Positions 1 through 64,000 of a stretch of 64,000 nt of DNA are shown here, one piece after another. The translations under genes were made by a program, and so were the position numbers. The notes under the pieces were generated by a model. It made no database searches. It had not been told where the DNA came from and was given only the letters and a program-made list of their open reading frames with translations. Origin of the DNA: Microvirga pudoricolor (GTDB taxonomy: Bacteria > Pseudomonadota > Alphaproteobacteria > Rhizobiales > Beijerinckiaceae); contig NZ_JAFEMB010000005.1 of assembly GCF_016892705.1 (NCBI RefSeq), positions 248,001-312,000 on the forward strand. The letters are read 5' to 3'. Each line of letters opens with the position of its first letter. The stretch's first letter is position 1.

Positions 1-729
1 CAGATCGAGGATCTGCGCGCCAGCGCTCGGCCTTTGGCGGACATCGCCAAGGAGAAGGGCCTCACGCTCGTCCAGGTCCCGGCCATCGACCAGAGCGGCC
101 AGGACAAATCCGGCAAGACAGTGGACGCTCCCTTGCGCGATGCTCTCGTGAAAGCCGCATTCGCGTCGGACGTCGGGGTCGACAACGAAGCTCTCCGGAC
201 GCCCGAGGGCGGCTATGTCTGGTACGACGTCATGGGGATCGAGCCGTCCCGAGAGAAGACCCTCGACGAGGTTCGCGACGAGGTCGCCCGTCTCTGGCGG
301 GAGGACGAGATCTCCAAGCGCCTGTCCGATAAGGCACGCGAGCTGACCGAACGCCTGGAGAAGGGAGAGGCCATCGAGGCTGTGGCTCAAGGCGTGGGCG
401 AAGTGAGGAACGCGACCGATCTTGCCCGCAGGGCCGGCAAGGACGATCTGACGGCCGAGGCCGTGAATCGCATTTTCGCCGTGCCGGTCGGCAAGGCCGG
501 AAACGTGGCGAATGGGAATGATTCCCGTGTGGTCTTCAAGGTGACGGGCGCCACTGTGCCGCCGATCCAGACCACCACGGAAGCGGTGGAGCAGATCGAG
601 AATCAGCTGCGCAACAGCATGAGCGAGGATCTGCTGTCCGAGTACATCGCCCAGGTTCGGCAGGATCTCGGCGTGACCCTCAACCCGACCGCCATGGCGC
701 AGGTGACGGGATCGAACACGGGCCCGTAG
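1..729 (+). CDS. PpiD-like peptidyl-prolyl isomerase, C-terminal part
   Basis: This is the C-terminal 242 codons of a SurA/PpiD-type periplasmic folding factor; the gene starts before the window and reads in frame from base 1. Such proteins are inner-membrane anchored with a parvulin domain and help outer-membrane proteins fold. Visible here are the tail of a parvulin-like region followed by a long charged helical segment (KARELTERLEKGEAIEAVA) typical of the chaperone part. The stop lies 14 bp before trpE, so the two are probably co-transcribed. A ppiD-like gene ahead of trp genes is common in Hyphomicrobiales, which is the main support for the name; the anchor and catalytic core are outside the window. 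Confidence 0.7.
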   Translation, partial: QIEDLRASARPLADIAKEKGLTLVQVPAIDQSGQDKSGKTVDAPLRDALVKAAFASDVGVDNEALRTPEGGYVWYDVMGIEPSREKTLDEVRDEVARLWREDEISKRLSDKARELTERLEKGEAIEAVAQGVGEVRNATDLARRAGKDDLTAEAVNRIFAVPVGKAGNVANGNDSRVVFKVTGATVPPIQTTTEAVEQIENQLRNSMSEDLLSEYIAQVRQDLGVTLNPTAMAQVTGSNTGP

Positions 730-743
730 GAAAGAGTCCCTTC

Positions 744-2264
744 ATGAGCGTGACGCCGGATTTCGACGCCTTCGCAGGGGCTTACGGCCAGGGCGAGTCG
801 GGCGTGCTGCGCACCACGATGGTGGGCGACCTGCTCACTCCGGTCGCCGCCTTCATCAAGCTGCGGCACGAGCGAAAGGGCGCCGCCTTCCTGCTCGAGT
901 CTGTCGAGGGCGGCGCCGTTCGCGGGCGCTATTCCATGATCGGCCTCGATCCGGATCTGGTTTGGCGCTGCCAGGACGGCCAGGCGGCGATCAACCGGGA
1001 TCCGCTCGAGCGGCCGCAGAATTTCGTGACCGAGGATCGCGCGCCGCTGGAGAGCCTGCGCGCGCTCATCACCGAGAGCGCCCTGCCCCTAGGCGACGAG
1101 CTGCCACCGATGTCGGCCGGCCTGTTCGGCTATCTCGGCTACGACATGGTGCGTCAGATGGAGCGCCTTCCCGCGCCCAATACGGACGTGCTGGAGGTGC
1201 CCGACGCGATCCTGATGCGACCCACCGTGATGGTCGTGTTCGACGCCGTAAAGGACGAGATCAGCCTGATCACGCCCGTGCGACCTCGCAAGGGCACCCC
1301 GCCCAAGGCGGCCTACGAGTCGGCGCTCGCCCGTCTGGAACAGGTCACCCGCGCCCTGGAACAGCCCCTTCCCCTGGAAGACCGATCCGACCCGGCCGGG
1401 ATCCGGTTCGAGCCGCCGGTCTCCAACACCTCCCCGGACGAGTTCCTGGCCATGGTCGGCACGGCCAAGGAGTACATCCGCGCGGGAGACATCTTCCAGG
1501 TGGTGCTGTCCCAGCGCTTCGAGTCACCCTTCCCGCTGCCGGCGTTTGCGCTCTACCGGTCCCTCCGCCGGGTCAACCCGGCGCCGTTTCTCTGCTATCT
1601 CGATTTCGAGGCCTTCCAGATCGTCTGTTCCTCGCCGGAGATCCTGGTGCGGATGCGCGACGGCAAGGTCACGATCCGGCCCATCGCCGGCACGCGGCCG
1701 CGCGGCGCGACGCCCGAGCAGGACCGCGCTCATGCGAAGAGCCTCCTAGCCGACGAGAAGGAGCGCGCCGAGCATCTCATGCTCCTCGACCTCGGCCGCA
1801 ACGACGTGGGCCGGGTCTCGGCCATGGGCTCCGTGAAGGTCACGGATTCGTTCTTCCTGGAATATTACAGCCAGGTCATGCACATCGTGTCCAATGTCGA
1901 GGGCAACCTCGACGAGGGCTTCGACGCCCTCGATGCCCTCGTGGCGGGCTTCCCGGCCGGCACGGTCTCCGGCGCCCCGAAGGTGCGCGCCATGGAGATC
2001 ATCGACGAGCTGGAAAAGGATAAGCGCGGGCCCTACGCGGGCTGCGTCGGCTATTTCGGCGCCAATGGCGAGATGGACACCTGCATCGTGCTGCGCACCG
2101 CCGTGGTGAAGGATGGCCGCATGGCGGTCCAGGCCGGCGCGGGGATCGTCTATGATTCCGACCCGGCTTCGGAGCAGCAGGAATGCGTCAACAAGGCCAA
2201 GGCGCTGTTCCGGGCGGCCGAGGAGGCGGTAAACTATGCCAGCCGGGCACGATTCGGGCAGTAG
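744..2264 (+). CDS. trpE: Anthranilate synthase component I
   Basis: TrpE makes anthranilate from chorismate with ammonia supplied by TrpG, the first committed step to tryptophan. The 506-residue length is normal for a stand-alone subunit. The N-terminal LLESVEGG segment corresponds to the tryptophan feedback site. The C-terminal chorismate-binding half carries PIAGTRPRG, DLGRNDVGRV, GTVSGAPKVRAMEIID and AGAGIVYDSDP, all diagnostic. A purine-rich AGGAAAG precedes the ATG. It is not fused to TrpG, unlike the TrpEG fusion of Rhizobium and Brucella. It heads a same-strand run trpE-trpG-trpD-trpC. Confidence 0.96.
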   Translation: MSVTPDFDAFAGAYGQGESGVLRTTMVGDLLTPVAAFIKLRHERKGAAFLLESVEGGAVRGRYSMIGLDPDLVWRCQDGQAAINRDPLERPQNFVTEDRAPLESLRALITESALPLGDELPPMSAGLFGYLGYDMVRQMERLPAPNTDVLEVPDAILMRPTVMVVFDAVKDEISLITPVRPRKGTPPKAAYESALARLEQVTRALEQPLPLEDRSDPAGIRFEPPVSNTSPDEFLAMVGTAKEYIRAGDIFQVVLSQRFESPFPLPAFALYRSLRRVNPAPFLCYLDFEAFQIVCSSPEILVRMRDGKVTIRPIAGTRPRGATPEQDRAHAKSLLADEKERAEHLMLLDLGRNDVGRVSAMGSVKVTDSFFLEYYSQVMHIVSNVEGNLDEGFDALDALVAGFPAGTVSGAPKVRAMEIIDELEKDKRGPYAGCVGYFGANGEMDTCIVLRTAVVKDGRMAVQAGAGIVYDSDPASEQQECVNKAKALFRAAEEAVNYASRARFGQ

Positions 2265-2271
2265 GAGCTGC

Positions 2272-2312
2272 GGCTCTCGCGAGCCCCTGGGGTCGGCTGG
2301 GGCGCCCCAGGG
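2272..2312 (+). promoter_or_regulatory. Tandem hairpins between trpE and trpG
   Basis: The 103-bp trpE-trpG gap holds two adjacent inverted repeats. The first is GGCTC-TCGC-GAGCC. The second is CCCTGGGG-N12-CCCCAGGG, an 8-bp perfect stem. Neither is followed by a T run, so a simple terminator is unlikely. They could protect or process the mRNA or adjust TrpG output. No Trp-rich leader peptide is visible. Function is not known. Confidence 0.4.
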
Positions 2313-2367
2313 CGAGGGCAAGACATCACTTGACCTGCGACCCGCGCTCGGCAAACGTTCCGGCGCC

Positions 2368-3012
2368 ATGACCCGCGTTCTCGTTATCGACAATTACGAC
2401 AGCTTCACCTGGAATCTGGTTCACCTGATCGCCCCCCTCGCGTCGAGCATGGACGTGGTGCGCAACGACGCGACCAGCGTGGACGAGGTTCTGGCCTCCC
2501 GGCCTGACGCGATCGTGCTGTCACCGGGTCCCCGCACGCCGAACGAGGCGGGGATCTGCCTGGACCTCGTGACGCGCGCCTCGCCGGAGATCCCGACCTT
2601 CGGGGTGTGCCTGGGCCTTCAGACCATCGGGCAGGTTTTCGGCGGCACGGTCGCGCGCGCGCCGCTTCCCATGCACGGCAAGGTCTCGCCGATCTCGCAC
2701 GGCGGTCAAACCATCTTCCGGGGCATCAACGGGCCGATCAACGCCACGCGCTATCACTCCCTCATCGTCGAGCGCGAGACCTGCCCCGTGGACCTCTCGG
2801 TCACGGCCGAGACCGATGACGGGCTGATCATGGGCCTGTCCCACCGCTTTCTGCCGATCCACGGGGTGCAGTTCCATCCGGAGAGCATCCTGTCGGAGCA
2901 CGGCTCGACCATCATGAAGAACTTCTTCGATCTCGCCGCGGCCTGGAACGCCGGGCATCGGCCGGATGCCCCTCCGTCCGAACGTGACAAGACGTCGCCG
3001 CCGGTGCATTGA
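2368..3012 (+). CDS. trpG: Anthranilate synthase component II (glutamine amidotransferase)
   Basis: TrpG hydrolyses glutamine and passes ammonia to TrpE. I chose the ATG that opens MTRVLVIDNYDSFTWN because this is the usual N terminus of class I amidotransferases; a longer in-frame extension from 2236 would overlap trpE and looks non-coding. The triad is present: Cys81 in GVCLGLQ, His170 and Glu172 in QFHPES. The usual GVCLGHQ is altered to GVCLGLQ, a change tolerated in other amidotransferases (HisH and GuaA have Met there). The protein is 214 aa with a polar C-terminal tail. trpD follows after 6 bp. Confidence 0.94.
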   Translation: MTRVLVIDNYDSFTWNLVHLIAPLASSMDVVRNDATSVDEVLASRPDAIVLSPGPRTPNEAGICLDLVTRASPEIPTFGVCLGLQTIGQVFGGTVARAPLPMHGKVSPISHGGQTIFRGINGPINATRYHSLIVERETCPVDLSVTAETDDGLIMGLSHRFLPIHGVQFHPESILSEHGSTIMKNFFDLAAAWNAGHRPDAPPSERDKTSPPVH

Positions 3013-3018
3013 GAGCCC

Positions 3019-4032
3019 ATGGAATCGTTCAAGCCCTATCTCGCCAAGGTTGCGACCGGCGCGTCCCTGACGCGCGAAGAGGCCCGCGCCGCTTTCGATG
3101 ACCTCCTGTCCGGCGAGGTGACCCTCGCCCAGGCGGGTGCCTTCCTGATGGCCCTGCGGGTCCGGGGCGAGGCTCTCGACGAGATCGTCGGCGCCGTCAC
3201 GGCCATGCGCAGTCGCATGCTCAAGGTCCAGGCGCCGGACAACGCGGTCGACATCGTCGGCACCGGCGGCGACCATTCCGGCAGCTACAACATCTCGACC
3301 CTCGCGGCGATCATCGTGGCTGGGACGGGCGTGCCGGTCGCCAAGCACGGCAATCGGGCAGCCTCCTCGAAATCCGGAACCGCCGACGTTCTCAACGCGC
3401 TCGGCGTGAAGCTCGGGCTCGAGCCCAAGGGGCTCGGCCACTGCCTCGACGAGGCCGGCCTGTGCTTCATGTTCGCCCAGACCCATCACGCGGCCATGCG
3501 CCATGTGGCGCCCGTGCGGGTCGAGCTCGGCACGCGCACCCTGTTCAACCTGCTCGGCCCCCTGTCGAATCCGGCCGGTGTGAAGCGCCAGCTTCTCGGC
3601 GTGTTCTCAGAGGCTTGGCTCGAACCGCTCGTGCAGGTTCTCAAGGAGACCGGGTCCAAGAAGGTGTGGGCCGTTCACGGCTCGGACGGGCTCGACGAGA
3701 TGACCACGACCGGGCCGAGCCATGTGGTGGCGCTGGAGAACGGCAGCATCCGCACGTTCACCGTCTCGCCTGACGAAGTCGGGCTGCCGAGGGCCAAACC
3801 CGAGGACCTCAAGGGCGCGGATCCGGAGCACAACGCCACCCAGCTGCGCGCGGTGCTCGACGGCGCCCGCATTCCCTACCGGGACGTCGCTCTCCTGAAC
3901 GCCGCCGCGTCCCTCGTGGTGGCCGACGAGGCCGACGGCCTGCGCGACGGCCTTGATCGCGCCACACGGTCTCTCGATTCTGGGGCGGCCAAGGCGGCCC
4001 TCGACCGGTTGGTCCAAGCCTCGAATGCGTGA
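3019..4032 (+). CDS. trpD: Anthranilate phosphoribosyltransferase
   Basis: TrpD transfers phosphoribose from PRPP to anthranilate. The 337-aa protein shows the PRPP site [14 protein letters not shown], the [17 protein letters not shown] anthranilate/metal segment and [11 protein letters not shown], all hallmarks of the nucleoside phosphorylase-type fold of this family. It starts 6 bp after trpG and ends 12 bp before trpC, so the three are almost certainly translated from one message. Confidence 0.96.
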
Positions 4033-4044
4033 GCGGGAAACCCC

Positions 4045-4845
4045 ATGAGCGACGTCCTCGCCCGTATCGAATCCTACAAGCGCCAGGAAATCCTGGCCGC
4101 CAAGGAAGCCGTGCCCCAGGCCGAGATCGAGCGCCGGGCCGCGGCGGCTTCCCCGCCGCGCGGCTTCGTCGCCGCCATCGAGCGCCACCTCGGCCAGGGC
4201 CGGCCGGCGCTGATCGCGGAGGTCAAGAAGGCGAGCCCATCGAAGGGTTTGATCCGGGCCGATTTCGACCCGCCGTCCCTGGCCAAGGCCTACGCGGAGG
4301 GCGGCGCCACCTGCCTGTCCGTTCTCACCGACGAGCCGTCCTTCCAGGGCAGGCCCGAATACCTCGCCCAGGCCCGCGACGCGTCCGGCCTCCCCGCCCT
4401 GCGCAAGGATTTCCTGTTCGAGCCCTATCAGGTCTACGAGGCTCGCGCCTGGGAGGCGGATTGCATCCTGGTCATCATGGCGAGCGTCAGCGACCCTGAG
4501 GCCCGCGCCCTCGTCGACACGGCGCATGGCCTCGGAATGGACGTGCTCGTCGAGGTCCACGATGCCGCGGAGCTCGATCGCGCCCTCGGTCTCGGCACGA
4601 AGCTGATCGGCATCAACAACCGCAACCTGCGCACCTTCGAGGTGTCCCTGGAGACGAGCGAGGCTCTCGCGGCCCGGATCCCGGAGGACCGCATCATCGT
4701 GGGCGAGAGCGGCATCTTCACCCTCGACGACATCGCGCGGCTGGAGAGGGTTGGGATCGGCACTTTCCTGGTGGGCGAGAGCCTGATGCGCCAGGCCGAT
4801 GTCGCCGCCGCGACGCGCAAGCTTCTGTTCGGCGAGGCCGCATGA
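4045..4845 (+). CDS. trpC: Indole-3-glycerol phosphate synthase
   Basis: This TIM-barrel enzyme cyclises carboxyphenylamino-deoxyribulose phosphate to indoleglycerol phosphate. The 266-aa sequence contains the catalytic [15 protein letters not shown] strand, [29 protein letters not shown] and VGESGI, matching the family throughout. It is the mono-functional form, with no TrpF fusion. trpF, trpB and trpA are not in the window. Its stop overlaps the moaC start by four bases (ATGA), implying translational coupling of tryptophan and molybdenum-cofactor genes, an arrangement conserved in Hyphomicrobiales. Confidence 0.96.
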
Positions 4846-5330
4846 GTGCCCTCACTCACCTCGATCCGAGCGGCGCCGCCAACATGGTGGACGTGTCCGA
4901 CAAGGAAGCCACGACCCGCACCGCCATCGCTGAAGGTTTCGTGGCCATGCGGCCGGAGACCGTCGATCTGATCCGCCAGGGCGACGCCAAGAAAGGCGAC
5001 GTTCTGGGCACCGCGCGGCTCGCGGGCATCATGGCCTCCAAGCGGACGCACGAGTTGATTCCCCTTTGCCACCCGCTGCTGATCTCCAAGGTGAAAGTCG
5101 ATTGCACCCTGGACGAGAGCCTGCCCGGCATCCGCGTGACCGCCGAGGTGAAGATCACGGGTCAGACCGGGGTGGAGATGGAGGCGCTCACCGCCGTCTC
5201 GGTCGCCTGCCTGACGGTCTACGACATGGTGAAGGCGGCGGACCGGGACATGCGCATCGAAGGCGTGCGCCTGCTGCGCAAGAGCGGCGGGCGCTCGGGC
5301 CTCTACGAGGCCCCGGAAGCCCGGGCGTGA
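4842..5330 (+). CDS. moaC: Cyclic pyranopterin monophosphate synthase
   Basis: MoaC converts the MoaA product (3',8-cyclo-GTP) to cyclic pyranopterin monophosphate, the first stable molybdenum-cofactor intermediate. The 162-aa protein has the full signature: [19 protein letters not shown], the [12 protein letters not shown] helix, and the active-site segment MVKAADRDM followed by RKSGGRSG. It overlaps trpC upstream and moeA downstream by four bases each, so its translation is coupled on both sides. Confidence 0.97.
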
Positions 5331-6574
5331 GCCTGCTGCCCGTCAGCGAGGCGCTGTCCCGCATCCTGGCGGGGGCGTCCCGGCCGACCGAGATCGAGCA
5401 GGTCCCTGTCGCGGCCTCGGCGGGCTTGACCCTGGCCCGAGACCTAAAAGCCCTGCGCGACCAGCCGCCATTCCGGGCCTCCGCCATGGACGGATACGCC
5501 ATCCGCAGCGCGGACGCGGCGAGCGTCCCCGCGACCTTGAGGATTGTCGGCACGAGCGCTGCCGGGAAGCGATTCACGGGCGCGATCGGCCCCGGCGAGA
5601 CGGTGCGGATCTTCACCGGCGCCCCCGTACCGGACAGCGCCGACGCCGTGGTCCTGCAAGAGGACACCGAGCGCTCCGGCGACCGGGTCACGGTCAACGA
5701 GGCCTCCCGTCCCGGACGCCATCTCCGCGCGGCGGGCCTCGATTTCCTCGAGGGCGATCCCCTCCTGCGTGCGGGCCAGCGCATGGATGCCCGGCATATC
5801 GCCCTCGGAGCCGCCATGGGCCATGGAACGGTCCCGGTTCACCGCAGACCCCGCGTGGCGATCCTGGCTACGGGGGACGAGCTCGTGCGGCCCGGTGAGC
5901 GGGCGGGGCCCGACCAGATCACCGCATCCAGCCTCCCCGCCGTCGCGGCCATGGTCGTGCGGGCGGGGGGAGAGCCCATCGATCTCGGCATTGCCCGCGA
6001 CACGATGGAGAGCCTCGACGCAGCCTTAGGCAGGGCCGAAGCCGAAAAGGCCGATATCCTGGTGACGCTCGGCGGCGCCTCCGTGGGCGACCACGACCTC
6101 GTCCAGAAGGCGCTTGCGGCACGCGGCATGAGCCTTGAGTTCTGGCGCGTGGCCCTTCGGCCCGGCAAGCCGCTCATGCACGGCCGGCTCGGATCCATGC
6201 TTCTGTTGGGGCTGCCCGGGAATCCCGTCTCGTCCTTCGTGTGCGCGATCCTGTTCCTGGTGCCCGCCATCCGAGCCCTGTCAGGCGATCCCGATGCCGA
6301 TGCCGACGGGAGCGAGGGCGCAGTTCTTGCAACTGACGTGCCCGAGAACGGGCCCCGCCAGGACTACATGCGCGCGCGCCTTCATCACGAGCGCAAGCTC
6401 GAAAAGTCCGGGCCGCTGGGCGAGGTGTTGAGCGTGACGCCGCACGAGGTGCAGGATTCGTCTCTTCTTGGCCTCCTGCAATCCTCCGATGCCCTCTTGA
6501 TCCGCCCACCCCACGCACCCGCCGGCAAGGCGGGAGATCCCTGCCGGATCGTGCGGATGGAAAGGTTCTGCTAA
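5327..6574 (+). CDS. moeA: Molybdopterin molybdenumtransferase
   Basis: MoeA inserts molybdate into adenylylated molybdopterin. I start it at a GTG overlapping the moaC stop (GTGA), giving 415 aa, the usual MoeA size; an open frame extends farther upstream but lies inside moaC. Motifs are the N-terminal [20 protein letters not shown], the molybdopterin-binding [10 protein letters not shown] and LPGNPVSS. The non-ATG start and four-base overlap suggest re-initiation by ribosomes finishing moaC. No terminator is visible before the lexA control region. Confidence 0.94.
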
Positions 6575-6768
6575 ACGCCGCGCCAAGCGCCGATTCCTCT
6601 CAGAGATGGAAGATCGGCCGGCGCCAGCCTCTGGGATGGTCTGGCCAGGTTTGGCGAAAGGAACCTGATATTCACCATAAGTTGTTGATCGAGTTGTTTT
6701 TTCAGAAGCGCTCAAGCTTGCTGAGTATGATCCGCAAAATCCACCGACCGCGCAGCTTGGCCTTACAC

Positions 6769-6797
6769 TTGCAGAACACAGCGGGAACAGTTAGCAT
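6769..6797 (+). promoter_or_regulatory. lexA promoter (sigma-70 type)
   Basis: TTGCAG and TAGCAT are separated by exactly 17 bp, a good housekeeping-type promoter. A LexA box begins on the last base of the -35 element and fills the spacer; a second box starts right after the -10. Transcription would start near 6804, giving a leader of about 45 nt before lexA. The arrangement is what an autorepressed lexA should show. Confidence 0.7.
6774..6788 (+). promoter_or_regulatory. LexA operator 1 (SOS box)
   Basis: A perfect GAAC-N7-GAAC direct repeat (spacer ACAGCGG), the alphaproteobacterial LexA site, placed between the -35 and -10 of the lexA promoter. LexA bound here would block RNA polymerase, giving autorepression. 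Confidence 0.85.
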
Positions 6798-6812
6798 GTT
6801 CGTGCTTTGTTT
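6798..6812 (+). promoter_or_regulatory. LexA operator 2, near-perfect
   Basis: GTTC-N7-GTTT (spacer GTGCTTT) differs by one base from a perfect site and reads in the opposite orientation to operator 1. It starts 9 bp after operator 1 and covers the predicted transcription start, suggesting two bound LexA dimers for tighter autorepression. Confidence 0.55.
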
Positions 6813-6849
6813 TCAGAATCGCTCCTCCCTGGAGCCGTAAGGAACAGCT

Positions 6850-7557
6850 ATGCTGACGCGTAAACAGCACGAACTGCTCCGCTTCATCCATGAGCGGTTG
6901 CGTGAATCAGGTGTCCCGCCGTCCTTCGACGAGATGAAGGATGCGCTGGATCTCAAGTCGAAATCCGGCATCCACCGCCTCATTACGGCGCTCGAGGAGC
7001 GCGGCTTCATCAAGCGCTTGCCGAACCGAGCCCGCGCTCTCGAGGTGCTGCGTCTGCCTGAGACCGTAGGCGGCAGCGCGGGCCGGCGCCAGTTCACGCC
7101 GAGCGTGGTCGAGGGCGGCCTGGCCGCCAAGACCGGCAAGGCTCCGACGCCTCCTGCCCAGGAAGAGCGTCGCGGCGATTTCTCGATCCCCGTCATGGGA
7201 CGGATCGCGGCCGGTACGCCGATCTCGGCTATTCAGAGCCGCAGCCATTCCATCACCCTGTCGCAGGATTTCCTGAGCCAGGGCGAGCATTACGCTTTGG
7301 AAGTTCGCGGCGACTCGATGGTGGAAGCGGGCATCCTCGATGGCGATCTGGTCGTCATCAAGAAGCAGGACACCGCCAATACGGGCGATATCATCGTGGC
7401 GCTCATCGACGAGGAAGAGGCTACCCTGAAGCGCTTCCGCCGTCGCGGCTCCTCCATTGCGCTCGAGGCCGCCAACCCGGCTTACGAGACGCGCGTCCTG
7501 GGGCCCGATCGGGTCAAGATCCAGGGCAAGCTGATCAGTCTCGTTCGCCGCTACTGA
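6850..7557 (+). CDS. lexA: LexA repressor, SOS regulator
   Basis: LexA represses DNA-damage genes until RecA filaments trigger its self-cleavage. The 235-aa protein has an N-terminal winged helix (residues 1-70), a longer alphaproteobacterial linker (about 71-110) and a C-terminal serine peptidase domain. The cleavage site is Ala121-Gly122 in GRIAAGTP, and the catalytic dyad is Ser156 (RGDSM) and Lys194 (ATLKRF). A TAAGGA ribosome-binding site precedes the ATG. Two LexA boxes lie upstream, and a third precedes the small gene at 32348-32449. The 3' end overlaps the end of the convergent comEC by 23 bp. Confidence 0.97.
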
Positions 7558-9808
7558 CTTCGTCGTCCGGCAGATCCTGCTCGGGCACCGGCTTCGCCGG
7601 CGTTCGGGCGGGCGCCGGAACGAGCGCGGTTGGGGTCGCCTTCAACCCGGACCAAGCCTTGTCGCGACCCGCGGGACGGGCCGCGACGACCTCGAAGACC
7701 CCGTCCCGGAGCCGCAAGGCCGTCGCTCCATGAGCGTCGAGAGCCCGCCGGTCGATCACCAGGGACGCGGCGCATCCAGCTGGCGCCTTCAGCCGCGTGA
7801 TGACGATCGCGGCCCTCCGGCAATCTTCCTCCAGGGCGGCGATGTCCTGGTCGAACGCGACGAACAGTCGGTCTTTCGTTTCCACCACACAGCCGGAACC
7901 GTCGCAACGTCCGCCCATCCGGAGCGTTTTGTCCTTCGGGTCTCGCGAATCTCCGTCGGCCCGAAGCCACTGCTCCACGACGAATCCGGAGGGTCGTCCG
8001 ACCAAGACGAACCGGCCGTCCGCGCCACGCACCACGGCGCCCGCCCCTTCCCTGTCGATGAACACGTCGAACCTCTCCGGCGCGGCCGCCAGCGCCAACC
8101 CCGCCAGGGCGGGAATCAATGCGACCCACCGCAATGACGAGACGAGGAGCGTCGCGATCAGCAGAGCCAGGCCGATCATCGTCAGAGTCGTAACGCTCAT
8201 CGCCGGCACGGTAACCGTCGCGCCCGTCAGCGCGCTGACCCAATCCGAGACATCCAGGACCCTGGCCACGGCCCACCCCATCGCACGCCAGACAGGTCCG
8301 TCGAGGCCGAACGGAAAAGCGAGGATCCCCAAGACCGCCGACGGCATGACGACGGCCGAGACCAGCGGCAGGGCGAGGGCATTTCCCACGAGGCCCAGGG
8401 GGTTGAGGGACTGGAAGTGATAGGCCGTGAACGGGGCGGTTGCGATGCTCGCCACAAGAGTGGTTCCGATGAGACCGACCACGGCTCGGACAACCCACCG
8501 CAGGATCTCGTCGAAGACCCGGATCGGGCCCCCGTCCCCCACGGAGACCTGCACCACAGGTGCGAACGCGACGAGGGCGGCCACCGCTCCGAAGGACATC
8601 TGGAAGCTCGGGCCGAGAAGGGCCTCGGGCTCGCGCGCGAGCACGATGAGAGCCGCGACGGCGAGGTTGCGGATGCTCAGGGCAGGCCTATCCGCCAGGA
8701 TCGCCCCGAACATCACCAAAGTCATGATCAAGGACCGCACGGTCGCGACCTCGGACCCGGAGAACACGCAATAGATCACCGCTCCCGCCATTGCCACCAG
8801 GGCCGCGATCTTCTTCACGGGCCAGCGGAGGGCTATGCTCGGCGCTAAGGCGAGCCCTGCCCTGGCGAGCCAGAAGAAGGTTCCGGCGGCCAGGACCATG
8901 TGCAGGCCGGAGATCGACACGATGTGATAGATCCCGGCTCCGCGCAGCATGTCGTTGGTGGCCTCGTCGATGAGCCCGCGCTTGCCCGTCACGAGGGCGG
9001 CCCCGACTGCTCCGGCCTGGCCGCCGATCGCGGACGCGATGCGGCTGGTGAGGGCGCCGCGCGCGTCGTCGATTGCGGCGGCGATCCGTAGGCTCCAGGG
9101 TGGATCTCGGGGGGCAGCCGGAGCCCGGATCGCTCCGACCATGGACCCCACGGCACCGACCTCCTTGAAATACGCGTCGCGGGCAAAGTCGTAGCCTCCG
9201 GGCCAGGCCGGCTGCGGCGGCGGGAGCAGACGCGCCGTGCCCTCGATATATTGCCCAGGCGACACCTCTCCCTTGCGGATCGTCACCCGCACCAACCGGG
9301 GCCTTTCAGCCTTGCTCAGGCCTTTCACGGCCTCGACCCGCAGGACCACGCGCTTCCCATCCGGCCGCTGATCGACGGTTTCGACAAATCCCGAGATCGG
9401 AGCAATGACGATGCGGGACAGGATGGGCGCGTCCACGGCCCGAACCCGCCAGGCGGCGGCCCCGAACCCCGCGAAGAGGGCCGTGAGCGCCAGGCCGGTA
9501 GCCAGACCTGTCAGGCTCCGGCGCAGCCCGAAGGCGACGGCCCCGCCCCCGGCGATCCCGAGCGCTGGCGCCCATAGGGCAGGCTGCCCGTCAGCCTGAA
9601 AGAACAACACGATCCCGAGGCCGAAGAAGACCGCGATCCACGGAAAAAGCCGCCGCTGGTCGATCTCGCGCCGCATGCACCGGCCAAGCCACAGGCGCAC
9701 GTCATCCGGCGCGGTCCATGCCTGCCACGCCAACGGAATCGGCAGCGCCAGCGCCCCTGTGCGCGCGTGGGGCAATCGGCTGGGTCTCGGCTCGTCGGGT
9801 GGGACCAT
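7535..9808 (-). CDS. comEC: ComEC/Rec2-type competence membrane protein
   Basis: ComEC forms the inner-membrane channel that takes up single-stranded DNA in transformable bacteria. The 757-aa protein has an N-terminal transmembrane pair and DUF4131-like region, then the competence domain with the diagnostic IVSISGLHM segment and about ten membrane helices. The C-terminal part from about residue 580 is soluble but has no HxHxDH metal motif, so the metallo-beta-lactamase-like nuclease domain of Bacillus ComEC is degenerate or replaced. No other competence gene is nearby. A possible promoter TTGGGC-N17-TAACAT lies in the divergent gap with gltX. Whether it still imports DNA cannot be told. Confidence 0.9.
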
Positions 9809-9943
9809 CTCTTCTGCTTAACGTCGGGTGCCAATGCATGTTAGACGACCGCTCAACCGAGCCCAAACCGGCCTGTGGATTGAGTCGGGCGACCCGATCT
9901 CCACCCCGGAAGGCCCCCACCGATCTTCCTCCAAAGGTTCGCC

Positions 9944-11371
9944 ATGACCGTCGTCACCCGCTTCGCCCCCTCGCCGACCGGATTCCTGCACATCGGTGGC
10001 GGGCGCACCGCTCTGTTCAATTGGCTTTACGCCAAGCGCCACGGCGGCAAGATGCTCCTGCGCATCGAGGATACGGACCGGGAGCGCTCCACGGATGCCG
10101 CCATCGAGGCGATCCTCGACGGCCTCAAGTGGCTCGGCCTCGATTGGGACGGCGACGTGGTCTATCAATTCTCTCGCGCCGCCCGCCACAAGGAGGTGGC
10201 CGAGAGCCTTCTAGCTGAGGGACGAGCCTATTACTGCTACGCCACCCCCCAGGAACTCGAGGAGATGCGCGAAACGGCCCGTCGTGAGGGCCGACCCTCC
10301 CGCTACGATGGCCGCTGGCGCGACCGGGACCCTGCGGAAGCCCCCGAGGGTGTGAAACCCGTGATCCGCCTGAAGGCCCCGACCGAGGGCGAAACGGTGG
10401 TGGAGGACGCGGTGCAGGGCCGGGTGGTCTGGCAGAACAAGGACCTCGACGATCTCGTGCTCCTGCGCTCCGACGGCACGCCGACCTACATGCTGGCCGT
10501 CGTGGTGGACGATCACGACATGGACGTGACCCATGTCATCCGCGGCGACGACCACCTGACCAATGCCGCCCGGCAGACGCAGATCTACAAGGCCCTGGGC
10601 TGGGACGTGCCCCAAATGGCCCACGTGCCGCTCATTCATGGGCCGGATGGAGCCAAGCTCTCCAAGCGTCACGGCGCGCTCGGCGTCGAGGCGTACCGCA
10701 GCCTGGGCTACCTGCCCGAGGCCTTGAGAAATTATTTGGTGCGCCTCGGATGGAGCCACGGCGACCAGGAGATCTTCTCGACCGAGGAGCTGATCCAGGC
10801 CTTCGACCTGTCCAGCATCGGCCGTTCCCCGGCCCGGTTCGACTTCGCCAAGCTGGAGAACCTGAACGGCCATTACATGCGGCAGGCGGACGACGCCTAT
10901 CTGGTGGAGGCCATCGAGGGCTTGCTGCCGGAACTCGGCGATGAGCGCGGCCTCGGCCGCACCTTCCCGCCGGCTCTGAAGCAGAAGCTCGTGGCCGCCA
11001 TGCCGGGCCTGAAGGAGCGCGCCAAGACCCTCGTGGAACTGCTGGACAGCGCGTATTACCTTTACGCCCAGCGGCCTCTGAAGCTCGACGAGAAAGCCCA
11101 GAGCCTCCTGGGTGACGGCCGGGCCCGGCTCGACGGCATCCCGGCGAAGCTCCGGGCCGTGACGGATTGGTCGGCGGCCGGCGTGGAGGCCGTGGTGCGG
11201 GAACACGCGGAGGCGATCGGGGCCAAGCTCGGCCAGGTCGCGCAGCCCCTCCGGGCGGCCCTGACGGGGCGCGCCACGTCGCCCGGCCTGTTCGACGTGA
11301 TGGCCGTGCTGGGCAAGGACGAAACCCTGTCGCGGCTCGAGGATCAGCTGTCGAATGCACCAGCCGCATAG
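9944..11371 (+). CDS. gltX: Glutamate-tRNA ligase
   Basis: GltX charges tRNA-Glu, and often tRNA-Gln in alphaproteobacteria, where GatCAB then amidates it. The class I signatures are HIGG at residues 16-19 and KLSKR at 238-242. The Rossmann core ([10 protein letters not shown]) and the C-terminal helical anticodon-binding domain are complete at 475 aa. It lacks the Cys-rich zinc site of E. coli GltX; only Cys98 is present in that area. Alphaproteobacteria often have a second gltX, so this copy could be discriminating or non-discriminating. It is divergent from comEC and co-directional with gltA. Confidence 0.95.
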
Positions 11372-11556
11372 CTGGGCGTTCTCTCTTTAGAGGTGCTTGC
11401 CCGCCGCATACGGATAAGCTACCGAAACGACCATATCCCACCGACCGGGAGCCTCAGGTCGGCAGCTTCGGAAGACCGGTTTCCCAAGCCCCCGGTTTTC
11501 CAAGTCCCTGGCTGCCCTAGGTTATGCTCGGCCTCCTGTTGAAAGGGCGAAGACGC

Positions 11557-12849
<1,293 letters not shown>

Positions 12850-12869
12850 AATCCGCCTTCCGAGACACG

Positions 12870-12895
12870 AAAAGGGGCCTTGTCGGCCCCTTTTT
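12870..12895 (+). terminator. Rho-independent terminator between gltA and the convergent gene
   Basis: AAAAGGGGCC, loop TTGTC, GGCCCCTTTTT gives a 10-bp stem with a T run on the plus strand and an A run on the other side, so it can stop transcription from both directions. It separates gltA from the convergent envelope operon. Confidence 0.85.
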
Positions 12896-12911
12896 CACGC
12901 GGTGGCGCCAC

Positions 12912-13505
12912 TTATTCCGGATACCCGACGCTGACCTTCTGTACGCGGGGCTTGACGGCCTGTATGCCTTTCGAGGCCGAGCTGAACTGCGTATCGCCGC
13001 CGACCCGGTTCAGAGCGGTTTCGCTCGCTTTCTCGTCGGGCTCGAACACCACGAGCAAGCTACACCCACCCGGCACGGCGGCGAGTTTGCCCTTTTTCCA
13101 GTCCGAGGCGGTGCCGCCGTAATCCCAGTTGAAGCCGTAGAGAGAAAAAGGCTTCCCGTTAGCGGCTTCGACGCCTTTCAGATCCATGCCGACGCGTATG
13201 CCTTGCGGACCCGTCCAACCGGTTCCGGCGATTTGAATGGAGGCGGGACGGGCTTGGCGCGCTTCATCGAGCCAGAACACCTCCACGCGGCGGGCATCGT
13301 CCTTCGGGTAGATCACGCTCGCCTTGGTCTCCACACCCTCGGCGCCGTCGACGGTCTCGACCACGACGTTGGCAGCCCCGTAGGCTTCGACGAGGCGCTT
13401 GTGGCTCGAATCCTTCGCAAACGGGCCCTGGCATGCCAATTCGTCCGCCTGGGCGGCACCGACGCCGAGGATTGTGGCCCATACCAGTCCATGGAATCGT
13501 TTCAT
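12912..13505 (-). CDS. Secreted protein of unknown function, last gene of the lpx operon
   Basis: A 197-aa protein with a Sec signal peptide: basic start MKRFH, hydrophobic core, and an AQA/DE cleavage site after residue 20. The mature part has two cysteines, Cys25 and Cys148, that could form a disulfide, and Trp/Gly-rich stretches such as GTGWTGPQG and GFNWDYGG suggesting a beta-rich fold. I recognise it only as a conserved hypothetical family of Hyphomicrobiales. It follows lpxB on the same strand with a GGAGG ribosome-binding site 39 bp downstream, so it is probably made with the lipid A and BAM genes; a periplasmic envelope role is plausible but unproven. Confidence 0.8.
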   Translation of the reverse strand: MKRFHGLVWATILGVGAAQADELACQGPFAKDSSHKRLVEAYGAANVVVETVDGAEGVETKASVIYPKDDARRVEVFWLDEARQARPASIQIAGTGWTGPQGIRVGMDLKGVEAANGKPFSLYGFNWDYGGTASDWKKGKLAAVPGGCSLLVVFEPDEKASETALNRVGGDTQFSSASKGIQAVKPRVQKVSVGYPE

Positions 13506-13544
13506 GCCCGCGCCTCCGATCGATATATCGTAAGCGCAGATACG

Positions 13545-14726
13545 CTAACGCCTCAAGGGCGCGAGCCGTTGCACTATGTCGGCCACGATCCGGGACGCCC
13601 GTTCGCTCGGACGTTCGTCGCCAATCTGCATGAGCGCATCGAGGCGCCGGAGCGCGTTCTCCTGCCTCCGCCGTTCCGGGGTATCGGACAGGAGCGGCAA
13701 CAGGGCTGCCGCGAGAGTCTCAGGCGTGCAATTCTCCTGAATCAGTTCCGGGATCGCGTTCTCACCGAGCACCAGATTCGTCAAAACGATGGACTGGGCC
13801 TTGATCAGCGGGCGCAGGATCATGGCCTCGACCGGCGAGACCTTATAGGCCACGACCATCGGAACGCCGGACAGGCCGAGTTCCAAGGTGACAGTGCCCG
13901 AGGCCGCGAGTGCAGCGTCAGCCGTGCGAAAGGCGTCCCACTTGGCGGCCTCGCCTTGCACGATTCTTGGTCGGACGCTCCAAGCGGATGCCTTGCGCGC
14001 AATCTCCTCCACAAGATGTGGCACCGCCGGAATCGTGACCTCGTAAGGACGAACCGAGCGCTGTTGCAAGAGCGCCAAAGCGTCTCCGAACGTGTCCATC
14101 AGGCGGCCGACCTCGGAACGGCGGCTGCCCGGCAGCACAAGGAGGTGCACCGGGCCGTTCTCGCTCAAGCCTCGCTCGCCCTCCGGCCGAAGTTCCTGGA
14201 GGCGCTCGATGAGGGGATGGCCCACATAGGTAGTCGGAGGTCCGCCCAGACGCCTGTGCTCCTCCGGCTCGAAGGGTAGAAGCGCCAGGAGATGGTCCAC
14301 ATAAGCCCGCATCTTGGCCGCCCGGCCCGGACGCCACGCCCAGACGGAGGGGCTGACATAATCCACGATGGGAATGCCGGGCGCGCGCTTGCGTACCGCC
14401 TTGGCGACCCGGTGGGTAAAATCCGGGCTGTCGACGATGACGAGGATGTCGGGTCGCGCGGCCACGACGGCATCCGCCGTCAGTCGGATGCGCCGGAGGA
14501 TCGTCGTCAGGCGCGCCATGACGGCCACGAATCCCATGACGGCGATGTCTTCCTGAGGAAACAGGCTCTTCAGCCCCTCCCGCTCCATGGCGTGGCCGCC
14601 GACGCCGCCGAAGGCGATCGAATGGGCACCGAGCCGCTCCTTGAGCGCCCGCATGAGCTTCGCGCCGAGTTGGTCCCCGGATTCCTCACCCGTCACGATC
14701 CAGATGGAGAGCGGTTTCTCAGTCAC
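13545..14726 (-). CDS. lpxB: Lipid-A-disaccharide synthase
   Basis: LpxB joins UDP-2,3-diacylglucosamine and lipid X to form the lipid A disaccharide at the inner membrane. The start is a GTG (VTEKPLSIW) that overlaps the lpxI stop by 8 bp, giving 393 aa; the frame remains open upstream inside lpxI but family alignment begins here. Signatures are VTGEESGDQLGAKL near the start, SPSVWAWRPGRA, YVGHPL and LPGSRRSEV, typical of this GT19 glycosyltransferase. The overlap with lpxI suggests coupled synthesis of the enzymes for consecutive steps. Confidence 0.94.
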   Translation of the reverse strand: MTEKPLSIWIVTGEESGDQLGAKLMRALKERLGAHSIAFGGVGGHAMEREGLKSLFPQEDIAVMGFVAVMARLTTILRRIRLTADAVVAARPDILVIVDSPDFTHRVAKAVRKRAPGIPIVDYVSPSVWAWRPGRAAKMRAYVDHLLALLPFEPEEHRRLGGPPTTYVGHPLIERLQELRPEGERGLSENGPVHLLVLPGSRRSEVGRLMDTFGDALALLQQRSVRPYEVTIPAVPHLVEEIARKASAWSVRPRIVQGEAAKWDAFRTADAALAASGTVTLELGLSGVPMVVAYKVSPVEAMILRPLIKAQSIVLTNLVLGENAIPELIQENCTPETLAAALLPLLSDTPERRRQENALRRLDALMQIGDERPSERASRIVADIVQRLAPLRR

Positions 14727-15585
14727 CTTGGCGCTCCATCCAAGGCAGCTCGACAGCCTTGATGAAAAGACCGAGCCGGTCGGCCGTCGCGACGGTCTTG
14801 AGCTGGTCGACCACGAGGGTCGAGCCACTGCCGATGGCGACGCCGGACAGGCCCGCCCTGGCGGCTTCCTCGATTGTGCGGGGACCGATGGCCGGCATAT
14901 CGACCCGCAGATCCTGGCCCTTCTTGGCAGCCTTGATGAGGACGCCTCCCTCCCTGCGTCGCTTGAGGCCGAGGAACGACTGGCGCTGCGCCTTCACGCG
15001 GCCGAGCATTCGATCCGTACCCTCCGGTCCCTCGATGGCGAGCACATGACGCTCCGCGATCACGGCCCCCTGGCCGATGTCGAAGGCGGACAACGAATCG
15101 AGCAGATCGATACCCACGGCGATGGCCTGGCTGTCGCCCTCCCCCGGCACGAAACTGCCGCGCAAGGACGGCGGCGCGACGAGATCCGGCGCGAGTTCGT
15201 GAACGCCGACCACCCGGTGGCCGCGCTCCTCCAGGAGCATGACGGCGCCGCGCAGCACCTGATCGTCGCCGCGCGTGATGACGTCCTTCACCTCCTGCAT
15301 GTTGCGCAGAAGAGAATAGGCGCCGAGCAGGGCCGCGAAGCCGGGACGGCGCACGGCGCCGACCAGGGAGACGGCTTCAGGCCGCCAGGCGGCCAAAGTG
15401 TCCGTAATGGTCTTCAGGTCGAGCAGATCGACCACCGCGTGGGCGCGACGTCGCAGCTCAGGCTCGGCGAACCCGCGAAACGCCAGGATGCGAACGTCCT
15501 GCCCCCGACGCTGGAGGTCATCCGCCAGCTCGATGGGAAGCCGCCCGGAACCGGCGACGAGCGCGATCGGGCCCTGCGAGCCCAT
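14719..15585 (-). CDS. lpxI: UDP-2,3-diacylglucosamine pyrophosphatase LpxI
   Basis: LpxI cleaves UDP-2,3-diacylglucosamine to lipid X and UMP. It is the alphaproteobacterial substitute for LpxH and is unrelated to it in sequence. The 288-aa protein begins IALVAGSGRLPIELA and contains the LVGAVRRPGF and KAAKKGQDLRVDMPAIGP segments of the DUF1009 family. It sits between lpxA and lpxB: the lpxA stop and its ATG share one base (TGATG), and its end overlaps lpxB. That position in the pathway order supports the assignment. Confidence 0.92.
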   Translation of the reverse strand: MGSQGPIALVAGSGRLPIELADDLQRRGQDVRILAFRGFAEPELRRRAHAVVDLLDLKTITDTLAAWRPEAVSLVGAVRRPGFAALLGAYSLLRNMQEVKDVITRGDDQVLRGAVMLLEERGHRVVGVHELAPDLVAPPSLRGSFVPGEGDSQAIAVGIDLLDSLSAFDIGQGAVIAERHVLAIEGPEGTDRMLGRVKAQRQSFLGLKRRREGGVLIKAAKKGQDLRVDMPAIGPRTIEEAARAGLSGVAIGSGSTLVVDQLKTVATADRLGLFIKAVELPWMERQGD

Positions 15586-16388
15586 CAGGCCGAACCGAGG
15601 GGGTCCTTCGGGGTGCAGATTGCCCGCTCCTTGCCCTCTCGGATGAAGTCCAGAATCTCATGCACGAAGGGGTGGCTCGCGAACTCGCCCGCGACGTCCT
15701 CCACCCGCTCCGTTAGGGTTCCCTCATCTGCGAAAAGCAGCCGATAGGCGCGGCGGATATCGTGGATCTGATCCCGCGTGAAGTTGCGGCGGCGCATGCC
15801 GATGATGTTGAGCCCCGCCAGATGCGCCCGGTTGCCGATAGCCATGCCGTAGGGAATCAGGTCGTTCTCAAGACCCGACATGCCGCCCACGAAGGCGTGG
15901 GACCCGACGCGGGCAAACTGGATGACCGCCGATCCGCCGCCGAAAATCACGAAATCACCCACCGTGACATGGCCCGCCAGCATGACGTTGTTGGACAGGA
16001 TGCAATCGTTGCCCACCTTCGTGTCGTGGCCCACATGGGAGTTGGCCAGGAAGGCGCACCGGTCGCCGACGACGGTCTTCAGACCGCCACCCTCGGTGCC
16101 GGGATTGATCGTCACGCCCTCGCGGATCATGCAGTCCGACCCGATCGTGAGGGTCGAGGCCTCGCCGCGATACTTCAGGTCCTGGGGAATATGCCCGACG
16201 GACGCGAAGGGAAAGATGCGGGTACGGGCACCGATGGTGGTCTTACCGGCAACCGCCGCATGGCTGATGAGGTGGCAGCCGTCGCCGAGTTCGACCTCCG
16301 GGCCGACCGTGCAGAACGGCCCGATGGTGACGCCCTCGCCGATCTTGGCGCCATCCTCGACGACGGATGAGGGATGAATGGTCGCCAT
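15585..16388 (-). CDS. lpxA: UDP-N-acetylglucosamine O-acyltransferase
   Basis: LpxA transfers a hydroxyacyl chain from ACP to UDP-GlcNAc, the first step of lipid A synthesis. The 267-aa protein is built of hexapeptide repeats forming a left-handed beta helix (residues 1-190) and a helical C terminus. The conserved HIPQDLKYRGE loop and catalytic His121 in NSHVGHD are present. It shares one base with both fabZ and lpxI (TGATG junctions), so the three are translationally coupled. Confidence 0.96.
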   Translation of the reverse strand: MATIHPSSVVEDGAKIGEGVTIGPFCTVGPEVELGDGCHLISHAAVAGKTTIGARTRIFPFASVGHIPQDLKYRGEASTLTIGSDCMIREGVTINPGTEGGGLKTVVGDRCAFLANSHVGHDTKVGNDCILSNNVMLAGHVTVGDFVIFGGGSAVIQFARVGSHAFVGGMSGLENDLIPYGMAIGNRAHLAGLNIIGMRRRNFTRDQIHDIRRAYRLLFADEGTLTERVEDVAGEFASHPFVHEILDFIREGKERAICTPKDPLGSA

Positions 16389-16852
16389 CAGTCCATCACC
16401 AGCATCGCGCTAACCTCGGCTTCGCAGACGAGATTGCCGTCCACTTTGGCTTCGCCCTTGTACCACCACATGTTCCGGCGGTTGTTGAGCTTCTTCATGT
16501 GGAACTCGACCCGATCCCCCGGCTCCACGGGCTTGCGGAACTTCACCTTGTCGATGGTCATGAAGAAGACCTGCTTGGGCTTCGCCTGCTGGGCGATCTT
16601 CGACGCCACGCAGATTGCACCAGCCGTCTGGGCCATGCCCTCGATCAGGAAGACGCCCGGATAGATCGGCCGCGACGGAAAGTGGCCCTGGAACTGCGGC
16701 TCGTTGTAGGTGATGTTCTTGATTCCGATGCAGGAATTGTCACCGTCGATCTCGATGATCTTGTCGACCAGCAGGAACGGATACCGGTGCGGGAGCAGAT
16801 CCAGAATCTGCATGATGTCGGCGGTCTGAAGCGTCTTGGGCGCCTCGGTCAT
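16388..16852 (-). CDS. fabZ: 3-hydroxyacyl-ACP dehydratase FabZ
   Basis: FabZ dehydrates 3-hydroxyacyl-ACP in fatty acid elongation and competes with LpxA and LpxD for the same hydroxyacyl-ACP pool, which explains its place between their genes. The hot-dog protein is 154 aa with the [11 protein letters not shown] motif, catalytic His57 in GHFP and Glu71 in IEGMAQ; the common EAMAQ form is EGMAQ here. Its stop shares a base with the lpxA start. Confidence 0.96.
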
Positions 16853-16879
16853 GGCGTTAAACTCCGGTCCTGACGGCGA

Positions 16880-17956
16880 TCAACTGGGTTCGCCATCGCT
16901 CTTGCTGGCGGAATTGCTGGAATCCTCGTGGGATGCAAGCTTTTTCAGGGCATGGATCTCGCGGAACCACTCGCGCATGGGCCGGGCGGGCACGCCGCCC
17001 CATCGGGCTCCAGCGGGCACGTCACCGTTGACGCCGCTCGTGGCTGCGATCTGGGCGCCCATGCCGATGCGCACATGGCCCTTCACCGCCACTTGGCCGC
17101 CGAGCGCGACGAAATCTTCGATCGTCGTCGAACCGGCGATGCCGACCTGGGCGACGATCACGCAATGGCGGCCGATCACCACGTTGTGGGCGATCTGCAC
17201 GAGGTTATCGATCTTGGTCCCCTCGCCGATCACGGTGTCGCGGCTGGCGCCCCGGTCAACGGTGGTGTTGGAGCCGATCTCCACGTCGTCCTGGATGATG
17301 ACCCGGCCAACCTGCGGCACCTTCAGGTGCCCCTGCGGCCCCATGGCGAAACCGAACCCGTCCTGCCCGATCCTGACCCCCGGATGGAGAATGACCCGAT
17401 TTCCGATATAGGCGTGGGAGATCGTGACCTGTGCGGCGATCGTGCAGTCCCGGCCGATCTTCACGTTCGCGCCGATCACCGTCTGGGCGCCGACCAGCGT
17501 CCCGGACCCGATCTCCGCCCCGGGGCCGACGACGGCGCCCGGATCGAGCCGGACGCCATGTTCGAGGCGCGCGGAGGGATGCACGAAGCAGCCCGGGGAG
17601 ATGCCCGTGGACGCAAAGGCCGATTCCGGCCGCATCGCACTCGGGAACATGAGCGCCATGACGCCGGCGAAGACCCGGTAGGCCTGCGGCGTCACGAGAG
17701 CGACGGAGCCGGCGGGGACTTTTGAGGCAAATCGGGGCGTGACCAAGACGGCCGCCGCTCCGGTGGCCGCCAGCGCGGACCCGTAGGCCGCGTTGTCCAT
17801 ATAGGCGAGATCCGTCGGCCCGGCATTCTCCAGGGGAGCAACCCCGCGAAGCAAAAGCTCCCCGTCGATGCCGTCGGGGAGCGTGGCGCGGGCCATCTCC
17901 GCTACCTGACGCAACGTAAGCGTTCGGGCCTGCGGGAAGAAGCTTGTATCGGTCAT
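16880..17956 (-). CDS. lpxD: UDP-3-O-acylglucosamine N-acyltransferase
   Basis: LpxD adds the second hydroxyacyl chain, to the glucosamine amine, in lipid A synthesis. It has an N-terminal uridine-binding domain (residues 1-110), a long hexapeptide-repeat beta helix, and the catalytic region QIAHNVVIG followed by [15 protein letters not shown]. The 358-aa length is normal. The C terminus has a Ser-rich tail (SNSASKSDG) beyond the core. It is preceded by bamA with a hairpin between them. Confidence 0.95.
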
Positions 17957-17967
17957 GCAGAAAGTTC

Positions 17968-17989
17968 GAGGGCGCCTCTCGGCGCCCTC
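17968..17989 (-). promoter_or_regulatory. Hairpin between bamA and lpxD with a GAGA tetraloop
   Basis: On the transcribed strand GAGGGCGCC-GAGA-GGCGCCCTC forms a perfect 9-bp stem capped by a GNRA tetraloop. No T run follows, so it is more likely an mRNA-stabilising or processing element, or a partial attenuator, than a full terminator. It lies between the bamA stop and the lpxD start. Confidence 0.5.
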
Positions 17990-17995
17990 TCCAGA

Positions 17996-20401
17996 TCAGA
18001 AGCGTGTGCCGCCCGAGAAGCGGAAGGCCTGTGTCTTGTCGCCGCCATACTTGACGCCGTTCGAAGCCAGGATGCCCTCGTCCTTCGACAGCGCGATGGC
18101 GTAGTCGAACCGGATCGGTCCGAGCGGCGAGGTCCAGAGGATCGAAGCGCCCACCGAGGAGCGGATCGTCTTGCTGTCGCGGACCAGGATACACTCCTGG
18201 GCGTTGATCAGGTTCTGGGTGCAGCCGGCGCCCACCGGTGCATAACCGTCGATGATGCCATTGCCGTTGGTGTCGAACACGGTCGGGCCCTTGTAGCCAA
18301 ACAGCGTACCGGCATCCGCGAACACCGCGCCCTTCAGGCCCAGGTCGCGCGGCAGGCCCCAGATCGGGAACTGCAGCTCGAGCGACCCGCCGAAATAGGT
18401 GGAGCCGCCGATGGCGTTGGCGTTGGTGTCCAGGCTCGACACGTCGCGCGGGCCGATGCCGTTGGTGGCGAAGCCGCGCACGAGGGACGGGCCGAGGAAG
18501 AACTGATCCACGATGCGCAGATCGCCGCCGCCCGTGTTCGCGTTGTTGTTCTTGCCCAGGCCCTGGATGTGACCGCCCTGGACGCGGGCGATACCGACCA
18601 CGTCGTCGAGAACCTCGTAATAGTAACGAGCGTCACCCGTGGCGCGGAAGTAGCGGGAATCGCCGCCGAGACCGGCAAAGTCCGTCTTGGCCTCGGCCCA
18701 GAAGCCGTTGCGCGGATCCTTGGTGTTGTCGAGGGTGTTGTAGTTGAACGTCAGGCCGGCGAGAGAGGTCAGGGTCTTGCCCTGCGATTCCTTGATCGCC
18801 AGCGAGGCTTCGCCGTTCGCTTCGCAGAAGTAGCGATTGGCCGTGCCATTGGGGTTCAGCTCGGTGTAGCCCGCGATCGGAATGGAGCAGTCGTTGTACG
18901 GCTGGTCGTAGTCGTTCGGGATCTCAAGATCCTGCTGGTACAGCGAATAGCGCGCCGTGATCGTGAACTCTTCCGTGAACGGCAGGCCGAGGCGGAGCTG
19001 GCCGCCGGTCATGCGGTTCTCGTAGCGCGAGTACCGGGTCTGGTCGCTGAACTTCGAGAACAGGTCGATACCGGCTGCCAAGCGATAGCCAAGGAAGTAC
19101 GGCTCGGTGAACGAGAAGTCGACGCCATTGGAGCGCTGACCGAGCTGACCCGCGAGGCGGACGTACTGGCCGCGGCCCAGGAAGTTGGTCTCGCTGACCG
19201 CCACCTCGCCGATGAAGCCGTCGGAGGTCGAGTAGCCGCCCGACACCGAGAAGGCGCCGGTGGACTGATCCTCCACATCCACGTTCACGACGACGCGATC
19301 GGGCGCGGAGCCCGGCTCGTTGGAGATGCGGACGCGCTTGAAGTAGCCGAGGTTGTTCAGGCGGCGTTCCGCTCGGTCGACGAGCACCTTGTTGTAGGGG
19401 TCGCCTTCACCGAGGTCGAACTCACGGCGGATCACGTAGTCGCGGGTACGGCTGTTGCCCCGGACGTTGATGCGCTCGATGTAGACACGCGGCCCGTCCT
19501 CGACCACGTAGCCGAGGTTGATGGTGGCGGTAGCGGGGTCGCGGGTGCCGATCGGACGGACCTGCGCGAAGGCATGGCCGTCGCGAACCACGTCGGTGGT
19601 GATGTTCTGAAGCGACTTCTCGACGGCATCTGCATTGTAGACGGAGCCGGCGGAGACGCCGATATCGTTCCGAAGGGCGTCGGCGTTCACGCCTGGGATG
19701 CGGGATTCCACGTTCACGCTGCCGACGCGGTACTGCTGTCCCTCATCCACGGCGATCGTGATGATGTAGCCTTCTTCCGCCGGATCGAACGTCACGTCGC
19801 TGGACACGAGACGGTAATCGGCGAAGCCGTTCTTGAGGTAATAGCGGCGGATCAGCTCGAGATCGTTGGACACGCGGTCCGGATCGTAGATGTCCGTGCT
19901 CTTCAGGAAGCTCAGCAGGTTGCTCTCGGTCGTCGTCATGACGCCGCGCAGACGGCTGGCGGAAATCTGGTTGTTGCCGACGAAGCGGATCTCGGCCACG
20001 CCGGTCTTGTCGCCCTCGTTGATCGTGTAGACCACGTCGACCGTGCCGTTGGGCAGATCCACGAGACGCGGGGTGACCGCGGCGAGGCCGCGGCCCTGGC
20101 GGCGGTAGACCTCGAGGATCCGCTGCACGTCGGCATCGACGGCCGCCTGGCTGTACCGGGTCCGGGCCCGGACCTGGAGGTCACCCTCGATCAGGCCCTT
20201 CTCGACCCGCTTGTTGCCCTCGATGACAACGCGGTTGATCACGGGCCCCTGTGCGGCCGCTGCTACGCGCCTGCTTCCCGGATTGGCCACCTGCTGCGCG
20301 AAAGCGGTCTCGGCGGCAGTGACTCCGGCAATCATGGCCGTCACGGCTATGGCTGCAGTCCTGGCCGGCTTTTTCCGGCGTGGCGTGGTCGTCGACATCA
20401 T
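17996..20401 (-). CDS. bamA: Outer membrane protein assembly factor BamA
   Basis: BamA is the essential Omp85 insertase that folds beta-barrel proteins into the outer membrane. I start it at the ATG pair opening MMSTTTPRRKK, which leads a signal peptide with cleavage near TAFAQ; a GTG and an ATG 30 and 24 bp farther upstream are alternatives. The roughly 800-aa protein has five POTRA repeats (about 60-410), then a 16-stranded barrel with the lid-lock motif VRGFATNGIGPRD and a C-terminal Phe after SGGTR. Two Cys pairs and a DTNGNGIID calcium-loop-like motif (residues 710-718) lie in predicted loops. rseP upstream and lpxD downstream are the usual neighbours. Confidence 0.95.
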   Translation of the reverse strand: MMSTTTPRRKKPARTAAIAVTAMIAGVTAAETAFAQQVANPGSRRVAAAAQGPVINRVVIEGNKRVEKGLIEGDLQVRARTRYSQAAVDADVQRILEVYRRQGRGLAAVTPRLVDLPNGTVDVVYTINEGDKTGVAEIRFVGNNQISASRLRGVMTTTESNLLSFLKSTDIYDPDRVSNDLELIRRYYLKNGFADYRLVSSDVTFDPAEEGYIITIAVDEGQQYRVGSVNVESRIPGVNADALRNDIGVSAGSVYNADAVEKSLQNITTDVVRDGHAFAQVRPIGTRDPATATINLGYVVEDGPRVYIERINVRGNSRTRDYVIRREFDLGEGDPYNKVLVDRAERRLNNLGYFKRVRISNEPGSAPDRVVVNVDVEDQSTGAFSVSGGYSTSDGFIGEVAVSETNFLGRGQYVRLAGQLGQRSNGVDFSFTEPYFLGYRLAAGIDLFSKFSDQTRYSRYENRMTGGQLRLGLPFTEEFTITARYSLYQQDLEIPNDYDQPYNDCSIPIAGYTELNPNGTANRYFCEANGEASLAIKESQGKTLTSLAGLTFNYNTLDNTKDPRNGFWAEAKTDFAGLGGDSRYFRATGDARYYYEVLDDVVGIARVQGGHIQGLGKNNNANTGGGDLRIVDQFFLGPSLVRGFATNGIGPRDVSSLDTNANAIGGSTYFGGSLELQFPIWGLPRDLGLKGAVFADAGTLFGYKGPTVFDTNGNGIIDGYAPVGAGCTQNLINAQECILVRDSKTIRSSVGASILWTSPLGPIRFDYAIALSKDEGILASNGVKYGGDKTQAFRFSGGTRF

Positions 20402-20485
20402 CAACTGGCCCGTCTCTTTATTCATGTACACAGCGGGTCACCCCCGCAGGCCGGGGACGACAGCCCCCAACCTTATCGGTCACCG

Positions 20486-20513
20486 CTTGTACAAACTTTC
20501 GCCGCTATTGCAA
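20486..20513 (-). promoter_or_regulatory. Possible bamA promoter
   Basis: TTGCAA-N16-TACAAG lies about 85-112 bp upstream of the chosen bamA start, in the 130-bp gap after rseP. Each hexamer matches four of six consensus bases. It may give BAM and lipid A genes a supply independent of the upstream translation-factor genes. Confidence 0.35.
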
Positions 20514-20563
20514 ACGGCCCCTTGCTCAACAGAGTAGCAATTTTACCGGGCGTGGCCTGCGTG

Positions 20564-21727
20564 TCACGCCCCCCTGGCGATAAAACTGGTGCCAAGGTGA
20601 ACAATATCATTCCACGTGGCGAACAGCATGAGAGCGGCCACCAGGGCGAAGCCGATCCGGAACCCGATCTCCTGGGCCCGGTCGCTCAGCGGACGGCCGC
20701 GAACCGCCTCAATGGCATAGAATAGAAGGTGTCCGCCATCGAGGAGAGGCACCGGGAACAGGTTGATCAGGCCGATGGACACGGACAGGACGGCCACGAG
20801 GCTGATGAGACCTCCGACCCCGCCGAGGGTCGCCACCTGGCCCGAAACCTGCGCGATCCGGATCGGGCCGGAGAGCTGATCGGTGGATTCCTCCCCCACG
20901 ATTAATTTGCCGATATAGTTAAAAGTCCTGTCGATAACGTACCAGGTTTCCACAACCCCGGACTTTAGGGCGCTGATCGGCGTGTAGGTCAGCCTCTTGA
21001 TGGCGGAGGGATCCCGGGAGGCCTGGAGGCCGAGGAGACCGATCCGCTGCTTGCCGAAGGGGGTGCTCTGCTCGCGCAGATCGGGGGTCGCGGTGAGGGG
21101 GACTTCCTTGCCGTCCCGGTCCACCACGATGTTCAGGGCCGTCCCCGCGCTGGTGCTGACGATGCGCTGCATGTCGGCGAAGGTCTCGATCCGGGTGCCG
21201 TCGATGGACAGAATCAGGTCGTTCGGCATGAAACCGGCCCGCTCGGCAGGCCCGCCGGGCTGCACGATGTCGATTCTCGGCTCCAGCACCGCCCGGCCCT
21301 GAAAGTAGTTCAGGCCTGCGAAGACCACGATGGCGAGGATGAAGTTGGCGATGGGTCCCGCCGCCACGATGGCGGCCCGCTTGGCCACGCTCTGGTGTGG
21401 AAAGCTCACCGCGCGCTCGGCTGCGCTCATGTGGTCGAGCTCTCCCTTGTTCGGTACGCTGGCGGCGTTCAGGTCGCCCACGAACTTCACGTAACCGCCC
21501 AGGGGAATCGCCGAGAGCTTCCAGCGGGTGCCGTGGCGGTCGTTCCAGCCGAAGATCTCGGGGCCGAAGCCGATGGAGAAGGCCGTCACGCCCACTCCGC
21601 AGCGGCGTCCGACCCAGAAATGGCCGAACTCGTGCACGAAAACCACCACGCTCAGCACGACGAAGAACGAGAGCAGGGTGAGCAGGAGAGAGTTCGTCGC
21701 TCCGCCGATGGTCGCGAGCAGGTCCAT
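20564..21727 (-). CDS. rseP: Site-2 protease RseP
   Basis: RseP is an inner-membrane zinc metalloprotease that cleaves anti-sigma factors and signal-peptide remnants within the membrane. The zinc motif HEFGH is in the first membrane helix, a PDZ domain (about 130-200) carries PGGPAERAGFMPNDLILSIDG, and the third zinc ligand lies in PVPLLDGGHLL. The ATG is preceded by AAGGAAA; a GTG one codon earlier is too close to that site. At 387 aa it has one PDZ domain by sequence, where E. coli RseP has two. It lies between dxr and bamA as in most proteobacteria. Confidence 0.95.
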   Translation of the reverse strand: MDLLATIGGATNSLLLTLLSFFVVLSVVVFVHEFGHFWVGRRCGVGVTAFSIGFGPEIFGWNDRHGTRWKLSAIPLGGYVKFVGDLNAASVPNKGELDHMSAAERAVSFPHQSVAKRAAIVAAGPIANFILAIVVFAGLNYFQGRAVLEPRIDIVQPGGPAERAGFMPNDLILSIDGTRIETFADMQRIVSTSAGTALNIVVDRDGKEVPLTATPDLREQSTPFGKQRIGLLGLQASRDPSAIKRLTYTPISALKSGVVETWYVIDRTFNYIGKLIVGEESTDQLSGPIRIAQVSGQVATLGGVGGLISLVAVLSVSIGLINLFPVPLLDGGHLLFYAIEAVRGRPLSDRAQEIGFRIGFALVAALMLFATWNDIVHLGTSFIARGA

Positions 21728-21746
21728 CACATTTCCTTCCGCACCG

Positions 21747-22928
21747 TTATGACGGCGCTACTTCCAGGGCATCCGGCAAGAGCTGTCGCGCCGCCCGGCG
21801 CGCCTCCCCGTCGATCTCCAGGGCGTCCGCGACCGTGGCCGGTGCCGGAAGCTTTCTTGCGGAGAAGGATGAGCAGACACTCTCAACCGTTTTCGAAATA
21901 TCGTAAAACCGGATCGCGCCAGCCATGAAGGCCGCCACGGCGATCTCATTGGCGGCGTTCAGCACGGTTGGCATCGACCCGCCGGCCCGCAGGGCGGCCC
22001 GGGCGGCGGCGAGGCACGGAAACCGGTCCTCGTCCGCCGGCTCGAAGCTTAATCGCGCGATCGCGGCAAGATCGAGACGGGGCAGGCTCATGACCAGGCG
22101 CTCACGATGCCGCAGGGCATTGGCGATGGGCACTTTCATGTCGGGCAAGGCCAGGCCCGCCGTCAGGGCTCCATCACGCCACTGCACCAGGCCGTGCACG
22201 ATCGATTCCGGGTGGACGACCACACCCAGGCGATCCGCCTCCAGACCGAAGAGATGGTGGGCCTCGATGAGTTCCAGGCCCTTGTTCATCAAGGTGGCGG
22301 AATCGATGTTGATCTTCGACCCCATGGACCAGACCGGATGGGCCGCGGCCTCCATTGGGCTCGCCTCCGCGATGCGCTCCCGGCTCCAGGTCCGGAAGGG
22401 CCCGCCCGATGCCGTGATGATCGCCGTCTCGACATCGCGATTGGCGCCGGCCGCCAGGGCCTGGTCGAGGGCGTTGTGCTCGGAATCCACGGGCATGATC
22501 TCGGCGCCGATCTCGCGGGCCGCCGTCATGAAGGCCTCGCCTGCGCAGACGAGGCTCTCCTTGTTGGCAAGCGCGATCCGGCGACCGGGCTTCATGGCCG
22601 CGTGCGTGGGTTTGAGCCCTGCCGTGCCGCTGATCGCGGCGAGCACGATGTCGGCCTCCCGCTCAACCGCTTCCATCACGGCGCCCTCGCCCGCTCCGCT
22701 ATCGATCCCGGACCCGGCGAGAGCCGCCCTCAAGGCGTCTTGGCCCCTTTCATCCGCCAGGGCGGCGAAGCGGGCTCCCAGGCGCCGGGCCGTAGCGGCC
22801 AGGGCCTCGGCGTCCCGGCCGCCGACCACAGCCGCGACGCGAAACGCGTCGCGGTGGGCCAGCACGACATCGGCCGTCGAACGGCCGATGGAGCCTGTGG
22901 CGCCGAGAATCGTGAGGGAGCGCGTCAT
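21747..22928 (-). CDS. dxr: 1-deoxy-D-xylulose 5-phosphate reductoisomerase
   Basis: Dxr makes methylerythritol phosphate, committing carbon to isoprenoids. The start overlaps the cdsA stop by four bases (ATGA), giving 393 aa; the frame is open farther upstream within cdsA but is not coding there. NADPH-binding LGATGSIGRST is at residue 7 on, followed by ALANKESLV, PVDSEHNAL, ITASGGPF and TLMNKGLELIEAHHLF, all catalytic segments. Its product feeds UppS, encoded two genes upstream, so the operon couples undecaprenyl supply to cell-envelope synthesis. Confidence 0.96.
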   Translation of the reverse strand: MTRSLTILGATGSIGRSTADVVLAHRDAFRVAAVVGGRDAEALAATARRLGARFAALADERGQDALRAALAGSGIDSGAGEGAVMEAVEREADIVLAAISGTAGLKPTHAAMKPGRRIALANKESLVCAGEAFMTAAREIGAEIMPVDSEHNALDQALAAGANRDVETAIITASGGPFRTWSRERIAEASPMEAAAHPVWSMGSKINIDSATLMNKGLELIEAHHLFGLEADRLGVVVHPESIVHGLVQWRDGALTAGLALPDMKVPIANALRHRERLVMSLPRLDLAAIARLSFEPADEDRFPCLAAARAALRAGGSMPTVLNAANEIAVAAFMAGAIRFYDISKTVESVCSSFSARKLPAPATVADALEIDGEARRAARQLLPDALEVAPS

Positions 22929-23803
22929 GCGGGAACCGCCGAGGACAGCTTGAGGAGGAGCAGAACGGCACCCAGGATCAGCGCAACCGCCCAGAATCCG
23001 TCGAGGCGGTCCATGACACCGCCATGTCCCGGGATGAGATGGCTCGAATCCTTGACGTCGAAGCGCCGCTTCATAGCCGATTCCCCGAGATCGCCGAGCT
23101 GGGACGCGACGGAGGCCACGATGGACAGCATGATGACGTTGCGTAGGCTGAACGGCGGCATGATGCCCAGCCGCTGTACGCTCCAGGCCACGAGGAACCC
23201 CGCGATGGCGGCGGCCAGCACCCCGCCCAGGAAGCCCGACCAGGTCTTCTTGGGGCTGACGCGCGGCCAGAGCTTTGGGCCGCCGAGGGACCGGCCCGTG
23301 AAATAGGCCGCGATGTCCGTGGACCAGACCACCGCGAACATCCACAGAAGGCCGGCGAGACCCAGGTTCGGATGCTCGCGCACGGTGGGAGGGACGACCA
23401 CAATCACGAGGCCGTAAAGGAAGCCGGTGACGGCCCAAGCCTTGCCGGTGCGTCCCTGAGCCAGGAGCGCCAGGAGCAGCACGGCGGCGGCCACGACACC
23501 GACGGAGGCGCTAAAGCTTCCCCCGGCAACGAGCAAGGCCGTCAAAGCGGCGCACCCGGCGGCCGCGACGGCCTGGACGGGCCGGAGGGGCCGGACCTTC
23601 GCCATGGCGGTCCATTCCACCGTCATGGCAACGCCCGCCGCGAACCAGAACCATGCGAAGGCTTGGCCGCCCAGATAGGCCGTGATGAGGGCGAGGGGGA
23701 TGAGGACCAGGGCGGACGCGACGCGCTTGCCCAGTTCGGTGGAGACGACGCCGGAGCGTGCTTTGCCCTGCTCGGGCTTCGCAGCGGTGTCAGGGGCCCC
23801 CAT
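22925..23803 (-). CDS. cdsA: Phosphatidate cytidylyltransferase
   Basis: CdsA makes CDP-diacylglycerol, precursor of all phospholipids. The protein has about eight hydrophobic segments and ends with the full family signature from SQLGDLGESAMKRRFDVKD to HGGVMDRLD. I start at the ATG next to the uppS stop (292 aa); a GTG four codons earlier would overlap uppS by 11 bp and is equally possible. The stop is coupled to dxr. Confidence 0.94.
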   Translation of the reverse strand: MGAPDTAAKPEQGKARSGVVSTELGKRVASALVLIPLALITAYLGGQAFAWFWFAAGVAMTVEWTAMAKVRPLRPVQAVAAAGCAALTALLVAGGSFSASVGVVAAAVLLLALLAQGRTGKAWAVTGFLYGLVIVVVPPTVREHPNLGLAGLLWMFAVVWSTDIAAYFTGRSLGGPKLWPRVSPKKTWSGFLGGVLAAAIAGFLVAWSVQRLGIMPPFSLRNVIMLSIVASVASQLGDLGESAMKRRFDVKDSSHLIPGHGGVMDRLDGFWAVALILGAVLLLLKLSSAVPA

Positions 23804-23804
23804 C

Positions 23805-24572
23805 TCAGACGACACGGGCGCTGAGGCCGCCGAAACGGCGGTCGCGCCGGGCGTATTCCTCGATGGCCGACCGGAAGGTCCGGTCGTCGAAATCAGGCCA
23901 GAAATCCGGCAGGAACACGAATTCGGAATAGGCTGTCTGCCAGGTGAGGAAGTTGGAGACCCGCTGCTCGCCGGACGTGCGGATTACCAGGTCCGGGTCC
24001 GGGATGCCCGTCGTATCGAGTTCGGCCTCCACGGTGTCGAGGTCGATGGTCGCGGGATCCAGCGTTCCGGCCCTCACCTTCTCGGCGAGGGCCCGCATGG
24101 CGCGCACGATTTCCTGGCGCCCGCCGTAATTGAAAGCGATCACCAGGTTCAGGCCCGTATTGGCCTTCGTCAAACCCTCGGCCTCGTCCAGCAGGACGCG
24201 AATGTCGGGGGCGAGGCTGGTCCGTTCTCCGATGATCCGCACCCGGACGTTCGCCGCGTGCAGGTCCGCGAGATCGTGCCGCACGAAGCGCTTGAGCAGT
24301 CCCATGAGATCGGAGACCTCCTGGGCCGGGCGCCGCCAGTTTTCCGACGAGAAGCTGTAGACCGTCAGGTACCGGATGCCGAGCTCGTTGGCGGTGCGGA
24401 CGGCCCGCCGGATCGCCTCGACGCCGCGCCGGTGCCCCTCGAAGCGCGGGAGGCCACGCTTGGCCGCCCAGCGCCCGTTGCCATCCATGATGATGGCGAC
24501 ATGAGCCGGCGGCCCCTCACCCGGTGCGGGTTGGGTCAGCGCGGGTGCCGACAGCTTTGCTTCGCCGCTCAT
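23805..24572 (-). CDS. uppS: Undecaprenyl pyrophosphate synthase
   Basis: UppS condenses isopentenyl units onto farnesyl diphosphate to make the C55 carrier for peptidoglycan and O-antigen. Motifs are MDGNGRWA with catalytic Asp30, [16 protein letters not shown] and [15 protein letters not shown], followed by the [16 protein letters not shown] region. The chosen ATG is preceded by GGAGAG and yields 255 aa with an N-terminal extension of about 20 residues. It lies directly after frr. Confidence 0.96.
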
Positions 24573-24597
24573 GGCCTGCTCTCTCCACACGCCCCGA

Positions 24598-25158
24598 TCA
24601 GACGTGCATGATTTCCTTTTCCTTGGCCTGAAGCAGGGTTTCGACCTCGGCCACGTACTGGTCGGTCGCCTTCTGGACCTGATCGCCCTGACGCTTCTCG
24701 TCGTCCTCGCTGATGGCGGAATCCTTCTGGAGCTTCTTGAGCAGGTCCATGCCGTCGCGGCGGACGTGGCGGATCGCGATGCGAGCCTCTTCCGCGTATT
24801 TGTGCGAGACCTTCACCATCTCCTTACGGCGCTGCTCGTTCATCTCCGGGATGCGCAGGCGAATGATCTGGCCCTCGGTTTGGGGGTTGAGCCCGAGATC
24901 CGACTCGCGGATCGCCTTCTCGACCGCCGATACCATGCCGCGATCCCAGACCTGGACGCTGAGGAGGCGCGGCTCCGGCACGCTCACCGTGGCCACCTGG
25001 GTGATGGGCATCGCGGCCCCGTAGGCGTCAACCTGGATGGGGTCGAGCAGGCTGGGCGATGCCCGGCCGGTCCTCAGGCTTCCCAGGTCATTCTTGAATG
25101 AATTGATGGCGCCTTGCATGCGGCGCTTCACGTCGTCGAGGTCAAAAGTCGCGGCCAT
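24598..25158 (-). CDS. frr: Ribosome recycling factor
   Basis: RRF works with EF-G to split the post-termination ribosome. The 186-aa protein matches the family end to end: a long three-helix bundle with the conserved [22 protein letters not shown] start and a charged C-terminal helix ending KEKEIMHV. pyrH precedes it by 57 bp and uppS follows after 25 bp. Confidence 0.97.
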
Positions 25159-25215
25159 CGCGGTGAATCCTTACTCAAACAGTTAAAATGGGCTTACGCC
25201 TGTGCGGCTTCGTCA

Positions 25216-25929
25216 TCAAGGGGCGACGATGGTCGAAGGGCTGGTCCCGTCGAGGATCGCCGTGACGGAGCTCGGGGCATGAACCGATCCGACGATGATG
25301 GAAAGTCGGCTCTCGCGGGCGAGCGCGAAGGCGGCGGTATCCATCACCTTGAGGTCCCGGGCGATGGCCTCGTCGTGGGTCAGCCGCTCGTAGCGGACCG
25401 CGCCGGGGTCCTTCTTGGGATCGGCCGAGTAGACCCCATCCACCTGGGTGGCCTTGAGCACCGCGTCGCAGCGAAGCTCCGCGGCGCGCAGGACGGCGGC
25501 GGTATCCGTCGTGAAATAGGGATTGCCCGTGCCTCCCGCGAGAACGACCACCTGTCCCTTCTCGAGATGGTGCAGGGCGGGCTGGCGCGCATAGGTCTCG
25601 CAGATCGTGGGCATGGAGACCGCCGACATGGTGCGGGCCGGCACGCCAGCGGCGTTCAGGGCCGTTTCGACCGCCAGGGAGTTCATCACCGTGCCGAGCA
25701 TCCCCATGGAATCGGCCGTGGGGCGGTCGATCCAGCCGGCGGCGCTCATGCGGGCGCCCCGGATGATGTTGCCGCCGCCGATCACGAGGGCGATCTCGAA
25801 GCCGGCCTGCGTCGCCTTGGCGATATCGCTCGCAAGGCCGACGAGCAGTTCGGAATCGAGCCAGTACCCATCGGGAGCCATCAGGGCTTCCCCTGAGAGT
25901 TTCACCAAGATGCGCCGGAATTTCGTCAC
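25216..25929 (-). CDS. pyrH: UMP kinase
   Basis: PyrH phosphorylates UMP to UDP. The start is a GTG opening VTKFRRILVKLSGEAL, preceded by AAGGAG; the ATG 30 bp earlier has no ribosome-binding site and lies next to the terminator hairpin. The protein is 237 aa, the normal size. GGGNIIRG, PTADSMGMLGTVMN, LAGGTGNPYFTTDTAA and the KATQVDGVYSADPKKDP loop identify this amino acid kinase family member. It sits between tsf and frr as usual. Confidence 0.96.
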   Translation of the reverse strand: MTKFRRILVKLSGEALMAPDGYWLDSELLVGLASDIAKATQAGFEIALVIGGGNIIRGARMSAAGWIDRPTADSMGMLGTVMNSLAVETALNAAGVPARTMSAVSMPTICETYARQPALHHLEKGQVVVLAGGTGNPYFTTDTAAVLRAAELRCDAVLKATQVDGVYSADPKKDPGAVRYERLTHDEAIARDLKVMDTAAFALARESRLSIIVGSVHAPSSVTAILDGTSPSTIVAP

Positions 25930-25960
25930 AGGGGAACTCTCCTTGATAAACCCTCTCATG

Positions 25961-25986
25961 AAAACGGCGGCCCGAGAGCCGCCGTT
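25961..25986 (-). terminator. Terminator after tsf
   Basis: On the minus strand a 9-bp GC-rich stem AACGGCGGC with a six-base loop is followed by a short T run (TTTTC). It would end or attenuate the rpsB-tsf message before pyrH, reducing expression of downstream genes relative to the translation factors. Confidence 0.7.
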
Positions 25987-26005
25987 CTTAAGTCTTTGTA
26001 TTGGC

Positions 26006-26935
26006 TCAGGCTTTTCCGCCAGCCGCCGCCGCGACTTCGGCCGCGAAGTCCGGGGCCTCTTCCTTCTCGATGCCTTCGCCGAGGGCGAAGCGCACGAAGC
26101 TCTTCAGAGTCACGGGCTTGCCGGCCTTGGACTCGGCCTCCTTGAGAACCTGCGAGATGGTCTTGGACGGATCGTGCACGAAGGGCTGCTCCAGGAGCGT
26201 CACCTCCTTGTAGTAGCTCTTGAGACCGCTCTCGACGATCTTCTGCATGACGTTGTCGGGCTTGCCGGCATTCTTCTCGCGCAGGATCGCGCTCTCGCGC
26301 TCGACCGTGGCGGCATCGACGCCGGAGGCGTCGACGGCGACCGGGTTCGTGGCAGCCACGTGCATGGCGATCTGGCGGCCCAGCGGTCCGAGAACCGTGA
26401 CGTCACCTTCCGACTCCAGCGCCACGAGTACGCCGATCTTGCCGAGGCCTTCGGTGACGGCGTTGTGCACGTAGGTGGAAATCAGGCCTTTGGAGACCTC
26501 GAGCTTGCTCACGCGGCGAAGCGTCATGTTCTCGCCGATCGTGGCGATCAGCTCGTTGAGCTTGTCCTTGACGGTGGTCTGGGAGCCGGGGAAGTGAGCG
26601 GCTTCCAGCGCCTCGACCGAGCCCGCGCCCATGAGGGCGATCTTGGCGGCTTCCCGGGCGAAGGCCTGGAAGCTGTCATTGCGGGCCACGAAGTCGGTCT
26701 CGGAGTTGACCTCGAGGATGGTGGCCTGATGGCCGGAGGACTCGACAGCCACCAGACCCTCGGCGGCGACGCGCCCGGCCTTCTTGGCGGCCTTGGACAG
26801 GCCCTTCTTGCGCAGCCAGTCGACGGCGGCCTCGAGGTCGCCATTGGTCTCGGCAAGGGCGGTCTTGCAGTCCATCATGCCGGCGCTGGTCTGGTCGCGC
26901 AGCTCTTTCACCATCGCAGCGGTAATGTTCGCCAT
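26006..26935 (-). CDS. tsf: Translation elongation factor Ts
   Basis: EF-Ts exchanges GDP on EF-Tu. The 309-aa protein has the N-terminal UBA-like domain with [16 protein letters not shown], the conserved [12 protein letters not shown] segment that contacts EF-Tu, and a C-terminal subdomain. It follows rpsB with a hairpin in the gap, as in most bacteria, and is followed by a terminator. Confidence 0.97.
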
Positions 26936-26966
26936 GGCTCATCCTTTCACGGGTTCAGATATGGGG

Positions 26967-26994
26967 AGCCCGGCGTTCAGGGAAACGCCGGGCT
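26967..26994 (-). promoter_or_regulatory. Hairpin between rpsB and tsf
   Basis: AGCCCGGCGTT and AACGCCGGGCT form a perfect 11-bp stem with a six-base loop in the 110-bp rpsB-tsf gap. No T run follows in the direction of transcription, so it is better read as an attenuator or RNA-stability element setting the S2 to EF-Ts ratio. Confidence 0.55.
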
Positions 26995-27045
26995 TGGGAA
27001 AATTCAGCCGATCGGCGCGGCGAGAGCCGCGCGGGACTTCAAGCC

Positions 27046-28059
27046 TCAGGCGGCTTCGATCGCCGAACGGGCCTGGGCGATCCAGCCGTCGCGCTCGAGG
27101 CGGCCGTTGAGCTTCAGGTCCTTGTCGAGGGCCGCGATGTCGTCCGCCTTCATGGCAGCGAGCTGCCAGAAGTGGAAGATGCCGGCCTCGTTCAGCTTCT
27201 TCTCGAGCTGCGGGCCGACGCCCGTCAGCTTGGTGAGGTCGTCCGGGGCACCGCGGGGAGCGGCAAGGCGCTCGAACTGCTCGCCCTGCTCGGAAGCGCC
27301 GACATCGGCTGCCGGAAGCTCCTCGGCCATCGGGTTCTCGGACGCGCCGACATCGATTCCCATGGAACCGGCCCCGCGGGAGATGCCGTCGAGAGCCGCG
27401 CGGGCCACGAGGTCGCAATACAGGGTGATCGCACGGCCGGCGTCGTCATTGGCCGGAACCGGGTAGGTGATGCCGTCCGGGTCGCAGTTGGTGTCAACGA
27501 TGGCCGCCACCGGGATACCGAGACGCTTGGCCTCCTGGATCGCCAGCTGCTCCTTGTTGGTGTCGATCACGAAGATCAGGTCGGGCGTGCCGCCCATGTC
27601 CTTGATGCCGCCCAGGGCGCGCTCGAGCTTCTCCTTCTCGCGGGAGAGCATCAGGCGCTCCTTCTTCGTGAGGCCCGAGCCGCCGCCGGCGAGGATCTCG
27701 TCCACCTTGCGCAGGCGGGAGATCGAGCCAGAGATCGTTTTCCAGTTGGTGAGCATGCCGCCGAGCCAGCGGGAGTTCACGTAGTACTGGGCCGAACGCT
27801 TGGCCGCATCGGCGATCGAATCGGCCGCCTGGCGCTTCGTGCCCACGAAGAGCACGCGGCCGCCCTTGGCGACCGTGTCGCTGACGGCCTGGAGGGCGCG
27901 GTGCAGCATCGGGACCGACTGGGCCAGATCGATGATGTGGATGTTGTTGCGGGTGCCGAAGATGTACTGACCCATCTTCGGGTTCCAACGGTGAGCCTGG
28001 TGGCCGAAGTGAGCGCCAGCCTCAAGAAGGCTGCGCATCGAGAATTCAGGAAGCGCCAT
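27046..28059 (-). CDS. rpsB: Ribosomal protein uS2 with C-terminal helix-hairpin-helix extension
   Basis: S2 binds the 30S subunit next to S1. Residues 1-230 are a standard S2 ([54 protein letters not shown]). At 337 aa it is about 100 residues longer than E. coli S2. The extra part is an acidic linker (about 232-273) and a helix-hairpin-helix-like module (274-335) with [12 protein letters not shown]. This tail is known from alphaproteobacterial S2 but its role is not established. The gene has its own promoter and a structured leader. Confidence 0.96.
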
Positions 28060-28157
28060 ATGTTTTCTCCGGTTAAGCCTCCGCGGAACAGTGAACCGGC
28101 CTTGCCGGCCACCGGGGGTTCCTCATGGGCTCATGAGGGGATTCCGCGTGTGGGATG
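28060..28157 (-). promoter_or_regulatory. Structured rpsB mRNA leader
   Basis: The roughly 98-nt untranslated leader can fold as a three-way junction. An outer stem pairs CGCGGAA (28082-28088 on the plus strand) with TTCCGCG (28142-28148). It encloses CCTCATG-GGCT-CATGAGG and a hairpin around CCGGC-CTT-GCCGG. S2 represses its own mRNA in E. coli, so autoregulation through this element is plausible. The fold is drawn by eye. Confidence 0.5.
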
Positions 28158-28163
28158 AGGGCG

Positions 28164-28192
28164 CCTATAGGGGAAAAAGACTCGAAAGACAA
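28164..28192 (-). promoter_or_regulatory. rpsB promoter
   Basis: TTGTCT-N17-TATAGG on the minus strand is a strong alphaproteobacterial housekeeping promoter, with transcription predicted to begin about 98 nt upstream of the rpsB ATG. It drives rpsB-tsf and, by read-through, the envelope genes beyond. Confidence 0.7.
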
Positions 28193-28223
28193 GCCTCCTC
28201 GTGAGGTCAGCATGCCCCAGGTC

Positions 28224-28664
28224 TTACGCCTGGCTCGGGTCAAAGCGCTTCTGGAGGAAGTAGAATTTCGACGCCTGCGGCCGGTCGTCCAAGGTCCCGA
28301 AGAGGCTGTATCCGTTCTTCTGGTAGAAACTCAGAGCCTGAAATTCGAACGTGTTCAGCCAGACACCGATGCAGCCCTGATCCCGCGCGAATTCCTCCGC
28401 CCTGCGCATGAGGTCCGTTCCGAGGTCTTGGCTGCGGTACCGTTCGGGCACGATCAGTAGCTCCACATACAACCAATCGTACGAGACCTTGCCCCACAGT
28501 CCTCCAACGGTCTCCTCCGAGGCCGGGTCCCGCAGGAGGATCGCCAGAGGTTTGGCATTGGCCGGTTTGGTTTTGGTGTCGTTGTAGGCGATCAGCAGTT
28601 TCAGGATCGCCTCGCGCTCCGCATCGCCAGGCGCTTCACACCGAATGATTGCCGGCTTGACCAT
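28224..28664 (-). CDS. GNAT-family N-acetyltransferase
   Basis: A 146-aa single-domain acetyltransferase. The acetyl-CoA site is in VPERYRSQDLGTDLMRRAEEFA (motif A, about residues 75-95), preceded by the WLYVELLIV strand and followed by the LSFYQKNGYSLFG motif B typical of GNAT proteins. Substrate is unknown. It lies alone between dnaE and the rpsB promoter on the same strand. Confidence 0.88.
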   Translation of the reverse strand: MVKPAIIRCEAPGDAEREAILKLLIAYNDTKTKPANAKPLAILLRDPASEETVGGLWGKVSYDWLYVELLIVPERYRSQDLGTDLMRRAEEFARDQGCIGVWLNTFEFQALSFYQKNGYSLFGTLDDRPQASKFYFLQKRFDPSQA

Positions 28665-28751
28665 ACCGCTGCCCCCTCACTCACGGCGACATGAGCCCGA
28701 GCGCAGACATACGTAACATAGTTTCCTTGGCTGGGGAAGTATGGTTGGCGT

Positions 28752-31700
28752 TCAGCTCACGTGCACGTCCACAACCCCAGGCACGGCGCGCAACGCCCCG
28801 GCGATCTGGGGGGAGGCCATGTACCTACCGGGAAGCTTGACCTCTACCTCGCGGTCGCCGTCGTCGAGGATCAGGACGAGGGAGACTTCACCCTCGCCTC
28901 TCGTCTTGAGACGCTCCAGCACGCTCGGCAGCGGGCGCTCGTCGCGCAGGAAGATGCGCATGCCCTTCTGGTGCTTGGCCAGCGCCGTCTCGAGCAGGTC
29001 CGCCATCCCGATTCGCGCCCTCACCTCTTCGCCGTCCATGCCGGCTTGAAGCATGAGCACCACCGCGTTGCCGGGCTCCAGCACGTCCCGAAGCTGGTTG
29101 AGACCCTCGGAGAATACGATGGCCTCGAAATGTCCGGTCTGATCGGACAGCATGACGATGCCCATCTTGTTGCCGGTCTTGGTCCGCCGCTCCTGCCGGC
29201 TCAACACTGTGGCGGCCACGCGCCCGGCCGAGTTGCCGTTCTTGACCGAGCGGCTGAAATCGGCCCAGCTTTGCACATAGAGCTTGGGCAACAGGGATGC
29301 ATATTCGTCAAGGGGATGGCCCGACAGGAAGAAGCCGACCGCGTCGTATTCCCGTTGAAGCTTCTGCGCGGCAGGCCATGGATCGTAGGCCGGAATGCGC
29401 AACTGAACATCGTCGGATGCCACGCCTCCGAACATGTCGATCATGCCGCCGTTGGCCGCCTCCAGCGCCTGCTGGGCCAAACCCATCATGGAATCGACGG
29501 CCGCGCAGGCCTTGGCGCGGTCGGGCTCAAGTTCGTCGAAGGCACCTGCCGCGATGAGATTTTCGAGCGTGCGCTTGTTGATGAGGCGCGGGTTGATGCG
29601 CCGCGCGAAGTCCGCGAGGCTCTTGAACGGCTTGTCCCCCCGCGCCTCTATCACGGCCTCGATCGCTTGGCGCCCGACACCCTTGATTGCGGCGAGCGCG
29701 TAGAGGATCGAGCCCTTGCCTTCGGCATCGTACTCGACGTCGAAAACCACACCGGAGCGGTTGATGGAAGGGGGCTCCACCTTCATGCCGAGACGCTGGG
29801 CCTCACGGCGGAATTCGGACAGCTTGTCGGTATTGTCGAGATCGAGCGTCATCGACGCGGCCAGGAATTCGGTTGGGTAGTTCGCCTTCAGATAAGCTGT
29901 CTGGAATGCCACCAGCGCGTAGGCTGCCGCGTGACTTTTGTTGAAGCCGTAATCGGCGAATTTCGCCAGCAGGTCGAAGATCTCGTTCGCCGTGGATTTG
30001 TCGAGGCCGCCCTTTAGCGCGCCAGACACGAAGCGCTCGCGCTGCGCGTCCATTTCGGCCTTGATCTTCTTGCCCATGGCTCGGCGCAGGAGGTCGGCGT
30101 CGCCAAGCGAATAGCCCGACAGAACCTTCGCGACCTCCATCACCTGTTCTTGATAGACGATGATGCCGAAGGTCTCGCGCAGGATCGGCTCCAGCTTCGG
30201 ATGCGGATACCAGTGCTCCTTGTTGTGCTCGTCCTTTCCGAGCTTGCGGGCGCAATAGACCGGGATGTTGGCCATCGGGCCCGGGCGGTAGAGGGCCACA
30301 AGGGCGATGATGTCCTCGAAACGGTCGGTCTCCATCTCCACAAGCGCCTTGCGCATGCCGGCGGATTCCACCTGGAACACGCCAACCGTCTCGCCCCGCT
30401 GCAGCATCTCGTAGGTCTTGCGGTCGTCCAGCGGGAGAGCCGAGAGATCGATGTGGATGCCCGTGCGGGCAATCAGGTCGGTGGCGGTGCGCAGGACCGT
30501 GAGCGTCTTCAGGCCGAGGAAGTCGAACTTCACGAGCCCCGCCTGCTCGACCCACTTCATGTTGAACTGGGTCACCCGCATGCCCGTCTTCGGGTCTCGG
30601 TACAGCGGCACGAGCTCCTGCAGGGGACGGTCGCCGATCACGACGCCCGCCGCGTGCGTCGAAGCGTGCCGGTGCAGGCCCTCGAGCTTTTGGGCGATGT
30701 CGAGCATGCGCTTGACGACCGGCTCTTCCTCGATGGCAGCCTGCAGCTTCGGCTCGCCTTCGATGGCCTGCGCCAGCGTTACCGGATTGGCCGGGTTCTG
30801 CGGCACCAGCTTGGTGAGCTTGTCGACTTGGCCGTAAGGCATTTCCAGCACGCGGCCCACGTCGCGCATCACACCGCGCGCAAGGAGCGTGCCGAAGGTG
30901 ATGATCTGCGCGACCTGCTCCTCGCCGTAACGCTGCTGTACGTATTCGATCACGCGTTCGCGACCCTCGACACAGAAGTCGATGTCGAAGTCCGGCATCG
31001 ACACACGTTCGGGATTCAGAAAGCGCTCGAACAGTAGGCCGAAGCGGATCGGATCGAGATCGGTGATCGTCAGTGCGTAAGCGACAAGCGAACCGGCACC
31101 CGAACCACGCCCCGGCCCAACCGGAATGTCGTGGTCCTTCGCCCATTTGATGAAGTCGGCCACGATGAGGAAGTAGCCGGGAAATTTCATGTTGCGGATC
31201 ACGCTCACCTCATAGGCAAGGCGATCGTGATAATCCTGCTCGGTCAATCCCGGTGCCGGCCCGTGCGCGGCAAGGCGAGCGAGCAGGCCTTCCTTGGCCT
31301 GACGCTCCAACTCCTCGCCCTCATCGAGGGTTTTGGCCTCTTCGCCGCGACCGAAACTCGGCAGGATCGGCTTATGCGTCGTCACACGGGTCGAGCAGCG
31401 CATCGCGATTTCGACACTCGACGCCAGCGCGTCCGGCAGGTCCTTGAAGAGCTCCATCATCTCCCGGCGTGTCTTGAACGCGTGCTCGGGGGAAAACCGG
31501 CGCCGGTTGCCGTCGGACACGATGCGGCCTTCCGCGATGGCGAGCAGGGCATCGTGAGCCTCGTAGTCGTCCGGCGCCTTGAAGAACGGCTCGTTGGTGG
31601 CCACGATGGGGAGAGAGTTGCGGTCTGCCATCGCGATGAGCTCGCCTTCGACGAGACGTTCCTCGTCGAGCTTGTGGCGCTGAATCTCGACATAGAGCTG

Positions 31701-32225
31701 CGAACCGAACGCGTTCTTCAGCGTGTCCAGCCGTGCTTGCGCCAATTCCTCGCGACCGCCCATGCGCAGTGCGCAGTCGATGGGACCGGTGAAGCCGCCT
31801 GTGAGCGCGATCAGGCCCTCGCAGTATTGCGACAGGACCGTGGACGACAAGCGCGGTGTATCGCCCAGCGGCACATCGAAATAAGCGCGGCTCACGAGGC
31901 GCATGAGATTGCGGTAGCCTTCCGCATTCTGCGCCAGCAGCACCACGTTTGCCGCCTGCGGCTGCGAGCGGGCGATGGGGTCAGGTTCCTCGAAACAGAC
32001 GGAAAGCTGAACGCCTGGGATGGGCTGAATTCCCATGCCGGAAAGCTTTTGGGAGAATTCGAGCGCACCGAACAGGTTGTTGGCGTCCGTCAGCGCCAGG
32101 GCGGGCTGCTTGTCGGCCCCAGCCAGCTTTGCCAGGTGCTCGACCTTGATCGCCCCTTCCAGCAGCGAATAGGACGAGTGGACATGAAGATGGACGAAGC
32201 CGATCTCTTGGAGGACGCGGGACAT
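28752..32225 (-). CDS. dnaE: DNA polymerase III subunit alpha
   Basis: DnaE is the replicative polymerase. The 1157-aa protein has an N-terminal PHP domain (HLHVHSSYSLLEGA, residues 12-25), the palm with catalytic acidic cluster MPDFDIDFCVEGRERV (residue 410 on), a helix-hairpin-helix region and a C-terminal OB fold. Length and the intact clamp and tau regions fit DnaE1 rather than the error-prone DnaE2/ImuC. A 7-bp hairpin and two TTCCACAGG repeats lie in the 122 bp between it and the upstream small SOS gene, with which it may share transcripts. Confidence 0.95.
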   Translation of the reverse strand: MSRVLQEIGFVHLHVHSSYSLLEGAIKVEHLAKLAGADKQPALALTDANNLFGALEFSQKLSGMGIQPIPGVQLSVCFEEPDPIARSQPQAANVVLLAQNAEGYRNLMRLVSRAYFDVPLGDTPRLSSTVLSQYCEGLIALTGGFTGPIDCALRMGGREELAQARLDTLKNAFGSQLYVEIQRHKLDEERLVEGELIAMADRNSLPIVATNEPFFKAPDDYEAHDALLAIAEGRIVSDGNRRRFSPEHAFKTRREMMELFKDLPDALASSVEIAMRCSTRVTTHKPILPSFGRGEEAKTLDEGEELERQAKEGLLARLAAHGPAPGLTEQDYHDRLAYEVSVIRNMKFPGYFLIVADFIKWAKDHDIPVGPGRGSGAGSLVAYALTITDLDPIRFGLLFERFLNPERVSMPDFDIDFCVEGRERVIEYVQQRYGEEQVAQIITFGTLLARGVMRDVGRVLEMPYGQVDKLTKLVPQNPANPVTLAQAIEGEPKLQAAIEEEPVVKRMLDIAQKLEGLHRHASTHAAGVVIGDRPLQELVPLYRDPKTGMRVTQFNMKWVEQAGLVKFDFLGLKTLTVLRTATDLIARTGIHIDLSALPLDDRKTYEMLQRGETVGVFQVESAGMRKALVEMETDRFEDIIALVALYRPGPMANIPVYCARKLGKDEHNKEHWYPHPKLEPILRETFGIIVYQEQVMEVAKVLSGYSLGDADLLRRAMGKKIKAEMDAQRERFVSGALKGGLDKSTANEIFDLLAKFADYGFNKSHAAAYALVAFQTAYLKANYPTEFLAASMTLDLDNTDKLSEFRREAQRLGMKVEPPSINRSGVVFDVEYDAEGKGSILYALAAIKGVGRQAIEAVIEARGDKPFKSLADFARRINPRLINKRTLENLIAAGAFDELEPDRAKACAAVDSMMGLAQQALEAANGGMIDMFGGVASDDVQLRIPAYDPWPAAQKLQREYDAVGFFLSGHPLDEYASLLPKLYVQSWADFSRSVKNGNSAGRVAATVLSRQERRTKTGNKMGIVMLSDQTGHFEAIVFSEGLNQLRDVLEPGNAVVLMLQAGMDGEEVRARIGMADLLETALAKHQKGMRIFLRDERPLPSVLERLKTRGEGEVSLVLILDDGDREVEVKLPGRYMASPQIAGALRAVPGVVDVHVS

Positions 32226-32245
32226 GAAAACCTGCTCTGAACTGA

Positions 32246-32262
32246 ACTCAGGATGCCTGAGT
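32246..32262 (-). promoter_or_regulatory. Hairpin in the dnaE leader
   Basis: ACTCAGG-CAT-CCTGAGT is a perfect 7-bp stem with a three-base loop ending about 20 nt before the dnaE ATG. No T run follows. It could affect ribosome access or be a weak attenuator. Confidence 0.35.
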
Positions 32263-32316
32263 CCCCTTGCAGATCAGAGTCTCGAATCGGCGTTAAGTTT
32301 CCCTCTAGCACGCCGC

Positions 32317-32337
32317 CCTGTGGAATCTCCTGTGGAA
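32317..32337 (-). repeat. Direct repeat TTCCACAGG x2, DnaA-box-like
   Basis: The 9-mer CCTGTGGAA (TTCCACAGG on the coding strand of dnaE) occurs twice, starts 12 bp apart. Its TCCACA core is that of a DnaA box. The copies lie between the small SOS gene and dnaE, where DnaA could influence dnaE transcription. Similarity to the consensus is partial. Confidence 0.45.
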
Positions 32338-32347
32338 AGTCCGTTCT

Positions 32348-32449
32348 CTATACCATCGGGGAAAGGACTAGGGACCAAACTGCAATGGCACTGCCGAAGA
32401 TCGCCAGGGAGACGAGTTCAACAGCGGTTTCGATGAACGAGCGAAGCAT
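32348..32449 (-). CDS. Small SOS-controlled single-span membrane protein (SidA-like candidate)
   Basis: A 33-codon gene with a clear GAGG ribosome-binding site five bases before its ATG. The peptide starts MLRSF, has two acidic residues (Glu7, Glu11) and then a hydrophobic span from about residue 12 to 30 with Trp25: a single membrane helix. A perfect LexA box lies 33 bp upstream, inside a candidate promoter. In Caulobacter, SidA is a 29-aa SOS-induced inner-membrane protein that blocks division through FtsW. I recall its gene lying beside dnaE there but could not check. Size, topology, LexA control and position all fit; I cannot align the sequences. dnaE follows on the same strand. Confidence 0.65.
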   Translation of the reverse strand: MLRSFIETAVELVSLAIFGSAIAVWSLVLSPMV

Positions 32450-32476
32450 TAGAACCTCATTGTTTCCGTTATGTTC

Positions 32477-32505
32477 ATGTTCGTTCGTCTTATGTTCTGT
32501 GTAAA
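32477..32505 (-). promoter_or_regulatory. Candidate promoter of the small SOS gene
   Basis: TTTACA-N17-GAACAT on the minus strand, with the LexA box lying entirely within the spacer, the same layout as at lexA. The -10 matches only three consensus bases, so exact placement is uncertain. It could also feed dnaE. Confidence 0.45.
32483..32497 (-). promoter_or_regulatory. LexA operator (SOS box) of the small membrane gene
   Basis: A perfect GAAC-N7-GAAC direct repeat (spacer ATAAGAC) in the same orientation relative to its gene as lexA operator 1. Two further GAAC copies follow at 32479 and 32473 with other spacings. It ends 33 bp before the start codon. Confidence 0.8.
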
Positions 32506-32509
32506 GCCG

Positions 32510-32904
32510 TGAAAGCGGGGAAAGCTCGTCACAGTCAACAGGGTCTTAACAGCGATGGGGCCGGCTGTTCGGGATCAAAAGACATTTCGGCCGGGCCCAC
32601 CTGTGGATCGGCTCCGGGCACGCGGGCCGCAGGCGCCCATGGGGTCGCAAGCCCTCCGGCCCTCCCCCTCGTCATCCGGCGCGCGCCAGACCGACGGCGA
32701 TGGGCGTACTCTCCGCGAGCCCATTCTGGCCGACCGCGAACCGAGGATTTATTTTCGAGCTTTTGTGGTCGACCGGATCGTCGACATGATGAACGGGCTC
32801 GCCGTCGGAGATCGAAAGGTCAGCTGGCCGCGGAGACTGCAGGGTCTTTCCGACCGAATGTAGCGCCTGCAGTCTGAAGGGATCTCTCTAGACCGGTCTT
32901 GGAA
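32510..32904. other. Non-coding stretch between the SOS gene and lolD
   Basis: No convincing gene. A plus-strand frame of 102 codons at 32555-32863 is open but has no ribosome-binding site and no family I recognise. A TGTGGATC element near 32602 resembles a DnaA G-box in its core. Otherwise only ordinary GC-rich sequence. Confidence 0.5.
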
Positions 32905-32922
32905 AGCGCCGCCTTGGGCGCT
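32905..32922 (-). terminator. Weak terminator after lolD
   Basis: On the minus strand AGCGCC-CAAGGC-GGCGCT is a 6-bp stem followed by TTCC only. It is about 30 bp past the lolD stop and is the best candidate end for the proS-lolC-lolD message. Confidence 0.35.
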
Positions 32923-32950
32923 GAAATCAGAACGTCCGGACGCCCTGCCC

Positions 32951-33646
32951 TCAAGGCAATTGGACGATCTGTCCCTCGCGGATCGTGACGCGCCGGTCCA
33001 TGCGGGCGGCAAGGTCCATGTTGTGCGTGGCAATCAGCGCGGCGAGGCGGGAGGCGCGCACGATGGCGACGAGGGTCTGGAAGACCCGGTCAGCCGTGTG
33101 GGGATCGAGGTTGCCCGTCGGCTCGTCGGCCAGCAGAAGCCGGGGCGCATTCGCCACCGCGCGGGCAATCGCGACGCGCTGCTGCTCACCGCCGGACAGT
33201 TCTCCTGGGCGGTTCTCAAGGCGCTGGCCGAGCCCCAGAAAAGTGAGGATCTGTGTCGCCCGTTCCTTTGCCTCACCCCGGGGCAGGCCGCGGATGATTT
33301 GAGGCAGCACCACGTTCTCGATGGCGGAGAATTCCGGCAGGAGATGGTGAAATTGATAGACGAAACCCAGCTCTTCCCTTCGGAGCTTGGTTCGCTCCTG
33401 GTCATTCATGGATGCGGTCGGTCGCGATCCGACGAAGACTTCGCCGCCGTCTGGTTTCTCCAGCAGCCCCGCCACGTGCAGAAGGGTGGACTTTCCCGTG
33501 CCGGACGGCGCCACCAGGGCCACGATCTCGCCGGGCCAGATGGCCAGATCCGTGCCGCACAGCACTTCGAGCGCGCCGCCTGCCTGAGGGTAGCGGCGCT
33601 CGACCTTCGACAGGTAGAGAGCGGGTTCGGGTTGACCGTTTGCCAT
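32951..33646 (-). CDS. lolD: Lipoprotein-releasing ABC transporter ATPase LolD
   Basis: LolD powers release of outer-membrane lipoproteins from the inner membrane to LolA. The 231-aa ATPase has Walker [10 protein letters not shown] (46-54), Q-loop [14 protein letters not shown], signature LSGGEQQR, Walker [13 protein letters not shown] and the H-loop [18 protein letters not shown] is typical of LolD as opposed to FtsE or MacB. It follows the lolC stop by 3 bp. Confidence 0.95.
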
Positions 33647-33649
33647 GGA

Positions 33650-34924
33650 TCACCCGTAACGCAGGGCTTCGACCGGGTCGAGCTTCGCAGCCCGCCAAGA
33701 CGGGTAGAGCGTCGCCAGAAGCGACAGGATCATCGACATGAGCAGAACCGAGATGACTTCCCCCGGATTGATGACGGCCGGAATCTCAGACAGGAATCGC
33801 ACGGTCGGATCCCACAGCTGCCGATTGAGAGCCCAGGACAGGAAGTTTTGGATGCTCTGGATATTGAGCGTGAACAGCATGCCCAACGCGAACCCGGCAA
33901 TCGTCCCGACTATGCCGATGGACGCGCCGGTGATGAGAAACACTCGCATGATGGCACCTCGCGTGGCGCCCATGGTCCGCAGGATCGCAATGTCGTTGGA
34001 CTTGTCCTTCACCAGCATGATGAGGCCCGACACGATGTTCAGGGCCGCCACGAGCACGATGAGCGTGAGGATCATGAACATCACGTTCCGCTCGACCTCC
34101 AAGGCACCGAAAAACGTTCGGTTGCGCTGGCGCCAATCAGTCATGAGGATGGGACGTCCCGCCGCCTCGTCGATGGCGGCGCGAGCCTGGTCCACCTTGT
34201 CGGCATCGTCGAGATAGACCTCGATCAACTGCACGTCGCCGTTGCGGTTGAAGTAGCTCTGCGCTTCGGACAGAGGCATGTACACAAAGGTCGAGTCGAA
34301 TTCCGACATGCCGATTTCGAAGATCGCCTTGATGGGATAGCCCTTCACGCGTGGCGCCGTGCCGAAGGGTGTCGCGGCGCCTTTCGGGGTGATGAGCGTG
34401 AAGGTGTCGCCAGCCTGAAGCGAGAGCGATTCCGCCAGCCGGCGCCCAATGGCGACGCCTTCGCCGGCATCGAAGTCCTGCAGGGAACCCTGAGTGATGT
34501 GATTCGCGATGTTCTCGATCTTGCGCAGATCGTCGCCCCGCACACCGCGAACCAGGACGCCACTGCCGCCATAAGGCGAGGACCCGAAGGCTTGTCCCTC
34601 CACTAGCGGAAGCGCCCGTCTCACGCCAGGCACGGCGGCGATGCGCTTCGTGACCTCGTCATAATCGGTCAATGGGGAGTCGATGGGCGCCACGAAGATA
34701 TGGCCGTTGATGCCAACGATCTTGTTTAGCAGCTCGGCCCGGAAACCGTTCATCACCGACAGCACGACGATAAGGGTGGCGACCCCTAGCATGATGCCGA
34801 GGAACGAGAAGCCGGCGATGACGGAAACGAACCCCTCTCGACGGCGCGTGCGGAGGTATCGCCCCGCCAGCATCCACTCGAAACGCGCAAAAGGCTTGGT
34901 CGTGGAGGTGCCGGCTGTTGCCAT
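33650..34924 (-). CDS. lolC: Lipoprotein-releasing ABC transporter permease LolC/LolE
   Basis: The membrane subunit of the Lol exporter. One N-terminal helix (about 30-55, FVSVIAGFSFLGIMLGVATLIVV), a periplasmic domain (about 60-270), and three C-terminal helices make the MacB/FtsX-type topology; the end RAAKLDPVEALRYG is the family terminus. Only one permease gene is present, so the transporter may be a LolF-type homodimer with LolD, as in many alphaproteobacteria. The cluster proS-lolC-lolD is standard for the group. Confidence 0.93.
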   Translation of the reverse strand: MATAGTSTTKPFARFEWMLAGRYLRTRRREGFVSVIAGFSFLGIMLGVATLIVVLSVMNGFRAELLNKIVGINGHIFVAPIDSPLTDYDEVTKRIAAVPGVRRALPLVEGQAFGSSPYGGSGVLVRGVRGDDLRKIENIANHITQGSLQDFDAGEGVAIGRRLAESLSLQAGDTFTLITPKGAATPFGTAPRVKGYPIKAIFEIGMSEFDSTFVYMPLSEAQSYFNRNGDVQLIEVYLDDADKVDQARAAIDEAAGRPILMTDWRQRNRTFFGALEVERNVMFMILTLIVLVAALNIVSGLIMLVKDKSNDIAILRTMGATRGAIMRVFLITGASIGIVGTIAGFALGMLFTLNIQSIQNFLSWALNRQLWDPTVRFLSEIPAVINPGEVISVLLMSMILSLLATLYPSWRAAKLDPVEALRYG

Positions 34925-34933
34925 GGAGGACCG

Positions 34934-36262
34934 TCAGGCGCCTTTCGTCAGCCGCGCCGCGACCGAGTCGAGGGGCAGGGTTTCACGGGCGCCGGTGGCG
35001 CGGTTTTTCAATTCGACTTGGCCCTCGGCCAGCCCCTTCGGACCGACGACGAGCTGCCATGGAATCCCGATGAGGTCCGCGGTGGCGAACTTCGCGCCGG
35101 GACGTTCGTCACGGTCGTCGTAGAGCACGTCTCGGCCGCCGGCGGTAAGTTCGCGATACAGCCTCCCGCAGGCCTCATCCGTTGCGGCATCGCCCGCCTT
35201 CAGGTTGAGAAGGGCAACGTCGAAGGGTGCGACGGCTTCCGGCCAGATGATGCCGTTCTCGTCGTGACTAGCCTCGATGATGGCCGCCAGCAGGCGGCTC
35301 GGGCCGATGCCGTAGGATCCCATATGCACTTCGTGCTCCTGCCCATCGGGCCCCATGACCTTGGCGCCCATGGGTTTGGAATACTTGGTGCCGAAGTAGA
35401 AAATATGGCCGACCTCGATTCCGCGCGCCGACATCTTCTTGTCCGCCGGAACGGCGTCGAAGGCGGCTTCGTCGTGCATCTCGGAGGTCGCGGCGTAAAG
35501 CGACGTCCACTTGTCCACCGTCGCCTGGAGGCCTGGGATGTCGTCGAAATCCGTATCGGCGCCAGGGATCCCGAAGTCGAGATAATCGGCGTGAGAGAAG
35601 ACCTCGCTCTCGCCCGTCGACGCCAGGATGATGAATTCGTGGCTGAGGTCACCCCCGATCGGGCCCGTATCGGCCCGCATCGGGATGGCCTTCAGGCCCA
35701 TGCGGGCGAAGGTGCGAAGGTAGGCGACAAACATCTTGTTGTAGGAGTGCCGTGCGCCTGCTTGGTCCAGGTCAAACGAATAGGCGTCCTTCATGAGGAA
35801 CTCGCGGGAGCGCATGACGCCGAAGCGTGGGCGCACCTCGTCCCGGAACTTCCATTGGATATGGTAGAGGTTCAGGGGAAGGTCCTTGTAGGAGCGCACA
35901 TATCCCCGGAAGATCTCCGTGATCATCTCCTCGTTCGTCGGGCCGTAGAGCATATCGCGCTCGTGCCGGTCCTTGATGCGCAGCATCTCCTTGCCATAGG
36001 CCTCGTAGCGGCCCGACTCGCGCCACAGATCCGCCGACTGGATCGTCGGCATGAGCAGTTCGATCGCGCCTGAGCGGTTCTGCTCCTCGCGGATGATTGC
36101 GTTGACCTTGTTGAGAACCCGCAGGCCGAGCGGCAGAAAGGCGTAGAGCCCAGCGGCCTCCTGGCGGATCATGCCGGCCCGCAGCATGAGACGATGGGAG
36201 ACGATCTCGGCCTCCTTGGGAGTCTCGCGGAGGATCGGGAGGAAGTAGCGGCTCAAGCGCAT
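34934..36262 (-). CDS. proS: Proline-tRNA ligase, short alphaproteobacterial type
   Basis: A class II synthetase charging tRNA-Pro. Motif 2 [21 protein letters not shown] and motif 3 [14 protein letters not shown] are clear, with the HGTP anticodon-binding domain at the C terminus. At 442 aa it lacks the roughly 180-residue editing insert of E. coli ProS (572 aa), so mischarged Ala-tRNA-Pro would need a separate ProXp-type editor. It leads lolC by 9 bp. Confidence 0.95.
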
Positions 36263-36316
36263 GGAAGGCCTTCAAGATCGAAAAGGGTGAGGGGCCGGCT
36301 TCGGCCCGCGACTCGC

Positions 36317-36345
36317 TTTATGCACACAACACAGGCACCCGCCAA
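36317..36345 (-). promoter_or_regulatory. proS promoter
   Basis: TTGGCG-N17-CATAAA on the minus strand, each hexamer four of six consensus bases, giving a leader of about 48 nt that includes a GC-rich GGGCCG hairpin. It probably drives proS-lolC-lolD. Confidence 0.5.
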
Positions 36346-36495
36346 ATGACAAGATGGAAGGGATTCCAGGAGCGGTCCTTGCCCTCCCGAGAACCGGCGG
36401 CCCCTAAATTTTCGGAATTTATTCCCCATCTCGGGGATTAGACGAAAGATTAACCTCCCGTCTGCCAATTCTTCGATCAGATCCTGCCAAAAAAG

Positions 36496-36524
36496 GTGAC
36501 ACGGCTTATTAAAGAAATTATACA
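36496..36524 (+). promoter_or_regulatory. Promoter of the plus-strand small transcript
   Basis: GTGACA-N17-TATACA: the -35 matches five of six consensus bases and the -10 has TATA. It points away from proS. The AT-rich spacer and the strong terminator 140 bp downstream support a real transcription unit. Confidence 0.55.
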
Positions 36525-36530
36525 GATCGG

Positions 36531-36692
36531 GCTGAACGTCTCGGTGTTTCTCATGCTGAGACGGCGGTCCGGTGTTTCGGGAGGAACAAGCATCCTCGCC
36601 CGCCTTTTTCAGGGTGGCGGCGCAACAAGCCAAGGATGAAATCATTGCCTAAAGGCAATACAGGCAAGGCGTGAGCCTTGCTTTTTTCTTTT
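36531..36692 (+). ncRNA. Candidate small RNA or micro-ORF transcript
   Basis: A unit of about 160 nt bounded by a good promoter and a strong rho-independent terminator, antisense to nothing annotated. It begins with a CGTCTC/GAGACG stem and has an ATTGCC-TAAA-GGCAAT hairpin just before the terminator. Two micro-frames overlap in it: 28 codons from 36553, and 12 codons (MKSLPKGNTGKA) from 36636, joined by an ATGA. Neither has a good ribosome-binding site, so a regulatory RNA is the simpler reading. I recognise no Rfam-type family in it. Confidence 0.45.
36664..36692 (+). terminator. Terminator of the plus-strand small transcript
   Basis: GCAAGGC-GTGA-GCCTTGC, a 7-bp stem with a four-base loop, is followed by six T, one C and four T. 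The T run is only on the plus side, so it serves plus-strand transcription and not the convergent VOC gene. Confidence 0.8.
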
Positions 36693-36736
36693 CTGACTAC
36701 CGTGCCTGCCCGCATCGGACGTGAACCTACGAGCCC

Positions 36737-37135
36737 TTAGCGGTCCATCAGGCCGATCTGCCAGGACACGCCAAAGCGGTCCACCACCCATGCGAACTGG
36801 CGGCTGAAGGGGTACTCGCCCAATGGCATAAGGTCCTTGCCTCCGTCGGACAGCTTCCCGTGCAGGAATTGGACCTCCTCGACGGATTCGCAAGTGATGA
36901 AGACCGACATGGACGGCGTGAAGGTGAACTCGTGCTTGGCCGGCGAGTCGATGCACATGAAACTCTGGCCGTTCAGCGCGAAGCTCGCCAGCATGACCCT
37001 ACCCTCCGGACCGCCTTCCCCGGGACCGTAGCGCTTCAGGCTCGTAACGCACGCCTTGTCGAATAGGGAGACGTAAAACGTCATCGCCTCCTCGGCTTGA
37101 CCCTCGAACATCAGAAACGTGGCGATTTGAGGCAT
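36737..37135 (-). CDS. PhnB-like VOC family protein
   Basis: A 132-aa vicinal-oxygen-chelate fold protein of the PhnB/3-demethylubiquinone methyltransferase-like group. It starts MPQIATFLMFEGQAEEAMTF, a typical beginning, and ends DRFGVSWQIGLMDR. A TTG start 11 codons upstream is unlikely. Members bind metals or small ligands, but no reaction can be assigned. It is the last gene of the minus-strand nuo-birA-rnj-mce run, 2 bp after the DUF1467 gene. Confidence 0.82.
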   Translation of the reverse strand: MPQIATFLMFEGQAEEAMTFYVSLFDKACVTSLKRYGPGEGGPEGRVMLASFALNGQSFMCIDSPAKHEFTFTPSMSVFITCESVEEVQFLHGKLSDGGKDLMPLGEYPFSRQFAWVVDRFGVSWQIGLMDR

Positions 37136-37137
37136 GG

Positions 37138-37473
37138 TCACAAGCCCGAAAGTGGCAACGCCGCGCAAACGAAGACCAGGATGGGACTGGAAACCAGTGT
37201 CGTCCAGAGAGCCTTTTCTCGCAAGGCTGGAACAGATGGCGCGCCAGGTTCGGTCCCCGAGATGATCTCTCCGCTCTCATGCTGGCTGCGAACGCCGAAT
37301 GGCAGGACGGCGAAGAGCGCAATCCACCAGATCACGAAATAAAGTGCGCTGGCGCCGGTTACCCGCAGACCGAAGGCCATGACGGCGATCGTGATGCCAA
37401 TGCCGGAGATGAGGACGATCGCCGCAAGGGTGGCGAGGGTCGAGGAGGCGATGCGTTTGACGAGGCGGACCAT
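37138..37473 (-). CDS. DUF1467 family membrane protein
   Basis: A 111-aa inner-membrane protein with the DUF1467 core ASALYFVIWWIALFAVLPFG followed by SGEIISGTEPGAPS and a second hydrophobic stretch at the C terminus. The N terminus is longer than usual, adding an extra helix; a shorter start at 37380 is possible but has no ribosome-binding site. DUF1467 genes typically sit between mce and proS in Hyphomicrobiales. Function unknown. Confidence 0.8.
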   Translation of the reverse strand: MVRLVKRIASSTLATLAAIVLISGIGITIAVMAFGLRVTGASALYFVIWWIALFAVLPFGVRSQHESGEIISGTEPGAPSVPALREKALWTTLVSSPILVFVCAALPLSGL

Positions 37474-37480
37474 GCGATTC

Positions 37481-37885
37481 TCACGCCTGCTCGAGTTCGA
37501 CAAGGGTCCCGTTGAAGTCCTTCGGGTGCAGGAACAGGACCGGTTTGCCATGAGCGCCGGTTCTCGGCTCGCCCGAGCCGAGGATGCGGGCACCCTTGCG
37601 AATGAGTTCGTCCCGCGCGGCCAGGATGTCATCCACCTCGTAGCAGATGTGATGGATGCCTCCATCGGTTGACTTTTCTAGGAATTTCGCGATGGGAGAC
37701 CCCTCTCCCAGGGGCTCGAGCAATTCGATCTTGGTGTTCGGTAGGTTCACGAACACCACCGTGACGCCATGCTCGGGCAAAGGATCCGGGTTCGACACGT
37801 TTGCTCCGAGCGTATCGCGATAGAGCCGCGTCGCCGCGTCAAGGTCCCGGACCGCGATGGCGACGTGGTTGAGACGGCCGATCAT
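37481..37885 (-). CDS. mce: Methylmalonyl-CoA epimerase
   Basis: A 134-aa VOC-fold epimerase interconverting (R)- and (S)-methylmalonyl-CoA in propionyl-CoA metabolism. The start MIGRLNHVAIAVRDLDAAT, the GGIHHICYEVDDI metal-ligand segment and the KPVLFLHPKDFNGTLVELEQ end are the family hallmarks, with His and Glu ligands. It is 15 bp after rnj. No mutase or carboxylase genes are nearby; its place behind complex I genes is conserved in the order. Confidence 0.93.
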   Translation of the reverse strand: MIGRLNHVAIAVRDLDAATRLYRDTLGANVSNPDPLPEHGVTVVFVNLPNTKIELLEPLGEGSPIAKFLEKSTDGGIHHICYEVDDILAARDELIRKGARILGSGEPRTGAHGKPVLFLHPKDFNGTLVELEQA

Positions 37886-37900
37886 CCCCTACCCTTTCGT

Positions 37901-39574
37901 TCAGACTTCGATGACCAGCACATGGCAGGCCGGTTTCTTCCCCCAAACCTCGTTCACCTTGGCCCGGATGGCGCGCTGGACCGCGTTCTCAACGGCCTCG
38001 GCGTCCCGGCGCTTGGCTTTCGACAGCCCGTCGAGGGTATCCTCCACAACGGTGGCGACGAGTTCCAGGATCACCTCGCCCTGGCGGGTTTTTTCGGGCA
38101 GGCCCATGGCGTCGATGATCGGATCGCCCGCGAGCTCGCCGTCTTCCTCGATGGCGATGGCTGCCGTCACAATACCAGCGAAGGCGAGTTTGCGCCGCTC
38201 GGGGACAGCCCGCTCCGCCGCATTGGTCACCAAGTTACCATCCTTGTAGAGCCTTCCCGCCGGCAGCGTGTCGACGATCTCGGCACCCCCTGGCGCGAGG
38301 CGGACCATCGTGCCGTTCTTGGCCTTCACGACTTCCGGCACGCCCTGCGCGCGTGCGAACTTCGCGTGCTCGGCCAGATGAAGCGGCTCTCCATGGGCCG
38401 GTATCGCGATACGGGGCCGCGTCCATTGGTACATCTGGGCGAGTTCGCCGCGGCGGGGATGGCCCGACACATGGACGAGTTCGGTGCGGTCGGTAATGAC
38501 CTCGACACCCTGCTCGATCAGGCTGTTGACGATGGTTCCGACAGCCTTCTCGTTCCCTGGGATTGTGCGGGAGGAGAAGATCACCCTGTCGCCTTGTGAC
38601 AGCGCCAGGTCAGGATGCTCGTCCTGCGCGATCCGCGCCAATGCCGCGCGGGGCTCACCCTGAGAGCCCGTGAGGACCGCGACAACCTTATCGCGCGGAA
38701 GGTACCCGAAGGTCTCCGGGGTGCGGAACTCGGGCAACCCTTCCAGATAGCCGCATTCCTTGGCCACATCCACCACGCGGTCCATGGCTCGGCCGACCAC
38801 GACGACCTCACGTCCGCATTCACGCGCTGCCTCGGCAATGGAGCGGATGCGGGCCACATTCGACGCGAAGGTGGTGATCGCCACGCGTTGTGGCGCGTCC
38901 TTGATCAGCACTGCCAAGTTTCTGGCGACGTCCGCCTCGGATGGGCTCGTGCCGTCTCGCACCACGTTCGTCGAGTCGCAGACGAGGGCCAAAACGCCTT
39001 CGTCGCCTAGAGCCCGGAACGATTCCTCGGAGGTCAGACTTCCAAGATAGGGCGTCGCATCGATCTTCCAGTCACCCGTATGGACGACAAGACCGTGCGG
39101 GGTGCGGATCGCCATGGCATTCGATTCAGGGATCGAGTGCGCCACCGGCACGTACTCGATCTCGAACGGCCCAAGCTTGATGCGCTGCCCCGGCGCAATC
39201 TCGTTGAGGTCGACCTTTGGAGCGTTCGCCTCGGATAGGCGGCGCGTCTCCAGGAGACCGATGGCGAATCGGGTGGCGTAGACCGGCGCGCACAGGCGCG
39301 GCCACATCTCCACCAAGGCGCCGATATGGTCCTCGTGGGCATGGGTGATGAAGATGCCCAGGAGATTGTGGCGCTCCTCCTCGATGAAGCGGAGATCCGG
39401 ATAGACCAGATCGATCCCTGGAAGGTGATCCTCGCCCCCAAATCCCATCCCGCAATCGACCAGGATCCACTGGCGGTTAGCCTCTGGACCGAATCCGTAC
39501 AGGGCCGCGTTCATGCCGATCTCGCCAAGCCCTCCCAGGGGCAAGAAGACCAGTTCGTCTTGGGCAGATGCCAT
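37901..39574 (-). CDS. rnj: Ribonuclease J
   Basis: RNase J is a metallo-beta-lactamase/beta-CASP endo- and 5'-exoribonuclease used in rRNA and mRNA processing in alphaproteobacteria. From the ATG opening MASAQDELVFLPLGGLGEIG the protein is 557 aa. The zinc motif HAHEDH is at 78-83; HTGDWKID, CDSTNVVRDGTSPSE, the beta-CASP domain and SGHPRRGELAQM follow, then a C-terminal domain. Upstream in-frame codons overlap birA and are not coding. Confidence 0.95.
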   Translation of the reverse strand: MASAQDELVFLPLGGLGEIGMNAALYGFGPEANRQWILVDCGMGFGGEDHLPGIDLVYPDLRFIEEERHNLLGIFITHAHEDHIGALVEMWPRLCAPVYATRFAIGLLETRRLSEANAPKVDLNEIAPGQRIKLGPFEIEYVPVAHSIPESNAMAIRTPHGLVVHTGDWKIDATPYLGSLTSEESFRALGDEGVLALVCDSTNVVRDGTSPSEADVARNLAVLIKDAPQRVAITTFASNVARIRSIAEAARECGREVVVVGRAMDRVVDVAKECGYLEGLPEFRTPETFGYLPRDKVVAVLTGSQGEPRAALARIAQDEHPDLALSQGDRVIFSSRTIPGNEKAVGTIVNSLIEQGVEVITDRTELVHVSGHPRRGELAQMYQWTRPRIAIPAHGEPLHLAEHAKFARAQGVPEVVKAKNGTMVRLAPGGAEIVDTLPAGRLYKDGNLVTNAAERAVPERRKLAFAGIVTAAIAIEEDGELAGDPIIDAMGLPEKTRQGEVILELVATVVEDTLDGLSKAKRRDAEAVENAVQRAIRAKVNEVWGKKPACHVLVIEV

Positions 39575-39597
39575 CGTGGTTATCCTATTGGGCCCGG

Positions 39598-40401
39598 TCA
39601 GGGCCGAGTCGTATGATCCATCAGGTGGGGAAAATAGAGGTCGCCGGCGTCGATCAGACTGAGACCGTCCGGGCCCCTGAGCTGCAGGCGCCCTGCCGGA
39701 TCCATCCCCTCGAAAACCCCCCTCCGCTCCCCCGAAGGCAGTCTCAGCACGACCTCCTGACCGAGTCCGGCGGCCCGTTCGAGCCACAGGGCTCTTATGG
39801 CCGAAAACGAGCCCGAGGCATTCGCACCCATGGTTCTCCGCCAAGCCGCGAAGGTACGGGCAAAAGATGCCGAGAGAGCCGCGAACGTTGTCTCACGATC
39901 TAGGCCTGGGCGGACATCCTGCAAGGTATTGGCCGGGTAAGGCGTTCCTGCCGGTGCAAAGGCGACGTTGATGCCGATACCGAGGATGATGGCCAGCGCG
40001 TTCGAGCCAGGGAGGCGATGCCCCTCCAGGAGCAGACCTGAAACCTTTGCACCATCGAGGAGGAGGTCATTGGGCCATTTGAGGGCGAGTCGGGGTGCTC
40101 CAATGCCCGTGACCGCCTCGATGGCCTCATGCAGGGCCAATCCGGCGACGAAACTCAACAAAGGTGCGACGGCAGCCTCGCAAGGGTCGATCAGCAGCAG
40201 ACTGGAATAGAGGTTGCCGGGCGGAGAGGACCATTGTCGTCCGTGCCGACCCCGTCCCGCCCGTTGTTCACCCGCGACGATCCACAATTGGCCGGGCTCG
40301 CCCGCGCGAGCGGCCCGAAGAGCATCGTCATTCGTGGATTCCGTCGCCTGGAGCGAGAGAAGCCGATATCCGGCCGCCTCGGCCTCCAGGGACAGGCGCA
40401 C
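39598..40401 (-). CDS. birA: Biotin-[acetyl-CoA-carboxylase] ligase
   Basis: This enzyme activates biotin to biotinyl-AMP and attaches it to carboxylases. The 267-aa protein has the biotin-binding loop GRGRHGRQWSSPPGNLY and KWPNDLLL, but no N-terminal helix-turn-helix, so unlike E. coli BirA it is not a repressor. It starts with GTG one base after the nuoN stop. The C-terminal SH3-like domain (LPSGERRGVFEGMDPAGRL) is present. Confidence 0.93.
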   Translation of the reverse strand: MRLSLEAEAAGYRLLSLQATESTNDDALRAARAGEPGQLWIVAGEQRAGRGRHGRQWSSPPGNLYSSLLLIDPCEAAVAPLLSFVAGLALHEAIEAVTGIGAPRLALKWPNDLLLDGAKVSGLLLEGHRLPGSNALAIILGIGINVAFAPAGTPYPANTLQDVRPGLDRETTFAALSASFARTFAAWRRTMGANASGSFSAIRALWLERAAGLGQEVVLRLPSGERRGVFEGMDPAGRLQLRGPDGLSLIDAGDLYFPHLMDHTTRP

Positions 40402-40402
40402 G

Positions 40403-41845
40403 TCAGAACAAGGAGCGCGCAGCGGCGCCCGCCGCGCTATTGAGGGGACCGGGGACCAGGCCGAAGAGCACCACGAACACGCTCGTCAGTCCGAGCACGA
40501 GTTTCACGCCGAACGGCATGGCGTCGTAGCGCTCGGCCGGCTCGTCGAAGTACATGACCTTGACGATGCGCAGGTAGTAGTATGCGCCAACGACGCTGGT
40601 CACCACACCGATCACGGCAAGCGTCACCAAGTTCGCCTGGATCGCGGCGTTGAACACCGCGAACTTGGCGAAGAATCCGGCGAGCGGCGGGATGCCTGCC
40701 AGCGAGAACATCATCATCGCAAGGCAGAACGCGATGACGGGATGGGTGCGGGCGATGCCCGACAGGTCCTCGACGTTCTCGAACATGACGTTCCGGCGCC
40801 GCAGGCTCAGGATGCAGGCGAACGAGCCGAGAGTCATGGCGAGGTAGATCGCCATGTAGACAGCGACGCCCTGGATGCCTTCGGCCGTGCCGGTGGCAAG
40901 GCCGATCAAGGCGTAACCCACGTTGCCGATGGACGAGTAAGCCATCAGGCGCTTGATGTTGCGTTGGCCGATGGCCGCGAAGGAGCCCAGCGCCATGGAC
41001 GCGATGGAGATGAACACGATGATCTGCTGCCACTGCCCGGTGATGCCCGGGAAGGCATCGATGAACACGCGGGTGGCCATCGCCATGCCGGCCATCTTGG
41101 GCGCGGCGGCGAAGAAGGCCGTCACAGGCGTGGGCGAACCCTCATAGACGTCCGGCGTCCACATGTGGAACGGCACGGCCGAGATCTTGAAGGCGATGCC
41201 GGCCGCCACGAAAACGAGGCCGAAGATGACGCCATTGCCTGCCTGTCCGCCGGACACGGCCGCCGCGATGCCCGGAAACTGGACCGAACCCGTGAAGCCG
41301 TAGACCAGCGACGCGCCGTAGAGAAGCATGCCGGACGAGAGCGCGCCGAGGACGAAATACTTCAGACCGGCTTCGGTGGAGCGCACATTATCCCGGTCGA
41401 AAGCCGCGATCACGTAGGAAGACAGGCTCAGCAGCTCGATTCCGAGGTACAGCGCGATGAGGTCGTTGGCGGATGCGACCATGAGCATGCCGATGGTCGA
41501 GAGCACGATGAGGATCGGATACTCGAACCGGAAGATCCCTTCGCGGCGCATGTAATCCATCGACAGGATCAGGCCGCCGATGGATGCGATGAGTGTCAAG
41601 ACCTTCATGAACTTGGCGAAGCCGTCGATCACGAACGAGCCGCTCATGGTTTCTGTATGAGTGCCCGGAAGCATCAGCACGGCCACGAGGGCGACCGCGA
41701 GGAGGCCCATGGCCAGGATGCTCATGATGCCGGCGGAGCGCTCGCCGCGGATGGCGCCGAACAGGATCATCACGAGCACGCCGGCCGCGAGGATGATCTC
41801 CGGTAGGACGGGGCCGAAGGCGGGTATGGCGAAGGCGGGGTTCAT
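40403..41845 (-). CDS. nuoN: NADH-quinone oxidoreductase subunit N
   Basis: One of three antiporter-like proton-pumping subunits of complex I. 480 aa and about 14 membrane helices; MAYSSIGNVGYALIGLATG and AGIPPLAGFFAKFAVF are the conserved lysine-bearing and broken-helix regions. It ends the nuo gene set, 7 bp after nuoM. Confidence 0.95.
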   Translation of the reverse strand: MNPAFAIPAFGPVLPEIILAAGVLVMILFGAIRGERSAGIMSILAMGLLAVALVAVLMLPGTHTETMSGSFVIDGFAKFMKVLTLIASIGGLILSMDYMRREGIFRFEYPILIVLSTIGMLMVASANDLIALYLGIELLSLSSYVIAAFDRDNVRSTEAGLKYFVLGALSSGMLLYGASLVYGFTGSVQFPGIAAAVSGGQAGNGVIFGLVFVAAGIAFKISAVPFHMWTPDVYEGSPTPVTAFFAAAPKMAGMAMATRVFIDAFPGITGQWQQIIVFISIASMALGSFAAIGQRNIKRLMAYSSIGNVGYALIGLATGTAEGIQGVAVYMAIYLAMTLGSFACILSLRRRNVMFENVEDLSGIARTHPVIAFCLAMMMFSLAGIPPLAGFFAKFAVFNAAIQANLVTLAVIGVVTSVVGAYYYLRIVKVMYFDEPAERYDAMPFGVKLVLGLTSVFVVLFGLVPGPLNSAAGAAARSLF

Positions 41846-41852
41846 CGCAACC

Positions 41853-43364
41853 TCAGTGAACGGCCACGGCCGCGGTTTGGATGGTTGTGAGCGCGGCCTG
41901 ATAGGTTTTCATCAGGGCGTCCGTCGGCGCCGCGAAGGCGTCGAGGATCGGTCCGGGCTGCACGCCGTAATAGATGACGAGAAGGACGAGAGGTATGAGG
42001 CTGATCATTTCCCGGCGGTTCAGGTCCGTGATGGACTGAAGCTCCGGCTTCTCCAGCGGCCCGTAAACCACTCGACGGTACAGCCAGAGGGCGTAAGCTG
42101 CCGACAAAATGACGCCCGTGGTGGCCAGGAACGACACCCAGGTATTGGCCCGGAACGCGCCCATGAGGCTCAGGAATTCACCCACGAAACCGGACGTGCC
42201 GGGGAGGCCCACATTGGCCATGGTGAGGATGAGGAACACCACGGCATAGAGCGGCATCCGGTTCACGAGGCCGCCATAGGCCTTGATCTCGCGGGTGTGC
42301 ATCCGGTCGTAGACGACGCCGACGCAGAGGAAGAGCGCGCCCGATACGAGGCCGTGGGACACCATCTGGAACATGGCGCCCTGGATGCCCTGCGGATTCA
42401 TGCTGAACAGGCCCATGGTCACGAAACCCATATGGGCGACGGACGAATAGGCGATCAGCTTCTTCATGTCCTCCTGCATCAGCGCCACGAGGGACGTGTA
42501 CACGATGGCGATGACCGAAAGAGCGAAGACCAGCGGCGCGAAGTAGATCGAAGCATCCGGGAACATGGGCAGCGACACGCGGATGAAGCCGTAGCCGCCC
42601 ATCTTCAGCAGGATGCCCGCCAGGATGACCGAGCCCGCCGTCGGCGCCTCCACGTGCGCGTCCGGGAGCCACGTGTGGACCGGCCACATCGGCATCTTCA
42701 CCGCGAAGGATGCGAAGAAGGCCAGCCACAACCAGATCTGCATGTTGGCCGGGAACTCGTGGGTCAGCAGGGTCGGGATGTCGGTGGTGCCGGCCGCCCA
42801 GTACATCGCCATGATGGCAAGTAGCATCAACACGGAGCCGAGCAGCGTATAGAGGAAGAACTTGAAGCTTGCGTAGATGCGGCGCTTGCCGCCCCAAATA
42901 CCGATGATGAGGAACATCGGGATCAGGCCTGCCTCGAAGAACAGGTAGAACAACACGAGGTCGAGGGCCTGGAACACGCCGATCATGGTGGTTTCGAGCA
43001 CCAGGAAGGCGACGAAGTATTCCTTGACCCGGTGGGTGATCGATTCCCACGAGGCCAGGATGCAGAACGGCATCAGGAACGTGGTCAGCAGGATGAACGG
43101 CATGGAGAAGCCGTCCACGCCGAGCTTGAACGCGATGCCTTCGGCGAGCCAAGCGTGGCTTTCTACGAGCTGGAAGCTAGAAATTCCCGTGTCGAAGCGG
43201 CCCCAGGCCACGAGGGACAACAGGAAGGTGATAATCGTCGTGATCAGCGCCGCCCAACGCGCGTTGGAACGGGCCGCCTCGCTGTCACCGCGCAGGGTCA
43301 GGATGAACGCCGCGCCGAGGAGCGGCAGGATCAATAGGCCGGAGAGGATGCCAAAGCCGAGCAT
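41853..43364 (-). CDS. nuoM: NADH-quinone oxidoreductase subunit M
   Basis: Antiporter-like proton channel of complex I. The ATG (MLGFGILSG) shares one base with the nuoL stop, giving 503 aa. [21 protein letters not shown] holds the key glutamate helix, [22 protein letters not shown] the conserved lysine and loop, and [12 protein letters not shown] the second lysine region. The longer open frame upstream is inside nuoL and is not used. Confidence 0.95.
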
Positions 43365-45418
43365 CAGTGCGCTCCCCTGAACAGATAGAAGGTGACGAGA
43401 GCGGCGACGCCAATCAGCATCGCGAAGGCATAGTGATAGACGTAGCCGGTCTGGACCCGCACCACGCCGCGGGTCACGTCCATGACGCGCGCCGAGATGC
43501 CGTCGGGCCCCAGGCCGTCGATGATGCGCCCGTCGCCGGTGCGCCACAGGAAGCGGCCAAGCCACATGGCCGGGCGGACGAAGATGAGGTCGTAGAGCTC
43601 GTCGAAGTACCACTTGTTCAGGAGGAAGCGGTACAGGAGAGGGTGCTCGGCGGCGAGCTGGGCCGGCTTCTTGGTGTCGAGCATGTACATGTAAACCGCC
43701 AGAACGAAGCCTAGGATCATCATGACGGTCGGCAGCAGCGGCACCCAGCCCGGGAGATGGTGCATCTCCTCCAGGATGTGGTTGTCGGGCCGGGTATAGA
43801 GGGCACCCTTCCAGAAGTCGTTATAGCCTTCACCGATAAAGTCATGGTGGAAGATGATGCCCGCAACGAGAGCGCCCAGCGCCAGCAGAGCCAGCGGAAT
43901 GAGCATCACCAAGGGGCTCTCGTGGGGCTTGTGATCCCCATGGCCGTGATGGCCGTGCTCGTGGTCCGCATGATGAGCGGGCTCCACGTCGTGATTATGG
44001 TCGTCGTGCTCGACTCCCTCGTGGGAGCCGTGCGCATGATGGCCGTGGGCATGATCGTGTCCGTGAGACCAGCGGGCCTTGCCCTCGAAGGTCAGGAAGA
44101 ACAGGCGCCAGGAATAGAACGAGGTCATGAACGCCGCCACCACCGTGGCGATGAACGCGAAGGTGCCGGCCGCCGAGTGCTTGGCGAAGGCGGCCTCGAT
44201 GATGGCATCCTTGGAATAATATCCTGCCGTGAACGGAAAGCCCGTCAACGCCAGCGTGCCGATCGCCATCATGGCGGTGGTGAACGGAATGTACTTCCGC
44301 AGCGCGCCCATGTTCCGCATGTCCTGCTCATGGTGCATCGCATGGATGACCGAGCCGGCGCCCAGGAACAGGAGGGCCTTGAAGAAAGCGTGGGTGAAGA
44401 GGTGGAAAACGCCAGCCCCATAGGCGCCGACGCCGAGGCCCACGAACATGTAGCCGAGCTGCGAGCAGGTCGAGTACGCGATGACGCGCTTGATGTCGTT
44501 CTGAACGAGGCCGACGGTCGCGGCGAAGAAGGCCGTGATACCGCCGATGATCGTGACCACCGTCAGAGCCGCCGGGGCATACTCGAAGATCGGAGACAGA
44601 CGGGCGACCATGAAGACGCCGGCGGTCACCATGGTGGCGGCATGGATGAGGGCCGAGACCGGTGTCGGGCCCTCCATGGCGTCCGGCAGCCAGGTGTGGA
44701 GCAAGAACTGCGCCGACTTGCCCATGGCACCCATGAAGAGCAGCAGGGCCGCGATGGTCATGGCATGCCATTCGACCCCGAGGAACCGGAAATTGGCATT
44801 CGCCATATCGGCCACACGGGGGAAGATCTGCTCGAAGGTCACGCTGTTGAACAGAACGAACAGGGTGAAGATGCCGAGCAGGAAGCCGAAATCGCCCACG
44901 CGGTTGACGATGAAGGCCTTCATGGCGGCCGCGTTGGCGGAATCCTTCTGGTACCAGAAGCCGATCAGCAGATAGCTGGCGAGACCCACGCCCTCCCAGC
45001 CGAAGAACATCTGCACGAGATTGTCGGCGGTCACCAGCATGAGCATGGCGAAGGTGAAGAGCGACAGATAGGCGAAGAAGCGCGGCCGGTGCGGATCCTC
45101 GTGCATGTAGCCGATGGAATAAAGGTGCACGAGGGCCGAGACCGAATTCACCACGATCAGCATCACGGCGGTGAGGGTATCGATCCGGAAGGCCCAATCG
45201 ACGTTGAGGTCACCTACCGACATCCACTGGGCCACCTGGACCCGCAGCATCGGCGTATCGCCCAGCGCCACCTGGAAGAAGGCAATCCAGGACAGGAAGG
45301 CGGAGACGAAGAGCAGGGCCGTGGTGACGATCTCGCTCGGCCGGGGCCCGATGAGACGCCCGAAGAGGCCTGCGATGAGGAAGCCGACGAGCGGCAGGAA
45401 GACGATTGCGTGATACAT
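43364..45418 (-). CDS. nuoL: NADH-quinone oxidoreductase subunit L, with His-rich loop
   Basis: The largest antiporter-like subunit; its long C-terminal lateral helix runs along the membrane arm. It has 684 aa with [44 protein letters not shown] and [15 protein letters not shown] all in place. Between late membrane helices, residues 452-499 contain 20 histidines in 48 positions ([13 protein letters not shown] and similar). E. coli NuoL has no such stretch. The loop could bind Zn, Ni or Co or act as a proton or metal buffer; that is inference. Confidence 0.95.
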
Positions 45419-45448
45419 GGCGTGTGCCTGAGCCGATCCGTTTGAGCC

Positions 45449-45754
45449 TTAGCCCTTCATCATGTTGACGTCTTCGACCGCGATGGAGCCGCGGTTTCGG
45501 AAGAACACGACGAGAATGGCGAGGCCGATGGCCGCCTCCGCCGCCGCGACCGTGAGGATCAGCAGCGCGAAGACCTGGCCGACGATGTCGTTCATGTGGG
45601 TCGAGAAGGCGACCATGTTGATGTTCACGGCGAGCAGGATGAGCTCGACGGACATCAGGATGACGATGACGTTCTTCCGGTTCAGGAAGATTCCCAGCAC
45701 GCCCAGGGTGAAGAGGACGGCGGCGACGGTGAGATAATGTCCGAGACCGATCAT
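45449..45754 (-). CDS. nuoK: NADH-quinone oxidoreductase subunit K
   Basis: A 101-aa, three-helix subunit of the complex I membrane arm, with conserved glutamates in [18 protein letters not shown] and [17 protein letters not shown] that form part of the proton path near the quinone site. It lies 30 bp before nuoL and 12 bp after nuoJ. Confidence 0.96.
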
Positions 45755-45766
45755 AATCGCTTCTCC

Positions 45767-46381
45767 TTAGACGCCCTGACGGAAGGGAACCTTCCGCACT
45801 TCGACGGCGTCCGCCTGGGTCCTGGCGTTCTGCTTCGAGATGTCCTGGCGCCGCACGCCCACCCGCTCACGCAGGGTCAACACGATGGCGCCGATCATGG
45901 CGACCAGGAGGATCAAGCCCGCCGCCTGGAAGAAATAGAAATACCGGGTGTAGAGAACCTGGCCGATGGCCTGGGTGTTGGTCATCACGTCCGCCGGGGG
46001 GATCGGCACGGCGGCGGTTCGCATGAGGCCGGGGTCGACCACGTAGGTGCCGATGACCAGGATCAGCTCCAGCAGGAAGACGATCCCGATGAGCATGCCG
46101 ATGGGGAGATATTGCAGGAAACCCTGGCGCAACTCCGCGAAGTCGACGTCCAGCATCATGACCACGAAGAGGAAGAGCACCGCAACCGCACCCACATATA
46201 CGATGACCAGGATCATCGCCAGGAACTCGGCCCCCATCATCAGGAACAGGCCCGCCGCGTTGACGAAGGCCAGGATGAGGAAGAGCACCGACTGAACGGG
46301 ATTGCGGGACGCGATCACCATGAAGCCGGACGCTATGGTGATGGTCGCAAACAGGTAAAAGAAGGCGGCAGTGACCGTCAT
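45767..46381 (-). CDS. nuoJ: NADH-quinone oxidoreductase subunit J
   Basis: A five-helix membrane subunit of complex I, 204 aa. SVLFLILAFVNAAGLFLMMGAEFLAMILV carries the conserved helix with a pi-bulge and VYVGAVAVLFLFVVMML follows. The gap to nuoI is 183 bp, far wider than other gaps in the operon, and holds its own promoter. Confidence 0.95.
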   Translation of the reverse strand: MTVTAAFFYLFATITIASGFMVIASRNPVQSVLFLILAFVNAAGLFLMMGAEFLAMILVIVYVGAVAVLFLFVVMMLDVDFAELRQGFLQYLPIGMLIGIVFLLELILVIGTYVVDPGLMRTAAVPIPPADVMTNTQAIGQVLYTRYFYFFQAAGLILLVAMIGAIVLTLRERVGVRRQDISKQNARTQADAVEVRKVPFRQGV

Positions 46382-46443
46382 GCTTGCAGCTCAAGCCGCG
46401 CAAGGCGGCCCCTTCCGACGTGGCGCCGACAACCGGCGGTTCG

Positions 46444-46472
46444 TCTATAGTTTCCGAATCCGAACGGGACAA
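46444..46472 (-). promoter_or_regulatory. Internal promoter for nuoJ-N
   Basis: TTGTCC-N17-TATAGA lies 63-91 bp upstream of nuoJ, in the unusually wide nuoI-nuoJ gap. Both hexamers resemble the rpsB promoter in this window. It would provide extra membrane-arm subunits plus birA, rnj and mce without the NADH-dehydrogenase arm. Confidence 0.6.
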
Positions 46473-46564
46473 CCCGCCGGAGTGCTTCATCCCCTCCCCT
46501 TGCGGGTCCGGGATCGTTTCGATGGCGTCCCCGGGCGGACGACTTCGTCCGTTCCGGCTCTTCC

Positions 46565-47053
46565 CTAGCGATAGGGCGCGTTCTTCGCGATGTTGCGCGA
46601 GATCTCACGCTCCCAGCGGTCCCCATTGTCGAGCAGCCGCGCCTTGTCGAACAGCAGCTCCTCCCGGGTCTCGACCGAGAATTCCAGGCTGGGCCCCTCC
46701 ACGATGGCATCCACCGGGCAGGCCTCCTGGCACAGGCCGCAATAGATGCACTTCACCATGTCGATGTCGTAGCGGGTCGTGCGGCGGGTGCCGTCGTTCC
46801 GGCGCGGTCCGGCCTCGATGGTGATGGCCTGGGCCGGGCAGATAGCTTCGCAGAGCTTGCAGGCGATGCAGCGCTCTTCCCCGTTGGGATAGCGGCGCAG
46901 GGCATGCTCGCCCCGGAACCGAGGGCTACGGTAGGACATCTCGAAGGGATAGTTGATCGTGGCCTTCGGCTTGAAGAAGTACTTCACGGTCAGGAGGAAG
47001 CCCGTGATGAACTCCTGAAGCAGCAGGCCCTTGGCAACCTGATCGAGTTTCAT
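46565..47053 (-). CDS. nuoI: NADH-quinone oxidoreductase subunit I
   Basis: The 162-aa ferredoxin-like subunit carrying two [4Fe-4S] clusters (N6a, N6b) in [12 protein letters not shown] and [15 protein letters not shown]. These pass electrons from NuoG to NuoB. The N-terminal amphipathic helix before [16 protein letters not shown] lies on the membrane. I start at the ATG of MKLDQVAKG; farther upstream the frame overlaps nuoH. Confidence 0.96.
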
Positions 47054-47067
47054 GGAACCGGCCTCCG

Positions 47068-48093
47068 TTAGCGCATGCCCGGCGCGATGCCGAGGACGAA
47101 GAGAACAGCCGCCACGACGATCACCATCACGAGCGACAGGGGCAGGAATACTTTCCAACCGAGCCGCATGAGCTGATCGTAGCGGTAGCGCGGCACCAGG
47201 GCTTTCACCATGGCGATCATCAGGAACAGGAAGCTGGCCTTCAGGATGAACCAAATCGCGCCTGGCACCCATGTGAAGGGTGCGAAGGGGATCGGCGAGA
47301 GCCAGCCACCCAGGAACAGGATAGTGCCGAGCGCGCACATGGTCATGATGGCCACGTATTCGCCCAGCATGAAGAGCAGGTACGGGGTCGAGGAATACTC
47401 GACCATGTAGCCCGCCACGAGCTCGGACTCGGCCTCAGGCAGATCGAAGGGCGGACGGTTCGTCTCGGCCATGGCCGAGATGAAGAACACCACGAACATC
47501 GGGAAGAGCGGCAGCCAGTACCAGCCCAGGATGCCCAGGCGGGTGTTCTGCGACTCGACGATGCCCGAGAGGTTCAGGGTCCCGGCGCACATCAGAACCG
47601 TCACTATGACGAAGCCGATGGACACCTCGTAGGACACCATCTGGGCCGCAGACCGCAGAGCGCCCAGGAACGGATACTTCGAGTTCGAAGCCCAGCCTCC
47701 CATGATGACCCCGTAGACGCCCAGCGACGAGATCGCGAAGATGTAGAGGATGCCCACGTTAATGTTGGCCATCGCCCAGCCGGCGTCGAGCGGGATCACC
47801 GCCCAGGCGGCCAGTGAGGTGGTGCAGAACACCAGAGGGGCGAGCAGGAACATGCCCTTGTTTGCCGAAGCCGGGATGACCGGCTCCTTCAGCACGAACT
47901 TGAGCAGATCCGCGAAGCTCTGCAGCAGGCCGAAGGGACCGACTACGTTGGGACCGCGGCGCAGCTGCACCGCCGCCCAGACCTTGCGGTCGGCCAGCAG
48001 CGCGTAGGCGATGAAGATCAAGAGGGCTACGAGCAGCAGCAGGCTCTTGCCCAGCATGATCGCGATCGAGAGGAGAATGTCTCCGAGTTCCAT
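47068..48093 (-). CDS. nuoH: NADH-quinone oxidoreductase subunit H
   Basis: The membrane subunit that forms the quinone channel with NuoB and NuoD. 341 aa and eight helices; [22 protein letters not shown] and [21 protein letters not shown] are the conserved quinone-loop and acidic segments. It lies between nuoG and nuoI, 12-14 bp from each. Confidence 0.96.
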
Positions 48094-48105
48094 ATCCGTC
48101 GTCTC

Positions 48106-50184
48106 TTACTCGGCCGCCTCGAGCCGGATCTCACGGGCGAGCGCGGAGCACTCGGCCATGACACCGGACGCGCGGGCGATCGGGTTGGTGAGATAGAAGT
48201 CCTTGACCGGGCTTGCGAAAGCCTCCCGGCCTGCCGCCCCGCCGAGGCCCGCGAGCGCCGTCACGGCCGATGCCGCATCGGCCGGGGTGACCCGGTCGAG
48301 GGCCGCGAAATGCGGAAACTCGCCATAAAGCTTCTGACGCAGGGCATTGAGGGAGTCGAAAGGCAGGCGCTGACCGAGAACGTCCGAGAGAGCGCGCAGG
48401 ATCGCCCAATCCTCGCGCGCATCGCCCGGCGCGAAGGCGGCCCGGTTCGCCATCTGGGCCCTGCCCTCGATGTTCACGTAGGTGCCGGACTTTTCGGTGT
48501 AGGTCGCGGCCGGCAGGATGACGTCCGCCCGGTGCGCGCCCTTGTCGCCGTGAGTGCCCTGATAGATCACGAAGGCGCCCGGCGTGATGTCAATCTCGTC
48601 GGCTCCCAGGTTGAACAGCACGTCCACGCCGCCTTGGGCCATCTCGATCGCGGTCTTGCCGCCCTCGCCCGGCACGAAGCCGAGATCGAGAGCGCCGACG
48701 CGGGAGGCTGCCGTATGAAGCACCGAGAATCCGTTCCAGCCCTCCGCGATGGCACCCACGCCCTGCGCGAGCGAGGCCGCCGCTGACAGGATCGCGAGAC
48801 CGTCCGGACGGGCCAAGGCTCCGGGTCCGACGATGACCAGCGGACGCTTGGCCTCCTTCAGCTTCTCGGCGAAGCTGTGACGGCCGGCGACAAGTTCCGC
48901 CAGGGAATCCGGACCCGCACCCAGATACTCGTAGGGGTAGGTCAGGTCGACCTGCTCGCCGATGAGGGCGATGGGCGGGGGAGCGATGCGCCAGCGCTTG
49001 CGGATGCGCACATTGACGAGCGACGCTTCGATGCGCGGGTTGGACCCGATGATGAGGATCGCGTCCGCGTCCTCGATGCCCGCGATGGTCGAATTGAAGA
49101 GGTACGACCCACGGCCATGGGCCGGGCTCACAATCGAGCCGTCCTGCCGCGCGTCGACATTCCTCACCCCAAGGCCCTGCATAAGGAGCTTCAGGGCATA
49201 GGTCTCCTCGACGGCCGCCAGGTCGCCCACGATGGCGCCGATGCGGTCCGGGCTGGTGCCCTTCACCTTGGCGGCGATAGCCGCGAAAGCCTCCTGCCAG
49301 GAGGCGACGCGCAGGCGACCGTTCTCCCGCACGAAAGGTCGGTCGAGGCGCTGGAGCCGCAGGCCGTCCACGATGTGGCGGGCCTTGTCGGTGATCCACT
49401 CCTCGTTCACGTCCTCGTTCACGCGCGGCAAGATGCGCATGACCTCGCGGCCACGGGAATCCACGCGGATGGCGGACCCGACCGCATCCATGATGTCGAC
49501 GGAATCGGTCTTGGCGAGCTCCCACGGACGGTAATGGAAGGCTTCCGGCTTGTGGGTGAGCGCGCCCACCGGGCAGAGATCCGCCGCGTTGGACTGCAAC
49601 TCGGAACCCAGCGCCTTTTCCAGGTAGCTCGTGATCTCCATGTCCTCGCCGCGCCAGATCGCGCCGAGATCTTCCACGCCCGCCACCTCCGTGGTGAAGC
49701 GGATGCAGCGGGTGCAGTGGATGCACCGGTTCATGGAGGTCTTGATCAGCGGGCCGAGGTACTTGTCCATGACCGCGCGCTTGTTCTCATGGAAACGGGT
49801 CGTGTCGACGCCGTAGGCCATGGCCTGGTCCTGGAGGTCGCATTGACCGCCCTGGTCGCAGATCGGGCAATCGAGCGGGTGGTTGATGAGGAGGAACTCC
49901 ATCACCCCTTCCCGAGCCTTCTTGACCGTGCCGGACTTGGTGAGAATCTCCGGCGGCTCGCCGTTGGGGCCCGGACGGCAATCGCGAACGCCCCAGGCGC
50001 AGGAAGCGACCGGCTTGGGCGCGCCCTTCACCTCGACGAGGCACATGCGGCAATTGCCGGCGATGGACAGGCGCTCATGGAAGCAGAAGCGCGGAATCTC
50101 GGCCCCGGCCGCCTCGGCGGCTTGGAGGAGCGTGTATTCCGGCGGGACGTCGACCTCGACGCCGTCAACGATGATTTTCGCCAT
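48106..50184 (-). CDS. nuoG: NADH-quinone oxidoreductase subunit G
   Basis: The 692-aa iron-sulfur subunit of the NADH arm. The N terminus binds [2Fe-2S] N1b (CFHERLSIAGNCRMC), then N4 (CPICDQGGQCDLQD) and N5 (CIHCTRCIRF with Cys in LCPVGAL). The rest is a molybdopterin-oxidoreductase-like fold without cofactor. The extra four-cysteine site for cluster N7 seen in E. coli and Thermus is not evident, as expected for the mitochondrial-type enzyme. Confidence 0.96.
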   Translation of the reverse strand: MAKIIVDGVEVDVPPEYTLLQAAEAAGAEIPRFCFHERLSIAGNCRMCLVEVKGAPKPVASCAWGVRDCRPGPNGEPPEILTKSGTVKKAREGVMEFLLINHPLDCPICDQGGQCDLQDQAMAYGVDTTRFHENKRAVMDKYLGPLIKTSMNRCIHCTRCIRFTTEVAGVEDLGAIWRGEDMEITSYLEKALGSELQSNAADLCPVGALTHKPEAFHYRPWELAKTDSVDIMDAVGSAIRVDSRGREVMRILPRVNEDVNEEWITDKARHIVDGLRLQRLDRPFVRENGRLRVASWQEAFAAIAAKVKGTSPDRIGAIVGDLAAVEETYALKLLMQGLGVRNVDARQDGSIVSPAHGRGSYLFNSTIAGIEDADAILIIGSNPRIEASLVNVRIRKRWRIAPPPIALIGEQVDLTYPYEYLGAGPDSLAELVAGRHSFAEKLKEAKRPLVIVGPGALARPDGLAILSAAASLAQGVGAIAEGWNGFSVLHTAASRVGALDLGFVPGEGGKTAIEMAQGGVDVLFNLGADEIDITPGAFVIYQGTHGDKGAHRADVILPAATYTEKSGTYVNIEGRAQMANRAAFAPGDAREDWAILRALSDVLGQRLPFDSLNALRQKLYGEFPHFAALDRVTPADAASAVTALAGLGGAAGREAFASPVKDFYLTNPIARASGVMAECSALAREIRLEAAE

Positions 50185-50192
50185 CCTGTTTC

Positions 50193-51494
50193 TTACTCCG
50201 CCGCCATCATCACCGACTCGCTATGCGGATTGGCCGCATAATCGTCGATCCGCTTTTCGATCTCATGCCGGAAATGCCGGATGAGGCCTTGAACCGGCCA
50301 AGCCGCCGCGTCGCCGAGCGCGCAGATGGTATGGCCTTCGATTTGGGTGGACACTTCGAGCAGCATGTCGATCTCGCGCTTCTGAGCGCGACCCTCGGCC
50401 ATGCGGTTGAGCACGCGCCACATCCAGCCCGTACCCTCGCGGCACGGGGTGCACTGGCCGCAGCTCTCATGCTTGTAGAAATACGAGATGCGGGCGATGG
50501 CGCGCACGATGTCCGTAGACTTGTCCATGACGATCACGGCCGCCGTGCCGAGGCCCGAACGCAGGTTGCGCAGGGTGTCGAAATCCATCGGCGCGTCGAT
50601 GATCTGGTCCGCCGGGACGCAGGGCACCGAGGAGCCGCCCGGGATGACCGCCAGGAGGTTGTCCCAGCCGCCCCGGATGCCGCCGCAATGGGTGTCGATC
50701 AATTCGCGGAAGGTCAGGCCCATGGCCTCTTCCACATTGCAGGGCTTGTTCACGTGGCCCGACACGCAGAACAGCTTCGTGCCCACGTTGTTGGGACGGC
50801 CGATGCCCGCGAACCAGGCCGCGCCCCGGCGCAGGATGGTACCCGCCACCGCGATGGATTCCACGTTGTTCACCGTCGTGGGGCAGCCATACAGGCCCAT
50901 ATTGGCCGGGAATGGCGGCTTCAGGCGCGGCATGCCCTTCTTGCCTTCCATGCTCTCGATGAGAGCCGTCTCCTCGCCGCAGATATAGGCGCCGGCGCCA
51001 TGGTGGACGTAGAGGTCGAAGGGATAGCCGTGGATGTTGTTCTGGCCGATCAGCCCGGCCTCGTAGGCCTCGTCCACCGCGCGCTGGAGGGCGTGCTTCT
51101 CGGCGATGTACTCGCCGCGGATGTAGATGTAGGCCGCGTGCGCCCCCATGGCGAAGGATGCCAGCAGGCAGCCCTCAACCAGAAGGTGCGGGTCGTGCCG
51201 CATGATCTCCCGGTCCTTGCATGTGCCGGGCTCGGATTCGTCGGCGTTCACCACGAGGTAGTGCGGGCGCCCATCCGATTGCTTGGGCATGAACGACCAT
51301 TTCAGGCCGGTCGGGAAGCCCGCGCCGCCACGGCCGCGCAAGCCCGACTTCTTCATCTCGTCGATGATCCAGTCCCGGCCCTTCTCGAGCAGGAACTTAG
51401 TGCCGTCCCACGCGCCGCGCATTTTCGCGGCGGACAAGTCCGGCGAATGGAGGCCGTAGAGGTTGGTAAAGATGCGGTCTCTGTCCTGGAGCAT
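50193..51494 (-). CDS. nuoF: NADH-quinone oxidoreductase subunit F
   Basis: The NADH-binding flavoprotein, 433 aa. [19 protein letters not shown] binds FMN and [20 protein letters not shown] lines the site, and [12 protein letters not shown] plus a later cysteine bind [4Fe-4S] N3. It starts right after nuoE and ends 8 bp before nuoG. Confidence 0.97.
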
Positions 51495-51509
51495 GTCAGG
51501 TCACCTCTG

Positions 51510-52577
51510 TCAGGACGTCTTGTTGTCTTTGTCGACGGTCACGCCGGGCTTGCTTTCGCTGCCGTCGCGGCGGGTGTCGGCGTCGGAGGGCGGCGTTCCG
51601 GCGATGGGCGTCGTCGGAGCGTCGGGCACCGGGCGGCCCGCCTCGGGCTTGCTCGGCGTCGCCACGTAGGACTTATCGCTCTGGGGCGCGGGCTTGGCCT
51701 TGTCCTGCGTCTCGGGATCGATCTTAGTCGCCTTCGACGGATCGGACGCTTCCTTGCGGTCGGCCGGGTGGATGGGCGTCTCGCCTGCCTTGGCGCGCGT
51801 GGCCGGGGTTTCGGCGGCCTTGCTTTCTTCTGGACGGCCGGCCGGGGGCTTGGCGGCCTTTCCGCCTTCCGGAACGCTGGCCGTGGCGGCGGCTGCCTCG
51901 CCCGTGTCGGCAGTCTTTACGGCCTCTTCCTCGAAGCGCTTGCGCCAGGCGCCGATCATCGAGCCGTCATAGAGCTTGGGGTCCTGCAGGGTCTTGATGT
52001 CGTCCTGCGGTTCGGAGGCATGACGGCCGTTCTGAGGGCCCGTCTTCACGGGGCGGCCCGCGGCAAGGTCGTCCAGGAGCGTCTCGAAGGTCTCGGTGGT
52101 GAGATCTTCGTAGTAATCGTCGTTGATCTGCACCATCGGGGCGTTGCAGCACGCGCCGAGGCATTCGACCTCGAGCCAGGAGAATTTGCCATCCGCAGAC
52201 ACATGGTTCTGCTCTCCGACCCGGCGCTCGAGCACCTTCTTGATGTCGCCCGCGCCGCGCAGGACGCAAGGCGTCGTGCCGCAGAACTGGATGAAGTACT
52301 TCCCCACAGGCTCAAGGTTGAACATCGTGTAGAAGGTCGCCACCTCCATCACGCGGATGGTCGCCATGTCGAGCTTCGCGGCCACGGCCTCGATGGCGCG
52401 GCGCGGCAGCCAGCCGCCGGATTGCTCCTGCGCGCGCCACAACAGCGAGATCACCGCCGAGGCCTGGCGGCCCGCCGGGTACTTGGCGATCTGTCCCTCG
52501 GCCCAAGCCTCGTTCTCGGGCGAGAACGCGAAGCTTTTGGGCTGTATGTCGTCAGGCGCGAGCTTTCGAACGGCCAT
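51510..52577 (-). CDS. nuoE: NADH-quinone oxidoreductase subunit E with long disordered tail
   Basis: The thioredoxin-like subunit with [2Fe-2S] N1a, ligands Cys99, Cys104, Cys139 and Cys143. The core ends near residue 200 with GPQNGRHASEPQ, usual for alphaproteobacteria. The protein continues to 355 aa with a tail (218-355) of mostly Ala, Lys, Pro, Glu, Asp, Thr and Ser, with no predicted fold. Related tails occur in some Methylobacteriaceae NuoE proteins as far as I recall; their purpose is unknown. A 106-bp gap with a GGCCGGG hairpin (52659-52676) separates it from nuoD. Confidence 0.93.
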   Translation of the reverse strand: MAVRKLAPDDIQPKSFAFSPENEAWAEGQIAKYPAGRQASAVISLLWRAQEQSGGWLPRRAIEAVAAKLDMATIRVMEVATFYTMFNLEPVGKYFIQFCGTTPCVLRGAGDIKKVLERRVGEQNHVSADGKFSWLEVECLGACCNAPMVQINDDYYEDLTTETFETLLDDLAAGRPVKTGPQNGRHASEPQDDIKTLQDPKLYDGSMIGAWRKRFEEEAVKTADTGEAAAATASVPEGGKAAKPPAGRPEESKAAETPATRAKAGETPIHPADRKEASDPSKATKIDPETQDKAKPAPQSDKSYVATPSKPEAGRPVPDAPTTPIAGTPPSDADTRRDGSESKPGVTVDKDNKTS

Positions 52578-52683
52578 CGTATCCTCTTAACCTACCGCGC
52601 CGCCCTGCCTTTTCGGCCGGACGGTCACGACTATCGTGTGCGCCCGACAGGCGCGAAAGGCCGGGCGGACCCGGCCCGAAACC

Positions 52684-53874
52684 TTACCGATCCACCTCGC
52701 CGAAGACGATGTCGAGCGAGCCGAGGATGGCCGAGACGTCGGCCAGCATGTGCCCGCGGCACATGAAGTCCATCGCCTGCAGATGGGCGAAGCCCGGAGC
52801 GCGCACCTTGCAGCGATACGGCTTGTTGGTGCCGTCCGCCACGAGATAGACGCCGAACTCGCCCTTGGGGGCCTCGACGCAGGCATAGACCTCGCCCGCC
52901 GGGACGTGGAAACCTTCCGTGTAGAGCTTGAAGTGATGGATCAGGGATTCCATCGAGCGCTTCATATCCTTGCGGGACGGCGGCGCCACCTTGCCGTCGA
53001 GGGTCCGGACAGGCCCCTGCCCGGCCGGCTCGCGCAGCTTTGCGATGCACTGCTTCATGATGCGCACGGACTGGCGCATCTCCTCCATGCGGATGACCTG
53101 ACGGTCGTAGTTGTCGCAATTGCGTCCGACGGGGATGTCGAATTCCATCTCCTCGTAGCATTCATAGGGCTGCGCCTTGCGCAGATCCCAGGCGGCGCCG
53201 GAGCCGCGCACCATGACGCCGGAGAAACCCCACTTCCAGCAATCCTCCAGAGTCACCACGCCGATATCGACGTTGCGCTGCTTGAAGATGCGGTTGCCGA
53301 TGACGAGAGTATCGAGATCGTCGAGAACCTGCAGGAACGGGTCGCAAAAAGCTTCGATGTCGTCGATCAGGTCGGGCCCGATATCCATGTTCACGCCGCC
53401 GGGCCGCACGTAGTTGGCGTGCATGCGCGAACCCGATGCGCGCTCATAGAAGATCATGAGCTTCTCGCGCTCCTCGAAGCCCCAGAGCGGCGGCGTCAGG
53501 GCGCCCACGTCCATGGCCTGGGTGGTCACGTTGAGCAGATGCGACAGGAGGCGGCCGATTTCCGAGTACAGAACCCGGATGAGCTGGGCCCGGCGCGGAA
53601 CCGAAATCCCGAGCAGCTTCTCCACCGCGAGGCAGAAAGCGTGCTCCTGGTTCATCGGAGCCACATAATCGAGCCTGTCGAAATACGGGATCGCCTGCGT
53701 ATAGGTCTTGTACTCGATCAGCTTCTCGGTGCCGCGGTGGAGCAGGCCGATATGCGGATCGACGCGCTCGACGATCTCGCCGTCCAGCTCCAGCACGAGG
53801 CGCAGCACGCCGTGCGCCGCCGGGTGCTGGGGCCCGAAATTGATCGAGAAGTTGCGGATATTATGCTCGCCCAT
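52684..53874 (-). CDS. nuoD: NADH-quinone oxidoreductase subunit D
   Basis: The 49-kDa-type subunit that forms the quinone site with NuoB; it descends from [NiFe] hydrogenase large subunits but has lost the metal ligands. 396 aa, with [21 protein letters not shown] at the start, [25 protein letters not shown] and the terminal [14 protein letters not shown] all conserved. Not fused to NuoC. Confidence 0.97.
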
Positions 53875-53893
53875 GGGACGCCCTCTCCGCTCT

Positions 53894-54496
53894 TTAAGCT
53901 TTGGCTTTTTCGTCGCCGGGCAGCACGTAGTCCGTGCCTTCCCATGGCGACAGGAAGTCGAAATTCCGGAATTCCTGGTTGAGCTTCACGGGTTCGTAGA
54001 CCACGCGGCCCTGGCCGTCGTCGTAACGGACCTCGACGAAGCCCGTCATGGGGAAGTCCTTGCGCAAGGGGAAGCCTTCGAACCCGTAATCGGTCAGGAT
54101 CCTTCGCAGGTCCGGATGGCCCGAGAACAGGATTCCGTACAGGTCGTAGGCCTCCCGCTCGAACCAGTTGGCGGACGGGAAGACCTCGATGATGGACGGG
54201 ACGGTGGTGACCTCGTCCGTCGTCACCTTGAGGCGGATGCGCCGGTTATGGCTGGGGGACAGGAAGTGGTAGACCACGTCGAAGCGGGCCTCACGCCCCG
54301 GATAATCCGCTCCGCACAGGTCGATGAAGTTCACGAACCGGCACTGGGCATCGTCCCGCAGGAAGGTCACCGCCCGCACGACGTCCTCGGCGCGGACGAT
54401 CATCGTCAGCTCGTCATAGGCAATGGCCCAGTCGGTCACGGCCTCTCCGAGGGAGGCGGCGACGTGTTCGCCCAGGGCCTGCAATTCCGCGTTCAT
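53894..54496 (-). CDS. nuoC: NADH-quinone oxidoreductase subunit C
   Basis: The 30-kDa-type subunit of the peripheral arm, 200 aa. The signature [20 protein letters not shown] appears as [20 protein letters not shown], followed by [11 protein letters not shown]. It bridges NuoD and NuoB structurally and its gene lies between theirs. Confidence 0.96.
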
Positions 54497-54511
54497 GCGA
54501 TGAACCTTCGC

Positions 54512-55099
54512 TCAGCGTTCGATCGTGCCGGTGCGGCGGATCTTCCTCTGGAGGAGGAGGACGCCGTACAGCAGCGCCTCGGCGGTCGGGGGGCAACCCG
54601 GAACGTAGATGTCCACCGGCACGATCCGGTCGCATCCGCGCACCACCGCATAGGAATAGTGATAATAGCCGCCGCCATTGGCGCAGGAGCCCATGGAGAT
54701 GACATAGCGCGGTTCCGGCATCTGGTCGTAGACCTTGCGCAGCGCGGGAGCCATCTTGTTGGTGAGCGTGCCGGCCACGATCATCACGTCGGACTGGCGC
54801 GGGCTGGCGCGAGGCGCGAAGCCGAAGCGCTCGACGTCGTAGCGCGGCATGGAGAGCTGCATCATCTCGACGGCGCAGCACGCCAGGCCAAAGGTCATCC
54901 ACATCAACGAGCCGGTGCGGGCCCAGTTGATCAGGTCCTCGGCCGAGGTGACGAGAAAGCCCTTGTCGTCGAGCTCGCCCTTGATCCCGAGGAAGTAGGG
55001 GTCCGTCTGGCCGATGGGCTGGCCGGTCGCCGGGTCGAGAGCGCCCACAGGCTGCGGGGCAATCAGGGGCGTCCGGGGGGCGTCAGTGATCAATCCCAT
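54512..55099 (-). CDS. nuoB: NADH-quinone oxidoreductase subunit B
   Basis: The subunit that binds [4Fe-4S] N2, the last cluster before quinone. Ligands are the adjacent cysteines in [10 protein letters not shown], plus [10 protein letters not shown] and [14 protein letters not shown]. The ATG (MGLITD) has GGGAG upstream and overlaps the nuoA end by 10 bp, giving 195 aa; a GTG seven codons earlier is less likely. Confidence 0.96.
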
Positions 55100-55455
55100 T
55101 CCAGGGCTCCCTTTTTCCACTCATACACGAAGCCCACCGTCAGGACGCCCAGGAAGATCATCATGGACATGAAACCGAACCATCCCAGGCCGCCGAACGT
55201 GATGGCCCAGGGGAAGAGGAAAGCCACTTCGAGATCGAAGATGATGAAGAGAATCGCGACCAGATAGAACCGGACGTCGAATTTCATCCGGGCATCGTCG
55301 AAAGCGTTGAACCCGCACTCGTACGCGGAGAGCTTTTCCGTATCGGGACGCTGGTAGGCGACCAGGAACGGCGCCACGAGCAGTGCCAGCCCGATGAAGA
55401 GCGACACACCGATAAAGATCACGAGCGGCAGGTAGTCGGCCAAGAGATTCGTCAT
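55090..55455 (-). CDS. nuoA: NADH-quinone oxidoreductase subunit A
   Basis: A 121-aa, three-helix membrane subunit and first gene of the complex I operon. [23 protein letters not shown] is the conserved loop with the mobile Cys region, followed by [17 protein letters not shown] precedes the ATG. The promoter lies in the gap upstream. Confidence 0.96.
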
Positions 55456-55954
55456 GCGACACCTAAGGAAGGAGACCCGGTCACAAATGGCCGGGCGGCA
55501 ATTCCGGATTTAGAAAGACCTAAGCCTGAAAAAAGGCCCTGCGACAACCGAAATTATGGCCGGAGGCTTATCCGAGTTCTCCTTCACTGACAAGTGTTTG
55601 CCGCGCCGCAGAAAGAACGGTTCCAAACTGAAAATCGCAATTTCCGGATGGCTCCGACGGTCTCGATTCGGCCCCGGGAACGCCCTGCCGCGGGCGAAAT
55701 TCGGCCAAGGTTGCCGCCCGGCCGGATGCGCCCGTGGAGGCCCGTGTCGAGCGATCCTCTGTCATGCCCTGAGCACCATCCTGCCGAGTCCCGAACACAT
55801 GCCAGCTCTTCCGCGACTGGAGGAAGGAGCGCCGGAACCGAGGATCCCAGTCATCGTGGCAAACCTCACCAGCAGGCATGTACGCGACCGCTCACCAACG
55901 GCACCGCTCTGCGGTGCAGCTTCGTCGATTATCTATGTTTTTCAGGGAGATGAA
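55456..55954. other. nuo promoter region and non-coding stretch up to tRNA-Asp
   Basis: About 500 bp with no convincing gene; overlapping open frames on both strands have no recognisable family and one runs into the tRNA. Possible minus-strand promoter elements for nuoA include TTGTCG-N17-CTTAGG and a TCTAAA nearer the gene, neither strong. A GCACCGC-TCT-GCGGTGC hairpin (55901-55917) follows tRNA-Asp and may help end or process it. Confidence 0.5.
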
Positions 55955-56031
55955 TGGCGCGGGCGACGGGGCTCGAACCCGCGACCTCCGGCGTGACAGG
56001 CCGGCACTCTAACCGACTGAGCTACGCCCGC
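55955..56031 (-). tRNA. tRNA-Asp (anticodon GTC)
   Basis: A 77-nt cloverleaf on the minus strand: acceptor GCGGGCG/CGCCCGC, D-arm with GCTCAG, anticodon stem CCGGC/GCCGG with loop CTGTCAC (anticodon GTC), T-loop TTCGAGC, discriminator G and an encoded CCA. Confidence 0.97.
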
Positions 56032-56244
56032 GCATCGGACCGCCGAAGCGGTGTGGCGGGGTTTAAGGGGGCCTCCCGGAACTGTCAAGCGCCGTTCGCG
56101 GCTAAGTTCGGGAAAACTGAAAAACCTTTTTCTGGCGGACGTGGGGTGCCCCGGAAGCCGCGCATCGAACCCGGACGCGGGCTCGTGACGCTTCTGCGAG
56201 GACCTTCCCCTAAGCGTTTGCGGCGACCGGACGAAGACGGGATG

Positions 56245-56379
56245 CTAGCGGGGCCCCATGGCCGGGGAGCGCTCGGTCTGCCGAACCTCTTCGGACGAAA
56301 CCGTCCAGAGTCGGACCATTGGGACCGAAACCAGATAGGCCAGGGAAAACGTAATGAGGCCGATGAAAATCGCGGTCAT
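56245..56379 (-). CDS. Small membrane protein, 44 aa, unknown function
   Basis: The ATG is preceded by GAGGG at eight bases. Residues 3-22 (AIFIGLITFSLAYLVSVPMV) form one clear membrane helix, followed by a charged cytoplasmic or periplasmic tail with Trp25, Glu30, Glu31 and several Arg. The hydrophobic run with a flanking Arg23 is what a real small membrane protein looks like, though chance cannot be excluded. It lies alone upstream of tRNA-Asp on the same strand. I recognise no family. Confidence 0.5.
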   Translation of the reverse strand: MTAIFIGLITFSLAYLVSVPMVRLWTVSSEEVRQTERSPAMGPR

Positions 56380-56611
56380 GAAGGCTGCCCTCTTTCGCCG
56401 AGGTAGTCTCATCCATCATGGTCAATGAGACGTTAATCTATTGCGATTCTTTTAGCCGTTGACCTCTCCCGCGTCCAGACGGACGTAACGTCATATACTT
56501 TCTTTTGCTTAACGTGACTTTTCCGAGACACGTTTGGACAGGCCCCGCATCGCTGTAGGGTCCTGGCGCCGCGTCTGGTAGATCCGGTCCATAACGATCT
56601 CGGAGGCTCCT
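56380..56611. other. Divergent intergenic region between the 44-aa gene and the SDR gene
   Basis: Relatively AT-rich for this window (GTTAATCTATTGCG, ATATACTTTCTTTTGCTTAACG), so it probably holds the divergent promoters, but I cannot place -35/-10 pairs with confidence. GGAGG precedes the SDR gene. Confidence 0.4.
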
Positions 56612-57358
56612 ATGACCAAGACGATTCTCGTGACCGGCGGCAGCAGGGGGATCGGCCGCTCGACGGCGATTCTGGCAGCCGCCCAGGGCTGGTCCGTGGG
56701 TGTCAACTATCTCGCCGATAGGGAAGCCGCCGAGGAAGTGGTTCAGCGGGCTGAGCAGGCGGGCGGCCGTGCGGTTGTCGTGCAAGGCGATGTCGCCGTC
56801 GAGGCCGACGTCCTCGCCATGTTCGACAGGACGGAATCGACGCTCGGGCGCCTCGACGGCGTCGTCGTGAATGCCGGCATCGTCGCCCCGCCCCTCCCCC
56901 TGGCCGACATGAGCGCCGAGCGCATGAGACGGATCTTCGAGGTCAATGTGCTGGGCGCCTATCTGTGTGCCCGCGAGGCGGCACGGCGTCTCTCCATGAG
57001 CCGGGGCGGACGCGGGGGCTCGATCGTCAACGTCTCATCCGTGGCGGCCCGCATCGGCTCACCGTTCGAGTATGTGGATTATGCGGGTTCGAAGGCTGCC
57101 GTGGACACGCTGACCCTCGGCCTTGCCAAGGAACTCGGACCGGACGGCGTACGGGTCAACGCGGTGCGGCCGGGGGTCACGGATACGGACATTCATGCGA
57201 GCGGCGAGCAGCCGGATCGAGCCAGTCGCATCGGCGTCCAAACGCCCTTGGGGCGTGCCGGCCAGCCGGATGAGATCGCTCAAGCCATTGTTTGGCTTCT
57301 GGGCGATGCTTCGTCCTATGTGAGCGGAGCGCTGCTCGACGCCTCGGGCGGCCGATGA
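56612..57358 (+). CDS. SDR-family oxidoreductase
   Basis: A classical short-chain dehydrogenase, 248 aa. NAD(P)-binding TGGSRGIG is at 8-15, VNAGIV near 86-91, and the catalytic set is Ser142/143, Tyr157 and Lys161 (YAGSK). The end YVSGALLDASGGR is typical of FabG or glucose 1-dehydrogenase-like enzymes. Arg12 and the absence of an acidic residue after the second beta strand suggest NADPH preference (inference). Substrate unknown. It is the only plus-strand gene in this half of the window and has no operon partner. Confidence 0.9.
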   Translation: MTKTILVTGGSRGIGRSTAILAAAQGWSVGVNYLADREAAEEVVQRAEQAGGRAVVVQGDVAVEADVLAMFDRTESTLGRLDGVVVNAGIVAPPLPLADMSAERMRRIFEVNVLGAYLCAREAARRLSMSRGGRGGSIVNVSSVAARIGSPFEYVDYAGSKAAVDTLTLGLAKELGPDGVRVNAVRPGVTDTDIHASGEQPDRASRIGVQTPLGRAGQPDEIAQAIVWLLGDASSYVSGALLDASGGR

Positions 57359-57690
57359 ACGAGCGGGGTCTAGAGGCTCGAACATGGAGTAAAGGCCGTC
57401 GCGCTTTCCTTGGACGGCCGGCCTGGAACGAGGGCGATGTGAGCCGACCGTGCTCCGATGCTCCGGCACCTGTCGTGCCGTTCCCGATCGCCCTTCGATG
57501 AGATGTACCGCAAGGGCCAGCCGCAGTGTCGGCCGGGCAATCCGGCTGGCATCGCTGCGCCGTCGAATCCTGCCCGTCTCCTGATGCTCGACGGTATGGA
57601 TCGGTCACGAAAAGCCTGAGGCCGGGAGACCGGACGACGAGGGCGCTGTTTCGCTTCGGGACGGGGATGGCGCGCCTGTCCCCGGGATCG
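57359..57690. other. Non-coding stretch between SDR and tRNA-Val
   Basis: About 330 bp without a supported gene. An imperfect inverted repeat (GGCCGTC-N12-GACGGCC near 57395-57420) after the SDR stop may end that transcript but has no T run. Nothing else recognised. Confidence 0.5.
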
Positions 57691-57766
57691 TGGTGGGCGA
57701 TGACGGGCTCGAACCGCCGACCCTCTCGGTGTAAACGAGATGCTCTACCAACTGAGCTAATCGCCC
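57691..57766 (-). tRNA. tRNA-Val (anticodon TAC)
   Basis: A 76-nt cloverleaf on the minus strand: acceptor GGGCGAT/ATCGCCC, D-arm GCTCAGTTGGTAGAGC, anticodon stem TCTCG/CGAGA with loop TTTACAC (anticodon TAC), T-loop TTCGAGC, discriminator A and encoded CCA. It follows hup, a common alphaproteobacterial arrangement. Confidence 0.97.
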
Positions 57767-57781
57767 TGAGCCACCCGACAT

Positions 57782-57823
57782 AAAAAGAGAAGGCCGACAA
57801 CGCAAGGCGGTCGGCCCTCTTTT
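57782..57823 (-). terminator. hup terminator
   Basis: GGCCGAC and GTCGGCC form a 7-bp core stem with outer GAG/CTC pairing, followed on the minus strand by TCTTTTT. It separates hup from tRNA-Val; a T run also exists on the plus side. Confidence 0.7.
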
Positions 57824-57848
57824 ATGGGATCGGCAATCGAAAAAGCGA

Positions 57849-58127
57849 TTACTTGCCGTTCACGGCGTCCTTCAAGCCGGCGCCGGCACGGAATTTGGGC
57901 GTCTTGGAAGCCGGAACCTTGACCTTCTCGCCCGTGCGCGGGTTGCGCGCCTCGCCGGCGGCGCGGTTCGTCACCACGAAGGTGCCGAAGCCGACGATCT
58001 TGACCTCGTCGCCCTGCTTGAGGGCACCCGTGATGGCGTCGATGGCGGCGTCAATCGCCTCGCCTGCCTGACCGCGCGACAAACCGACCTTATCTGCCAC
58101 GGCAGCAACGAGCTCGCCTTTATTCAT
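57849..58127 (-). CDS. hup: DNA-binding protein HU
   Basis: HU bends and compacts DNA as a dimer. The 92-aa protein begins MNKGELVAAVADKVGLSRGQ and has the beta-arm sequence GFGTFVVTNRAAGEARNPRTGE with the minor-groove proline in RNPRTGE. GGAGGA precedes the ATG. The frame is open farther upstream but only this start matches HU. It follows lon, as in many proteobacteria, with a terminator between. Confidence 0.96.
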   Translation of the reverse strand: MNKGELVAAVADKVGLSRGQAGEAIDAAIDAITGALKQGDEVKIVGFGTFVVTNRAAGEARNPRTGEKVKVPASKTPKFRAGAGLKDAVNGK

Positions 58128-58265
58128 ACGTAGTCCTCCAAATATAACGGTGGCCGCGAAAATAGTCCTGGGCTGCCGTTTTAGGGACGAACCGTGTGGC
58201 GCAAAGGTTGAAACCTTGCAACCCCCGGAACGGCCCGTTTCCGGGCCTTTTCCCCCGATAGACGC

Positions 58266-58298
58266 AAAAAAAGCCCCCGGATCCGAGATCCGGGGGCT
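58266..58298 (-). terminator. lon terminator
   Basis: AGCCCCCGGATC pairs with GATCCGGGGGCT, a perfect 12-bp stem with a three-base loop, followed by seven T on the minus strand. It is the strongest terminator in the window and isolates lon from hup. Confidence 0.93.
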
Positions 58299-58326
58299 CT
58301 GAATGCACCTTCCGTAAGGAAAGACT

Positions 58327-60753
58327 TTAGTGAGCGACGACACCCTTCGATTCGTCGTCCGACCCGCTGACCTTAGGCGTCTGAGCGGCCGATTCATCCC
58401 ACTCGATGGGCTCGGGCATGCGGGTCAGGGCATGCTTCAAGACCTCATCCATCCGGGAGACCGGAACGATCTCGAGACCGTTCTTCACGCTGTCCGGCAG
58501 CTCGACGAGATCCTTGGCGTTGTCCATGGGGATCAGCACCTTCTTGATGCCGCCCCGGAGCGCCGCCAAAAGCTTCTCCTTCAGGCCGCCGATCGGGAGA
58601 ACCCGACCGCGCAGGGTCACTTCGCCCGTCATCGCGATGTCCCGACGGACGGGAATACCCGTCATCACGGATACGATGGCGCTTGCCATAGCGATGCCGG
58701 CCGACGGACCGTCCTTCGGGGTCGCTCCCTCCGGAACGTGGACGTGGATGTCCTTCCGGTCGAAGAGCGGCGGCTCGATGCCGAAATCGACGGATCGGGA
58801 GCGGACATAGGACGCCGCAGCCGAGATCGATTCCTTCATCACGTCGCGAAGGTTGCCCGTGACGGTCATCCGGCCCTTGCCGGGCAGGACGACGCCCTCG
58901 ATGGTGAGCAGCTCACCGCCAACCTCGGTCCAAGCCAGACCCGTGACTGCACCGACCGAATCTTCCTCCTCGACCTCGCCGTAGCGGAAGCGCGGCGGGC
59001 CCAGGTAATCGGGCAGGTTGTCCGTGGTCACCTCGACGCGCGAGACCTTGGAGATCAGGATCTCCTTCACGGCCTTGCGGGCAAGGTTGGCGATCTCGCG
59101 CTCCAGGTTACGTACGCCCGCCTCGCGGGTGTAGCGCCTGACCAGCATGAGCAGGCCGTCATCCGTGATCGCCCATTCCTTCTCGTCCAGGCCATGCTTC
59201 TTCATGGCGGACGGGATGAGGTGCGTGCGGGCGATCTCCGCCTTTTCTTCCTCGGTGTAACCCGCGAGGCGGATCACCTCCATACGGTCGAGGAGCGGAC
59301 CAGGAATGTTCAGCGTGTTCGCCGTCGTCACGAACATCACGTTCGACAGGTCGTAATCGACCTCGAGGTAATGGTCGTTGAAGGTGGAGTTCTGCTCAGG
59401 ATCCAGAACCTCGAGCAGGGCCGCCGACGGGTCGCCACGGAAGTCCATGCCCATCTTGTCGATCTCGTCGAGCAGGATGAGTGGATTGGACGTCTTGGCC
59501 TTGCGCATGGACTGCACGATCTTGCCGGGCATCGAGCCGATATAGGTCCGGCGGTGACCGCGGATCTCGGACTCGTCGCGAACGCCGCCGAGCGACATGC
59601 GCACGAACTCACGTCCCGTCGCCTTCGCGATGGACTTGCCGAGAGAGGTCTTACCGACGCCCGGAGGTCCGACGAGGCAGAGGATCGGGCCCGTCAGCTT
59701 GTTGGCGCGCTGCTGGACCGCCAGGTACTCGACGATGCGCTCCTTCACCTTTTCGAGGCCATAGTGATCGGCATCGAGCAGGTCCTGAGCCCCCTTGAGG
59801 TCCTTGCGCATCTTGGAACGCTTGTTCCACGGAATGCTCAGGAGCCAGTCGAGGTAGTTGCGGACCACGGTGGCTTCGGCCGACATGGGCGACATCTGCC
59901 GCAGCTTCTTCAGCTCGCCAAGGGCCTTGTCACGCGCCTCCTTCGAGAACTTGGTCTTGTTGATCTTGTCCTCGAGCTCGGCCAACTCGTCGCGACCTTC
60001 GTCGTCGCCGAGCTCCTTCTGGATGGCCTTCATCTGCTCGTTGAGATAGTACTCGCGCTGGGTCTTCTCCATCTGGCGCTTCACGCGCGTCCGGATCCGC
60101 TTCTCGACCTGAAGCACGGAGATCTCGCTCTCCATGAGGCCGAGAACCTTCTCCAGGCGCTGCGCGACCGTCGGGATCTCCAGGATCGCCTGCTTGTCGG
60201 CGATCTTGATCGCCAGGTGCGACGCGATAGTGTCGGCGAGCTTGGCGGGCTCCTCGATCTGCGTCACGGCCGAGACGACCTCGGGCGAGACCTTCTTGTT
60301 CAGCTTGACGTAATTCTCGAACTCCGAGACCACGGAGCGCGCAAGAGCCTCGGCCTCGATCTGGTCGCCCATCGAGTCCGGCAGGGCCTCGGCCTCAGCC
60401 TCGTAATACTCGTCCGTCTGGGTATAGGCCTGCACCTGAGCGCGGCTGACACCCTCCACCAGCACCTTCACGGTCCCGTCGGGCAGCTTCAGGAGCTGCA
60501 GGACGCTCGCCAGCGTGCCAACCTTGTAGATCGCGTCCGTCTTCGGGTCGTCGTCGGTCGCATCGACCTGCGTGGCCAAGAGGATGTGGCGGTCGGATTT
60601 AACGACCTCCTCCAGGGCACGGATCGACTTTTCGCGTCCCACGAAAAGGGGCACGATCATATGCGGGAAGACGACGATGTCACGGAGCGGCAGAACCGCG
60701 TAGGTCCCCGTCGAGCCTGGAACGATAGGCTGGCGCGGCTTCGACTGTGTCAT
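58327..60753 (-). CDS. lon: Lon ATP-dependent protease
   Basis: Lon degrades damaged and regulatory proteins; in alphaproteobacteria it controls CcrM and other cell-cycle factors. The start [11 protein letters not shown] has AAAGGA upstream and yields 808 aa. Domains are the N-terminal LON substrate domain ([19 protein letters not shown]), the AAA+ module with Walker [10 protein letters not shown] and Walker [11 protein letters not shown], and the serine-lysine peptidase domain with PKDGPSAG and [13 protein letters not shown] heat-shock type promoter lies 156 bp upstream. Confidence 0.97.
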
Positions 60754-60908
60754 TGAGACAATCCTTTCGACATCGTCCGACAGGATCCCTCCATTGAGCG
60801 GATCTGCGAACGGAGAACCGGAACGCTCAGGCTTTGTATGGGATACTCGCTGCGTCCGGTACGTGGGGCCGTCCCTCGGGAATGAGCGGGCAGCGACCAC
60901 GCAAGAGA

Positions 60909-60939
60909 TAATGTGGCGTGGCGGAAACAGTCTTTCAAG
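60909..60939 (-). promoter_or_regulatory. RpoH (sigma-32) type promoter of lon
   Basis: CTTGAAA-N16-CCACATTA on the minus strand: the -35 is a full sigma-32 match and the -10 resembles CCCCATTT. Transcription would begin near 60902, giving a leader of about 150 nt. Heat-shock control of lon is well known in proteobacteria. Confidence 0.65.
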
Positions 60940-60982
60940 GACAGGTCCGCCACGACCTTGAGGGGGCTCTGGAGGGCGACGA

Positions 60983-62251
60983 TCAGGCGCTTGCGCTCGC
61001 GGTCTGGTCGGCCCGGTCGCCATGGATGAAGAGCGGCTTGGCCTTCCCCTCGATGACCTCGGGACCGATCACAACCTGCTCGACGGAATCGAGGCCCGGC
61101 AGGTCGTACATGGTCTCCAGCAGGATCGACTCCATGATCGAGCGCAGGCCGCGGGCGCCGGTGCGGCGCTCGATGGCCTTGCGGGCGATGAGCGTCAGGG
61201 CCTCTTCCTGGAAGGTGAGGTTGACGTTCTCCATCTCGAACAGGCGCTGGTACTGCTTGACCAGGGCGTTCTTGGGCTCCTGCAGGATCTTCTTGAGGGC
61301 ATCCTCGTCCAGGTCCTCCAGGGTGGCCAGGACCGGAAGGCGGCCGACGAATTCGGGAATGAGGCCGAATTTCAGCAGGTCCTCGGGCTCCACCTCGCGG
61401 AAAATCTCGCCGGTGCGCCGATCGTCGGGCGCGCTCACGCTCGCCCCGAAGCCGATGGACGTTCCCTTGCCGCGGCCCGCGATGATCCGCTCCAGCCCGG
61501 CGAAAGCGCCGCCGCAGATGAAGAGGATGTTCGTGGTATCCACCTGCAGGAATTCCTGCTGGGGATGCTTGCGGCCGCCCTGGGGCGGCACGGATGCCAC
61601 CGTACCTTCCATGATCTTGAGCAGGGCCTGCTGGACGCCCTCGCCCGATACGTCGCGGGTGATGGAGGGGTTGTCGGACTTGCGGGAGATCTTGTCGATT
61701 TCGTCGATGTAGACGATGCCGCGCTGAGCCCGCTCCACGTTGTAATCCGAGGCCTGGAGCAGCTTCAGGATGATGTTCTCCACGTCCTCGCCGACATACC
61801 CTGCTTCCGTAAGGGTCGTGGCGTCAGCCATGGTGAACGGCACATCGAGGATCCGAGCCAGGGTCTGGGCCAGGAGGGTCTTGCCCGAGCCCGTGGGGCC
61901 GATCAGCAGAATGTTGGACTTCGCCAGTTCCACGTCGTTGTGCTTCGTGGCATGGGCGAGGCGCTTGTAGTGGTTATGGACCGCCACCGAGAGCACCTTC
62001 TTGGCGTGCTCCTGACCGATCACATAATCGTCAAGGACGCGGCTGATCTCTTTGGGGGTCGGGACGCCGTCCCGGGATTTCACGAGGGATGACTTGGATT
62101 CCTCGCGAATGATGTCCATGCACAGCTCGACGCACTCATCGCAGATGAATACCGTCGGGCCGGCGATCAGCTTCCGGACCTCATGCTGGCTCTTGCCGCA
62201 GAAGGAGCAGTAAAGCGTGCTCTTGGAGTCGTTGCCGCCAGCCTTGCTCAT
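60983..62251 (-). CDS. clpX: ClpXP protease ATPase subunit ClpX
   Basis: ClpX unfolds substrates and feeds them to ClpP; in Caulobacter it degrades CtrA. The 422-aa protein has the zinc-binding domain (Cys15, Cys18, Cys37, Cys40), Walker A GPTGSGKT (118-125), Walker B IVYIDEID, the pore loop GYVGED and the IGF loop (SIGFGAS) that docks on ClpP. GGAGAG precedes the ATG. It is 304 bp from clpP, so it likely has its own control region. Confidence 0.97.
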
Positions 62252-62349
62252 ATATTCTCTCTCCAATCGGTGCCCGGCTGGTGCAACGCCCGCCCGGCAC
62301 TTCACTTAAATCTAGGAGCGACGGGCCTAATAAAAGGTTCCGGCGCCGA

Positions 62350-62383
62350 GATTCGAGGCTTTTGTTAATGACCGCCTCGAATC
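62350..62383 (-). repeat. Inverted repeat upstream of clpX with two GANTC sites
   Basis: GATTCGAGGC-N14-GCCTCGAATC, perfect 10-bp arms about 100 bp before the clpX ATG. Each arm ends in a GANTC motif, the CcrM methylation target. It could be a regulator operator or an RNA hairpin in the clpX leader. Confidence 0.6.
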
Positions 62384-62479
62384 CTCATGCAAACACGCTG
62401 CGGGCGCGTGATCAATAGGAACGGACCTGAAGGCCAAAAGGACGCAGAGGCCAGTTCTTGTCCCCAACTTTAAGGAATT

Positions 62480-62513
62480 AGGTCCGATTTCCCTCTTGGG
62501 GAGAACCGGACCT
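62480..62513 (-). terminator. Hairpin after clpP
   Basis: AGGTCCG and CGGACCT, 7-bp arms with a partly pairing interior (TTCTCCC/GAGGGAA), start 43 bp past the clpP stop. Only AATT follows, so termination would be weak. Confidence 0.4.
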
Positions 62514-62555
62514 GCGACAACCTCATACCGATCGTGGCACAGCCAGCCCGCTATA

Positions 62556-63188
62556 TTAACCCTGGGGAACGGTGGGCTCCGGACGCTTGGACACCACCTC
62601 GTCGATCAGGCCGAATTCCTTGGCGGCGTCCGCCGTCATGAAATTATCGCGCTCCAGGGCTGCTTCCACGGCAGCCAGGTCCCGGCCCGTGTGGGTCACG
62701 TAGATTTCATTGAGCCGGCGCTTGAGAGCCTCGCTCTCGCGGGCGTGGATCATGATGTCCGTCACCTGGCCCTGGTAGCCGCCCGATGGCTGGTGGACCA
62801 TGATGCGGGCGTTCGGGAGGGCGAAGCGCTGACCCTTGGCTCCCGCCGTCAGCAGGAGCGAGCCCATGGAGGCGGCCTGTCCGACGCAAAGCGTCGAGAC
62901 GGGGCAGCGAATGAACTGCATGGTGTCGTAGATCGAGAGGCCGGACGTGACCACGCCGCCCGGGGAGTTGATGTAGAAGGAAATTTCCTTCTTTGGGTTC
63001 TCGGCCTCGAGGAACAGAAGCTGCGCCACGATCAGCGAGGCCGAGTAGTCTTCAACCGGGCCGGTGAGGAAGATAATCCGCTCACGCAGCAGGCGGGAAT
63101 AGATGTCGAAGGCGCGCTCGCCCCTATTCGACTGCTCGACCACCATCGGCACGAGCGTGTTGTTGTACAACGCGACCGGATCTCTCAT
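62556..63188 (-). CDS. clpP: ATP-dependent Clp protease proteolytic subunit
   Basis: ClpP forms the 14-mer serine peptidase chamber used with ClpX or ClpA. The 210-aa protein has the triad Ser107 (GQAASMGS), His132 (MVHQPSGG) and Asp181, with spacing identical to E. coli ClpP, and [11 protein letters not shown] short N-terminal segment may be processed. It follows tig by about 80 bp with a hairpin between. Confidence 0.97.
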
Positions 63189-63207
63189 CGTCTCACTGCT
63201 CCAAAGT

Positions 63208-63229
63208 CGGCTGCGCGGACGCGCAGCCG
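63208..63229 (-). promoter_or_regulatory. Hairpin between tig and clpP
   Basis: CGGCTGCGC-GTCC-GCGCAGCCG is a perfect 9-bp stem with a four-base loop. ACTTTGG follows with no T run. It is likely a partial terminator or RNA-stability element separating tig from clpP expression. Confidence 0.5.
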
Positions 63230-63268
63230 TCGAGATAAAGCAAGCAGCGAGGCGGCCGGTCCGAGGCC

Positions 63269-64000
63269 TTACTCGCCCTTGCTGGCTTTCTTTCCGCCCT
63301 CTTCGGATTCGTCGCCGAACAGCTCGTCCTTGGAGACGGCGTTGTCGACCACCTTCACCTCCGAGAGGATTCGGTCAACCACCTTCTCCTCGAAGAGGGG
63401 GGCGCGGATCTCGGCCAGGGCCTGGGGGTTCTTCTGGTAGAATTCCCACACCTGCTTTTCCTGCCCGGGATACTGGCGGACCCGCTCGACGAGAGCCTGC
63501 GTGACCTCGTCGTCGGAGACCTTGATATCGGACGTCTCGCCGATCTGTGCAAGGACCAGGCCGAGGCGCACGCGGCGCTCGGCGATCTTGCGGTAATCAG
63601 CCTTGGCGTCTTCCTCGGTGGTGTCCTCATCCGCGAAGGTGCGGTTGTTGGTCTTCATCTCGCCTTCGACCTGGGCCCAGATCGCGGCGAATTCCTGCTC
63701 CACGAGGCTCGGAGGCAACTCGAAGCTGTACTTGGAATCGAGGGCATCCAGCAGGTCCTTCTTGACCTTGCGGCGGGACTGGGCGTCGAAATCGCGCTTG
63801 ATGGCGTCGCGGACGGCATCCTTGAGCTTGTCGAGCGACTCCATGCCGAAGCCCTTGGCGAGCTCGTCGTCGATCCTCAGCTCGCCCGGACCCTCGACGT
63901 CCTTCACGGTCACGTCGAACTCGGCGGCCTTCCCGGCCAGATGGGCGGCCATATAGTTCTCGGGGAACGAGACCTTCACGAGCTTGGTATCGCCCGCCTT
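63269..64000 (-). CDS. tig: Trigger factor, C-terminal part
   Basis: Ribosome-associated chaperone and prolyl isomerase. The frame is open to the window edge, so the N-terminal ribosome-binding domain and most of the PPIase domain lie outside. Visible are the end of the FKBP-type domain ([23 protein letters not shown]) and the helical C-terminal chaperone domain, ending in an acidic/Lys-rich tail [15 protein letters not shown]. The tig-clpP-clpX-lon-hup order is classic. Confidence 0.95.

Follow-up and report, generated by a model that had tools for sequence, protein, structure and literature searches.

The closest described counterpart of the gene reported here is Caulobacter SidA, a LexA-controlled, SOS-induced protein of 29 amino acids that binds FtsW and keeps FtsW/I/N inactive, as outlined in PMC4211646. 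A 2026 paper places the SidA helix on TM7 of FtsW in a low-confidence model (PMC13396833). The titles and abstract openings surveyed name no SidA homologue outside Caulobacter; the founding paper (Genes Dev 2011) may mention some. DidA, also from Caulobacter, resembles the present gene product in being a small membrane protein that acts on the late divisome, but differs from it in its length of 71 amino acids, its SOS-independent control by DriD rather than LexA and its binding to FtsN (PMC4211646). YneA of Bacillus, SosA of Staphylococcus and ChiZ of Mycobacterium are likewise damage-induced membrane division inhibitors for which an action on FtsW is proposed, although they are larger and contain other domains, such as the LysM domain of ChiZ (PMC13396833). 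SulA of E. coli is a further LexA-controlled division brake, in this case directed against FtsZ polymerisation (PMC4211646). Few lineages are known to have SOS division inhibitors. YneA also contains a LysM domain, and the sequences and locations of YneA, SosA and ChiZ have no known relationship to those of the gene described below.

This gene lies in Microvirga pudoricolor, in a stretch of 64,000 nucleotides that was analysed as a whole and is termed the window. It probably encodes a divergent SidA-type SOS division inhibitor, with division arrest and the FtsW target carried over by analogy from Caulobacter SidA. As at the SidA loci, a short single-helix open reading frame (ORF) of about 30 residues is located directly upstream of dnaE, in the same orientation, behind a promoter containing a GAACN7GAAC LexA box, and the two sequences can be bridged through intermediates. 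In contrast to SidA, the window peptide has 33 rather than 29 residues, with a longer C-terminus ending in SPMV, its gene has two LexA boxes in tandem at a spacing of 21 bp, and the curated SidA model NF033228 does not match the peptide.

Organisation of the locus

The features of the small gene and its surroundings, all on the minus strand, are the following.
28752–32225, minus: dnaE (DNA polymerase III alpha, DnaE1), downstream of the small gene (TIGR00594, 1213 bits; Pfam)
32348–32449, minus: 33-codon gene for a putative SidA-type single-helix membrane protein (ORF translation, Microvirga conservation, hydrophobicity, family profile match)
32455–32458, minus: GAGG ribosome-binding site, 5 nt upstream of the ATG
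32462–32476, minus: LexA half-site pair 2, GAACATAACGGAAAC, one mismatch, exactly 21 bp past box 1 (read from the sequence and the aligned rows)
32477–32482, minus: presumed -10 hexamer GAACAT, placed by its 17-bp spacing from TTTACA
32483–32497, minus: LexA box 1, GAACATAAGACGAAC, exact GAACN7GAAC within the -35/-10 spacer (motif scan and conservation)
32500–32505, minus: -35 element TTTACA (38/38 rows)
32951–33646, minus: ABC ATPase (LolD-like), upstream (PF00005)
33650–34924, minus: FtsX/MacB-type permease (LolC/E-like; PF12704, PF02687)

The ORF running from 32449 to 32348 on the minus strand translates as MLRSFIETAVELVSLAIFGSAIAVWSLVLSPMV, followed by a stop codon. The 33-residue peptide displays a single hydrophobic stretch at residues 12–30, with a Kyte-Doolittle mean of 2.13. 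The start of dnaE, likewise on the minus strand, lies 122 bp downstream of the ORF. Thus the 33-codon gene, its GAGG, its one hydrophobic stretch and its position beside dnaE, as given in a preliminary description, were all found in place. Neither Pfam nor NCBIfam contains a family matching the window peptide (residues 2–33; the NCBIfam search was repeated on the full peptide). Ten positions, among them R3, T8, E11 and P31, are invariant in nine Microvirga peptides, and GGAG is conserved at 80% or more near the position of the ribosome-binding site in the 38 aligned rows. The gene and its frame are well supported as a real small membrane-protein gene.

The preliminary description had also proposed a perfect LexA box set inside a promoter. 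Box 1 is exact, and since TTTACA precedes the presumed -10 hexamer by 17 bp, it falls inside the -35/-10 spacer; box 2, which like TTTACA was no part of that description, is expected to lie over the transcription start site. The half-sites of box 1 and TTTACA are invariant in the 38 rows; the GAACAT of the window is a poor -10 hexamer, where relatives carry AAATAT, AATAAT and similar sequences, and a strict sigma-70 scan returned no promoter at the small-gene locus. Within the 64-kb window the exact GAACN7GAAC pattern occurs three times against 1.55 expected, and three or more matches were obtained in 20 of 100 shuffles. Box 1 of the window is thus not significant by itself, its significance deriving from conservation among the Microvirga copies. 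The other two exact matches, at 6774–6788 and 19355–19369, have G+C-rich spacers and are likely chance occurrences. From the LexA sites and their layout, an SOS promoter of the small gene is a well-supported prediction.

Conservation within Microvirga

The scan for the small gene yielded 38 loci, all titled Microvirga, the closest being that of M. aerophila (85%). Microvirga belongs to Hyphomicrobiales, Methylobacteriaceae in the NCBI taxonomy, so the locus lies outside Caulobacterales, as had been suggested. In 37 of the 38 loci the 33-codon frame from the ATG is present and is preceded by an exact box, located at -48 to -51; the exact box 1 is thereby retained in all 37 intact copies, with 18 different N7 spacers among the 38 rows that include the window. 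Box 2 reads as an exact GAACN7GAAC in 34/38 rows, and the box pair with its 21-bp spacing is found in 35/38 loci when one mismatch is allowed. The remaining locus (L237), a second one in M. lupini Lut6 (KI912003.1, around 2001–2090), contains a decayed copy of the gene with 67% identity over residues 4–32, a copy that has neither a start codon nor a LexA box.

Conservation of the DNA only, and not of the frame, would have spoken against a coding function; the outcome was the opposite. In the 38 sequences composed of the 37 intact loci and the window, with L237 dropped, dN/dS is 0.19 in the frame, indicating purifying selection; the two alternative frames give 1.12 and 4.04. Heterozygosity at codon positions 1, 2 and 3 amounts to 0.17, 0.06 and 0.38, respectively. 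The frame thus appears to evolve like a protein and the DNA upstream of it like operator sites.

LexA-type sites elsewhere in the genome

Genome-wide, exact GAACN7GAAC matches number 152, against 99 for the backwards control, so that many single genomic matches are attributable to chance. Around AT-rich matches, 16 stretches chosen by eye among the matches listed were fetched, and in these, boxes precede recA, ssb, dnaB, a Pol IV-like gene and a radical SAM gene (TIGR03916, rSAM_link_UDG), which supports use of the SOS motif across this genome. These names come from seven box-proximal proteins, five of which were named and two of which had no match; six of the seven were scanned as first stretches only, with scores that are mostly below the full-length cut-offs. 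One more box stretch contains a RuvB-like ORF, as judged by eye.

At the dnaB locus (L196; G000:C9 near 9459) the LexA-box match is located shortly 5' of the ORF containing the dnaB start; SOS control of this replicative helicase would be unusual, if so. At another site (L195; G000:C8 near 1888557) a box is followed after 40 bp by an ORF that is truncated by the end of the stretch, spans 368 residues or more and has a membrane segment. Its first 110 residues gave no NCBIfam match; this ORF is possibly a previously undescribed SOS gene.

Distribution upstream of dnaE

A search with one peptide gave matches in 69 of the family's 199 genomes at E ≤ 1, chance matches included. With a family profile, built from this family's own members, 125 of these genomes were matched at E ≤ 0.01, and they cover 29 of 43 genera. 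The search of the order matched 55/297 genomes at E ≤ 0.05, and the class-wide profile search 24/385 at E ≤ 0.1, the latter mostly chance pieces within long proteins as judged by context. Once two duplicates had been dropped and three DnaE loci left out, 80 distinct family, order and class loci were re-examined jointly. dnaE is present within the stretch in 53 of these, and in 51 of the 53 it lies downstream on the same strand. An exact box is positioned near the start in 49 of the 53 dnaE-linked loci, against 1/53 for the control pattern CAAGN7CAAG, and is lacking in the other four (L019, L020, L065 and L067). Among the 27 loci without dnaE in the stretch, four have an exact box and constitute unlinked homologues. 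The remaining 23, with neither dnaE nor an exact box, were treated as chance matches.

Three loci of genus g21, in the window's own family, encode a longer version of the peptide with an arginine-rich N-terminal extension (L011, L013 and L016). In these the box precedes the matched stretch by 117–134 bp, and dnaE is absent from the 3-kb locus.

A search independent of peptide similarity was based on DnaE1, sought in 385 genomes of the class and matched in 322. Up to 1.4 kb upstream of dnaE was inspected in 80 genomes hand-picked for family spread among the matches listed, two of which belong to the window's own family and two of which gave stretches shortened by contig ends. An exact box lies within 600 bp upstream of dnaE in 15 of the 80, L163 being the one among these that belongs to the window's family. 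All 15 boxes are followed, 10–100 bp past the box start, by an ATG or GTG ORF that spans 25–50 codons and encodes a hydrophobic stretch. Upstream of dnaE the control pattern occurs in 0/80 genomes, and the opposite strand carries six boxes, none with such an ORF. No exact box was found within 600 bp of dnaE in the other 65 of the 80 genomes; thus the module is common in the sample and far from universal. Several alphaproteobacterial families outside the range of NCBI's SidA model share this arrangement, which is the broader outcome of the analysis.

Relationship to Caulobacter SidA

The dnaE of C. crescentus is listed as CC1926, and sidA is, we presume, its neighbour. Loci from the Caulobacter side were taken from a family (f65) treated as Caulobacteraceae-like because it is the closest to Caulobacter CtrA (88%) among 62 genomes. 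For g452, within f65, a Caulobacter S-layer protein match at E ≤ 1e-20 was obtained in 24/75 genomes, the best with 82–84% identity, the 84% applying over the full query, and the label 'Caulobacter-like' derives only from these S-layer matches and CtrA. A hydrophobic ORF of 28–30 residues is located upstream of dnaE in all 20 f65 loci retrieved from 75 genomes with a DnaE match; an exact box lies no more than 600 bp from dnaE in 11 of these loci and is absent from that interval in nine. At E ≤ 10 the NCBIfam model NF033228, titled 'cell division inhibitor SidA', matches all 17 distinct f65 peptides, a result that bears out, for Caulobacteraceae-like genomes, the proposed proximity of sidA to dnaE. 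The curated cut-off of 35 bits is passed by 11 of the 17, including 5/5 from g452; the other six score 11.0–33.5 bits, and NF033228 thus covers that group incompletely.

On the window side NF033228 matched none of 25 peptides (the window peptide and 24 relatives) at E ≤ 10, and none of the 15 bridging peptides of the class sample, L163 of the window's family included. The direct profile comparison with SidA is weak, with a score of 16.1, a probability of 12–23% over subsets and only residues 1–22 aligned; this score was reached by 5/300 full column shuffles and 8/300 shuffles of hydrophobic columns. A plain HMM of the Hyphomicrobiales side (A1), run against 1894 ORFs of 100 dnaE-upstream loci, did not single out SidA (best E 0.04), and since it gives weak matches only, HMMER alone fails to connect the window with SidA.

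In contrast to the direct comparison, the bridged one is strong. The 14 class-sample peptides of other families were selected by position, box and hydrophobicity, without regard to similarity; the Hyphomicrobiales-side profile matches them with an E of 4e-7 and the SidA-side profile matches the same 14 with an E of 6e-6. For five of the intermediates (L090, L095, L107, L143 and L147) and four of the SidA-side peptides (L167, L172, L180 and L182), an inner start codon was picked manually. None of 200 shuffles, of all columns or of hydrophobic columns only, reached the bridge scores in any of the four controls, nor did any of 300 in an earlier set. A bridge driven by L163, from the window's own family, was ruled out, because its removal and leave-one-out runs leave scores of 25–29 and 22–25. 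We therefore regard the window gene as a probable relative of SidA, linked to it by descent via intermediates, and do not assign it to NF033228. Short membrane helices can converge, which counts against homology. The parallel with SidA drawn in the preliminary description thus holds for the gene, its predicted regulation and its probable relationship, while direct similarity is weak and the curated model does not recognise the window peptide.

Proposed function

On the proposed mechanism, LexA would cover the promoter by occupying its tandem pair of GAACN7GAAC-type sites until, upon DNA damage, RecA triggered LexA self-cleavage and the 33-residue protein was made. LexA binding and damage induction are predicted here from the site and the regulon. 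The protein would then insert into the inner membrane through its one helix, probably with the short positive N-terminus (R3) inside, and could hold the FtsW/FtsI/FtsN complex in an inactive state pending repair of the damage. Division arrest, with FtsW as target, is expected by analogy: position, regulation, size and bridged homology make it most likely that the Microvirga protein acts as SidA does.

TisB is a small SOS-controlled single-helix membrane peptide; toxins of the TisB/DinQ type are controlled by antisense RNA and depolarise the membrane. A membrane-active toxin of this kind is the main alternative to a division inhibitor: the small gene would encode an SOS-induced single-helix peptide that lowers the membrane potential, as TisB or DinQ, and would leave the divisome alone. 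The size of the protein, its one helix and its predicted regulation by SOS would suit such a peptide equally well (for DinQ, PMC3567139), but a locus shared with SidA and a bridged sequence relationship argue against it, and the ten positions invariant among the Microvirga peptides should exceed the needs of a generic helix; we therefore regard this reading as unlikely. A SidA homologue that has drifted to another membrane target, be it FtsN, FtsI or a non-divisome protein, also seems quite improbable. The sequence beyond the N-terminal part is strongly unlike SidA, the direct alignment ending at residue 22, as drift would predict; position, size and regulation are nevertheless unchanged, and published models place ChiZ, SosA, SidA and YneA alike on TM7 of FtsW, with low confidence for the first three (PMC13396833).

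Assignment of the LexA boxes

The same promoter could in principle serve the polymerase, with LexA controlling dnaE and the small ORF being part of the dnaE mRNA, either as a leader peptide or as a spacer that is merely transcribed. Such a reading is in keeping with the downstream, same-strand position of dnaE in nearly all the dnaE-linked loci described above and in all but one of the 37 intact Microvirga loci, with the lack of a terminator between the two genes in a simple scan and with the reverse-orientation GAACN7GAAC found upstream of two of the three g21 dnaE genes (L242, -140, G060; L246, -388, G091). Three rearrangements separate the alternatives. In M. solisilvae (L209, 1686–2100) the promoter and small gene form an inverted segment with respect to dnaE, in which both boxes are preserved; G008 carries the peptide and its box at a distance of 1.36 Mb from dnaE, and the 600 bp upstream of that dnaE contain no box; in g21 (G091, G060 and G020) the peptide and box remain beside LolC-like genes, identified by eye, with dnaE elsewhere. 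Because all three keep the box with the peptide, the box is assigned to the small gene, and as the in-frame dN/dS is also unlike that of a leader peptide, control of dnaE with the small ORF as its leader or spacer is very improbable. LexA boxes before dnaE in alphaproteobacteria are thus suggested to serve the small gene and not the polymerase.

We lean towards a broader reading of the SidA-type inhibitor, in which the module of LexA box, small membrane protein and dnaE is ancestral to much of Alphaproteobacteria and constitutes the SulA counterpart of the class, SidA being no speciality of Caulobacter; read-through from the SOS promoter might then couple the division brake to the supply of replicative polymerase. 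Its small size and rapid evolution would put the protein beyond the reach of current models, and the module would for this reason have escaped notice outside Caulobacteraceae. The damage checkpoint known from Caulobacter may thus be widespread. If so, Hyphomicrobiales and several other alphaproteobacterial families have a candidate at a fixed address upstream of dnaE, which would make the checkpoint testable by deletion in many species, and the natural diversity of SidA would help to map the residues that contact FtsW.

Neighbouring genes

The genes upstream of the small gene encode the ABC ATPase and the FtsX/MacB-type permease listed above; the Lol naming of the ATPase is our own reading of these matches. 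An ABC ATPase-like sequence, judged by eye, also accompanies the small gene in L209 and in the g21 locus L013. In addition to dnaE, two further DnaE-type genes, at G000:C16:14349-17282 and G000:C11:354751-357684, score 544 and 533 bits to TIGR00594, respectively, and are probably DnaE2/ImuC copies.
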